Below, piece after piece: positions 1 to 64,000 of a stretch of 64,000 nt of DNA. Position numbers and translations under genes: made by a program. The notes under the pieces were generated by a model that saw only the letters and a program-made list of their open reading frames with translations, did no database searches and was not told the origin of the DNA. The stretch comes from Punctularia strigosozonata HHB-11173 SS5 (Eukaryota > Basidiomycota > Agaricomycetes > Corticiales > Punctulariaceae), in assembly GCF_000264995.1 (NCBI RefSeq), contig NW_006767441.1:328255-392254 (forward strand), read 5' to 3'. Positions within the stretch are counted from its first letter, which is position 1. Each line of letters begins with the position of its first letter.

Positions 1-2040
1 TCCTCGATATTTAGATCATCAAGGGTGTCTGAAATGCATGGATTTGTTCAGTGGTATGTACTACTATGTGGCTACCTGAATGTGATATTGAAGTTTAGAG
101 TAGGTGCTGGAGGTCTCTCTGTAGGCCTTGAGCAATCTGGCTTCATTGAATCAAAATGGGCTATAGACATGAATAATCTGGCTCTTGACACATTTCAGTG
201 AGTCTCACTTACCTACTGGGATAAAAAAACTTAACTCATTGTTTCAGAGCTAATCATCCTGGAGCCCAGGTGTTGAAGCAAGATTGCACCAGTGCACTTC
301 AGTGTGCGATTCAGAGTAAAGGAGGCATGCCCTCACCAGCTGATGTTGATATGATTGTTGGGGGTATGTGATCCTACTTACTTGAAATCTGAAGTCTGAT
401 TGATGAACTATTAGGTCCACCATGTCAATCATTCTCTGGATTAAACAGATCCAAGGTAATCTCCCTAAAATTTGTTATCATATTCATATATTCAACAAGT
501 TCATTTTTAGAGACTCAATGATCCAAGGTGAGTAGTAGTATATGTGCAAGTATAAGTTGTGATATTTATTTCACTAATAGGAACATGCTGCCAGCTGTTA
601 TGCTCTCTTTTATAGAGTTTTACCAGCCTAGGTTCTCAATTCTTGAGAATGTTGTTGGCTTTATATCCCACAAGGTCGATGGAACTCAATTTGGAAACCA
701 TGTTGGGGAAAGTCCAATTTCCTGGGCCATGCCCAAATTTGTGATGAGGGCTTATATTGCTCTTGGGTGAAATATCTTGTCAAACCAAGCTCTACAGTAT
801 ACTGAATACAAATAAAGTTATCAGGTTGGCTTCAGGATTCTACAAGCAGCCATGTATGGGACACCCCAGGAGCGACGCCGCTCTGTGTTTTTTGCATCTA
901 GACGTGATCTACCTGGCCCAGCATTTCCATTGCCAACACATTTTACAGCACGTGGCTGGGCATCTGCCACACCCTACGAGATTCCACTATCTCATCCCAC
1001 TCGGCTTACATATGAACTTGATGGGACAGTCTCACCTAGTCGTTCTATGCCTTTTGAGGCTGTCACGGTTGAAGATGCTATTTCTGACCTGGTGAGGATG
1101 GTTTGATCCTAAACATATAATAAGCTCATCTGGAAATAGCCTGTTTTCCACTGGATTCATCATGACATGCTTGGAACACAGGACAAAAACCACACACCAT
1201 GCTTTGAAGCTATTTCTAAATATGCTAAGACATGGCCAGGCTTTACTAAGCCAACCCTGTACAGAAGTCCACCACAGTCACTATATCAGAAATGGATAAG
1301 AAAGCAGAACTCAGATGACAAAGTTACCTATCAGTATACACCAACTTGGGGACAGATTGTTGTTGAACGGTGAGTAAGCATGTTAAACAATGGTTACAGA
1401 ATCATTCAATAGTGCCAGTGTTGTCAATGTACCAATGAAGCATGGTGCTAGTATAGCAGGTTTGTGCCATAATAACCATGCATCAATGTCTTAGCTCAAT
1501 GCTTCTACAGATGTACCAGATAAGTTACGGTTCCCTCGGTTCCTAATGGGAAAGAAAACAGGTCTGTTGATCTCATAGACAAGTTCAGGACATGGTGATG
1601 CTAATTGAATTTCAGGAGAAGAGGGATATTACCGCCGGCTTGAGGAACATGGGCAATTTCTCACTGTTGTCACTTCACTGGACCCAGGCACCCAAAAAGC
1701 TCGGCTATTGCATTACAATGTGAGTACTTCACACTGTTAGGAAAGTATGATCTGAGGCAGTGGTGATCTCTAGCAACGACGTGTCATTACTGTGAGAGAA
1801 GCTGCAAGGGCACAGGGGTATCCAGACAGATATATATTCATGCCTACACCTGAAAACAGCCTGAAGGATGTTGATCATGTGAGTAAATGATACAGGGCTA
1901 CTGCTGAAAAAGAGTCTCACCGATCACTCTTGTAGTATGTTCGGCAAATTGGCAATGCTGTCCCAATTCCACTGGGTTTAGCACTGGGGAAATGTGTTGG
2001 TAAAATGCTGCTACAGAACTGGGTACAAGCTTCAGAATAG
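1..2040 (+). CDS. DNMT1-type cytosine-5 DNA methyltransferase, 3' part (5' end outside window)
   Basis: Cytosine-5 DNA methyltransferase acting on chromosomal DNA in the nucleus. The catalytic motifs appear in family order across about ten short introns. Motif I (DLFSGAGGLS) is formed by joining base 53 to 104. Motif IV (GGPPCQSFSG) is around 355-440, with the catalytic Cys in PCQ. Motif VI (LENVVGF) is near 645, a variable target-recognition region lies at about 1140-1600, motif IX (TVREAARAQGYPD) near 1800 and motif X (QIGNAVP) near 1945. The stop is at 2038-2040. One exon is only 17 bases (511-527). The N-terminal part, where DNMT1/DIM-2 relatives carry BAH and targeting domains, lies left of the window. 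The gene is visibly richer in A+T than its neighbours. DIM-2, DNMT1 and other fungal subfamilies cannot be separated from this part alone. Confidence 0.93.
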
Positions 2041-3737
2041 AGATAAGAATGCTGATGAAGGCACATACAAATACATCACTGGAGTGGGAATGTGTATGTG
2101 GCATGTTCTGCACAGTGGTCAACATGTGGAGCAAGTGTGCATCAATATACTGCAAATTACATCAATATCATGGAGTCGTGTGAGTGCAACTTTATAATTA
2201 CTGATGGGAGGGCCCTGGTAACATTTTCCCCTGGCCCGAATACTTGAGCTGCGTCCAATCACGCTGCTGTTCCATAGACCTGTATACATGTTAGAGCGGC
2301 ACGGTCCACATTATCAACCAATTTTCATCAACAATGGGAATGAGAATATTGAATGACTCACAGCTCTCATTTACATTCCTTACAATTACTCCACGAGATC
2401 TCATCCATCAAGCAATAGCCAATAACTATTGACTTCTATGAGGCGGAGGTGGCTGGCTGGATCACCAGCGGTTGGAAGCATGTGCATGAGGGATACCTTG
2501 GTGCTTGCACGGTAAGTTGCTTTGATACTGGTGCAAGGTACGGTGAGAGTCACCTCTGGTACTGTCGTGATCTTCCCCGTGCAGAAGAGTCGCGGCGGGG
2601 ATGCCTCGCCTTGTTTGTTTTCAGACTCCCTTCGATGCAGATGGTGATGGCTGGGAGGCAAGCATCGGGGGCTAGCGAGTAGTGAGGTAAGCGCCGATGG
2701 CCTGAGACATCACCGGCAGACAAGACCTCGAGCCCGGCCCTAGCTGAGAGGGAGCATAGTAGGGCTGGGTGGTCGTTTAAGCCAATAACCGACTCGTAGG
2801 TGCTCTCGGCAACTGCACGAGCAGCATACGATCCCAAAGGCACATCTTTGGCAGTCTTCTCCAACATGTTTCTGAACTTGCGCGCAGTGGAGAACTTGCG
2901 TGGGTCCACCTAACCCGCGGATCTGAGCGAGTATGTCAGCAGAAGGCCAGGGCATGACGCAGATATACGCACGGGGAAACAACTCGAATAGGATCTACGC
3001 TCATCTTGAAGTTGCGAACTCCAGGTGCTGTGGCCGACCGCGATGAACTTGTCGGCGTCGGACGAGGGGTTATCAAGTCCAGTCCTGCACGTACTGGCCT
3101 TGGGAGGATCTAAGCGAACGGGTGAGCACTATACCGACCGCGGTGTGCATATGCGCACCTGTTGTCATTAAACATCGATCCGGGTGCTTTCAATCTATGC
3201 TGGCTCGAGCCACTACAGCTTATTGATGCCCTTAGAATATTACGGGCCATCTGTGCGCTCGGATTCATTCAGACAGGAAATGGCTGTGGTTCGATCCTCG
3301 CGTGTGGGCGTTCATCTCTTCATCGTGCCAGCAGGCCCCTGAGCGTATACATGTTTGCGACGCGACTGCGTATATGTATAAAGAATCACGGTCCATGTCA
3401 GCTGCCTGTCATAGCTAAAATGGAAAAGGCGGCATACACGGTGAACACGATGTCGCGTTTGTGCAAAGACCATATTATTGTGCATTTGGACTTGACAGTC
3501 GTGTTCGGACGATGGTCAATCCGTGCCGCTTCTATGTTCTTACAAGTGGGCAGAGGATCAGAGATTTCGCCAAAGCGAGCGACCGAGACGCGACTCGCAA
3601 AGCGAGCGTCAACCTGCGTCAACGCGTCGCGTCCTTAACGCACGCGTGTTCATCGGACGCCGGCCGCATGTAGTGTCAGCTTTGCCTTCAGACTCCCGCG
3701 TTCAGCCGGGCTAGTTGACGATTCAAGACAATCTGCC
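2041..3737. other. Intergenic stretch without a supported gene
   Basis: No gene can be supported here. The left part continues the A+T-rich composition of the methyltransferase. The longest protein-like stretch is on the minus strand at about 2909-2550, opening with a GTG codon directly after a TTAG. It could be an internal exon of an unrecognised gene, but I found no convincing partner exons. A 158-codon frame at 3162-3638 on the plus strand has no family features and is probably chance. The right end must hold the promoter of the MYND gene at 3738. Confidence 0.4.
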
Positions 3738-5238
3738 ATGTCCAGCGCCACTGTCTCACCAGAACTGATCAATCTACTCAAACAGCTGGACCTGAACGTC
3801 GACGCAATGGAGCCATTCAAACGAGAGGAGCTCGTGGACGCTCTGAACTGCATGAACGTCAACGTCAAGGCGAATACGAAGTTGCCGATGAAGTCGTTGG
3901 AACATCTGCTCGGGCTGTCACTAGAGGCTGCTCAAAGAGTTCCGAGACTGCTTAAGGATGGCACGCCTTTGGATCCGTCCGGGCTTGGTCCCTGGCAAGG
4001 TCGCGACCTGATTGATGCGGTTAACATAGGCAATCTCCACGAGGCGTTTCAGAATGCACGGCGCGGAAGCAGGGACGTGGAATTATACAAGGACGTCTTC
4101 ATGGATCTCAGGCAAGCACCATGTCTAATGCAACATGTTGCGCCGCTGAGCCTCCGTGATTAGGCAGACGGTGATGGCCGTTGGAAAGGGGTGTGACGAC
4201 GGACGAACATGTTTTGTTATCCAACCGAGGGACGAGAAGGAGCAGGAAGCCGCCATCAACCTTCGAGTGAGCGTCAATTCTATTGCGATAGTGTCCAAGT
4301 CTCCTTGGATAAATGCTGACACAGACCGGCAGGTGGTTTCTACGCATGTTTTGAGCGAGAAGACACCGATTATTGTTGTCCTTTACCGAATCATCACTCT
4401 TTCGAACGCTCAGGAAGGTTTCCAGTGGCTCGAGAAAAGGCACGTACAATGCGAGATAGTGAATACATTCTGCACGCCGGCGGAACAGAAACTCGTCAAA
4501 TTACTCCTCCAACGCAACTCTAAGCTCATTTCTCCCGACTTTAAGCCGTCCAGACTCTCAGGCGAAGACAATTTCTCTGTCTCATGCGTGTTGCCCATCG
4601 GACCTCTCGATTTTGCGGACGTAGCACGCTTGAACGCGGACGAGCTGAAAGGCTGTATCGTGTGCGGGAAACAGACGCTCAAGGAATGTAGTAGATGTCG
4701 CAGCGCCAAGTACTGCGGCCCCGGTACATCTCCCGAGTTCTCCGTGTATCTCAGCCGGCTGACGTGTTATTCTTGGGCTTCAGAATGCCAAAAATCTCAC
4801 TGGCGGGAACACAAGCCCGTTTGCCGCTCTATCGAAGGCGGCGAATGGCGCAGGTTCATTATGGCCCCTGCTCCGGCTGACGCGAAACCTGGGATGCGCG
4901 TCGTCACACTCAATCGCTTCAGCTCGCCTGGGGACACGGACCCGAGCTCGACCGCAGAGGTGGGAGACTCACCTGGACCAAACATTCATGGCGACCGGCC
5001 GTTCATCGCCAAGATTCAGAAGGGCAACCCGATCCAATGCATGCTCGTGTACGATCAACAGAGGAGCTTCCAAGGTTTCATCCCTCGCGGGGGCCAGGAG
5101 ATGGAGTACGGGGAACTGATGGAACAGATGAAAACTGGTTGGAACGGGATTAAAGTGTATCGGTGGGCGAAGCGCGCGGCAGACAAGGAGCTCATGGTCT
5201 GCCTGAACCGAGGGCCGAGTGAATTCCCGCCGTGGTAG
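3738..5238 (+). CDS. MYND zinc-finger protein (copy 1)
   Basis: Protein of unknown function with a C-terminal MYND zinc finger, a fold that usually mediates protein contacts. Exons by eye: 3738-4111, 4164-4266, 4333-4723, 4784-5238. The first intron uses a GC donor. The intron at 4724-4783 splits the zinc finger, and joining it gives Cys pairs CxxC, CSRC, a YC-x3-C pair and a final HxxxC, the usual MYND pattern. After the finger comes a conserved tail with VYDQQRSFQGF and KVYRWAKR. A gene at 9574-8179 on the other strand encodes a paralog with the same domain order, matching intron positions and the same tail, which independently supports these joins. ILV2 lies between them. The start is the first ATG that matches the paralog's N-terminal region. 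Confidence 0.85.
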
Positions 5239-5554
5239 TGCTGACGAGGTGGTTCGAGCTGTTGTCGCCCGCAGAGTTGCTATGTACATGGATGCCACAT
5301 CTCACGAACATCGTATTCATTGTCGTCCGAACTTGCGGCACCGACGGGTTCTGCTGCGTACCACTTGAAGCTTGTCGGCCCAGCCGCGGGGGTGGGGCCT
5401 TCACATGACTCACCAAGAGCCGTCCGTCGTCGGACTTGTTCGGCGTCCCCACGAGTCATTTTACCCAGCGCTTTTAGTTGCAGCGCCCTCGTCCAGGCTC
5501 ATTCCTCCGTTCCTCTTTCCCCGTCTCTGCCTCTGCTCGTCGTTAACCACGACG
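5239..5554. other. MYND copy 1 to ILV2 intergenic region
   Basis: Promoter and 5' leader of ILV2. It holds a Gcn4-type TGACTCA site (listed separately). A pyrimidine-rich stretch at about 5440-5540, typical of fungal promoters upstream of transcription starts, precedes the ATG. No gene is seen here. Confidence 0.5.
5406..5412 (+). promoter_or_regulatory. Gcn4-type TGACTCA site upstream of ILV2
   Basis: A perfect TGACTCA heptamer lies about 145 bases upstream of the ILV2 start. A reverse-strand TGACTCG lies further right, near 5452-5458. This heptamer is the consensus for the Gcn4/CpcA general amino-acid-control activator, which commonly controls branched-chain amino acid genes in fungi. The sites are read directly; the regulation is inferred. 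Confidence 0.5.
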
Positions 5555-7731
5555 ATGTCGCTCATTGCACCCAAAATGCGCGCGTCGAGCGCCACAAAAG
5601 CTCCCTCCCTCGCGCGCTCCCGCTCCAACGTCGCGGCCGCGAGTAGCTCCTTCCTAGAGGCTCGCTCCAGAGTAAAGGAGCACGCACGGAACATCAGCAG
5701 AACATCGTCTAAGAATGCCTCTGTTGAACCATCTATGTGAGCGATAGACGTATTCATCACCATCCTTACCTCTGATATCCATGCCAGTCACCGACCTGCC
5801 CCTGCGCCGAACTTTCAGCAGCTGCCTCCGAGAACACAAGTACCGGGGCCCACCGCGCCAACGCAGGCGCCTAAGGCAGCCCTCGACCACTCCTTCATCG
5901 GCATGTCTGGAGGCCAGATCTTCCACGAGATGATGCTTCGACACGGTGTAAAGCACATCTTCGGTTACCCAGGAGGCGCCATTCTCCCGGTCTTCGACGC
6001 CATCTACAACTCCCCGCACTTCGACTTCGTCCTTCCAAGACATGAGCAGGGCGCAGGTCACATGGCGGAGGGTTATGCCCGCGTGTCCGGCAAGCCCGGG
6101 GTCGTTCTCGTTACCTCTGGCCCCGGAGCTACGAACGTCGTGACACCCATGCAGGATGCGTTGAGCGACGGCATCCCTCTGGTTGTCTTCACTGGTCAGG
6201 TAGCGACGTCTGCCATCGGTTCTGACGCCTTTCAAGAAGCAGACATCGTCGGCATCTCGCGCAGCTGCACGAAGTGGAATATCATGGTGACAGACATCGC
6301 CGAGCTACCGAGGCGCATCAATGAGGCGTTCAAGATCGCCACCACCGGCCGTCCGGGTCCCGTTCTCGTTGACCTTCCCAAGGATATCACGGCCAGCATT
6401 CTCCGCAACCCTCTGCCATACAAGGCCACTACACCCGGATCGCCGCTGGGCCTCCCGTCGAACCCCTTGCAGCAAGTGGAGGAGACTTGCGACATCGCTC
6501 TGCTACAGCGCGCCGCGGACCTCATCAACCAATCCCGCCGGCCTATCATCTACGCCGGCAATGGCGTCCTTTCGTCTCCGGAGGGACCGGAGCTGCTCCG
6601 CAAGCTGTCGCAGGACGGCAATATCCCCGTCACGACGACCCTTCAGGGGCTCGGTGCATACGACGAGCAGGACCCCAAGTCACTGCATATGCTCGGGATG
6701 CACGGCTCGGCGTACGCAAACCTTGCGATGCAAGAAGCGGACGTGATCATTGCCCTAGGCGCGCGGTTTGACGACCGCGTAACGGGTAAGGTCGACACGT
6801 TTGCGCCCACTGCGCGCGCGGCTGCAATTCAAGGCCGCGGCGGCATCATCCACTTCGAGATCCAACCGAAGAACGTGAATAAGGTTGTCGACGCAACCAT
6901 CCCCGTCCTCGGCGACGTCGTAGCAAACCTTGCCGGCCTTGTGCCGTACATTCGCCACGCGCCGCGCGAGGAGTGGTTCGACGACATCCGTCAGTGGAAG
7001 GAAAAGTACCCTTTCACCTACATCAAGAGCGCAGAGGGTCGGCCGATGAAGCCGCAGGAGGTCGTAGAGGAGCTTGACGCACAGACGCGGGATTGCAAGG
7101 GTGACGTGGTTGTCACCACTGGTGTCGGCCAGCACCAGATGTGGGCCGCACAGCATTACAGGTGGACACACCCTCGGTCTATGGTCACCTCGGGCGGTTT
7201 GGGCACCATGGGCTTTGGCCTCCCGGCGGCTATCGGCGCCAAGGTTGCCGCGCCGGAAAAAATCGTTGTTGACATTGATGGCGATGCCTCGTTCAGCATG
7301 ACCGCGATGGAGCTCGCTACGGCGTCTCAGTACAGCATCGGTGTGAAGGTGCTGATCCTCAACAACGAGTTTCAGGGCATGGTCCTGCAATGGCAAGGTA
7401 CGCGGGCTTGGTTCCACTTGATCCCCCAGTTGCTCATTTTCGTGCAGATCTCTTCTACGAGAAGCGCTACTCGCATACGCGCATGACCAACCCTGACTTC
7501 GTGAAGCTCGCGAACGCGATGGGCGTGCACGCCATACGGTGTCACACCGCCGCGGAGCTACCGGAGAAAATGAAAGAGTTCCTTGAATACGACAACTCCA
7601 AGCCGGTCGTGATGGAGTGCATCGTCGAGCCCGGCGAGCACGTGTTCCCCATGGTGCCCGCCGGCAAGGCTCTGCATGAGCAGCTGCTGCACCCGAGCCT
7701 CGCCGCCGCTGCGACCACCAAAAAGGCGTAA
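5555..7731 (+). CDS. ILV2: Acetolactate synthase catalytic subunit, mitochondrial
   Basis: First common enzyme of valine, leucine and isoleucine synthesis. It is TPP-dependent and condenses pyruvate with pyruvate or 2-ketobutyrate in mitochondria. Exons: 5555-5736, 5788-7397, 7448-7731. The N-terminal ~60 residues are rich in Arg, Ser and Ala with almost no acidic residues, as expected of a mitochondrial transit peptide. Then come the TPP-binding catalytic region (FGYPGGAILPVFDAIY, with the conserved Glu in RHEQGAGHMAEG), the central FAD-type domain, and the C-terminal TPP/Mg site (DIDGDASF...NNEFQGMV). All conserved blocks are intact. At the residue matching yeast Pro192 (Arabidopsis Pro197), the motif reads GQVATSAIG, with Ala encoded at 6203-6205. 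The herbicide-site Trp of VLQWQ is present. The gene is flanked by MYND paralogs on both sides and has a TGACTCA site upstream. Confidence 0.97.
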
Positions 7732-8178
7732 TTTTTTATGAACTGTACTTTACACGCCGCATTCATCCCTTACGTTCTTCTCACCCATCTTCCACTGCAT
7801 CGCTATTATTAACTCACGCGGATCCTTCTCGCATATTCAGCATCCGCTCGCACGGGCTTTACTGGCAATGTATTCATAACACAGGTCGTCGCTTCTGCTT
7901 TTTGGTGGCGTGTATATGTATAGTAAATATGGCCACTTCGGGGGGCTTACGACGACAGAAACGTCCAAGGCATTTCACGAATATATCGTTATGCGTCTCT
8001 AGGTTCCGCAACGTAAGGTGTGTGGGATCTTTGCCACGGAGATGCATAAAGGTGATCGCGCCGAGTTGCGCTGATGAGCTACAGTACATTGAGAAAGCCT
8101 CAAGTCTATCTCTATCGTTGCCTGAGGAATGGACGTTCGAGCCCGAAGTGCGCTCCGCTGAGGTGCTAAGACACGTCT
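7732..8178. other. ILV2 / MYND copy 2 convergent intergenic region
   Basis: Two genes converge here, so the stretch should hold both 3' untranslated regions. The plus-strand frame at 7902-8315 is antisense to the last exon of MYND copy 2 and shows no family features. I see no further gene. Confidence 0.5.
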
Positions 8179-9574
8179 CTACCATTTGGGATCCTGAGGA
8201 GGGGCGCGATCAAGGCAGATCGTCAATTCGTTATCTCCGGTCCGTTGAGCCCAGCGATATATTTTCGCGCCTAGGTACCCTGTTTTCATCTCTTCCATCA
8301 TCTCGTCGTAGATAGTCGGTTGGGTGGCCCTTGTAATATATCCCTGGAAGCTCCGCTGCTGATCGTAAACAAGTACCGCGGCACCAGCTTGAAGCTTGAC
8401 TAGAAACGGTCTGCCCTGGTGAACATCCGGAGGTGCGACGTCGTTCGCTTTGTGCTGGTAGTGTTCAGGGAACCGATGCATCGGCGTGCGTTTGTTGAGG
8501 AGCGTGCTGACCATCCCTTCCATCCCTTGCAGCGTCGGCCCGAACGTATACGTACGCCATGTTCCACCGGCAACCGAAGTGCAAAAGCGTCGGTGTTCCG
8601 GCCAGTGGGCCGTCTGGCATTCTATACGCGACCTAGTGAGCATGCGTCAACTTGAGACAGCCGTCTTGGAGTCCTACCGTCGCTGCAATAGTTGGCGCTT
8701 TGGCATTTGCCGCACACGCGCGTCTTAAGCTTGCCACACATGAGGCAACCCGCCTTGTTCTGCGAGTTCAGCGAGCCCACATCTTCAGAGCCAACAGGCC
8801 CGATGGGCAGCAAGCAGCTCCGTTTGAAAAGCCTCTCGCTCTCATGCTTCTTGGGTTTATAATCGGCTCCGAGAACTTTCGAGTTTGTCTCCAACATCTT
8901 CAGCAGTAGCTTCTGCGTCAATGGTGCGCACAAGATTGGTTGGATGCCGCCTGATCGGTCTTGCGCATCCAACCATGCAAGCGCTTTCGCCGGTTGTCGG
9001 TCGTCAAAGACATCGTAGAGGACGGTTATGAGAGGTGTTCTGTCGTCCAGGGCATGAACGGAGACCATCTTCAGCGGCGCAAGCGTTCAGTGGTTGATAT
9101 GATACATTGAACGGCGGCAAAGGCTCACTCGTAGGTTGATCGCCGCCGACCCTTCCCGACCGCGAACAACGACACTTTTCATCCTATTGTCCCAATTGCG
9201 CTGGAAGTCTGCTACGACCTGCCTGTCAAAAAGCTTGCGCTGAATCCGCCATGCAAACAGCAAGGCATTGTGAAAACGGACCTGAGCTCTGTGAAGACGT
9301 CCAAGACACCATCCTTGGTTATAGTAGCCCCTATTGCTTCCTCAAGGGTGGCACGGCGTGAAGCCTTCTGAATAGCGCCTCCTGACCATGCCGGGAGAGC
9401 TACCGGGTTCACTGGCAGGTCGTCGGGCACAGTGTGCTCCATATCCTGTGCGGCCTTCAGCGTGGCTCTGAGCCTCTTTTCCAGAGCCTTTTCGGCCAGC
9501 TTGCTATCGGCTGGTATATCCACGTCCATCGACGAGAGAATAGTGCGATACTCTTCCCTGCTGACAGCTTGCAT
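8179..9574 (-). CDS. MYND zinc-finger protein (copy 2, paralog of 3738-5238)
   Basis: Paralog of the MYND gene on the other side of ILV2, in opposite orientation. Exons on the minus strand: 9574-9282, 9223-9129, 9068-8678, 8621-8179. The same features recur: an N-terminal helical region, the linker joined at INLR, a MYND finger split by an intron at the same codon (YCSDECQTAHW after joining), and the tail VYDQQRSFQGY and KIYRWAQR. Here the first intron has a normal GT donor while copy 1 has GC. Identity is moderate, so the duplication is not recent. Function is unknown. A 15-base tandem duplication lies in the 5' leader just upstream of the start. Confidence 0.85.
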
Positions 9575-9588
9575 GGTAAGAGGATGTC

Positions 9589-9618
9589 GCGAGACAAAGC
9601 TACGCGAGACAAAGCTAC
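9589..9618. repeat. 15-base perfect tandem duplication
   Basis: The 15-mer gcgagacaaagctac occurs twice head to tail at 9589-9603 and 9604-9618. It lies just upstream of the start of MYND copy 2, so probably in its 5' untranslated region. Confidence 0.85.
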
Positions 9619-10138
9619 AATGTGCAGGTTTAGATAACACAAGGAGGATGAGGGAAGAAAGGGCGACGCGCTTCACGCCAGGGGGGGCCGAGGATGCCAA
9701 ATTTCGAGCTTTATCCTGCCCGGAATCTGAGGCCAGCCATTGCACGATTGGAGGTCGACATTCCGTTTACGTGTTACGATGGTCTCGTACGATTCCAATA
9801 TGTTGCATCTACGTAGCACAGCGAGCATCGGCTATGACTTCGTCGTCTTCCAGCGTACATAGCATGATACCCTATGAAGCCGTTTGCGTATGACTCTCTG
9901 TGGATTGGAACGGAGATGCATATGGTCTGGCGCACGGACTACCATAGGCCTATGAGTGCAGCAGAGCCAAAGAGACAACCAGCTATGTCGATACCAGCTT
10001 CAGGTTGCAACTGATGGATTACACAACTTGCGTCGCGGCGAATGCCACGGGCCCAAATCCTTGGCTCCACCACTTCGTCCACCAACTTGGTTGATCTGTA
10101 ACGACATCAACTTCCAGATCTTCCAGACTTCGACAACA
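9619..10138. other. Divergent promoter region
   Basis: Region between MYND copy 2 (leftward) and the ECM15-like gene (rightward). It should hold both promoters. No other gene or clear regulatory site was recognised. Confidence 0.45.
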
Positions 10139-10834
10139 ATGTCAACCATCGATCTATACGCCGTCGCAGGCAAAGTACATTTCTTTCCGTGGAAGATCTC
10201 GGATTGACGATCTGCGCAACGCCAGATTTCTGTCTGATACCCATCGGTGCGTATCTAAACTGAAATTATCGACATTTCTGATCGTTAAACGGTCGACATG
10301 TCTCACAGGGACGGGGGAACCTTCGGTACATTTGGCTACGAAGAGACCGCGGAAGCACCCCCTAATCACCGCTTTGTACGGCGCCAGGTCGCCATCCATG
10401 TCGCAGAATGCCAACGCGTTCTCGAGAAAACGGGGCTGAAGTACAAAGCACGTAGAAATGCAGAATGTCCAACGTCGATGGTAATGGTGCTGACATTAGC
10501 TTGATAGATGCAGTGAGTAGGCAATTTCTGTACGGGACGCACATACATGACCCTGCGATCAAGCGGATATGGCACCAACATAGGCGCGTTCTGTTTATCC
10601 CATGACTAGAAAACTAAAAACCAAGACGCGTGTATCATCACAGAAGGACCGTGGTCCGAAGTCTCGAAGGCTATCCATGACTGTCATGCTGCAGTTCACG
10701 CCATGGGTGCTCCTCGAATTGCGACAGATATCCGTATCGGTACCCGGGTCGACAGAGAAATACTTCCCGGAACTGGTAACGAAGGCAAAGTGGCCCGCGT
10801 GGAAGAAATCCTGGCTAAGGCCAATCAGAAGTAG
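10139..10834 (+). CDS. ECM15/MTH1187 (UPF0045, thiamine-binding-like) family protein with a 5-base exon
   Basis: Small protein of the MTH1187/YkoF-like fold; relatives include yeast ECM15 and thiamine-binding proteins. The role is unproven. Joining seven exons gives a 114-residue protein with the family blocks DFCLIPIGTGEPSV, GYGTNIEGPW and ATDIRIGTRVD, ending VEEILAKANQK. Exons: 10139-10169, 10226-10246, 10309-10325, 10388-10447, 10508-10512, 10564-10583, 10644-10834. The fifth exon is only ATGCA; it supplies Met-His in KYKMHGYGTN and restores frame. Introns 1, 4 and 6 have GC donors, the others GT. The result matches the family's usual length (about 100-115 residues) with no gap, which supports the joins. 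No continuous reading frame shows the gene, so an automated call could easily miss it. Confidence 0.88.
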
Positions 10835-11412
10835 CAACGGAGACGGATGCGAAGAAGAATGTGCTGTGTGATGTTCAAGTGTAGGCCCAAAATACTGTAA
10901 CGGCCTGCATGGCTGATTTAGGCTATAGATCTAGATTGACTGTATTTTCCGAACTTGCGTGTATCTTCCGCATTTGATATGCCTGCATCTGGATGCTAGC
11001 CGCCTCCCAAAGCCACCGTGTCCGGTGCATTCTCTTCGCTTGCTGCGTCACCGCTACATCACAGAAATCAGTATCGTTCACTCCCGGACCGACATCCCTT
11101 GCTCACATGACCTTCCCCGTGGGTCTTCCTACTCTTGCAAGATTCGGGACAGAAATGTGCTTCTCCCGGACAGACTCCGGCTGCACCGATATTCTTGCCC
11201 GTGCTCCATTCAACTGATACAGCGATGCTTCCTTTCAACTTCTCCGGTCACATGGTCGACCCTCCTGCTCGTATTCGACGGCCCGACATCGACGCGGTCA
11301 GACGCCGGTATACATGTTGCATCCAAGGGCAAAGCTGGTATAAAGATATCCAGTTGCATGCGCACTCTGATCATCTTTATACGTCGACCATCTTGAAGGC
11401 AGCTCGGTCACG
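10835..11412. other. Intergenic region upstream of GH79
   Basis: No gene was recognised. The right part holds a TATAAAG box at 11339-11345, about 70 bases before the GH79 start. Open frames here show no family features. Confidence 0.45.
11339..11345 (+). promoter_or_regulatory. Putative TATA box of the GH79 gene
   Basis: TATAAAG lies 68 bases before the ATG at 11413, a spacing plausible for a short fungal 5' leader. Called on position and sequence only. Confidence 0.4.
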
Positions 11413-13412
11413 ATGCGCCATTCGATTCCTACACTGGTCACCCTCACATTGGCTTCCAGGGCCCTCGCTATCGCGGTCCCGAGCACAACGCCATCTAACG
11501 TATGGAACTACGGCATATATAACAATGTCGCTCATCGCTCCGATCTATCCAGGCAGCTAACGTGGATCCAGAACTTCTCGGTGTATCTCTTGAATTCTTC
11601 ACGTTTCCAGGTCGGTCTTTTCGACCGCGATCGTACCTCATGCACTCACCGAATGTCCGCAATCAAGCATATACCGAAATTCCCGCAACTATCAACTGCC
11701 TTGCCAACATCCAGACCTTTCGTGGCGTCGCTCCTCCTGTCCGCATCGGTGGTACGACCCAGGACCGCGCAACATACAATCCGTCTCTCAGTTCGGCAGT
11801 AAACTACACTGTTGCCTCCTCCGCGGACGCGCCGACCTCCCTCACCTATGGCCCGAGCTTCTTCACCCTAGCTGCCGGGATGAAGGGGGACGTAACGATC
11901 GGGTTGAATAGGCAGTTGAACAACCAAGCAAACAGCCTGCAGGCGGCACAACAGGCGAAGAGTGTTATGGGCAACTTGTATGCCTTCGAATTGGGCAATG
12001 AGCCTGACCGTGCGTGGTGTCTGCACGAAATCGGGTAGTTGCTGACGTACCGTGAGCTAGTGTGGGGTACCGAGACAGTAGCTACAGACGCAACTTCGGA
12101 GACGAGCTGGTTCAAAGCGATGTCATCCTCCGTACGTCAAATTGGCGTTGCTGTATTGTCACAACTGATGATCGATGCAGCTCGGAAATGTCTTCCAAGC
12201 TGGCGTGTACCTTAGCTGGAAGATTAGCGACCTCATACCAGACCTCATAAGCGATGGTGGAACGAGTTTTGTGAAGTCATTCTCGCGGCACTCTTATCCG
12301 CAAAGCGCGTGCAACGGCGCTTCCACGAGTTTACCGACGCTCATGAGTCATTCGTAAGCAGTCGCCCCATTTACCGGCAAAACATGCAGCTCGCTTGACT
12401 CGTACCGATGTTCAGCGGCATTGTATCGTACTTAAGCCAATTCAAGAGCGAAGCGACTTTGGCACATACTAACAATAAGAAAGTACGTTTGGTTCGCGAT
12501 GACGATTCCGTGTATCTGATGCTACGTAGTACTTCCTAGGGGAGACCAACTCAGGTATTCGCACGTTGTCACCATACCGATGATGGAATTGACACATTTG
12601 CCCCTCACTAGCTACGTGCGGAGGTACATCGCTTTTCCTTGGCAGCATCTCGCAGCTCATCCGGTTGTCATAGGCGGCGGTATCAGTCCAACCTTTGGGG
12701 CTGCGCTTTGGATCGTCGACTATGTACTGCAAGCTGCGTGGATCGGTGTTGACCGGTTGTATTTCCATCAAGGAACGATAGGCAATTGTGTAAGCGTCGT
12801 CTTATCGCCTGCTTCCAGTCGACTCATATCATCATGGATACAGCAATATTGCTGGTGGGGACGTTTCAGTACAGGTGCTCCCTACTACGGGGCCGCATTC
12901 GTCGCCGAATTTCTAGGTACGGATGGCACGAAGATTTCAATGCTTGATGATGGTACAAGTATGTTGGCCGTTGCTTCCCCTTTACTGGTGTTGAACCGTT
13001 GGACTGTTCGACAGGCGCGATTGGAGTATATGCGATCTTCAACTCTGCTAATAAGCCCGTCCGCCTGTTGGTGTATAATTCTAACTATTTCGATGGTAAG
13101 ACAGATGCTCCCGCCCCCCCCCCCCCCTGACGATCGTTAAGCGGACTGGATTGCACAGGCACGGGTACAAGGTCCTCGACGTCCGTGTCTTTGACCGGCT
13201 TAACCGCCACGACCGCTAAAGGGAAGCGCTTTACATCTGCATCTGCTCCTAGTCGCGTTGATGGCGGGGTCATTCCGACGATCGGCGGAGGTTCCTTCAG
13301 CACTACGTGCACTCATAATGGCACCACGACAACCGACAGTTTGACGCTTAGTGGAGGTGGTCTAAGCGTTGCAGTACAGGCTTCGGAGGCATATATGGTA
13401 TTCTTGTCATAA
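11413..13412 (+). CDS. Secreted glycoside hydrolase family 79 (beta-glucuronidase-like)
   Basis: Extracellular hydrolase of glucuronide-containing glycans such as plant arabinogalactan or glucuronoxylan side chains. It starts with a hydrophobic signal peptide (TLVTLTLASRALAIA). About ten short introns are needed. After joining, the N-terminal block DPELLGVSLEFFTFP is followed by VRIGGTTQDRATY, GDVTIGLNRQ and FELGNEP, whose Glu is the expected acid/base. Then come YFLGETNS, whose Glu is the expected nucleophile, GISPTFGAALW and a C-terminal beta-domain ending AYMVFLS. Both catalytic Glu residues are present, so the enzyme looks functional. One intron (near 13092-13159) contains an uninterrupted run of C. 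It converges with ATG9, with about 115 bases between the stops. Confidence 0.88.
13108..13127 (+). repeat. Poly-C tract in a GH79 intron
   Basis: An uninterrupted run of more than ten C lies inside the intron that joins YFDG to TGTRSS of the GH79 gene. Such a run is prone to length variation and to sequencing error but does not affect the coding frame. Confidence 0.8.
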
Positions 13413-13527
13413 GCATGCGGCAACAGTGATTACAACTGCTGTTGAAGGATGTAGAGCAAGCAGCGTCGTGATAACGTGATAATGTGATATTGGTACAAGA
13501 TGCAACAAGCTGAACACGCCGATCTCC

Positions 13528-16500
13528 TTAGATCACTCTGGCTGGTCCTTGCCCCCGCGTTCCGTATATCTGTGCCAGCAATCCCAGGACCCCACCATCC
13601 TCAAGATCCTCCTCCTCCTCCTGTTGCGATCGGTTGATGTCCGCCTTCGCCTTCGTCCCATCAATATAATCTGACTCGTCCAGTTCGTCCAGTTCATCGT
13701 TCTCTTGCTTCGCCATGGCGGAGGCCTTAGCTGTTGGAGCAACGGAGTTCTGAGAGTCGCCCAAGATAGCCGTTTGAGCCATGGATATGCCGCCGCCCGG
13801 TTGCGACAGATACATCGATGCAGATGGCGCAGTCTGCATTGTGTTCCCAAGACCGCGACGTTGACGGGTAGAAGCCAAATTCTGACTCTGTTTGAGAGCT
13901 CGGTCGTACTCTTGAGCCCGCAGCTCTCCTAGGACTGTGCTACCCATGTTGGTTGATTCAAGCATTGGACCAGGCGTCCGATTCTTGCGTGGGGACACCG
14001 CAGGATTGTGGGATGTATACTCTGCCATGCGGGTGAGATACAACGATCCTGTCGGGTCCGAGGGGTTCCATGTGGGATGGGCTGCCTATCACACGCAGTC
14101 AGCAATCGCGCTGCATATATCTTACCTCCAAGTACGTACCTTGAAGTTGAGGAAGCTCTTCTCCATCTTTCCCTCGTTAGACATCAGTCTCTCGTCGTTG
14201 ACTTGAGTGGGTGCTCCGAACTGCGGCTTAATTAGCAAAATGACATCCGTCGTGATAGAGATCTGGGCAAACCTTGACGTTCCCGTGCCTCTGGAAGTCG
14301 AAGACCGCGAAACTGCAGACGTAGCCGAGGCCGTCCACGTGTACTGTGAACTCACGGAAGAAGTCGATAATGGCAGGTGCGCAATCAGGCAGAGAAAACC
14401 ACAGTATGAACGGCGTGACGATGACAGATATTAGTTCGTGAACATATGTCATGACTTTCATGCCGAATAACTCTCCGAATTCGGTATGAACCTGAGATAT
14501 CGGTCAGAACCGCATATGTAATGCTCACGACATGCTAACCTTTTTCGAATGCAACTGATCTTTCCAATGGTCGGGCATGTAGTGCGTGTGGTGTATTACC
14601 TCCGTCATCAGCATCTCGGTATCAAATACTCGATGTTCCTCTGGGATCATGCCTCGAGCAGCTGCGAGTACTGAGCCGAATACACCGAGATAGAACAACA
14701 CGGTGCGATGGGGAGTAACCTCGAAGTGGAGGAACAAATCTGGGTCCAGGACGGAGGCGAGAAGGAGCACAGCAGCGAAGGAACCGGCGATAAACGCAAC
14801 GAATCTGTAGCGAACGATGGTTGAACATCATGAAACCCAGTCGGGGAGGGCGAACAAGAACATACCTCATGACTATCGTCATCTTCTCGTTTGGGAATTG
14901 CGCTATGTACACATTGGCGGTGGGGTAGGACTCGTCGAGGCGTGTTTTGAAGAAATGTGGGAGCTCATTGAACTCTCTAAATTTCCACTCAGCAAACGGT
15001 GTATAGCGACGACTCCCGATAGAAGATGGATTCTTGTGATATTCCTGGATAGCAGGTCAGTATGACGGCGGCCATTCATTCAACGCGCACGTACCTCGAA
15101 GTAGCGGAAGAATGAATACATCACAAGATACAGTACGATGAACGGCATGAAGATTGCGTTTAGGATGCCCATGAAAACTAGTCGCCGGCGTAATCTGTGA
15201 GGTAACGTGAGCATGGCATGAACCAGCGCGAGTAATGCTCATTTGAACGGACCCCTCAATCAGCACGGCGCGATTCTTTGACTTCGTGAACACCTTGCGC
15301 ACTTTGCCGCTCGGATCAAAGAGATATTCCATCAAGCAGAACCTCAGATTCCACTCCAGAGCACGCGTAAGGATTCTGCCCTTCCCTTCTTCGGGCGTGA
15401 TAAAACGCCTCAAGACCCGTGGAAGGGGAACACGAAGATCGAGAAGCTCCTTGTTGAAAAGCGCTATGAGGTAATTCTCTTGCCGCATGATGCGGTTCGC
15501 AATGTCGTGCGCATCCAACTTCGCGGTGGTCGCTGTCGTTTTAGACGAGAGCGCCGTGACGGGATTCTCTTCTCTTATAGCAGTGATACGACGGACGACC
15601 TCGGGCCATGAGATAGTTTGGATGTCCTCCTGTTCAACATATGGAGATCAAGATGTGCGAAAGGCAGAATTAGAGTGTACTTACGTCCGGTATTCGCAGA
15701 AGGTAGGTATAGAACCGGTACATATCCATCAGGTGAAATATGTTCAGAATAAACATAGCTATCCGCCACACATAGAAGGCAGTAAATAGCATAACGAAGA
15801 GAAACGTAAAGCCGGAAAATCTGTGCGGCAGACTGAGTATTCGCTTTCAAAAGCAATCGGACAGTGCGAACCTAGACACGCAACGGTCGACGACAACCTC
15901 CGAGAGTCGAGTAATACCCTCGTGTCTTATACGAGAGTAATCTACACACCCAAGAAGAAACGTCGAGAACCCAATCACAAACCCCACTGTACTAAGTCAA
16001 AGGGTCAGCACCAGAGAATTATGACGCGACGGAGTACGTACAGAAGGTTCAGCCCACGCGAGAGTGCGATGCACCATATTCCCTTCCCCTGATAGTAGTA
16101 GTACACCTCCTGCAAGAACGCGTCCAGGTTGTACACGTTCACCCAGTTCCACAGGGCGCGTTCGTAATTGTCCAGCCCTCGCATGGGTCGCGAATCATGA
16201 GAAGTTACCTGTGATGTATCCTCAACATCCACCTCTGACGGTCGGGGAGGTATCGACATGTGAACGGGTAGTGTGGCAGGGGCGGGAGGTGGCGCAGGTT
16301 TACGTTGCTGCTTCGGCTTCGTCTTGGGTTGTCTAGGTCTTGGAGAGGTCGCTTCAATCATGAAGCTCTGTGGAGGTTCATCGTCGGACGAGTCGAGTCG
16401 TGTCTGGTCATCCTGGCGAATGTTCGGTCTGATCACGCTCGACGAGGCGCCGGCGCCCCAGGTCACCCGCTGCTTCCCCCGAGTGCGCGGAGACTTGGAG

Positions 16501-16712
16501 AGCTTGATGCTCCGTCCGGGATCTCCTGCTTCCAGGTCGAGATCTTCGCTGCGCTCCTCATCTTCCTCTCGTAAAGATTGGTCGGCCTGGACGTAGCCCT
16601 GGTAGCGCCTACCCATGGGGTTGAGCATGTTGAGGAATGGGCGAGAGCTGCCGAGATTCGAGTCGAAGAGAAATGAGCTGGATGGACGGGTGTTCTGTCT
16701 TGATTCCGCCAT
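13528..16712 (-). CDS. ATG9: Autophagy-related protein 9 (lipid scramblase)
   Basis: Multi-pass membrane protein of ATG9 vesicles that moves lipids to the growing autophagosome. The N-terminal ~200 residues are a low-complexity cytosolic tail rich in Pro, Arg, Asp and Glu. The conserved core then begins with [19 protein letters not shown] and [15 protein letters not shown]. Later blocks include [53 protein letters not shown]-type sequence, [19 protein letters not shown] and the motif [15 protein letters not shown]-like segment. Several hydrophobic spans fit the four transmembrane and two re-entrant helices of ATG9. The C-terminal tail is acidic and Gln-rich, ending [11 protein letters not shown]. 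The start at 16712 ([10 protein letters not shown]) is preferred; an in-frame ATG at 16739 is an alternative. Confidence 0.93.
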
Positions 16713-19110
16713 GTAAGTCGACAGAGCCGAGCTAAGCAAGAGTACCGAGGCTACTGCTTGCAGGCGCCTGGGGAGCGCCGGTGGCGGTTACAGCGACGCG
16801 ACGCGCACGCGTAATAGGGTTGCGTGCCTTTGCCCGGACCGACGACCGTCCAAGTATACGTGGGATCCCATGCTCCTTCGTTGCTGTTGCTCATGGAACG
16901 ATTGGTAGCCTTGCCACGCCTCTACGTGTGGGTCTTCACGCTGGGCGCGGAGCAGAGGCAGGTCTAATGCCTGGGTTCACGCGACCACGAAACATACTTG
17001 ACCATGTTTTCGTCTACAAACTATCCTTGTCCCCTTCATCTCCCTACAGGAGGGAGATGTTTCAATCCCATCAAGCCCAAGGGAAACGCAAACCGGCATC
17101 GCGAGGAATCAACACTCTGTCATGCTCGGTACCTTGGCCTCGTGTTCTGTTACCTCCTCTTCCCGGCTGTGATTGATGGGGGTGCAGCGTTCTGAAACCT
17201 ATCTGTGACTTGCGAGACCCTGTGAGTGCACCACTCATATGAAGCGATACGAACTACCAAGATCTGGACCATCCACATATGATTTCTCGCACTTCATTGC
17301 CGAGGTCGCAGACCTTGCGCCTAAACTGACGACAACTGTCCGCGTTCGGACCATGCCCTGGTTGGGATGTGATATGAATTACTCCTCGGCACTGGATTGG
17401 TCGAACTCTTCCCATGGGATTTCGACCTGCACCCATTGCTCCCTAACCTCGTACCGTATACCTGGAGTCGGCTTTTCTGGATACTCACAGTTGGCTGAAG
17501 AATGGTTCAACGTCGTCGCACGGCAGCCAATCTCGATCTTGCTTTGGCAGCCAACGTGCACTCCGACCCTCTTCCGCGACTTGCCAACGCCCAGCACATT
17601 GTTAACTGTATACGCATGCTTCTCATTCTACCTCTTATTTGTAGCCAGGAGCATCAAGGCAAACCCAAGTCACGTCACCGTTTTCGTAACCTGCAGGCTC
17701 GCTGTACATCATATCAACACCAGCAAAACTTTACTCTGGCACCGCATAACAAAGGCTTGCCAGAGCATGATCCGTACTCCCGCTGCCCTCCCTGTGTACA
17801 GTCAAGATTCGCTCTCTCATTACAGGTATAAATCGCGATGACACTGGGGTAGTCAACGCTGACCAATCTTTTGATTTGCAGCATGTGTATCGGCGAGAAT
17901 TCCGCTGACCACGCACTTCGGTATCTGCGCGCACAGCTGAGCGCTCTGTTTACCAATTCCTCCTAGTGCATATCCCGTCATTGCAAGGGACGCCTTCGAA
18001 GCGTGGGTCAAAGGCATCCTTCGCTTTGGCCGAGTTATAGGACGGGGCTTTGGATCGGGATCCGACTATCCATGGCCTACATATTCGATGCTCGTTTGAA
18101 GAGCCGCACTTGGATGTTCTGTGCAACACGAGGTTCTTCTATACCTAAATTTCAAGGTCGACCATTACAACCCCGACTATGAATTGACTCGCAAGAATGG
18201 GCTTTTCCTCCAAGTTGCTAAACAGAGAGTCTGTTCTGTCCTGACCGAGTAGTCAACTCTGATCCGTCACCCAGAGAGCAATCAACCTCTCACAGATATC
18301 AATGTTGCCTTTCGTGTACCTTTCACTAGTGCGCCAGACCTTCATCATCGTCATGTACCCGACTTATACTCCTTCGCAGTGCGTGTCCTCGAGAGTCCCT
18401 GTCACCAAAGCCGCCATACAGCGAATGGTCGGCAGGACATTCCTATAGTCATCGGAGGCGTGATTTGACTTGAAATCCTTTCAGGACCGCTTCTGCTGCG
18501 AATGGAGAGCGATCATCGACTGCCGATCCACCCCAAGTGGGCCTCATGTCCGATACTCGCCCCTGAAAGCCATGTATGTTGTTTCATGAAGTCCCGGGCT
18601 CTTCTGGAAGCTCACCTGTCGGGATCACTTCAATTCGCATACCTCGTCGACGTGATCAAGTTGGTTACTGAAGGCGCCTGGAAGTAGGGATCTAACCACT
18701 GATTGACTCTCTCACCGAGCGGCCGAATCTGGAAAGTCGAAGCTTAACACCTGCATTACTACATAGACGAGTGATTGAGAGCCTGAAATGCTTCAACTCT
18801 TTGCTTGACTCGCGAACTGAATATCGAGAATGCATATGGGACCCTGGGTGTATATAACTTGATAAGTAGTCTCCAGGTGACACTGCGGGAAACAGGCTGA
18901 ATCTGGGCAAAATAATTCAGAAAAGCTATGAGCTAAGTTGACCCAAATGATGATGTCAAACTTAGACCGGGAAAATAGTTATATTTTTGACATATATCTG
19001 CATCCTTGAGATAAATCTGTCATAACTTCAAACTAGCTTAGCTGCAAATATGTCAGTAACAACGATAGTTATTATACAATAATTTTGTTATAGGGATTTC
19101 CCGCTGTGTG
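16713..19110. other. Gene-poor stretch between ATG9 and MCM7
   Basis: About 2.4 kb with no gene I can recognise. A plus-strand frame at 17239-17841 (200 codons) shows no family motif, and another frame overlaps the same bases. Short protein-like pieces at about 17500-17830 and 17880-18040 (for example DAFEAWVKGILRFGRVIGRG) are interrupted, so the stretch may hold a decayed gene. At about 18940-19095 it becomes strongly A+T-rich with weak inverted symmetry (GGGAAAATAG near 18970 and TTTCCC near 19098). That could be a decayed MITE or just a promoter-proximal A+T island. Confidence 0.4.
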
Positions 19111-19116
19111 AGACAG

Positions 19117-19178
19117 ACGCGTGATGGCCACGAGTGGTGACACTCAGGGTGACACAGTGACAACCGCGTCCGACGCGA
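19117..19178 (+). promoter_or_regulatory. MCB-like boxes in the MCM7 promoter
   Basis: A perfect MluI cell-cycle box ACGCGT lies at 19117-19122 and a variant ACGCGA at 19173-19178, both within 100 bases of the MCM7 start. ACGCGT is the site of the MBF/DSC1 factor that turns on replication genes at G1/S in fungi. The sites are read directly; the regulation is inferred. Confidence 0.5.
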
Positions 19179-19215
19179 CTTCCTGTGTCTCGACCGTCTT
19201 GATTCTCCCGCCACC

Positions 19216-21966
<2,751 letters not shown>

Positions 21967-22066
21967 AGAACAACGTCCGTGGGTCTGCAATCCTGTATTA
22001 CTATATTATACATTTTGGTCGTCGCACTGCTATCCGTGTATTTACGTTTGTAATCGTCATCTTGGT

Positions 22067-24765
22067 TCATGCCTGCGCAAGGAGTTGCTGATGCGCCCTT
22101 TGCAACTCCGTAGTTATTGCATGCGATGCTGTACTTCGGGGCAGGTCTTCATCGTCGGATTCTCCGATGATATGATACCGTTCCTGGTGCCCAATCGCGC
22201 CCGATACGCTGTCATCCGCCATCGTGGACATCCCAACTGCGTCATCAGTGTCTAAAGACAAGTAGATATTTGATCGTTGTCGGCGTCTGCAGAATGCGCA
22301 CAGCAAAGCACCGAGCAGTATTGCAATCAGCACCAGTCCAACCACCCATCTCGAACCTGGAATGTGGTCCACCGACATATTCGTCATCGTTTCAGTGCTT
22401 GGACTGGCTTGATTCTGGAGAGCTGGGGACTCCGTCTCCGCTGCTGCGTCATTGTGGTCATTCGGGAGGACAGCCGTCGGATTCGAATGCTGTGTTGTGG
22501 ATATTGACATGACGATGGAGGGTCGAACAGGGGGAGAACTCTCAGCCAGGATCGTCGCTGAGGGATTGACCTCGTAGGGTTTTGCGAAGCCAGGATCGAT
22601 TGTAGACCCCCAAAGCACCAGATTCCATCCCAGAAAGTATCCGTTGAGGTCCTCGTCGGCTTGATCAGAAACTCTAATCGTCCAGTCTCCCAGCGGATCT
22701 TCACCCCTGCCGAAGAAGCGTCAAGCACGGAAACATTAGGATGTGTTGAACATACCAGTGCTTAACGGACATGAAACGCCATCCCGGAAACCCCGAGTCT
22801 GAGATGTCGCGAGGCCGCGTTGCAGCGAGTACACTCTTGACGCCATTCGGACTAATCAACTCGACTTCGACATCGCCTCTGCGATCATGGGCGACCCACA
22901 CGCGAACCGTCACATGCTCGAGTGCCTCTAGGTTGTTCGACTTCATCATGTCGGCCGTGATGGTGGTAGAACTGGTAATTCCACCAAGAGGTATAGAAGC
23001 GCCTCCCGACATGCGCTTCCCCTCGTCCATCGTCCCGTTGTTCATGCGGAGGGGCGGAACCTCCAGCCATGCTTGCGGTTTCACTGGGGTCCAGTTCATC
23101 GCGGCAGTCACGTATCTGTAGGCATCCATTTTCCCAAAACCGTATTTGTAGCTGTACAGGCGGCCTGTCGATGTCACCTCCCAGTCTGGATCATCTGGAC
23201 TGACGATAGCGGCTGTTGCGACGGCAAGATGCTGCAGATCCCGCCAGGTCAATTCTGGCCTGGGTCGAGTGTATGAGGAAAAATGGCTGAGAACCCGTGA
23301 ATGCTTCACTTACCGGGTAGAGAGTGCCAACGCAATCACGCCAGCTACATTCGGAGCAGCCGCAGAGGTGCCACCGTGTGAATGCGAGCACTTGTCTTTA
23401 CCGACATCGGTAGTGGTCTGCAAGGGAGAATATGAGCGTTACGACGGTACGTCCAAGTGTCAACCAATCTCACGATGGCAGCACCGGAACCGGATGTATA
23501 AGCAACGACCAAGTTGGCTGCACAGGATTCAGAGTAGTACGGATGCCCGCCATCACGATCTATTCCAGCAACGGTGATGGTGAATATACTGTTCGTGTAT
23601 CCGTCAAAGTTGCATTGATCACCAGAAGCGCTGAACAACGTTATTCAGCTCTTGCCATGCCTTTGGTGATAGCTGATACTCACGCGCCATTGCCGCTCGC
23701 ATATACGTACACAGAGCCTCGACCGCCGCGTCCATGAGTAATACCATTCACCACGGCTTTCTCCACGAGGTAGGGCGGCGCATCCATGTGTACGCCGTCG
23801 TCCGGAGGACCCCAGCTACAACTGTATATAGAGGTGTTTTGATAACCATAATTCAGTGCAGCCGCTTCGTCGGCGTCGGTGATAGGTCCCGAGAGAATGC
23901 GAAGACCGGCGACCTTCGAGTTGTATGCGATTCCAACCCCACAAACGTCGTTCTTCCCGGCAGCGATCTGTCCCGCACATCTAGCGACTAATAATTGGGA
24001 ATGATCCATAATTTTGCAGTGCGATACTACTGACCTTGTTCCATGTGTATCGTCCCACTTCTTCGGTTTAGGAAGATCCTCTTGATCGTTGAAATCATAC
24101 GATCCGAGCGCATCCTGTGGTGACGAAGCTTGCATCAGATAATTATATAGGATCAAATGTGTGCGAACAAAGTTGGCTGCCAGATCGTTGCTCTCGAAGT
24201 CCAGTCCATCGTCAATGAGAGCAGTGGTGACGCCCTGCCCGGTGACGCCTATATCCCAGATACCGGTCGCATTCATGGAATGCTCCGGAGCCTCTTCATT
24301 CACCAGATGCCACTGGTCAGAGAAGTTGGGATCTTCGATGCCAAAGTGAAGGGCGATAGACCCGATAGATTCCGGGTTGAACGAGTCCATCAGAGGCGGC
24401 AGGGCTCTCTTCGTCCGCCAATGGGGGGTTTGAAGCGAGACCGACAGAATACTCGCTGCCATAACTCCGTCACGCCTGGGATAGCCAGCGGCACGACTTT
24501 GCAGTCTTCGCCAGAGACTCTCTGGTGTCTCGGATGTGGAGGGCTCCGTCTTCGGGCGGCGGGTCAACCAATGGTTCGCCAGTGCGCCAACAGGCTCCAC
24601 CAACTGCAGTCCCAAAGCCAGCAAAGAGACTTCCAGGTCTACACCTTGCCTCGGATCATGTTCGACAACATAGTAGTCGTGGGTTCCGTACGCGCGCCTT
24701 ACTAGCGACGCCGAAGAGATCCAGGCCATAGAGATCAAGACGGCGAGAGCAGTGCATACGTGCAT
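22067..24765 (-). CDS. KEX2: Kexin, Golgi proprotein-processing serine protease
   Basis: Membrane-bound subtilisin-family endoprotease that cleaves secreted precursors after dibasic sites in the late Golgi. It opens with a hydrophobic signal peptide (ALAVLISMAWISSAS) and a prodomain. The catalytic Asp is in ALIDDGLDF, His in DDTHGTR, the oxyanion residue in YASGNGA and Ser in GGTSAAAPNVAG. All are present after removing short introns. The P domain follows (VRVWVAHDRRGDVEVELISP, and GEDPLGDWTIRVSDQ after joining), with ELNGYF-like ending (DEDLNGYFLGW). A Ser/Thr/Pro-rich stem, one transmembrane helix (WVVGLVLIAILLGALLCAF) and an acidic cytosolic tail complete the protein. The domain order matches fungal kexins throughout. 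Confidence 0.94.
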
Positions 24766-25260
24766 GCCAGCACCAGGAGATTGTGTATATCCGTGACGGT
24801 TCGGGTGAGACCCTCAGGCGGTACGGCACCAGCAATCGATGGTTTAAACGGCATGGCGAAGGTAGCCCTCCCATACTCTGCCTCGTCGCTCCGGAACTGT
24901 GCATTGCGCTGTGCGTTGGTTTGTGATCGTTCCCATGGCATGCCTGAATGCAAGACCGGATTCAGAACGAGAGATTCAGAACGAGAGAGTGGCTTGAGCT
25001 CGCGTGCGACAGCGGAGTCGGTACGGATGGGAACCTGACCGCCGCAGGGAGAGCCGGCCGTGCACATACGGCGCGTGGCGTAACGTGGCACACCGATACA
25101 GAAATGCCAGTGACAAGTGCAGCATTGAGTATCATCTCAGTATGGTTTCAAGGCCAGCGGTTTGGTAGGTAGAGCGCCGGCAGCAGCGCCATTGCGCCCC
25201 ATGTCATATATCACTACGCTAGAACACACGCCAAGGGGAGCTATACTCAACGTCAACATC
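24766..25260. other. KEX2 promoter / LEU4 3' region
   Basis: Same-strand intergenic region: the LEU4 stop is at 25261 and KEX2 starts at 24765. It contains a 14-base tandem duplication (listed separately). No gene is supported. Confidence 0.45.
24959..24986. repeat. 14-base perfect tandem duplication
   Basis: The 14-mer gattcagaacgaga occurs twice head to tail at 24959-24972 and 24973-24986, in the KEX2 upstream region. Confidence 0.85.
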
Positions 25261-27855
25261 TCATGCTCGTCGTTTCCGCGAGAACTTGTCTGCTGCGCAG
25301 AAGACCGCTTTCAGACCGCTGGACGCGATGTCCGTATCGGTCGCCACGCCCCACGCGCTCCGCCTTGGCTGTCCTTCCGCCTCGTATACCAGCTCGACGT
25401 ACGACGCCGCCTTGACCTCCGTACCCTCTCCCACGGAGTGCTCCGAGTATTCCCGGATGCTCAGCGTGCCCTCCCATTTCTTGTTGAGGGCGTCTAGCAG
25501 CGCCGATAGAGGACCGTTTCCCTGACCGGTGAGGCTCAGCGGCTCGCCGTCGACAAGGGCGTCCACGATGATCCGTCGGCCTTCTGCGTCCTCAAGAGGC
25601 TCCATCTTGTACGCCGTCATCGACAGCTTCGAGTCTGCGCTTTCGTAACCGTACGTGCTTTTGAAGAGATCCAGGAGAGCCTGGTACGATATTTCTCCTC
25701 CTTGTTCTTGTGCAGTGCGCTGCACGACCTCAAAGAACGCAGACTGCAAGCGACGAGGCAGCTCGAGTCCGAAGGAGTTGAGAATTTTGGACGCGATGTC
25801 CGCCTGCCCGGAACGAGCATAGAACCCGATGGAAAGCTTGAGCTCGGGCAGGGTCCGATCGCCTATGGCAGCGTTCACAGCGCTGAGGACAGCACGCAAA
25901 CCGGAGGCGGCAATATCGGTATCTACCCCAACGCCCCACCAGGACTGCGCCGATTTCTTCGTATCCTTGATGTTCTCCTGCGTGGGGACGAGCTCTACGT
26001 ACGAAGCGGCTCTCGCGGCATCGCCCTCGCCAATCGTGTGCTCCGTATACTCCCTAATGGTCAGATCAATGTCCAGATGCGTGCGGAGAGCGTTCATCAA
26101 AGCAGATAGGGGACCATTTCCGTCTCCACGAATGACTCGGAGGACGCCGTCCACGGACAACGTGCCATCGAACCGACGACGTTCGTCGGGCGCCTCCGTG
26201 ATTGCAACGTCGAGCTGGTCCAGATGATCGATAGCCTCTGCCGAGATTTTGAAGGATCGCAGGACCAAGCGACCCTGATAACTCGGCCCGCCGAAGAAAT
26301 ACGTCTTCCGGAAGGCGGTGGTAATATCGTCGACGGTCATCTCGCGCGCCTCGCGATCCGAAATGTCCTGAACAACCTGGTAGAATGCGACCTGCATCTT
26401 CCGGGGCAGGTCCAGCTGCAGGTGCTGCTTGACGAGATAGGAGATGCCGCCCTTGCCCGACTGGGAGTTGACACGGATAACGGCCTCGTACGTTTCGCCC
26501 AAATCGGCCGGGTCGATGGGAAGGTACGGTATATCCCACCAGAGGTTCTCGCCCTTTTTCGCGGCCTCTTGATGTCGGATTTTCTGCGCCTCGAAGCCCT
26601 TCTTGATCGCGTCCTGATGTGAGCCAGAGAACGCGGTGTGAACGAGCTCTCCCGCGTACGGGTGCCGAGGGTGTATGGGAAGGTCGTTGCAATGAGTGAC
26701 GACGTCTATGACGCCCTGCAGGTCGCTGAAATCAAGCTTCGGATTGATTCCTTGGGTGTAGAGGTTGAGAGCTAGGTTAACGATGTCGACATTTCCGGTT
26801 CGTTCTCCGTTCCCGAACAATGTGCCTTCGACTCGGTCCGCACCGGCCATTTGACCAAGCTCCGCAGCGGCGATACCGGTCCCTGCACCAGTGTGAGGCA
26901 TGATCTTGTGACGAGGCAGAGAGCCATTCACCTCGGTCATTATGGGGATGTAAACTAACAACCACCTTTTCTCTCTCGGATATTTTGGTGCAGAAGTTTT
27001 CGATCTGAGAGCGAGTCAGACATGAGTTTGCGTGTTAAAGTATACACAGCTTACCAAGTCGGCATAGTGATTTGGAGGTCCGACCTCCACGGTCGCAGGC
27101 AAATTGAAGATGATCCGCTCGTCCCCGGGCCCTGCCTTACCCCATGCGGCCTTGACCGCCTCGCAGACTTCAAGGGCAAATTCAGGCTCGGTCTGCGAGA
27201 ACGTCTCCGGACTGTACTCGTACTTGAATATCGTCCCGTACTTGGCAGTGCATTCGTCCGTGAGTTTGCGGACGATCTTGGTGTGTTGTATCGCAAGTTC
27301 GAGGGTCTTCTCTTTTGAGTTTCGAAAAACGACTTCGCGGAAACAGGGGCAGGTTGCGTTATACATGTGGAGGATGGCATATTTCGCTCCTGCGACGGCA
27401 TCGACAGTACGCTTGATCAAGTCTTCTCGCGCAGGGGTGAGAACCTGACGGTCTTGTGTTATTATGTTATGGTGTGTCCGTGGTCGACATAGAGACTCAC
27501 TTGAATCCATACGTCGTCCGGAATCTTCTTTTGTTCGACCAAACCGCGAACGAAATTGAAGTCGGTATCGCTGGCGGCGGGATACGCCACTTCGATCTCC
27601 TTCAATCCGCACTGCACGAGCTTGTCGAAGAACATGCTCTTCTGCTCGATGGTCATAGGATTTGCGAGCGATTGGTTGCCGTCACGAAGGTCGGTGGACA
27701 GCCAAATGGGAGGCTTGTTGAGGATACGACTCGGCCACTGGCGATTCTCGAGCTTGAGCGGCGTGTACGGCCGGTACTTTATTGATGGATCCGGTCTGGA
27801 TGGGCGTCAGTACAGGTGAGTCGCTGAGGATGTAGTTCGCATACAGCATCGGCAT
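25261..27855 (-). CDS. LEU4: 2-isopropylmalate synthase with a duplicated C-terminal regulatory module
   Basis: First committed enzyme of leucine synthesis: acetyl-CoA plus 2-ketoisovalerate gives 2-isopropylmalate. The first exon is only 11 bases (27855-27845). Joined to 27795 it gives [14 protein letters not shown], the typical LEU4 start. The TIM-barrel domain has the metal-site motif [12 protein letters not shown] and the HPHNDRG motif, the latter completed across introns. After the barrel, the linker-plus-allosteric (LeuA dimer) region occurs twice. Module A is about 26411-25870 ([14 protein letters not shown] to [11 protein letters not shown]). Module B is about 25768-25287 ([14 protein letters not shown] to [11 protein letters not shown]). 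Each contains GNGPLSAL, an IREY-x-EH-x-x-GEG block and AASYVELV. By my estimate the protein is about 180 residues longer than yeast LEU4. No mitochondrial presequence is seen. Confidence 0.94.
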
Positions 27856-27968
27856 TTTGTGGAGGCGGGGGTCAGAACGCTGTAGCAGCGCGGTGGCCAG
27901 GCTTTATGCACGGTCACGAGTATGTCGTAAACGAACGCGCTGATGTGCTGTTGGCAAAGGACGACCGT

Positions 27969-28090
27969 TGACTCGAGGACCGACTAGATCCGAAGGAACG
28001 AGAGGGGAGCGGGGAAGGACTTCAAAATTTGAGGTCATGGTCGGAGGTGAAGGTCACGAGCCGATCTAATCAGGACGAGAGCTTGACTCG
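27969..28090. promoter_or_regulatory. Two Gcn4-like TGACTCG sites in the LEU4/glutamyl-tRNA synthetase divergent promoter
   Basis: TGACTCG occurs at 27969-27975 and 28084-28090, each followed by a purine-rich step (TGACTCGAGG, TGACTCGAGA), in a 243-base region between two divergent starts. It differs from the Gcn4 consensus TGACTCA at the last base. This suggests shared amino-acid control of both genes, but the second site is within 10 bases of the synthetase ATG, so it may be chance. Confidence 0.35.
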
Positions 28091-28098
28091 AGACCACC

Positions 28099-30585
28099 AT
28101 GGCGTCCTTGACCGTATCGTCCGCGACCAGTCCGTTCCCGTACGCCGCGGTCGCGACAGCAGCCTACACTGGCAAGGCAGAGGTCCTCTTCGACTCGTCG
28201 GCCACCACGCCCGTCCTCGATCTCAATGGTGCCAAGTACACCGATGAAGTAGAGATCGTGCATGCTTTGGCCAAAGAGAGTGGAATCGCCGCAGACAGTA
28301 GCAAGGTTGTTTCTTTCTTGTATCCATGTGTAATCCGATCTCAACCCCGCCTTAGGCCACCTCGTTCGTGGAGATCGCCAAAGCGTTCGCCACCACCACA
28401 AGTGTACCCGATATCCTCGCAGCATTGAACACCGTCGACGATCACCTTGCCTTCCGTACGTTCCTCGTAGGTCATGATATAACGGCTGTAGATTGGATTC
28501 TGTGGGGATCCATCAAGGGTTAGTGCATCCTTTTTCTGTGGTGTTCATCTAATGAACCCGTCACAGGCTCCGTCAAAATCATCGGCTTACTGAAGAACAA
28601 CAAGCATGTGCATCTCAGCCGATGGTTCAACTACTTGGAAAGCCTCGAGTCGACGCAGCTCACGCTAGCCAAGCTTGCGGAGGCCAAAGCCAACAAGCTC
28701 CGATCCAATAAAACCGCTGCCTCGTTCGCTCTGGGACTGGCCAATGCGAAGGACGGCGAAGTTGTCACCCGATTCCCTCCTGAGCCCAGCGGGTATCTCC
28801 ACATCGGCCACGCGAAGGCAGCCATCCTCAATCAATACTTCGCCAAAATGTATCACGGCAAGTTGCTCATCCGGTTCGACGATACGAACCCGACGAAAGA
28901 GCGCGTACGTGAATGCTATTGCATATAGGTCAATCCATGTCTGACGCGATTCTTTCAGACTGAATTTGAGGAGACTATCCTCGAGGATCTCGCTCTGATG
29001 GACATCAAGGGCGATACAGTCACCCACACCTCCGACTGGTTCGATAAACTTTACGACTACGCCATCCAGATGATCAAGACCGGCAAAGCTTACGCCGACG
29101 ATACGGAACAAGCGCAAATGCGGCAGGAGCGCATGGACGGCATTGCTTCCAAGCGCCGTGAGTCAACTGTCGAGGAGAGCTTGGCACGCTTCGAGGAGAT
29201 GAAAGCCGGCACTCCGGAAGGCTTACGCTGGTGCATCCGCGCGAAGATGAGCGTCGACAACCCGAACAAGGCTCTCCGCGATCCCGTAATCTACCGCTGC
29301 AACGTGCTGCCCCACCATCGCACCGGCGACAGATGGAAGATTTACCCCACCTACGACTTCGCGTGCCCCGTGGTCGACTCGCTCGAGGGCGTCACCCACG
29401 CATTGCGTACGAACGAGTACCGCGACCGCAACCCGCAATATCAGTGGATGATAGAGGCCCTCAACCTGCGCCCTGTGCATATCTGGGACTTCAGCCGTCT
29501 CAACTTCATCTACACCCTGCTTTCCAAGCGCAAGCTGCATTGGTTCGTGGATCAAGGCCTCGTGCGCGGCTGGGATGATCCAAGGTTCCCGACAGTCCGT
29601 GGTATCCGTCGCCGGGGCCTGACTGTCGAGGCTCTCCGTCAGTTCATGTTACTTCAGGGCCCCTCACAAGCGGTCGTCTCGCTCGAGTGGGATTCGATCT
29701 GGGCTCTCAACAAGAAGATTATCGACCCGGTTGCCCCTCGGTTCTGGGCACTTTCTAAGGACAAGGTGGTCCCGGTGACGATCACTGGTGGCCCCTCGTC
29801 CCCGGAAGTGAAGGTTCTTCCGAAACATAAGAAAAACCCGGATGTCGGCGAGAAGAAGACGGTCTACTCCTCTACGATCCTTGTTGAACAGGAGGATGCA
29901 CTCACCTTCGAAGACAACGAAGAGGTTAATATTCTGATCTTTCGCTCGTTGAGCAGGTCACTGATCCGGTTCCTTGTAGATCACCCTCATGGACTGGGGG
30001 AATGCCATCGTTCGCTCCAAGTCTACCGGCCCGTCCGGCGAAATAGCCGCTATAATCATGGAGCTCCATCTTGGCGGCGATTTCCGCAAGACCAAGAAGA
30101 AGGTGACATGGCTTCCTCAGCCTCAAGGCGAACACACCCTAGTAGATGTCACCCTCCTCGATTACGACTACATCATCACCAAGAAGAAGCTCGAGGAAAC
30201 CGACGACGTCAAGGACTTCGTGACCCCAGTCACCGAGTTCCGGGAGGAGGCTGTTGCAGATGCCAACGTACGCGAGCTCCAGAAGGGCGACATCATCCAG
30301 TTCGAGCGCAAGGGTTACTATATAGTCGACAGCGCAGAAGGCGGCAAATTCGAATTCATCCACATTCCAGACGGACGGGCTGCCAGTTTGGCCAGTAAGG
30401 CGGGTGCAGCGACTCCCGCCGAACCGGTCAAGAATTCAAAGTCTGCGGACTCGACACCCGCCAAGGTATTGGATACTCCGGTCGACACCAAAATGTACCA
30501 GGTTGAGAAGGTTTACGGGGATGACAGTGCTATACCACCAGCAGATACCAAGATGTACAAGGTCAAGAACGTATACGATAGTTGA
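28099..30585 (+). CDS. GUS1: Glutamyl-tRNA synthetase, cytosolic
   Basis: Class I aminoacyl-tRNA synthetase charging tRNA-Glu in the cytosol. The start has strong context (CCACCATGG). The N-terminal ~170 residues form a GST-like domain ([27 protein letters not shown]), which in yeast binds the Arc1 cofactor. The catalytic domain has the HIGH motif as [16 protein letters not shown] and the KMSKS-type motif as LLSKRKL, then [17 protein letters not shown]. The anticodon-binding beta-barrel domain follows ([20 protein letters not shown]). The short C-terminal tail contains a near-duplicate peptide, [11 protein letters not shown] and [11 protein letters not shown], separated by about ten residues. 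Introns are short. The gene is divergent from LEU4. Confidence 0.95.
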
Positions 30586-30868
30586 ATGTTTCGGTAGATA
30601 TAAGCAATTGAAAATTTAAGGGGGCTGCATCACTGTCCCATGATGCACTGTTATTTTATTTTGTTCATGATTGGCTACAATACAATGCTAAAGTATGCGT
30701 GTTCGATGATTTGGATGGATTGATGAAGTACAAGCGTGTCAAATGGTCAGGGGTTACTATATAGGTCGAGTCCAGAAGGGAACGGTGATCCATAGAATGA
30801 GGGCATAGAGGAATGGATAATGTACACACCGAGGCCCATGGCAGTCCGGACCGAGTCGGGGTCCAGAA

Positions 30869-33800
30869 TCAACGATATTGTTGAACCAACTCTTCGAGCT
30901 CTTGAACGACTTCCGACATGGTCGGTCGATCCTTGTGGTCTTGCGCCCACATACGTTCGATGAGTGCAACAATCTCCGGGCACCAGCGTTTTGCAAGTCC
31001 ACTGACGGAAGGGCGCTGTCCTTTAGCGCCAACCAAGTCATAAATAGCGTGCTCGTTCATGCCCTGACGTTGGTTTAGTTCGCCGTCCGAATAAAATGCG
31101 GAAGGATAATCTGACCTCCCACGGAAACTTCTTGTTCGGCAGATGCCACTGTAGGATCTCCCAAAAGACCATGCCACAGGAGAATACGTCGACCTTAAGA
31201 TTGTACTTGGGATGAGGGCTCCATAATTCGGGGGCCTGCCAATTGACCGTGCCAACAAGGCTTCGCATCATCGACCGCGTGCTTTGCTTAACTTTCGCCA
31301 GCCCGAAGTCGGCAATCTTCGCCTTGCCTTGACTGGTGATGAGGATATTCGAACTCTTGCAGTCGCGGTGAATGACGGATGGTTTGCGCAAGTGCAGATA
31401 CTCGATACCCCGGGCGATATCAAGCATCATGCCCAGGACCTTATACAGAGACGGTGGTTGGACGTTTCGAATGTAGTCGAACAGATCGCCGTTCGAGCAC
31501 AGTTCAGTGACGATCATGACAGGCGTGTCCCGCGTGTTCTCTGGAATGCTTACTCCGAACTAATATTATATTTGCTTTAGTCCGGGAATAGACAACAGGA
31601 AGCAGCAGTCACGTACGAATCGAACTATGTTCGGATGATCGAACAGCCCGAGGAGTTTGAGCTCTTTGATATCCACTGTGGCGGAGTCCATGTTAACGCG
31701 AGACCCATCCTCGACGTCAAACTCAGACTTACTTGCAGTCAGTTGGCCACGGAACTCGGCAATGGCGACCCTTCTTCCCTTATATTTCCCTGTAAATACG
31801 TCTTTGAAACCACCGCTCCCGATCTTGTCAAGCTTCGTCAGCTTATCTGCCGGGATTTCCCGTTCTTCCAACCCCAAACTCTCCAGGTCCAACTCAAGTT
31901 CCGGCTCCGTCTCTTTGCAATTAACTTGCTGGGACAAGGGGGGTGTCCGAGGTTCATCCGTGTGAAAGTGTGAGCGGCGAAGAAGGATGGGCGTCTGAGG
32001 AGGACTGCCGCTCCGTGTCTTCATTCTCCTACCAGGACGAACAGTTGAAGGAGGACGTGCAGTACCCGCTGATGACGGTGAAAGTGTTTGATGATCACGC
32101 CAATGTAACAAGGACTCTGCTAATTGCGGCTTCGTCCCTTGAACGTCGAGATCACGGCTCTCGCACATTCTGACTAGATCATCTCGTCGTAGGCGAACGA
32201 GGGTCTTCGCTGTGGCGGCGGTGAGGTCGATCTCTGCCAACATAGAATGCCGCAAGTCAGTAGCATAAACAAGGTACTTCGCCAACCACAAACCTTCTTC
32301 CATGGGTTCATCCTCCTCTTCACCTTCAGCATCGGCATCCTCGACCTCTTCCTCGACCTCTTGATCATCCGAGTTGTCTCCTTCGTCATCCTCAGCGTGC
32401 GCATCATCCATATCCTCGTCGCCGACGATTTTGCCGCTTCTTAGCCTCTTGGGCGTGACCTCCACGGCCGTCTCGTCGCCTTCATCAACTTCGCCTTCAT
32501 CACCTTCTTCCTGTTCCTCCTCCTCTTCACCATCCTCAGCATCGCCCTCCTCGCCCTCCTCGTCTATAATCGCCTGATCTCCTTCACTAGGTGGGGTTGC
32601 AGTCTGGGTGAGCGTTCGCCTAGGCCGGAGGCGGCGCCGTAGAGGCGTCCTTCGACCTAAGGGTGGTGGTGTGGGCGACGGGGATGAAACAAGCTCGTCA
32701 ACCTCTTCCTCCTCCCCGTTGCCTTCATCCAACAATTTGTCCTCCTCTTCGGTATCCGATTCCTTGAGCGACCCCACCCTGCCCTTCGCCTTACGCATGG
32801 GAGTTTTCCTCCTTCCAAGCTCATCCACGGTTTCGTCGTCTTTGACTGCTCGTCCTTTTCCTTTGACAGCTCTCCCCCGGCTCGGGCGAGGCGTCGCCAT
32901 TTGCTGGCTGTCTTCGAGCTCCGTGAGGTCAGTGAGTTCACTCTCTTCATCGGCCTCTTGACTCGATTCCCTCGACGAGTATACTCGGACATCTTCGTTG
33001 AAGTCAACTTGACGCGCTTTTCCTCGGCGAGAGGCTGAGCTTTTGAGTGAAGAGGTGGTGCTGCTGCCTGAGACCTGGCGAGTACGAAGCCGTGTGAGAG
33101 GGGGTGATGGGAGCGACGCCGAAGCCGTGGACGTCGTAGGGGAACGAGAGGAATTGGCATGAGCATTACGCCGTCTACACGGTAGTGAGCGGTCTGAATG
33201 TCGGATGTCAATATATAACGTACCTCGTCAAGAACGAAGGATTTTGAGCCACAGGACTTCTTGATCCCCCAGCAATCTTCGGAGCCTTTTTCGCCTCGGC
33301 GACACCTAACTGTCCCATAGAGAGACTACGCGCGTTGGGCATTTGCTTGGACACCACGCCAAGTTCGTGCACTGTCACTCGACGACGAAGCGCGCTGGCA
33401 CGGGCGGGATACCGGTTACGTAACTCGTTCTCTTCATCGCCGGCAACGTTCCCATCCTCCGAGGAATAATCGCTCGAGTTGCCATCACCACGGCCAGGAG
33501 GTGACGATGGCGGCAGCTCTGCGGTATCGTCACGAGCTTCGATGATAGCGTGCACTATCTCCTGTTTTGTGAGACTCTCGGCGTCCTCGGACAATCCGGC
33601 TTCAGCGTATAGACGGACGAGCTCTTCTTTTCGAAGCCGCAGGAGTTCGCGTTCGGAGGCCTCGTGAATGAGGTAGTTATCACCTTCTAGAGTCGACATG
33701 AGTGGTTGACGCCAACAGCTCAGCCTCTCTCACAGCCGCTCACCAGGCTTCCATTCGTCATCTTCCTCCCCCTCAGGATCAGACCCGCTCCATTGCCCTG

Positions 33801-34221
33801 CAAAATCAACGTCCATAGAGCTAGCAGCCTCTTCGTCCGTCGTCACGTCCGAGCGCGTCGAACGCTGGCGCTTCATCTTGCCTGCACCACGCGTTGGGCG
33901 CCCATGGGCATGTCCATTCTCATTGCCGCTCGGGACGCGCTTTCGCTTCGCGCCAACCTGGGCAGCAAATGTTTCTGCACGATACATGCCGTCTCGAGCT
34001 AACAACCGAAGGCGTGACGGAAGCCTGCGCAAATTGAGGTGCAGCGGTACCAAGACGGCACGATCTGTTGAGGAAGACGCGACCGAGGCGTGGGAAGACG
34101 CTGACTTGGGAGCGCTGGCACTTGTTGGATGTCGCAACGAGTACTTCCGGCGCCCTACGGGCGAGTTCGAGCACAACGACGCTTGTCTATGCCGGTAAGG
34201 TGACCGCCGCTGCTGTGCCAT
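30869..34221 (-). CDS. SAP-domain protein kinase (TKL-like) lacking the VAIK lysine
   Basis: Large predicted nuclear kinase. The first exon is 34221-33734. An intron of 47 bases (33733-33687) joins GERL to EGDNYLIHEASERE in frame. A SAP-like helix pair follows (RLRKEELVRLYAEAGL), then a second SAP motif in the middle (LVRLRRDDLVRMCESRDL, near 32200), separated by long Asp/Glu-rich stretches and basic patches. The kinase domain is at the C-terminus: glycine loop IGSGGFKDVF, HRD loop VIHRDCKSSNIL, DFG as ADFGLA, and TVNWQAPE. The expected VAIK reads VAIAEFRG, so Ala stands where the ATP-anchoring Lys normally is; the codon is at 31758-31760. SAP motifs often bind A+T-rich DNA, so action on chromatin is inferred. 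If the ATG at 33699 is used instead, the first exon is lost. Confidence 0.82.
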
Positions 34222-34632
34222 GCCCAGTTCCTGAGCCCGTTGGGTTGATCAAACTAACCCTCGAGGATTAGTGGTAGAGTACGCCAGAGTCCAGCTTGAT
34301 CAACTGGATTGAGAGAAGTAGTGTCTTTGGGCCGAGATTAATTGCACTGCTACACAGGAGTGAAGTTGCCGCCTCCTTAGTCGCCGTGGTCGCCGCCGTG
34401 GTCGTCGTCGTTGAGAGGAACTCGGTTGGCTCACGTGGCTGTGTGCAACTTAGACTCGAACGGGATCTGGTATTGTTGCAGGCTCTGATCTAGTCGACTG
34501 TTGACATGACCTTTGAATGCCTTTACGTCATGAGCTGAGGTGATTGACGTTGGTCATAGACCCCAGAATGTTCCGGGCATATTAATCACGTGAGCTTAGT
34601 CATGGCTGTACGTGCCCGTTGCGTTGCATTGA

Positions 34633-35845
34633 TGTCGGGCTCCCCGGCTCCTAAACCACCGCGTTGTATGTAGCTCCTGGCGCGAACGCGAGGCTTAATA
34701 TAGAGTGATGCTTCTTGATTACGAGAATTTGATATCAGCTTCCTTTTTGGTCAGTGAAAGTCAGGAGCACAACGCGATAGAGCGGCTGGCCAAACTTGTG
34801 ATTTGAAATCGCGGCAGCGCTCGGCGCACCTCATTACTTACCTCAATAACACTGAGCATAGTAAGGGTAGCTGCCATGCAAATCCTGACCGATATCACGT
34901 GGCTGCCAAAAATGGCTTCAAATTTCATCTGCTCTTGCAGTTTTACTCTTTCGTCGGAGTCGTAACCTATGATCCCTACTAATGAACTGTATCTAGACAA
35001 TATAGGTCGTGCATTGGTGATCGTGCTTGATCTGCAGGAGGAGAAGGGCCTTCAAGCAGTCGATCATATCATGTGACATCGGTCAAGATTTGCATGACAG
35101 CTACCTTAGGTTCGGATCAGGCCCTCTTCTGACCGTGGGACGTGCTTTGTATTGGTGGGAATATTGCCACGCGCGTCGCGTCCCTTCGTCTAGTGTTGCC
35201 GCAAGTCAAGCTGAGTCGAGCCGAGTCGACAAAATTGCAATAACTTGCTTATCAAGTTACGACAAGCCAATTTGTGAGTTCGGCTTGCGAGTTGGCGGAC
35301 AGTTTCCCACCCTGCGACCGGACCTAGCGGCGACATTGAGCTGTGGCAGGTCAATGTTTGGCACCCTGACAATCAAGCCGTTCAGCCAAGGCCACGTTTT
35401 CATCGTGTGAACCGATTCTCTGCATGGACCAATCGGTAGTGTCGCTGAACGTGGGATAACAGCAGTGCCAACTCGCAAGCTCACGCAAGTCGAACTCGAG
35501 GCCCACAAGCCAAGTTGAGTTGTCGTTTTTGCAAGTTGAGTTGAGTTGGAATTGACTTCAACTCAACTTGGCGGCAACACTACCTTCGTCAGAGGTGCGC
35601 GGAGCAAGGGCTTGCTCCGAACCAGGGCTTACGAGTGTCATGAGAATTTTGCTGGGAGGCAAAGTGCACAGCTTGAGCTACGATCGTCGACGGGCTTCCC
35701 AGCTGCTCCTGACTTTAACTGACCAAAACGGAAGAAGCAACTTTATTCAGCACCATCCCCTAACTGGTGGGACTTAGTAGGATTAAGCCTCCAGGAGCTA
35801 CAACGCGATACAAGCGGTGGTTTAGGAACCTGGAGCTCGACGCGC
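34633..35845. mobile_element. Non-autonomous element with long inverted terminal regions
   Basis: Two arms of about 140 bases face each other at about 34633-34769 and 35704-35845. Shared blocks, in inverted orientation, include CTAAACCACCGC, GTAGCTCCTGG, AGGCTTAAT, TTTTGGTCAGT and AAAGTCAGGAGCA, in the same order with small gaps. The region between them codes for no recognisable transposase. A smaller element (35191-35582) is inserted inside; without it the unit is about 0.8 kb. I could not settle the exact ends or a target-site duplication, so the family is open. Arm divergence suggests it is old. Confidence 0.65.
35191..35582. mobile_element. hAT-type MITE, nested in the larger element
   Basis: 392-base element with perfect 12-base terminal inverted repeats TAGTGTTGCCGC...GCGGCAACACTA. 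It is flanked by a perfect 8-base target-site duplication CCTTCGTC (35183-35190 and 35583-35590). 8-base duplications and TA/CA-GTGTTGCC-like ends are typical of the hAT superfamily. Subterminal regions are rich in AAGTTGAGTT/AACTCAACTT repeats on both strands, as hAT transposases prefer. No transposase frame is present, so it is non-autonomous. The intact duplication and ends suggest a fairly recent insertion. Confidence 0.88.
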
Positions 35846-36012
35846 ATGGAGCGACAATAATATCTGTCATCGACACAGTCGCGCAGCATCAGGGGGCCTG
35901 CGGCCCTGCTGGGCAACATCAACAGCGTCCCTCAAAACCTCGTTAGCGCTCTGCATAATTTCTGCCTCACTGAAGCTTGTCTCGTCCCGAACATTCCTTG
36001 ACTCTTCTCGCG

Positions 36013-37593
36013 ATGCTAGTCTTCCTCAGGCTGTTGTTCTGCTTGATGGGCTCGGCCCATGTCCTAGCAGCTCCAGGGCTCTGGCCTGCTGCTCAGACAC
36101 CCCTGGGTAATAGCGGGCCCGGTTCACGCGCCGTATTTCCATTACCGAACAATTCAGCACTCGTGCAGCCCGTCTTGAAAGACCTGTCGATTGCGAACAT
36201 GCGGGAGACCCTCACCAAATATACAGCTTTCCCGAACAGACGTTCGTATTGTTGGCCTATGTTATTTTTCGAGTCTCACAGACGCATCTTTCATATCCAT
36301 AGACCATGAGACACCAGTGAGCAGTGCATGCAAGCTCGTCATACGGACTCGTACTGATAACGTTTATCAGTGGGGATTGATAGCGCAAAAATGGCTATAC
36401 TCCAAGGTTATCGAGGTAAGTGGTTTGCATCCACTTCGTGGACGTGCCCTAAGGAACCACAGACGGCTGTCGTAGCATCGCACAAGTACGGACTTCCTGA
36501 CGTGGAAGAGATGCACCACGCAAAGTGGGCCCAAAACTCAATAGTGCGTTCAAAAGCCTCTCACCGCCGACTTCGTGCATACCACCCACGGCGAACTTCA
36601 GGTTGCGAGGATCCGTGGATCAGATCCCGAAGCGGGCGTTGTCATTCTCGGCGCTCATTTGGACAGGTATGTCCTGCGGGCAGCCGGAGTCTCAAATGGC
36701 GTGCTTACACTCGAACTTTAGCAAGAACTACCAAAATCCCCAAGGCATCGCCCCAGGTGCCGACGACGACGGTTCAGGTACGGTGGCCATTTTGGAGGTC
36801 TATCGGTCTCTCTTGGCCGCCAACTTCACGCCGACTCGGACTGTTGAGTTTCATTGGTACGCTGCCGAAGAAGGAGGCGCTCTGGGATCAGAGGAGGTAG
36901 CGCGTCTTTACAAAGGACGCGATGTCAACGTTGTTGGTCAGCTACAGGTGCGATACATAGCGAGCTTTGAGCGCACGCTTGCCGACTGCTGATCACAGTA
37001 TAGATGGATGGTCTTGCGTGGGTCATGAAAGGCACGCGGGAAGAAATGGCTATCGCTATCCCACATTCTGACAGCGGGTAGGTGCGCGATCGCGTAAGAA
37101 AGGCGAGACGACTGACTTGCAGTCGGGATCGTTAGACTTATCAGTTTCGTCCAAGCGCTCATTGAAACTTACTGCAAGCTCCCGTGGGTAACGTTCACAC
37201 CCCCGAATAGCGCAGGCAGCGATCAGTGAGTGTCCATCAACTCTCCCGGCTCACAACGGCATGATTCGATCCTCGCGCTTTGCAGCATGATGTGGACTCG
37301 GCAAGGTTACCCAGCAGCGTGGGTTGCAGGTACGTGTACTCAGCCCTGCATAGCCTAGCCGGGTTTCTGAACGATGCCGATTGCACGCGCAGAGGGCACA
37401 TTCGAACATATGGGGACATACATCCACACTGAGAATGAGTGAGCCACGATGAAAATGTACCTTGATGAGAGGTTCTGACGTCTCTGCCCTCAGTCGTATC
37501 GACATCTCGGACGAATTCAGCTTCGAGCATATGCTCGAGTTCGCCAAGCTGGGGGTCGCGTACGCAATTGAACTGGGAAGATGGGAGCAGTGA
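36013..37593 (+). CDS. Secreted M28 (leucine) aminopeptidase
   Basis: Zinc exopeptidase removing N-terminal residues from peptides outside the cell. The signal peptide is clear (MLVFLRLLFCLMGSAHVLA). The upstream in-frame TTG at 35977 is not a start. After joining short exons, the metal and catalytic motifs are GAHLDS (Zn His), PGADDDGSGT (bridging Asp) and AAEEGGALGS (catalytic Glu and Zn Glu). Later blocks QMDGLAWVMKGT, FVQALIETYC, TPPNSAGSD and TRQGYPAAWVAEG follow, with a second His/Asp-type region in GTYIHTENDRID near 37430-37505. The end is AIELGRWEQ at 37593. All expected ligands are present, so it looks active. Likely role: nitrogen gain from protein. Confidence 0.88.
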
Positions 37594-38802
37594 GGCGGTT
37601 AAGGGCTGTTCTGTCCTATGCATGTGCATACTGCTGTCTTCTATCCATCGATCTTTTGGACTGTCTGGGATCGCGAAACACTCAGGGTCCAGCATTGCCC
37701 TGAGAAGCGGTAAGGCACCGGATGCTGTCATCGCATATTCTCCGAACAGACGCCCGTTTAGCGACGACTAAATGCCCGTCGATCTATGGCGGCAGTGTGG
37801 CTCTGTTGTGGCAGCTTTCGGCGTGCACCTTGACCTTGAGGCCCTCAACCTCCCTCAGTGGAGATGAGCGATTCAATATTCTCAGGCGGGCAATGAATGC
37901 GGTATTCTACTCTACTCCGATACGGAGCATGGTCCGAGTCGGCCTGTTGCCTGCCGCCCCGCAACTGTATATCGGCCACAGACTGAGCCGCTGCATGGTT
38001 TCAATGGAAGGCCGTTTTGGATGTTTGGCGGTGAGGGAGTCACGGAAGTAGCGTGATGGAGCATTTGAGTGCCCGGTTCTATGTAATGAAAACTTGTGAA
38101 CTCATGCGCATCCGCCGTGCGGCTTACCAGCCTGGCATAAGATTAGCGACGGTCCGGCACTGCTGAACTGGAAGAAGGTTCAAACCCCTCTTTGCTCCCA
38201 GTGGCTCACATTCGTGCGGCCGGGCACTCCATGATCATGAATGAGCGGCAGAAAACCCCATTTATCGACAGATCGTTGGTAGATGTGAAGGAGTGTGCCT
38301 TATACATGAGGTTTACTATCAACGGACGGAAGCGAAGATATCGCGATTTACCATGCCGTCGCATAGACTGCCCTTGACAGCATTTCGAGAATTCTGCGAT
38401 CAGGAAGGTGGTGAGGCATGAGAACATCGCGGGTGGATCCAATGCAAGTCAAAGCTCTTCGTTGGCGCGTTCTTTCGCAGAGAAAGCTGGTCAGCGTCTG
38501 CGCAGTCGGATGATCTGCAGCGAGTACATGGTGCATGGGCTGCCGCCCGTTATGCAGGTGCTTGGGACTGCATGCGAGAACGTCGCGGAAGCAAATCAGA
38601 GAGCGGAGACGTGGCTGTGATCCGCGGCGGCTGAAACCAAAGTCGAAACGTCCAGCGTCTGGGGAATCTCCGACCTCGCCGGAGGGTCCTCGTAGGCGCC
38701 CCGGCTTCTTACCAACAACGTATATAACACCGGTCTGGCTGCCTCGATGTCGATTGCCCGGCACTCCGTCCCTCCTCGGTTCCTTCCCCTCGCTTGGACG
38801 CC
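37594..38802. other. Intergenic stretch upstream of the MFS permease
   Basis: About 1.2 kb without a supported gene. Minus-strand frames at 37731-37237 and 38842-38348 overlap coding exons or lack family features. A TATATAA box lies at 38721-38727, about 75 bases before the permease start, and is its likely core promoter. Confidence 0.45.
38721..38727 (+). promoter_or_regulatory. Putative TATA box of the MFS permease
   Basis: TATATAA, 75 bases before the ATG at 38803. Called on sequence and position only. Confidence 0.4.
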
Positions 38803-41039
38803 ATGTCGAACATCGGCTCACTGGACGAAAAGCACGTACCAATCCAGGCCGACGTGCAGGACGTCGATGTTGCGGCCCAGTTGACTGCTGGGAAGGAGGT
38901 CATCCTGACACCCGAGGAGGCGGCGCGGATCAGGTCTGTGGCCAAACGTATTCATACAGCATACAGTGTTCATGCTAATAGTGAACCAGGAAAAAGATCG
39001 ACTGGCACATCCTGCCGCTGATGTTCGGTATGTCCGTGCTCAGCGTTAGTGGGGTGCGCGGTCTGACGGGCGCTTTCAGTTCTATATCTCATACAGTACG
39101 CGGACAAGACCACTCTCGGCCAGGCCGCGGTTTTGGGCATCATCAAAGACGCGCATCTCAATCAGAACCAGTTCAATTGGCTGGGGACCATATTTTACCT
39201 GTCATTCCTGGTTTTTGGTAAGTGCTGGTAGAGCGAAGATCGCGATGGTTGTTTGAACGACGTATAGAGTACCCGCAGAACCTCGCCCTGCAACGCTTTC
39301 CAGTTGGCAAATGGATGAGCGTTAACATCTTCATCTGGGGTGTTGCTCTCGCTTGCCACGCTGCGTGCAAATCCTTCGGTGCCCTCTTCGCTTGCAGGTT
39401 CATCCTTGGTATGTGCGAAGGCGCGATCACACCAGGGTACGTAGATGAACCATTGCTATCAGCCAAGGCTTGTCAATGACGCGGTGCTTTAGGTTCATGC
39501 TCGTCACCTCGATGTTCTACACTCGGGATGAGCAAACGCGGAGGACCGGATTCTGGTGTACGTCTTCCGTTTTCCGTTGGATGTTGTACGATTTCGAAGC
39601 TCATAGCTTCTGACAGTTCTAATGAACGGCTCCGCCATCATCGTAATGGGTTTCCTCGCGTTCGGTACGCTGCACATCAAGTCGGGATCAGTCATGCCTT
39701 GGCAATGGTACTTCCGCTCGTGAATCCATGTATGACATCTGACTGAACTGATTTAGGCTGGTCATCATCATGGGCATCTTGACAATAATCACATCCGTAT
39801 TATTCTGGTACGCTCGAATGCATGCAGCCCCACTGACAAGGTAGCTGATGCAAATTGAACCCAGGTTCTTCTTCCCAGACTCTCCGACGAATGCGCATTT
39901 CCTCACGCCCGACGAACGTGTCATGGCCATCGAGCGTATCAAATCGAACCAAGCTGGCGTCGAGAATAAGAAGTTCAAGCGAGAGCAGTGCGTGGCCTAC
40001 ACGTTGTGCTAGCCGACGTTGTCTTATGGCCTCATTGCAGGATGATCGAGGCATTCACCGATCCAAAGACGTGGTTGTTTGCGCTTTTCGCTGCCATAGA
40101 AAACATAACAAACTCCGTGAGTTTCTTTGTCTATAGCTTATGTACTCCGTGTTCTCACGGTACCCCAGCTCTCGAACCAACGCCAGCTGATTGTCAACCT
40201 CTTCGGCTTCACGCCCATCCAAACGACCCTCCTCGGCTGTGTGGACGGCGTAGTAGAAAGTGAGATGAATCATTTCCGCGCGTTCTGGCAGTACTGATCA
40301 CTACATGTAAACAGTTATATCGATCGCTGCTGGTGTCACCATTGCTACTGCTTGGAAGAATGGACGTGGATATACCGCGGTTCTGTTCTTCGTCCCAGCC
40401 ATCCTCGGTGCAATCCTGGTCAACACGCTGCCGTCACATAACCGCGTTGGCTTGCTCTTCTCTTATTGGATCTCAAGTACGTGAGATCACGATGCCCCGC
40501 TTAACTATGCCAATCAATGGTGATCTCCAGTCACGGAAATCGTACCGTTTGTGATCATCCTGTCCTGGGTGACGTTGACCACGGCCGGACATACAAAACG
40601 TAGGTCGTCGCCGATGAACGTCGTGGATGGTATCTCACTCGCATGGATAGGTGTGACCGTTAACGCCATCGTCCTGTGCGCTTACGCCGTCGGTAATGCC
40701 GCGGGCCCGTTCATGTGGAAGAAGAAATATCAGCCACGGAATCACGTCCCTTGGGCCATCATCGCCGCTTGCTCATTTGCGAGTGGTATCATTGCCCTCG
40801 TGATCCGCTTCGTACTCGCGAGGGAGAACAAACGGCGCGACGCTTCTGGGACTACAACGGACAGCTACGACGATGTTTACCTGACTTCTGTTAAGGAGGA
40901 TGGGACAACTACTGAGCGCCATGTTGACCGCGTGTTCTTGGACTTGACAGATCGGTATGTGTTTCCGCTTTACTAGCCGGACGGTACTCTTACCGCATGT
41001 TCCTATAGGCAAAACCAGGAGTTCCGTTACGTTCTATAG
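38803..41039 (+). CDS. MFS permease of the anion:cation symporter (Dal5/TNA1-like) family
   Basis: Plasma-membrane uptake carrier; the fungal family imports allantoate, ureidosuccinate, nicotinate or related carboxylates with protons. About ten short introns interrupt it. The first transmembrane region follows RKKIDWHILPLMF, a hallmark of the family (basic residues then WHILP). Then come YADKTTLGQAAVLGI, SFLVFEYPQNLALQRFP, FILGMCEGAITPGF, a central cytosolic loop (PDSPTNAHFLTPDER) and the C-terminal half with GCVDGVVE and NAAGPFMWKKKYQP. About twelve hydrophobic spans can be counted. The substrate cannot be fixed from the sequence. The stop is at 41037-41039. Confidence 0.9.
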
Positions 41040-41171
41040 TTAGGTATATAATAGCTCAAACGCTTTGGTACTTCGGATGGAAGGGTCTTGTACTGTCATA
41101 CATATAAGTTACAGAAACACATGTGTTACACAGTCGCAACCGAGAGTCGGAATGTCCATGACTTGCTCAGA

Positions 41172-44100
41172 TCATAGGAATGATGCTACCTTTACCGGCC
41201 GGCGGACAGCTGCTGAATTACCTTCCTTGAAGCGATAGCTAACCTTGTATTTCTTAATTGCCACCGCGCGTTTCGACGAAGTCGTAGGGGCGATTTTGAT
41301 CGGTCGACCAAAGAAGTCGACGGGGGGCTATAACAACTATGTATGAGCTCACCTCCGTGCGTTCGCACCACGATCCGTACCTTGTCGGCGATGTCCAGCT
41401 TCTGTTGCTCCGTCTTGGAACGTTTGAGTGCCGGCCCCGCTGGGTCCGGGGCCTGTACCAGGGTTGCTTCCCCGTCGTCATCGGCTCCCTCAGGCCTTTC
41501 GTCTTCGGCACCATCGTGGTTGGCATGTGAGGCGCGGCTACCGAAGTAGTCAAATCTGCCTGCCTTAGTCCTCTCAATCGCCTCAGCATGGCGTGCGATC
41601 AATTTCGCATCGATCTTTGCGGAAGAGTTAGACGTCATTTCTTGATATTGAATCTTGACTCATGCACTCACCTCTTGAGCAACAAGGTGCCGTACCGCGT
41701 AACGGGAAACAGACAGGTCCGCGGCGCGTTTGCCTTCGTAGGTTACGAATACATCAACCGGTCTGTGACGTTGAGTGAGGGAGAGCATTCCATACAGGCA
41801 ACATGTACGCACGGATCGAGTCGGTAAACAAGACGTCCGTCGTCATCCTTCTCCTGAACGAAACGCAATTCCAAGGACACCATGACATCGACCAGTCGAG
41901 AAAGCAGAGCCTTCTCTTGAGGCTTGATCACTTGACTGTTCACCGGCCGCAGTGGGGGGGAGATGATTCTGTTGATGAGAGGGGCGAATTCCAATTGTAG
42001 GACCTCGTCGCTGGCTAGGTGTCTGTAGTCCCCATTGCGGGAAGCGCCAGCCATTCGGAGGCCTTTGGATAGTGATTTGTAGATTTCTTCATTTGTCCGA
42101 GTGACAAGGAAATTCTGGAAAACTCGGATTTAATCTGCGTCCTTCGGCTTACGATCGCATCGTATGCTCACCTCCCAGTCAACCTTGGGTCGTTCCACCT
42201 TTGGACCCCCTCGTTCATGGAATAGTGGATAGAATGCAACCATCGAGTATGGAAGATACGGTATTAGCGCATACTCCCTCTCCGTTCGCATGGCGCCGTT
42301 CAGCATGTCATAGGTCACCAGCCATTCTTCCGCTTTCTCGTATCGATCGAACGTTGCATCGTGCCTTCGCAAGTTGAGATAGTGTTCGAAGCAGCCTAGT
42401 GCGATTCTGTCTATTGCGCCGCAGGCCTCGATTGAACGGCTGAGCCTGCCCACATATGCGGCTTCCTCCGTCTCCGTAATGGCCAGCTCTTTGACACGTT
42501 TGCGAGTCATAGGCGCGAAGAGATCGCCGAGAACAGACATGTAAGAGCTATCGGTTTCTTTCATCCCTGCGGTGGCTGCGCGCACCACGCTTTCCGACAC
42601 CTCCTGATTGCGGGCCTTGATGAATTGCAATGTGTTGAGACATCCTCGGAAGTCGCCCTTCGCGATTCCGACAAGAGCACTGAGTGCACGGGCCTCAGCC
42701 TTAAGCTCTTCCTCCTCGCAAATCCATCGCAGTCTTTTCACAATATGAACGTCGCTTGGACGGTTGAACCTGCAAGTGCTTGTATAAACAAAGGCTGGCA
42801 AGAATTGGGATGCGCAAAGTCACCGAATTATTCGTGCGTGTTGTCGTAACTTGGTCAAGGAGGAGGCGTAGAGGTCGTTGCAGATGCATATGATGGGCCG
42901 GAGGAGCGGCCGAACACGCTCGGGTTTGTTATTACGGCCTTGCCAAATACGTAAGAGTCGTATTCAGCGATGTGTGAGCGAAAGTACCTTTCTTCTTGGG
43001 GTTATCGAATGTTAGCTGGATCAATTTTTGCACAAATGACCCTGCCTGAGCCAGAGTATCAGCGAGCAGTACCTACTCCAGAGTTACATCACGACGACGC
43101 ACATTATCTCCGGCTCCAGTAGCACCATCTATTTCGTCTATCACGACGAGGTAAGGCTTGGATTTACCCACAGCAGCGCCTGCTTCTAACGCAGGTTTTA
43201 TCCGGTCGTCAATGATAGAACCCGAACGAGCATCACTAAGGAACATGAACGAACTATGTGCAAAAGAGAGGTGAGCTAACTACCTAGCATTGATCTCGAA
43301 GACGCTATAGCCTGCTTGCTGGGCCACGACATGGGCAAGGGTTGTTTTCCCCAAGCCTGGAGGACCTGAAAGAAGCAAGAGCTACGAATGATTCCAATCA
43401 TGATTATTAGTAAATTGTGGGTATGCCATACACTTCCTTACCTTTTCTTTTGGACGTTTCCACTCGTCCTTGCTCTCTTCCCAATCCTGATCCTGGTTGC
43501 TGGATCCCGCATTGGGTGACCACTCATCCCTTGCTCTCTTCTTGCCCTTATTCTTCCCAATCACCTTCTGGGGGCCGAACACGCAGAAGTCCCATTGTTT
43601 GACCCATGCTAGAGTCTCGCGATGCACGCGCTCGTCGCCGATTAAATCGGTAAACCGGGTCGGTTTGTATCGATCAGTCCACAGATCACGAGTCGGCATC
43701 GCCGAGCTAGATGCGGGTTCAATCCCTGTTCGTCCTGGCAACGAGTCACTGTGACTAATGTGTCAGCTCGGAGACCGATGGAAGCAACATCGAGCTGACA
43801 TCAAAGCTAAGCTCTCTGCCTCCTTTCTGGATAGCTCCTCCATAAGGCGGTGAATCGGGACATCAAGCAATTTGCTCATCCGGCTGGATGACGACATTGC
43901 TCCTTCTCTCTGCGCAATAATCAGTATAGATTACACCAGTAAAAAGTCTGCTGGGAATACCTGCGTTGGCCCTCGGCGTTTTCGTTTGATGTTGAGACTT
44001 TGACCATCGTAAGTCGTTGCTCGCACGCCGAACCAAGATGTACGGGATGTACGGGCGTGATCATTCGCAGCGTCGTTACGAGCGTAAGGTCGAAGGATTT

Positions 44101-44491
44101 CGGATAATGACGGGAGGCTGTCGTCCTGTGAGTCGGAAAGAAGGGAGGGTTGAAGGCTCCCGAAACCAGCTTCCGAAGCAGATGCAGGACACTGAAAGGA
44201 TTCTCCAAGCAGGCCATTGGCGAGCAGTCCTTCTTTCGATAGAATTTGTCAAAAAAACGCGCGGGTCATAACTGCGTGCGTACGCTTACCTTGATCACGC
44301 CCGTTTTGAGTCGAAGGACCCGTACCCGTATCTTCGTTATCCACGTGTAATTCGCGTTGTTCATCCGGGTATACGAGCAGTCCGTTGTGCTGGAAAGTGT
44401 CAGACGCGTCCATACGCGATTCTTCTGCATGCGGGAACGACGGTTCCCCGAGCAAGCCGTTACTCCTGAGTACGTCGACTTCTGTCATCAT
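41172..44491 (-). CDS. CTF18: Chromosome transmission fidelity protein 18, alternative RFC clamp-loader subunit
   Basis: Large subunit of the CTF18-RFC complex that loads and unloads PCNA for sister-chromatid cohesion and checkpoint signalling. The N-terminal region is low complexity with three NGLL peptides. The AAA+ core begins [22 protein letters not shown] and has Walker [13 protein letters not shown] near 43360 and Walker [12 protein letters not shown] near 43140. RFC-box regions follow (CNDLYA-type, [12 protein letters not shown]). The C-terminus carries the CTF18 hallmarks DFFGRP and [15 protein letters not shown] near 41200-41310, which separate it from RFC1 and ELG1. A 53-base intron joins DIADK to PPVDFFGRP in frame. 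The start is taken at 44491 ([11 protein letters not shown]); an in-frame upstream ATG exists at 44572. Confidence 0.92.
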
Positions 44492-44495
44492 AAGG

Positions 44496-44501
44496 ACGCG
44501 T
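44496..44501. promoter_or_regulatory. MCB-like ACGCGT box at the CTF18 start
   Basis: Palindromic ACGCGT five bases upstream of the chosen CTF18 ATG. If the upstream ATG at 44572 is the true start, it would be inside coding sequence, so its status depends on the transcription start. Confidence 0.3.
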
Positions 44502-45504
44502 TCAAAGTAGTGAGACGCGCAGTGCACAAGATAAGAGTCGTTCGCTGTGAGTAATGGGGTGGGAGAGTGCACAGATATGTCAAGAGACGAGCGCTGAACT
44601 GCTGGAACACCGCGGGCTGACAGTGAGGTCCAGGAAATGAGCGCGCGGATGCCTCACGTGATCGTTTCTGTCATGTAATAGTCACAGTCACGCCCACCTT
44701 GAACATGTTACCTGTTGAGGTTTGCGTAGACTTTTCCCCATCGCTCGACCCATATTTCACCCTATCACGAAGAGGGAGCATACATGCTCGTCTCTTGTCA
44801 GGAGATCTGGTAAAGAGCGAGAAGAACGAGTCGATCCTGGCATTTGATCTGTTCGCCCCAAGCGTCCGCCAACGCTAGCAGAATTTCTGTGCCTGGTTTC
44901 GGTCATCGCTCAGACACATCACCGCCGGTACGCTAGCTATGGATGCACCGCGTGACAAAGGCGCCGTTCTTGCTGTGATGCTGGTGCTGTTGGCGGTTGT
45001 CATCAAACAGGTAAGCAAGCAGTGAAGGACGCGATCGTTCCGTCTCCGTAAAATTGGCTCCAGTCCACAGAACATTGCAAACGTTCACGACTTACAACTC
45101 GTGTGTGTGACATCGCGCTGAGGAGCTTCACTCTGATCATACTAGCTATCGATCGACTCAATTCTGGGACTTGACGAACGCTGGGGTGGACGATCACCGA
45201 TCTCTAGGTTTGCCACGATGAAACATAGGCGCAAACCGAGAACCCCATGCTGTCGGTCTTCGCAGCCTCGACACAGGGGATTAGCAGTCCCATCTCCGGT
45301 GGCCGGCGTTGGAACAACACGTGTCAAGCCTTGACGACGGGATTATAAGGGGGTAGTGGGTTCAAGAACAGGCGTGCATTCTCTGTGAGGATCCCATTGC
45401 TGCAGCTTCGTGGTTTCACATTCTCCAGGACCTGGCGTCCCCCGCACTATTCTGAGACCTGCGTTCTCTGCATCTACTTCATCCTCGACGACGCTAATTT
45501 CCTA
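44502..45504. other. CTF18 divergent intergenic region
   Basis: About 1 kb between CTF18 (leftward) and a secreted-protein gene (rightward). A short open stretch from an ATG near 44940 encodes about 29 residues with a hydrophobic core but is probably chance. No other gene is recognised. Confidence 0.4.
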
Positions 45505-46446
45505 ATGTACGGTCTACTCTATGGTTCACTATTGCTGCTCTCGGCGCTCGTATCCGCTGTGAAGGCTTTGCCCGCACCATCGAAGCGTGCCACGGACTTC
45601 CTTGATCCTCATCTGGGCGGCGGGAAGATGGGCGCAGATGGTGGAGGAGTCCTGGAACCTATTAACATCATCATTTCCGCCAACTCCTCGCCAGAGGTTC
45701 TGACGGACGACGGCTTCACAAACTACATGAAATCGCTTGGCCTTTCGATCGAATGTCTCGGCCAACATGGCGGTGGACTGTTCACTGCTGATTTGGGCGA
45801 TGGCAATGGGTCCAAGAACCAGACCATTGAGATGAGGGATGATTTCGGTGTACGTAAATCTATCTGATTGCCGATCGTTGAATGACCCTAGCTCAGGTGA
45901 GTTTCCTGGGCATTGGCACCTGCTTGGAGAGCCTCACTGGCGGGAATCATCTCAGGTAAGATTTCTCTCCGCGAGGCGATGCACGATCTCACATCCAGCG
46001 TATATGCACAGGATGTTCCGCCAGGATGGACCCAGCGCAAACAGCGGCGCGCTTTTCCTAGCCGTCTCTGAAGAGAAGGACCTGAGCCAACACCATACGG
46101 TCGATGACGACGGTTATAACAAAGGCCGGTAAGTCGCAACCTCCGTCATTATATGTATCCTTTTTGTGCTGAAAGCAACTGGTTGTCATGACCGTGCCAC
46201 TTGCGTTAGCGATAAAATTGTATCAGCCGCCACCAACCCGGACGGCACGTCTCACGATGGCGTCAGCTATAAGTGCAGAACGGTCTGCTGACAGCTGGTA
46301 CTACGATCGATGGGCTCCCCGTCAACCATGGTAAGCCAATTCAGATGGATTACGTCCGCATTAACCACCACGTAATTGATTTTCCTCCTTCCGCAGGCAT
46401 ATCCCAGGATGGCGTTGTCCAGATGCTCACCGTCACCATTCAGTAA
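45505..46446 (+). CDS. Secreted protein of a fungal family of unknown function, possibly frameshifted
   Basis: The N-terminus is a signal peptide (MYGLLYGSLLLLSALVSAVKA) followed by a Gly-rich segment. Conserved-looking blocks follow: SSPEVLTDDGFTNYMKSLGL, LGDGNGSKNQTIEMRDDFG, TCLESLTGGNHLRMFRQ, SGALFLAVSEEKDL, DDDGYNKGRDKIV and the C-terminal NHGISQDGVVQMLTVTIQ. From memory, similar secreted proteins of unknown role occur in wood-decay basidiomycetes. Introns are near 45850-45899, 45959-46010, 46130-46209 and 46330-46397. Between GVSYK and NGLLTAG (near 46271-46279) the reading frame changes, and no normal-sized intron there repairs it. So this is either a young pseudogene, a sequence error or an unusual splice. 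Confidence 0.6.
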
Positions 46447-47374
46447 TTTGGCAATCGAGTTGGCGAATCGGCTCACGCCGCTATTGACATGGAGCTCGGA
46501 AGACTCGGCGTGTTATCAGTGTTCTGTCGGGCGCGCTCCCTGTGATCATTGCGCTGCGAGGCTTTGTGCTGTGTTCACTGGAGAAAATGGGTGGCGCGTG
46601 GAAGATAACCCCTCCTAGTTATAGAGTCCATACAAGCTCATGTGCGGGGATGTCGAGGATAGCCTTATAATGATCAATTTCACGAATGACGGGGGCATCA
46701 TCGTCTGGTTTCAGCTCACAAACAGGGTCCTAGAAGGGGGCGGTGCCTAGATCTGAAACTGCTTAGTATTCAGCAACTTTCTCCCTTAAGCTCAACCTGG
46801 TGAAGGTAGATCGTGTTTGAGTCGGGACGCCGCCGGTCTTGGCGGGGTATTCCCTAAACGCGTGGCATGCGTCGCACCGCCCAAGCTGCGCCGGCAGCAG
46901 AACTCTGGCCATTCCACATCTTTTGACAACGCTCTATTGACGTTCTCGCACCGTTGCAGAGTTGTGACTGCTATGCATAGAAGCGTAAGATTCAGTGCTC
47001 GTCGTATGCTCTAAGCTGTCGGAATTAGGTTATCGGCAGCCCGTACCCGGCTGGCGTATAGAAACCGTTATCCTGGCTTTGTATACGCCTACTACGTACA
47101 CGTCGTTGTGCCCTGCGACAAATGCGGAGGGGCTGGGCTTCTGCGGTGACCGCGGTGAGGAGAGATCGCGCCCAGTGCTCATCGGACATCAGACGGTGCC
47201 TCACGCGTAACCGGATCATGCTATGCCAGAAAATTTGCCGACTGGGGTCGAGATCCGCATGACGGAACGATATATAATGCACGTCGTCTTGCGGACAAGC
47301 AAGAACAGCCCTACCTCTTAACCATCCAACTATTTAACTGGTGGATAAACACCTATTAGAGCGACATACTAATC
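46447..47374. other. Intergenic region upstream of the aminotransferase
   Basis: No gene supported. Open frames are short and overlap on both strands without family features. The right end should hold the aminotransferase promoter. Confidence 0.4.
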
Positions 47375-49115
47375 ATGCCTGGCGAACCGAGCTTCCAGTC
47401 CCCGAGCTATTCACCTCCCGATCTTTCGCATCACCTTTCTATCGAAGCGAGGGCCCGGTTGCCCAACCCTATGAAGGCGATATGGAAAGTCGCCCAAGGT
47501 AAACCAGGCGCTATCAGCCTAGCGAATGGTACGCTCGCTCCATAGACATTTCGTATGCTGTGGATTAACAAACATTACCAGGCGACCCCCACCATTCTCT
47601 GTACCCCATTCATAAGATGGAGTTCGAGATTCCTTCGATAGCCTCCGAGGATCCTGTTCGGGCGTGGCGGGCGGGCACAGGCGGTTCCCAGATTATCGGC
47701 GCTTCCAGGGATGACCCTGGACCGAGCTCGAGCAGGGTCAGCCTGAATAAGGCGATGGCGTACACGACAGGCGCCGGTCTGCCAGAAACCCAGGATGTCC
47801 TCGCGAAATTCACGGATATCTTCCACCATCCGCCAAACCACCGCGTCACCCCTTCACTAGGCAATTTCGACGCCGTCACCAAATGCTTCCGCCTCCTTGG
47901 AGAGCATGGCGATAGTTTCCTGGCCGATGAATACACCTTTAGCGCGCTCACGAACGCGGCGTTGCCACACGGAATCAGATGGGTTCCCGTAGAAATTGAT
48001 GCGGGAGGGCTGATTCCGGACAAGCTGGACGCTCTGATGCAAGGATGGAATACGGCAACTCGCGGCCGCAAACCCCATGTTCTGTACCTTACCCCGTAAG
48101 CTTTATACTCAGAGAACGAAGAGGAGATCTTGATTATTTCGGTCTCATTCTACAGATCTGGCCAAAACCCCACAGGGTCCACCCTGACCTTGGAGCGCCG
48201 GCAGCGTATCTATGCGCTGTGCAGGAAATGGGATTTGATCATCATTGAAGATGGTGAGGAAGTCACGTTCATGGCATTGACCAGAAGCTCAGATTTGAAT
48301 ATGCAGATCCATATTATTTCCTGCAGTATGAGATCACCGCAGCTGGGCTCTCTCCAGAGGAGCCTGGATTCGCGACCCGCTATGCGAAACAGTTCACCCC
48401 ATCATTCCTTTCAATGGACGTCGATGGGCGCGTGCTTCGCATCGACAGCTTCAGCAAGATTCTCGCGCCAGGCATGCGCCTTGGCTGGATCACCGCCAGC
48501 CCTCTGTTCACCGAAAAGCTCGTCATATATACCGACTCTTCCACCATGCATCCCCATGGCTTCGGCCAAGTCTTCGTCCTCGAACTGCTAGGCGAGCGCG
48601 GATGGGGCGTCGACGGCTTCGCTCGCTGGCTGAGCAGTCTCCGCGAGGATTACAAGCGTCGGCGGGATGCGTTCCTGCAGACCTTCCAGGACGAAGTGGA
48701 GGCTAAGGCGCCAGGACTGGCTGAGATATCGCCCCCTCAGGCCGGGATGTTCTTCTGGATCAAGGTCAACCTGCAGAAGCATCCTCGCGCTGTTCCCGCG
48801 CAGAGTTCGAACGACGATGCTTCAACCCACAATGCATCTGCTCTCATGGAAGAACTGTTCTACGAGCTTCTCGAGGCTGGTTTGGTCATGATGCCCGCAT
48901 CTATCTTCGCCATCAAGCAAGAAGGACAGAAAAGTCAGATCGAGGAAGTGAGCGTTCATCTCGCATTTATCTCTGCGCCTTGCTCACGAAAGCAATCATA
49001 GCGCCTCAACTACTTTCGTGCCACGTTCGCCGGGACAGAGGAAACGGTGAAGCAGGGTCTCAGCATCTTCGGCCCCACACTTTCGAAGTTCTTCCGCGAC
49101 GAAAAGGCAGCTTGA
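47375..49115 (+). CDS. Aromatic amino acid aminotransferase (ARO8-like)
   Basis: PLP-dependent class I/II aminotransferase acting on Phe, Tyr, Trp or 2-aminoadipate/kynurenine-type substrates in the cytosol. Blocks in order: LPNPMKAIWKVAQGKPGAISLANGDP at the N-terminus, TTGAGLPETQDVLAKF, the TGPSGQNPTG-type loop read here as SGQNPTGSTLTLERR, IIEDDPYYFLQYE (Asp binding the PLP pyridine) and the PLP-lysine loop DSFSKILAPGMRLGW. Intron 48253-48306 restores EDDPYYF. The C-terminus contains PQAGMFFWIKV and ends FRDEKAA. Close relatives include ARO8, LYS-type and kynurenine transaminases, so the exact substrate is not certain. Confidence 0.9.
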
Positions 49116-49450
49116 GCTGGAGCTAATCATATAGAGCAGTCTAGAATATGTACCCGTAGAGATTGCATTGTATACACACTCTCGCACTTATGTATCGTAA
49201 TATATATTTTTCCCCGCTACACAACGGAGTTTTCCCTAGCCGAGGAGCCACGCGCACGGCAGAGAAGCAAAATTGCGAACGCCTCTGCTGCAAATCGTCT
49301 CATCCGCGTCGCTCTTTTACTCGGTCGGCTCGCGCTCAACGTCCACTACGCATGCGAACATAGCACGGTCACCATCTGCGGCTGCGCGCAATTTGCAGCG
49401 GCGGTACCTGCTACTTCGCGACCCGGCGTACTCACACAGTGACGTTTTAG
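49116..49450. other. Aminotransferase / F-box gene intergenic region
   Basis: Same-strand spacer with the aminotransferase 3' region and the F-box gene promoter. No gene seen. Confidence 0.45.
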
Positions 49451-50834
49451 ATGCCGCTGCTTGAGCTCAATCTCGAACTCCTCGATCACATATTCGGCCT
49501 CCTATCCCGGCGATCTCTCTGCGATCTGGGATCGACGTGTCACACGGCCCGCTGGTTAGTCCTCCCCGCGCTGCTCCGCGACGTGACGCTCGTCAGCGAC
49601 CACCAAGCTCGCCAATTCTGCGAATTCGTCCTCGCCGGACGTTCCGCCCGCGCAGCCCTCATCCGCTCCTTCACGATCGAAGATCCCGCGTTCTTGACAC
49701 TTCACCTCAACGATGTCGGTTTCCCAACCCCTTGCGGCGTGATCGACTGCGCGCCCAAGCTCGCGGTCGTACTCGAGAATGCTTGCAACATTACCTCGCT
49801 TCGCCTTGGGAAGCTGGATATGCTCATTTTGCAGGAACCACGTATACAAACGGCTTTGCAAGCGTGTCGCACTCTCTTGGACATTGCTTTCAGCGATGTT
49901 GGACCACGAGCGATGAGGGCCATGAAGAACATGTGCGGTGTACGACGGGCGCGGCTCGCAGTGACCGGCTGTTCTGATATTCCTGCACTCCTCCAACCCT
50001 TCCGTTCGTCACTGGAAGATGTCTTGATCGCTTCTCCTGGCACAGAGTTCATATCCATAGCCCCGAACACGACCTGGCCCAACGTACACACCCTACGGGT
50101 CCCTCATACCGCTCTTTCTCGTCCACAAATCGTTTGCGCCTTCCCCCGCCTCAGGCACTTAGGAGTGGGCGTCTATCAGCGCTTGTACGGGCCGAAAGAC
50201 GTCCCTGATGATGTGAACTGGGCACATCTGGAATCCGCGGAAGGAGACGCGATCGCACTGCGAAGTCTCCCTCTGACTTGTCCGGTGCGCAGGATATCCG
50301 CGCTCGTATACGAGACCGAGGAGTCGAGGGCCGCGCTGCTAGACGTCCTACAAGCGACTCGGCCTGCGGTTCTGTGCTGTACGGTCGTCCCATCCATGTC
50401 GGAGGAATTCTTCGTGCAGATAAGCCGACGGTCGCCTGGCATCCGCGCACTTGAGCTCAGCTTATCGGTGTTTGCGGTAGGAAGCGACGAGGAATTCGTG
50501 ACGCTGCTGGTGAGTCACGAGGCGTCTAACCTCGCGGTACGCTCATGCTGAAATCGGGATTGGGAAGGCTCAACTGGCCACATCCCTTGCGCACCTCAGG
50601 ATCCACTATCTGTGCCTAGCCAGAGAACTGGGACTAGATCCGCCTGCATTAACCTCCGAGTTCAAGGAGACCGTCGCGCGGTCGGTGCAGTCGTTGAAAT
50701 ACTTGGAGGAGCGTCATTCGGCGGAAGGAACATTCTGGGAGGTGGTGCGAGGCACGACTGGGAACGAGGTTACTCTGCGGGAGATGCAGCCAGCGGATGG
50801 ACGGCGGATACGAAGCCAATGGTTCCAGCATTGA
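49451..50834 (+). CDS. F-box protein
   Basis: Begins with an F-box (LLELNLELLDHIFGLLSRRSL-type segment with CHTARWLVLPALLRDVTLVS), followed by a long leucine-rich region typical of basidiomycete F-box families. These proteins usually recruit targets to SCF ubiquitin ligases via SKP1. The targets are unknown. One intron near 50512-50570 joins VTLL to AQLATSLAHLRIH, extending the protein to a stop at 50832-50834; without it the frame ends at 50551. Repeats are too degenerate to count. Confidence 0.78.
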
Positions 50835-50975
50835 GAGGACGCGGTGTATTATTTATAGAACGAAGTGTTGCCTGATCTCAACGTCATGATTTTGCTCCAG
50901 CCGCGTGGTGAGCGCAGGACTTGGCGGCTGCGAATTTTCGACAACCACGGTCAAGTCCTCGACCTCCGAGGCGCG

Positions 50976-53837
50976 ATGCTTTCACGAGCGCGCATTGTCG
51001 GGCCAGTAGGCCGGCAGCTACGCTATGGGCGGATACCCCCCACACGCGTATTCACGTCCACCCGTCCTGCCCAAGCTTCCAGCGGGACTCTACGGAAGGC
51101 AGCACGATACACGACTTATCTCGTCACGTCGTCCGTCGTGGGCGTCCTGGCCGTCACCGGTGCCATCTTCTTGCACGACGCGTTCACGTACAGCGAACGG
51201 CACATAGACCGCGTACCCGTCAACCCCCTCGCGCTCCATCCAGAAACAGGCGGTCCCAACAACTTGCCGATCGCAGCAGTCCTCGTACATCCCCTACAAC
51301 TGCACAACGTTCTGACCACCACTAATGCCCCACCCGGCCTCAGGTTGACGACGAAGAAGATGAAGAAACCAAGAAGATCAGCGAGAAACCCAAGCTGGTC
51401 ATAGTCGGGGGTGGTTGGGGGGTGAGCTGCCTCTCTGAAGTGTCGTATGACTTCAGCTCTCAGTTTATATGCAGGCAGTCGGCGTGCTTGACACCCTTCG
51501 CGCCGGCGACTACCATGTCACCGTCATCGCGCCCGATACCTTCACGACGTTCACTCCACTCCTGCCCTGTACGTATGACCCTTCAAGCGTTTCGACGATC
51601 CTGATCGCAGAACTTTCGCCCTCACAGCTGCTGCCGTTGGTACCGTCCAAGTTCGGTCACTCATAGAACCGCTCCGGAAAGTGATAGCGCGGCTACGCGG
51701 GCATTACATTCAAGGCGAGTTGCGCATGTTCAGTGTAACCTAACGACGCCTTACGATGATGCATCAGGCTCTGCGGTAGATATCGTCATGTCCGACCGTC
51801 TCCTGGAGGTAGAAGTCGACGCTCCTGAAGGCAGAAGGAGGATATACGTGCCGTAAGGATCAAAGTTCCCAGTTGATAGACGTCACGATCTCATCCGAAT
51901 ATGCCAGATACGATAAACTCGTCATCGCTGTTGGCTCTACTTCGGCGACTCACGGCATCAGCGGCCTGGAGCATTGTTTCCAACTGAAAACAGTCGGGGA
52001 CGCGCGTGCCATCCGCAAGCGGATTGTGGGTGCGTATACCGAATACGAAGTAATAATGCGACCCATCTCACGATAGTCAGACAATTTTGAGATGGCATCT
52101 CTGCCGACCACAACGCCCGAAGAGCGCAAGCGTTTGTTGTCTTTCGTCGTCTGCGGTGGAGGACCAACCGGCGTTGAAGCAGCTGCCGAGATCTACGACC
52201 TTTGTAATGAAGATGTGATGAATTATGTGGGTGGAATGAAGATCTTCAGATTTCACAAGCCTTACAACCCGTACAGTATCCAAAACTCTGTCGTGAAGAG
52301 GTTTCGATTCACGTCATCCAGTCACGGTCTCATATTCTCAATACCGTGAGTTGCCGCAAATTCTCTCCTTAACCGTTTGACCATTGATTGTACGCTGCTA
52401 AATTTCCGCGCAGTATTCGGAGGCAATCTCAAAATATGCGGAAAATAAATTCGCTCGAGATGGGGTTGGCCTGATCACGAATGCGCGGTAGGGATTCATC
52501 ATCAACTGAAAGAAGCGCCTTCTTGCTGACATGTACCGCTTGTTCTCAGTGTTGCGGGCATTGAGGCTGACAAGGTAGTGTATAGCATAAAGACAGCAGA
52601 CGGCAAGACCGAGCAGCACGAGGTTTGCCCTGATCCTTTGCATTTTCGATCATTTGCTGATCGCCCTTGAACATCATCGAAGATACCCACTAATTTTGTG
52701 TTATGGTCTACCGGGATTGCTATGAACCCTTTTACTGCTCGTGTATCGTCTCTTCTACCCAATCAGGTGAGTATCATGACTAGGCAGCTTACTTAGCCTC
52801 CGCGCTGAACATGTGTCAGGTTCACAAGAAAGCCATTGAGGTTGACGCTCATCTCCGGGTGAAAGGTGCCCCGCTAGGAACGGTTTATGCCATTGGAGAT
52901 GCTAGCACGGTGCGCGACGTTGCCTGTTTCTGCAGCCGACGTGTTATGCTGACCAGTCTTGAAGGGCGAGACGTCGATCGTTAGCTATCTTATGGAGCTC
53001 GTGGACGAAGCGGACAAAAACAAAGACGGCAAGATTGATTTTGAAGAATGGGGAACTATGGGTATAGTCTCTTGGCAGCATCGCGCACGGTCGGGAAGCT
53101 CATAATGTGTCAGTGAATGCCATCAAGCGCAAGATACCTCTCACCGAGCCCCATCTGGCTAAGGTGAGGTAGCGATGCCCCAGTAGCGCTGGGCGCCTTC
53201 CTGACACCCAGTGTCATATAGGTGGAGGAGCTTTTCAAGCTATACGACTCGGATTCCGACAATAGTCTCACGTTGAATGAGCTGGTTGTCCTTCTGCAAG
53301 AGATCGGGAACCGCATCACCGCGTTGCCCGCTGTGAGTTTAGCTGTCCAACGCCATGCGATTTGCATTGATTGATCTCCCCTAACTCAGACTGCCCAAGT
53401 AGCATCGCAGCAGGGAAAGTACTTGGGCAAGAAACTCTCTAAGGTTGCAAAGTTGAAGCGTACGATGACGGAGAACGCGATCCCTGAGTATACGGCGGAC
53501 GAGGCGGTTGCTTCACCTTTCGTGTACGCCCTGATCGATCTTCTATCAGAGTTACCACTCACGAATGCAATGCCAGTTATCGCCACCTAGGCAGCCTGGC
53601 TTACATTGGTAATGCTGCCGTATTTGACTTCGGTAAATACAGCTTCATGGGCGGCTTGGCTGCCATGTATGCTTGGCGAAGTATATACTGGAGCGAGCAA
53701 GTCAGTAACCGGACAAGGGCGCTGCTCATGATTGATTGGATCGTCCGGTCAGTGCTTTCACCTCGCACATGTACAGTACGCTGACTCGGCTGGGTTCGGA
53801 TAGCGGCGTTTGGGGCCGGGATCTTTCGAAATTGTAA
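50976..53837 (+). CDS. External alternative NADH dehydrogenase with EF-hands
   Basis: Single-subunit rotenone-insensitive NADH:ubiquinone oxidoreductase on the mitochondrial inner membrane (NDE type), feeding cytosolic NADH into respiration. The start at 50976 gives an Arg/Ser-rich mitochondrial presequence and one membrane anchor (TTYLVTSSVVGVLAVTGAIF). The first dinucleotide fold is VIVGGGWGAVGVL after joining, and the second is FVVCGGGPTGVEAAAE. Between the folds lie FTPLLPSAAVGTV and VLWSTGIAMNPF. Two EF-hand loops follow, DKNKDGKIDFEEW and DSDSDNSLTLNEL, which imply calcium control. The end is LGSLAYIGNAAVFDFG, then RGVWGRDLSKL, the family C-terminal anchor. About fourteen introns. An ATG at 50886 is an alternative start. 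Confidence 0.9.
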
Positions 53838-54062
53838 GGCACTGCAACATCTGATAGACTAGCCTGACCGTAGACAACACAAATGTAGCAACTGAAATCT
53901 AGAGGACGGTTGCATACTGCAACAACACTACCGGCCCAAGGATATTCGCTGTCTGGAACTCGCGCGTTCTCTCGCTGGGTCGTACCGTCTCGTGTTCAAC
54001 AGATCGCCCGACGCTCCTGGACATTTTCTGGTTTTGTATTGTACTTTATATAGCACATATGA

Positions 54063-55974
54063 CTATACGGCTTCTGTCCATTCGAACGAACCCATAATAG
54101 CGGTCTTGCCTATGAGAGACCCTGGACTTGGCGACAGCACCGTCATCTTCTTGTTCCCAATATCGAGCGCGGTTCTGTTCAGTCCAGAAGAATAAGGCAA
54201 AGCAGCAACAAGGTCGAAGGCTTGGGAGCTCACACTACTAGAAAACCCACAACGTGCAAATCGAGTATTTCCTCATCGTATCGCTCGGACTCGTCAGGGT
54301 TCGGGGGTGCCAACAGCGCGAGCACGGAATTCAATAGCCCGGAGCCTGGCATAGCAGGATCAACGAGAATGGGCTGAAGCTCAGATACCACGCGTGCTGC
54401 TCCGATTGGCAGTGCCGAAGATGGTGCCATGTTTTCTATGGTCATTTGTTGGAACAGTGGAATCGTCCCAGTCGTAAGTACGCTCACCTTCGCCAATGCG
54501 GTATATCTGTAGATCGCCGAAGCTGATCACTGTAGACGAAGGCGAAAGAGTGAAATCTCCGATAGTCTCTCCACCTTGCGAGGGTGCTGTCACCCCCGGC
54601 GGGGGCGTAATTTTCTGACCGTACATATACGCGTGTAGCTGATAAGCTTGAATTCGGTCTCGATATGCTTGGTCAAGTTCCACGACCTGCGCATACGTGA
54701 GACTGACGATGGCATATGTGCATCAGCAAACCTGTACTCACACCGCCGGATTTTGGAACTTTGACAACGTTCACCCGATCGCCAAACGTCCTCTGCATTT
54801 CGACATTGAGCTTTTCGTGCCCTACGACAACAATGACATTGACTGTGTCACTATCAGTTCGCGGCTCCTGAGAATATAGCAGGTATGAATTACTTCGGAA
54901 GGCGTCTACACAAGCTTTAATCAGGGTCAAGCGGTGATCTTGACCTGGCCCCGATTTACTAGCAGCGAACGACGAGGGAGTATCGACGATTATCCCTGCA
55001 ACTCTCCCTAGAAGACTATGATCTTATCGGTTCTAGATAACCGACGTATGAGAAACTGTCGAACCTTCGGGATCGAGGTCCCACCGATCATTGATATTTT
55101 CGCCCAGATTTCGGATGATGCGGTCCAGGAGCAGAGGGTTGCGCTTCATATTCGCATGGCCATACCAGTACGTCAGAGGAAGCAGCGCGTTTGAGGATAG
55201 GTGCATAGGAGCTGATGTAGCAACCATTCCCAGGGGGTTGGCTGGCGAAGCAGTAGGTAAAGGGCTGTGGAGGGGAACAGCAGACACTGTCCCTGGTACG
55301 CCCCATCCGCCCTGATGGTTGCGTCAGGATATTCTGCATGAATCGACACTGAACAATATACTTCGCTTGTGTTGGTGTTCACGAGTATAGGAGTCCATCC
55401 CTCGATAGAGCGAAGACAGTAATTAGCAAGAATCTTGCACAGGCTAGTTTTCCCGGAGTTCTCTGGCCCTAGCACCAAAACACGAGGAGGGTCGAGACTC
55501 GGTGGAGCATCCTCTTCATCCGATATAGGAGATCCATGCAACGCCGCCAGCGCTCGAACTCGCATTTGCTCGAATGCGAAGTGAAGATTGGCGTATGTTG
55601 ACATTGGTGTTTCCTCAGACACATACTCCGTGGACGGTCGACCAGTAACGTGCTAGGAGCGCGTAAGTATCGGGGTCGGAAGTGATGGGAACGGCGTTCG
55701 TGTTGGAAGTTAGATAACTCATCTCGATCGTGCATCCTCTCCATGTAAACACGGCAGCTTTGCATTCGAAGCCGAACACGTACGATTTCCCCTCCACCAG
55801 TTCGTTTCCAAAGATCTCAGCATGCCCAGTGAGGAGCTAGAAGAAATACGCTGAGTGTTTCAAAGCGCAAGTGAAGAATGGACACACCTTGATGGCCAGG
55901 CTGGTTCCAGGATCGAGTTCGAATCTGTATTCGGTTTCGGGTTCTAAGGACCAGCTTTTGGTGTCGCCTGCCAT
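54063..55974 (-). CDS. CLP1: CLP1, polynucleotide kinase-like pre-mRNA cleavage factor subunit
   Basis: Subunit of cleavage factor IA (with PCF11) in mRNA 3'-end formation; also linked to tRNA splicing in animals. The N-terminal beta domain begins SWSLEPETEYRFELDPG. The P-loop is LGPENSGKTSLCK. Then come ILVNTNTSEG-type and GWGVPGTVSAVPL blocks and DTPSSFAAS. The C-terminal domain ends HVVGFLV-VTALDIGNKKMTVLSPSPGS after an intron is removed, and the last residues are IMGSFEWTEAV. The start at 55974 (MAGDTKS) fits the family. Exons are short. It converges with the NADH dehydrogenase gene (225 bases between stops). Confidence 0.9.
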
Positions 55975-56381
55975 TTTGACAGGCCTGTAGCTGCTGTTAT
56001 CGCTGAGCGTACACCCGCTGATTGGCACGAGTAATCGGATCTGTCGTGGAGCACGACTATGTAAATAGCAGAGAACGACAGTCTGCGTTGTGATAGTAAT
56101 CTCTCAAGATGCGAACTGGCGCCGCAAACCGAAATTTTCTTTGACGCAGACAGCCTCTACTATGTAGATATGTACGGAGCGTTGTCTGACACCAAGGATT
56201 TGAGCCTGTGCTTGTGTCGGTTGTGGCAGGAAGCAAGCAAACCTGACCTGCGGCCCATGCCAGATCCAAAACAACCGAAGGTCCGCGTCAAGGCGAGCGC
56301 ATCTTCATCGACATGTTGCCTCACAGATCGATACTCCTAGTATCCTCATGCTAAGCCGGCCTAAGAGGTTTTCATTCGTGG
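55975..56381. other. Divergent promoter of CLP1 and an F-box-like gene
   Basis: About 400 bases between divergent starts. No gene or clear regulatory motif recognised. Confidence 0.45.
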
Positions 56382-57599
56382 ATGTCTTTTGCTACCCTGC
56401 CCACCGAGATTGTTCTCTATATCCTCGAGGGTTTGGTACTCGACAATGTTGACGGCATCTTGCCCGGCACCGATACGGAGTCGCTCTGGAATGCGTCCGA
56501 GGCTATATCACTCGTTTGCCGAGACTGGAAGGAGAAGGTGGACAGCATAACCTCTCAGATCTACCGTGTTCCTGTAGTTGGTGCAAGGTGCGACATAGGC
56601 CATGGAAGTATATGCTGAAGATATTCATCTTACTTTGCTGCTGCAGACACACATACACCTCGCGGGGCCAAATCCTCGGCTTACTCGTCCACTTCATCGT
56701 GTGCAGTCGGGTGAATGTGTCGGTCCTCTCATACGCGGGACATCCGGATGATCTGGCTCACGGAGGACCGTACATCGCTATCCACTACTGGCATACGCGC
56801 TGGCAACTATGCGTAGCAAGCTACCGAAGCAAATTGGATAATGTCACGCAGATGGTAGTTGGAGGATGGGACCGGTTTCGACGCAGCGAGGGAAGACATG
56901 ACATACAGGTTCTCCGAGAATATCTCGCTCTTCCGAGCATAAAGTATAAACGTCGACTCGGTTACATGGTGTTCTTCGACGTAATCCTACAAACGCATGG
57001 TGAGTACCGTACTCAAGTCCCCCTTGCATAAACACATGCTCATATGCCCAACGTAAACAGTAAAGATGATGTTCGCGGCGGCCGAGATCATTGTTACGTC
57101 CCTGGAGATTTTCGAGACCTTGTTGCGATTTGGCGGCTCTGACCGCATAACGCCTGAGGTTCGTACTCCTGCAGTGATCATCCTATGAACATCCGCAGAA
57201 GTCGCGCCTCAATAGATTATCAAGGAACAGTTCACGACGGGCTTAGACCTCGTTGAACAATGGAGCAACCCAAACATGTACTCAACGGATGCGCTGAACG
57301 CATGCGTAAAGGGTTCAACGCCCGATTACTTCAGTTCGGAGGTTGACCGGGAAAAGCTAGAGCATGATCTGTCGACCGTCCTTCGGAATCCAGATATCCC
57401 TTACCTAATATCTGAGGTTGTGGTGGTAAGCTCGTACATATGCTTGCATCCTCGCCCCTGATTTCCTCTTCAGATGAGCGGTATTCGGGCTCCAATCAAA
57501 GGATTGTCAATGAGTCACGTTGAGGAAACGTTCAGCGAGGCAGCCCGGAGAGCTAAGGCCTTCTGTCGTCGGTTCGACGACGGCAAGAGCTGTACGTAG
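56382..57599 (+). CDS. F-box-like protein of unknown function
   Basis: The N-terminus has an F-box-like segment (LPTEIVLYILEGLV, then EAISLVCRDWKEKVDSI). After an intron-rich region the protein continues with VNVSVLSYAGHP, YWHTRWQLCVASYRSK, GYMVFFDVILQTH, EIFETLLRFGG, EQWSNPNMYSTD and KGLSMSHVEETFSEAARRAKAFCRRFDDG, ending at 57599. I do not recognise the C-terminal region. It differs clearly from the other F-box gene at 49451. Exact exon joins near 56580-56700 are uncertain. Confidence 0.65.
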
Positions 57600-57826
57600 T
57601 CGTCGAAAATAATTTGGGCCTGCACACAGACGATAAAATGCCATCTGCTCTCTCTGAACATGTAATATGATGTGCATTGCTTGCTGGATGCCCCGCTTAG
57701 GGCCCAGTGGCTGAGCCTCGCGGCAGGCCGGAAGGAACCGTGAGAATGTTGGGATGTAAAGTCAAGAGTCGGCGACGTAGCTCTCTTTTCCTCACCACAT
57801 CCCTCTCGTCGTCGCCGTCGTCCACG

Positions 57827-59719
<1,893 letters not shown>

Positions 59720-60077
59720 TCTTATTTACTCGTGGACGACTGGGTGCCTATATGTAGATCGTTGTCAGGACCTGGCATAAAAAATCGTTATTTGCTTCCA
59801 AGAACGGCTGAACAAGAGCGTCATCAGTTTTTCGGGCACATGAGCCATGCGGGGCCATGCAGTCAATCGACCGACGGTGGTTGCCTAATTTTGGTACCTC
59901 GTCCGGCCCGCCGCTCGTGCAGCCCGGATCCGGACTCCTGTTCTCCTGCTCAGGTGATGTCGGCGACGGTCACACTTGATGCGCGCCGCGCCGGGCTCGT
60001 CTACGAGTTGCGCTACCAGTACAAAATGAGGACGGGATCGAGTGGCCTGGACTCGCTTAGTATCGCGCCCTCCCGCC
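59720..60077. other. ATP2 / pectin methylesterase intergenic region
   Basis: 3' region of ATP2 and promoter of the esterase gene. A short frame starting near 59957 is not supported as a gene. Confidence 0.4.
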
Positions 60078-61843
60078 ATGCTACTGCTAGGAGTGATCAT
60101 ACTGGAACTTGTTTTGGCTTCGACCTTCATACCGCGCGTTCATGCGCTGTCCGTGTACGCCGCCTGCCAGACGACACTGGGAAAAGCAGTTGATCCAGTT
60201 CTAGGATGTCCTAAAGGTAAACGCTGTGTGGTCGCCGGGTGACGTACTAGTAGTATTGACAGAAACTCAAAGGGACAATCTTCGTGTCACAGAAAGATCC
60301 TCGAGCGAAGTTCAGTAGCGTGCAGGCTGCCGTACTATCACTGTAAAGAATGGTGCGCGCCATATGCCGTGCAACGAACTTACTGTACTCCCAGGCCGTT
60401 GGACGATTCGCCTCAATGGATCCTCGTCGATGCTGGAATATACAAAGAGGCTGTAAACGTTACAAGAACCGGGCCAACGACCATGCTTGGCCAGACGAAT
60501 GTCGCAGATTCCTGCATGTAGACCCTCTGCTCCCCGCCGATCGTTGCTGACTATTGGGTAGACGAGCACAATCTTGTGACTATCTATAACACGACATTCA
60601 TCAATCAGACCACGCAGAATGCATCCATATTGGACAACGCGGACTCGCAGGTTCTTACTGGTAGGTGTGCCAGCCTCGCTCTCGTGAGAATCTGACTCGA
60701 GCCGATTGCAGTTGCGCCCAACAAATACTCCGTTTGGACAGGGCAAGGTTATTATGGAGCAACACCGCAACCAATTCCTGATGTATGACACAGACTAGAA
60801 TTATTGGAGACGTGTTAGCACTCAGCAATGCTTCTGTAGGAATGGGGTTGCAAGGACTTCCGCTCGTACAATATCAATTGGGAAAATCGCGCGGTAAGCA
60901 CGCGGTCCCTTCTGTTCTCGCCACAGAATGTCACGTCCGAAACAGGGCAACGCGTCCATTGGTCCCGCGCTGGCGGTCGGGGTCGGTTTTGCGAACGCCT
61001 CCTTCTACGGCAGCTCGTTCAAGTCGTGGCAGGATACCGTCTTCGTCGGAAAGAACGCGAGCGTGATCTTCAAAAAGAGCCTGGTTCTGGGTCAAACGTA
61101 CGCGGGTTCGGATAATGATGTGAAAACGCCTCGCTCACGGAGGATATTGTGTATAGTGATTATGTGTATGGTTTTGGTGAGGGCTGTCTCGGCTGGGGGT
61201 AATGCGCATTGTGGTGAGACTGACGCTTGTTCATAGGCACTGCCTACTTTCTGGAGTCCGTTTTGGGTTCAAGAGGAGCAGGGTGGTAAGCAAACCTATT
61301 CTGCACATTCAACCCGCCCTCACCAAGTGACATCCTCTAGCCTGACGGCTTTCAAGGGTCAGCGTCTCGATGCCTTGTCGTCCAAAAAGCCGACGATCTT
61401 TTTCAGGTACTCCCAACTACACAAACACATATGGCGTCTACTTTGAAAACTCCCGTGTGGTGCATTCCCCGGAGCTCTCTGCCGCCCAAGCTGCGAATTT
61501 TACCGGAACTCAATGTCTGGGACGCCCGTGGAACAACGCAACGACCGCGGTGTACATGAACGCACGTTCGCCGTTCATGTTGCTCGTATCCTCTCTTACG
61601 ATTTGTGATATATAGACCTATATGGACTCGTCGGTCCTTCCGGCCGGCTTCACCATCTGGTCTCCGACTGATCCAAGGAATGGCACCTTGCTGTTTTACG
61701 GCGAACACGGATCTTACGGTCCCGGATGGAATCGCAGTGCTCGAGCCACTTTCGACCATATCCTCACCGCACCACAGGCCCAAAGGTTCTCGTTACAGAA
61801 CGTATTTGGGAAGAACCCTGCCTGGCTTGATGACCTGTACTAA
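60078..61843 (+). CDS. Secreted pectin methylesterase (carbohydrate esterase family 8)
   Basis: Removes methyl esters from homogalacturonan in plant cell walls. The signal peptide is MLLLGVIILELVLASTFIPRVHA. After joining short exons, family blocks appear: FSSVQAAVLSL, VNVTRTGPTTMLGQTNV-like region, YNINWENRAG-NASIGPALAVGVGFANASFYG, KSWQDTVFVGK (the QDT motif with a catalytic Asp), DYVYGFGTAYF (second catalytic Asp) and CLGRPWNNATTAVYMN with the conserved Arg and Trp. The end is NPAWLDDLY. The intron 60894-60945 is needed to keep QDT in frame; reading through it would look like a frameshift. Last exons are near 61550-61843. Confidence 0.85.
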
Positions 61844-62135
61844 AGTACGCCGTGGCTGTATATCAATACATCCAGGATGAATGGAGCGACGCTAGCAATC
61901 CTGCTGCGGTCCTTTTCCCCTACAAGACAACGCTATAGATGCTGCTCAGCATCCTTGTCGTTCGAAAGACAAAGGTAGAAAGACAAAAATCCGACGCCAG
62001 CAGAATCTCTTCAAGAAACTGGTAGGCTTTGAACCTGCGTTACGGAATATCTTTCCAAGAAAATGTCAAGAGGGAACGAGGCGGATTCGCATCTCCGGCG
62101 AGGAATATCTTTACAGGAAAAGGTCAAAAAGGTAA

Positions 62136-62445
62136 GACGCTAGCAGGATTCGAACCTGCCTCACTCTTCAAGAGAACGTCAAAAAGCATGACCCTGTCAG
62201 GATTCGAACCTGCTCCACACGATATCTCTTCAAAATAGTACGACGCTGGCAGGATTCGAACCTGCCTCACTCTTCAAGAGAACGTCAAAAAGTATGACCC
62301 TGTCAGGATTCGAACCTGCCCCACACGATATCTCTTCAAAATAGTACGATGCTGGCAGGATTCGAACCTGCCCCACACGATAAAATAGTACGACACTGGC
62401 AGGATTCGAACCTGCCCCACTCTTCAAGAGAACATCAAAAGGTAC
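62136..62445 (-). repeat. Tandem array of tRNA-Ser 3'-end modules (B-box/T-arm repeats)
   Basis: Six head-to-tail copies start at 62136, 62190, 62242, 62296, 62348 and 62392, with spacings of 54, 52, 54, 52, 44 and then 54 bases to the intact tRNA-Ser. Each copy, read on the minus strand, is the T-arm and 3' end of tRNA-Ser (GGTTCGAATCC, the B box, with its GCAGG/CCTGC stem) followed by a short trailer with runs of T (usually TTTTT or TTTTG). Copies alternate between two trailer types, giving a dimer of about 105 bases. A more diverged copy is visible near 62020-62050. None carries the A box, D arm or anticodon. Confidence 0.9.
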
Positions 62446-62526
62446 GACGCTGGCAGGATTCGAACCTACGCCCGGAAACCGGAAGAGATTTCTAATCTCT
62501 CGCTATAACCACTCAGCCACAGCGCC
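62445..62526 (-). tRNA. tRNA-Ser (anticodon AGA)
   Basis: Minus-strand tRNA with a 7-bp acceptor stem (GGCGCTG pairing CAGCGTC with one G-U). The D arm is GGCTGAGTGGTTATAGC, the anticodon stem AGAGA/TCTCT with loop TTAGAAA (anticodon AGA, read as IGA), a long variable arm CCGGTTTCCGG typical of Ser, and a T arm TAGGTTCGAATCCTG. Discriminator base G. No intron. It reads serine UCU, UCC and UCA codons after inosine modification. Confidence 0.94.
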
Positions 62527-62827
62527 ATGCTGATGTCGAGCACTGTATAATATATTATTCTTTCGGAACAGAGTAATGGTTCAAACGTGGCTCATCCTTC
62601 GCTGGACCACTCGCGTGTTGAACGAGGAGTATATACCAAGCCAAGCCATGATACAACTAGCCTAAGCAACGTCGGGTCAAGGAGATCTTCAGGCGCAACC
62701 TCTTTACATGAAGCGATCTATGGTCATCACGGTAACGAACCATCGATTCTAGCGACTCGGCTTAGTAAACAGGCGTTCACCTGAACCAAGCCAGCCAAAC
62801 ATATCACTGCTCTTCGGCTACTATTGT
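62527..62827. other. Spacer between tRNA-Ser and the helicase gene
   Basis: Upstream flank of the tRNA and 3' untranslated region of the helicase. No further gene is seen. Confidence 0.4.
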
Positions 62828-64000
62828 CTAGTTGCTATCTCGCAACGGCTTTTGCTTGGATAATCGCAACCCTGGAACGTCGCTCAGGTTCATCTTACGA
62901 GCAAGTGTTGTCCACTATAAATAATCCCGTCAGGAATAGCGACATGTATCAGGAGCAAACGTACCATGAGGGGTGGCTCTGGAAGCAGAAACCCGGACGT
63001 GGCCATATCATTCGCGGTTTGAACCAGCTGAGTCGGTTTCCAGTTGAGCTTCCTGAGCGAGCCCTTGTAAAGGCCCAGCCATGCCTCGTACGTGCGTTCC
63101 TTGGTCAAACGGTTGACCTTTGACATAGCTTTCCAAGTTGCATCTAAATCTGTGCTGGCAGGCGCGGTGCGTCCTGGTGTGATCGGTATGCTTGCGATTT
63201 CCTTCAAGAAGACGGTCTCAAAGGGAGCGAGGAGTAGGAATCCTTGGCCAGCCTTGCCAGCGCGCCCCGTACGGCCCACCCGATGGATATACTGCTCCTG
63301 CGAGGAAGGCATCCCGATCTGGAATACGTGGGTCACGTCCGGAAAGTCCATACCACGGGCCGTTACGTCGCTCGAACAAAGGAGAGCTGATTTGACCTCT
63401 CGGAACGTCTTGGCCACGTTGTCACGCTTCGATTGGGACAACCGCGAGTGAATCTCTAGCACCGGCAAAGGAAGAGGCGGGGAGAGTTTGGAGTAGAGTT
63501 CGGCGGCGAGCTGTGCTTGGCGAGCCGTTGGATAAAAGAAGATGGCTTTCACCTGGCCATTCGCCTTTTTGAGTTCTTGACGGAGGAGGGTGAGTGCAAG
63601 GGCAGGAAGCTCATTCAAAGGAGCTGTGATCACAGTCTGAGGAACTCGCTCGTGGGTGCTAACGTCATCGGGGGAGATTGTACTGATGTGAACATAACCT
63701 GGACTGAGGATGGTGGACGCGATGGTCTTCACTTCCGGCGGTATCGTGGCCGAGAACAGTAGAGTCTGTCTTTGAGAAGGTGGAAGAGTCTGCATGATGG
63801 CTCGAATCTCTGGGTAGAATCCCTGGTCCACGAGGTTATCCGCCTCGTCCAGTACCAGAAAGTCGAGTTTGCCAAAGCAGGCGAGGCGTTGTGGATCTGA
63901 GAGATGGTCCTTGAGGCGCCCTGGTGTCGCAACAAGCAGATCTGGGCGCGTGAGGATCACACGAGAGTCAGTATTGACGTTCGTGCCCCCGGTGGACGTA
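62828..64000 (-). CDS. DEAD-box RNA helicase, MSS116-like, 5' end outside window
   Basis: ATP-dependent RNA helicase; relatives help fold group I/II introns and translate mitochondrial RNAs. Reading leftward from the right edge, motif Ib is in TSTGGTNVNTD, then PTREL-equivalent LVATPGRLKDHL, motif II LDEADNLVDQGF, motif III FSATIPPEV, motif V DVTARGMDFPDVTHVFQIG and motif VI HRVGRTGRAG. The C-terminal extension reads YKGSLRKLNWKPTQLV, then LARKMNLSDVPGLRLS after an intron at about 62968-62910, matching the MSS116 subfamily tail. The stop is at 62828. N-terminal motifs Q, I and Ia are beyond the window. Confidence 0.9.

Follow-up and report, generated by a model that had tools for sequence, protein, structure and literature searches.

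A tandem array of tRNA-Ser(AGA) 3' ends carrying B boxes, a putative TFIIIC cluster of local origin

On its 3' side, a complete tRNA-Ser(AGA) gene in Punctularia strigosozonata is followed by six clean copies, arranged head to tail, of a unit made up of its T arm, 3' acceptor strand and trailer, beyond which one well-supported and one weaker decayed copy carry the array to a far end at about 62019 (positions are those of the window, i.e., the whole 64,000-nucleotide stretch analysed, C9:328255-392254 of a 33.57 Mb genome in 32 contigs). An origin of this array by local tandem duplication is well supported, and we consider it rather likely that it arose in this way and forms a passive cluster of TFIIIC sites, any effect of which would be a side effect or weakly selected.

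Results

The complete gene occupies 62444-62527 on the minus strand (ARAGORN; Rfam RF00005, 58 bits), has a good A box at 62519 and B box at 62466, and is the only tRNA that ARAGORN and Rfam find in the whole 64-kb window, in agreement with the original prediction of one complete tRNA-Ser alongside partial copies. Read along the tRNA strand, a unit runs from T arm through acceptor strand to trailer, beginning with the gene's own source-like unit (62469-62416, with a T4 run) and continuing on the same strand through copy 1 (62372-62415, 44 bp, T4), copy 2 (62320-62371, 52 bp, T4), copy 3 (62266-62319, 54 bp, T5), copy 4 (62214-62265, 52 bp, T4), copy 5 (62160-62213, 54 bp, T5) and copy 6 (62097-62159, T5), the last end of which was set by hand. 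Each of the six clean copies thus has the T-run that had been predicted for it. Scars of mobile elements were considered as an explanation and rejected, since the units abut with nothing in between. The two outermost copies, also on the minus strand, are decayed, namely copy 7 (62039-62096), whose B box is broken, and the weakest, copy 8 (62019-62038), which comprises a T arm and four acceptor letters.

Perfect T-arm cores (GGATTCGAACCTGC, plus strand) stand at 62146, 62200, 62252, 62306, 62358 and 62402, with one mismatch in the gene's own core at 62456 and two in the decayed core at 62025. Allowing up to two mismatches, this 14-base core occurs 8 times in the window versus 0.55 expected, and 8 was reached in none of 100 shuffles. 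TRF describes the array both with a period of 54 (6.6 copies, 72% match) and with a period of 106 (2.4 copies, 94% match), and no other tandem repeat of the window comes near it in strength, since each of the four remaining rows has a unit of 12 to 15 bases in about two copies. Outwards from the gene the B boxes are spaced by 54, 44, 52, 54, 52 and 54 bases, so that six fall in about 270 bp, or seven in about 320 bp when the gene's own is counted, and such crowding of B boxes into a few hundred bp is characteristic of the IR-type clusters of fission yeast. Near-regular copies 52-54 bases apart had been predicted; six clean copies are there, more with the decayed ones, but one spacing is 44.

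The trailers fall into three types, of which type A is common to the gene and copies 3 and 5, type B to copies 1 (with an 8-bp deletion), 2 and 4, and the longer type C to copies 6 and 7. Copies 2-3 and copies 4-5 are identical at 103 of 106 positions, which indicates that a 106-bp dimer was duplicated, copies 4 and 5 being the duplicate of the dimer 2-3, and this duplication accounts for the alternation of trailer types as originally proposed. A longer ancestral trailer seems to have given rise to types A and B by two deletions.

Comparison of the nine acceptor letters with those of Ser(AGA) gives 0 to 2 differences for copies 1, 2, 4 and 6 and three for copies 3 and 5, and Ser(CGA) is a worse fit, which bears out the earlier assignment of the units to the T arm, 3' end and trailer of the neighbouring tRNA-Ser(AGA). 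The T stem reads GTAGG in both Ser(AGA) genes found and GCAGG in all six clean copies as well as in two Ser(CGA) genes; the T shared by the Ser(AGA) genes is therefore younger than the array, or else the copies became uniform through later homogenisation. The second Ser(AGA) gene (C7:555284-555367) is an identical twin that has the first trailer bases in common with the gene studied here and is without an array. That two identical Ser(AGA) genes have a private GTAGG is a hint of gene conversion between them.

At the decayed end, the alignment of copy 7 to copy 6 (62044-62089) scores 39, where the best of 1000 shuffles scored 26; a profile scan of the far flank missed this copy, which was recovered by the alignment. 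The T-arm piece of copy 8 (62019-62038) has a score equalled by 1 of 1000 shuffles, and in the profile scan (nhmmer) it reached 8.9 bits with an E-value of 1.5, the best of 200 shuffles reaching 5.7. Copy 3 aligned to the far flank with a score that 18 of 1000 shuffles reached, which is not significant, and for this reason the end of the array is placed at 62019 and not at 62007. With 11 of 16 T-arm letters kept in copy 7 and 13 of 16 in copy 8, the far end of the array looks older than the near end, the copies decaying away from the gene.

When the six clean copies are compared, no change is seen in T-arm columns 1-16, against at least 11 in the 18 columns that follow; the 17th T-arm letter, in the T stem, varies among these copies, and the gene itself differs from them at one of the 16 letters. 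When the 11 changes, which occurred in related copies with a common history that are delimited by their own T arms, are placed at random, the probability that none falls in the 16-column block is 0.0009, and a permutation of columns, which we prefer, gives a run as long in 971 of 100000 cases (about 0.01). Counting all 17 letters, so that 1 of the 11 changes lies in half of the columns, gives about 0.006 by hand, and all of these counts omit decayed copies 7 and 8, whose T arms have changed and the first of which has lost its B box. Selection on the B boxes, that is on TFIIIC binding, is possible, and this pattern is a hint of it rather than proof.

The promoter parts were scored with A- and B-box weight matrices built from the tRNA genes of this genome (49 A boxes and 50 B boxes). 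All six clean copies have a B-box score of 16.4, equal to that of the gene; copy 8, whose B box fits GTTCRANNC, scores 8.8, just under the weakest gene B box. On the tRNA strand, the strand scored, no A-box score in the array exceeds 5, the A boxes of genes ranging from 6.5 to 18.3. The copies were originally described as B boxes without an A box, and that description agrees with these scores; six consensus B boxes standing outside a complete Pol III gene are also what one looks for in the sequence of an ETC site. That this fungus has TFIIIC rests mainly on the established knowledge of eukaryotes. The genome contains a match to the B-block_TFIIIC profile, at 37.1 bits against a cut-off of 22 and over positions 2-45 of the 73 in the profile, but this is a weak witness, as 4 of 14 prokaryote controls likewise score above that cut-off.

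The T-runs invite a further reading, in which they would be back-up Pol III terminators that catch polymerase reading past the T4 of the gene. Nine T-runs of at least four lie within 400 bp downstream of this gene, the highest number among 52 tRNA genes (the other 51 have 1 to 7, with a median of 2), and the later runs include T5. The idea that extra terminators are needed is weakened, however, by the gene's own first run, a T4 located three bases beyond the end called by ARAGORN, since T4 is the commonest kind of first run (34 of 52 genes), and by the C7 twin, which has a T4 at the matching place and then, within 120 bases, just a T5 about 100 bases on. The T-runs are also part of what was copied, so that their presence calls for no further explanation, and we regard a role as terminators as improbable.

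A source of small RNAs, with RNase Z cutting read-through transcripts into repeated 3' tRNA fragments, would make use of the T arm kept in every unit and of the fold of the read-through strand (z of −4.09, none of 100 shuffles as good). Such a fold score is nevertheless expected of palindromic repeats, the acceptor strand is among the varying parts, and the tRNA strand of the array yielded no A box, which leaves this reading very improbable.

Three B boxes in succession (GTTCRANNC, gaps of 30-60) are found in the whole genome only in this array, with 5 overlapping matches (reversed control 1), a result that is independent of the tRNA set. The exact T arm occurs six times in the array and twice elsewhere, both times in Ser(CGA) genes, and a DNA search of the genome with the whole array matched the array and the adjoining gene end only, although this search is blunt and overlooked the C7 twin and the Ser(CGA) genes carrying the T arm. 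Pairs of B boxes gave 8 genome matches with the strict motif (6 in the array, control 2) and 67 with the loose motif (6 in the array, control 56), which puts the pairs outside the array at roughly chance level. As an observation apart, a near-identical stretch of 72 bases with a B-box-like motif at both ends is present at four sites (C1:1047875, C1:1978246, C3:1501092 and C7:114607), from which it appears that the genome has a dispersed repeat with paired B-box-like motifs.

The tRNA set used here is an incomplete one of 52 distinct genes (51 loci, 54 gene calls with two repeats dropped), the RF00005 search having scored 63 of 644 first-look candidates. Up to 400 bp downstream, 48 of these genes have no B box, three have one and this Ser(AGA) gene has six, and two of the three with a single B box adjoin a second like tRNA gene. 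A general downstream B-box feature of tRNA genes was accordingly rejected on these 52 genes. Upstream, over the same distance, B-box motifs are found at four of the 52, including this Ser(AGA) gene. A tRNA-Gly(GCC) gene (C2:162094-162187) has two such motifs within 400 bp upstream. Close pairs of like genes (Gln, C3:1499005-1499233; Ala, C5:1396108-1396382) look like whole-gene tandem duplications, and introns are present in many tRNA genes of this genome.

SINEs are dispersed copies with a tRNA-like head that holds A and B boxes. A SINE-like family was rejected as the source of the array, since dispersed copies were not found in the genome, where the three-B-box cluster is seen only here, and an A box was not found on the tRNA strand of the array. 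It is true that tandem repeats are generally prone to misassembly, but the copies are unlike in sequence and length and decay outward, and the array covers about 320 bp in a 32-contig assembly. Taken as one alternative, an assembly artefact or a dispersed SINE-like family is hardly credible, given also that there is no second cluster in the genome and that the exact T arm recurs only in the two Ser(CGA) genes.

The array sits between the tRNA-Ser(AGA) gene and a convergent pectinesterase-like gene, whose putative last exons (61406-61843, plus strand) seem to end with a stop at 61843, about 175 bp from the far end of the array. The pectinesterase profile PF01095 is matched in two successive frames, at positions 187-231 (E-value 0.0024) and 232-294 (E-value 7.2e-5), both below the curated cut-off. 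Given the weak profile scores of these exons, the gene may be divergent or decaying. The near side has a DEAD-box helicase gene, which is on the minus strand, with ATP-synthase and Gtr1/RagA genes beyond. The neighbourhood of 10 kb was sampled through 10 of its 33 listed ORFs, which gave a family for four (V/A-type ATP-synthase, pectinesterase-like, DEAD-box helicase and Gtr1/RagA, ordinary genes on both sides) and none for six; no transposon family was found among these 10.

Discussion

The history that we propose starts from a step that can be read directly in the DNA, where the 3' part of the adjacent tRNA-Ser(AGA) gene recurs as a head-to-tail unit on its downstream side. Further steps are the duplication of the dimer and, probably, that of a monomer (copies 1 and 2, which have a trailer type in common), with the older, decayed copies outermost, and this combination of head-to-tail copies, one local source and stepwise duplication is that of a tandem duplication or minisatellite. 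Replication slippage or template switching may have driven the process, aided by the near-palindromic T arm and by a short G-rich match where the units join. Slippage would be favoured by the DNA fold of the strand of copies 3-4, which is better than that of most shuffles (z of −2.47; 4 of 200 as good).

With a perfect B box and no A box in the clean copies, TFIIIC can probably sit on the array via its B-box-binding part and without Pol III. The reported affinities of TFIIIC, nanomolar for the B box and micromolar for the A box (PMC12409998), lead to the same prediction. Any effect would then be that of a passive TFIIIC cluster, for example as a roadblock to convergent Pol II coming from the pectinesterase-like gene. 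It has been reported for Dictyostelium that a retroelement which homes in on Pol III complexes makes little use of a lone B box as a target (PMC5391098), which fits B boxes that are without Pol III.

The array could also be thought of as a neutral, minisatellite-like repeat that was seeded by the tRNA gene, binds nothing relevant and is unselected. We hold this to be a serious possibility at somewhat less than even chances, with odds that overlap those of the passive TFIIIC cluster, and a neutral repeat is at least as likely as a selected one. Partial copies downstream are found at 1 of the 52 tRNA genes of the incomplete set, i.e., this one, and their absence from the identical Ser(AGA) gene on C7 means that they are unneeded for tRNA-Ser expression in general; moreover, old copies decay, one having lost its B box, and simple duplication of a dimer explains the pattern. 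The contrast in the six copies between the 16 unchanged T-arm columns and the varying ones that follow argues against neutrality, however, and perfect B boxes are expected to bind TFIIIC whether this is relevant or not.

A selected TFIIIC boundary or roadblock, which would split the Pol II pectinesterase-like gene from the tRNA gene or bound a chromatin domain, draws its appeal from known systems. At the mating-type locus of fission yeast, the IR-L element has five B boxes within a 327-bp deletion, in a cluster that recruits TFIIIC (PMC4502379), and the density of B boxes in the array, which are kept in the clean copies, is close to it. The array resembles IR-L and IR-R as a compact B-box cluster, with TFIIIC recruitment being a feature of the IR elements and the likeness here one of sequence. 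Unlike the array, which consists of tRNA 3' ends among ordinary genes, IR-L and IR-R flank heterochromatin, and in what is available of that source they are not described as copies of a neighbouring tRNA gene (PMC4502379). The effect on the native IR-R element was mild when its B boxes alone were removed (PMC4502379), which speaks against a boundary here, as do the single cluster found in the genome, and so no general device, and the absence of a transposon family from the ORFs scanned, six of which gave no family at all.

The layout is also convergent in the manner of budding-yeast PCL5 and its tRNA gene, where transcription of PCL5 reads through once the B box of the convergent tRNA gene is mutated (PMC4228148). 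Between the stop of PCL5 and the 3' end of the tRNA gene there are about 150 bp (PMC4228148), comparable to the distance of the pectinesterase-like stop from the array, a parallel that makes a roadblock testable and no more. On balance a selected boundary or roadblock seems rather unlikely. Unlikely, too, and a shade more so, is a two-way barrier, in which the B boxes would block convergent Pol II, T-runs on the other strand would stop Pol III and selection would keep the B boxes; if true, copies of its own 3' end would have supplied a tRNA gene with an array for TFIIIC alone.

Several other systems bear on the passive TFIIIC cluster that we prefer. The ETC sites of budding yeast, of which eight have been counted (PMC12409998), have the B-box motif and are bound by TFIIIC without Pol III (PMC12409998, PMC4228148). 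B boxes outside a complete Pol III gene are common to both, the difference being that those described here are putative TFIIIC sites repeated in tandem and adjoining a complete tRNA gene. Extra B boxes downstream of a tRNA gene are known from the exB of Dictyostelium, located about 100 bp downstream of the internal B box at about 80% of tRNA genes (PMC5911963), whereas the six boxes described here belong to one of the 52 genes of the set, bring acceptor strand and trailer with them and are no genome-wide feature. The tRNA gene arrays of Entamoeba are tandem units with tRNA genes and short repeats (PMC2652664); nearly all of the tRNA genes are repeated there as whole genes, in contrast to the 3' part of one gene here. 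No report of tandem tRNA 3' halves beside a tRNA gene appeared among the literature matches listed, which consist of titles and the beginnings of abstracts.

Conclusions

What is available of the literature compared here states nothing on how B-box clusters of the ETC or IR kind arise. If neutral, the array would neatly illustrate how a local repeat can be seeded by a tRNA gene. If TFIIIC sits on it, the array would show how a cluster of this kind can arise by local copying of the end of a tRNA gene, and it would offer, beside an intact gene, a naturally occurring set of B boxes that lack A boxes, with an identical, array-free twin as the control.
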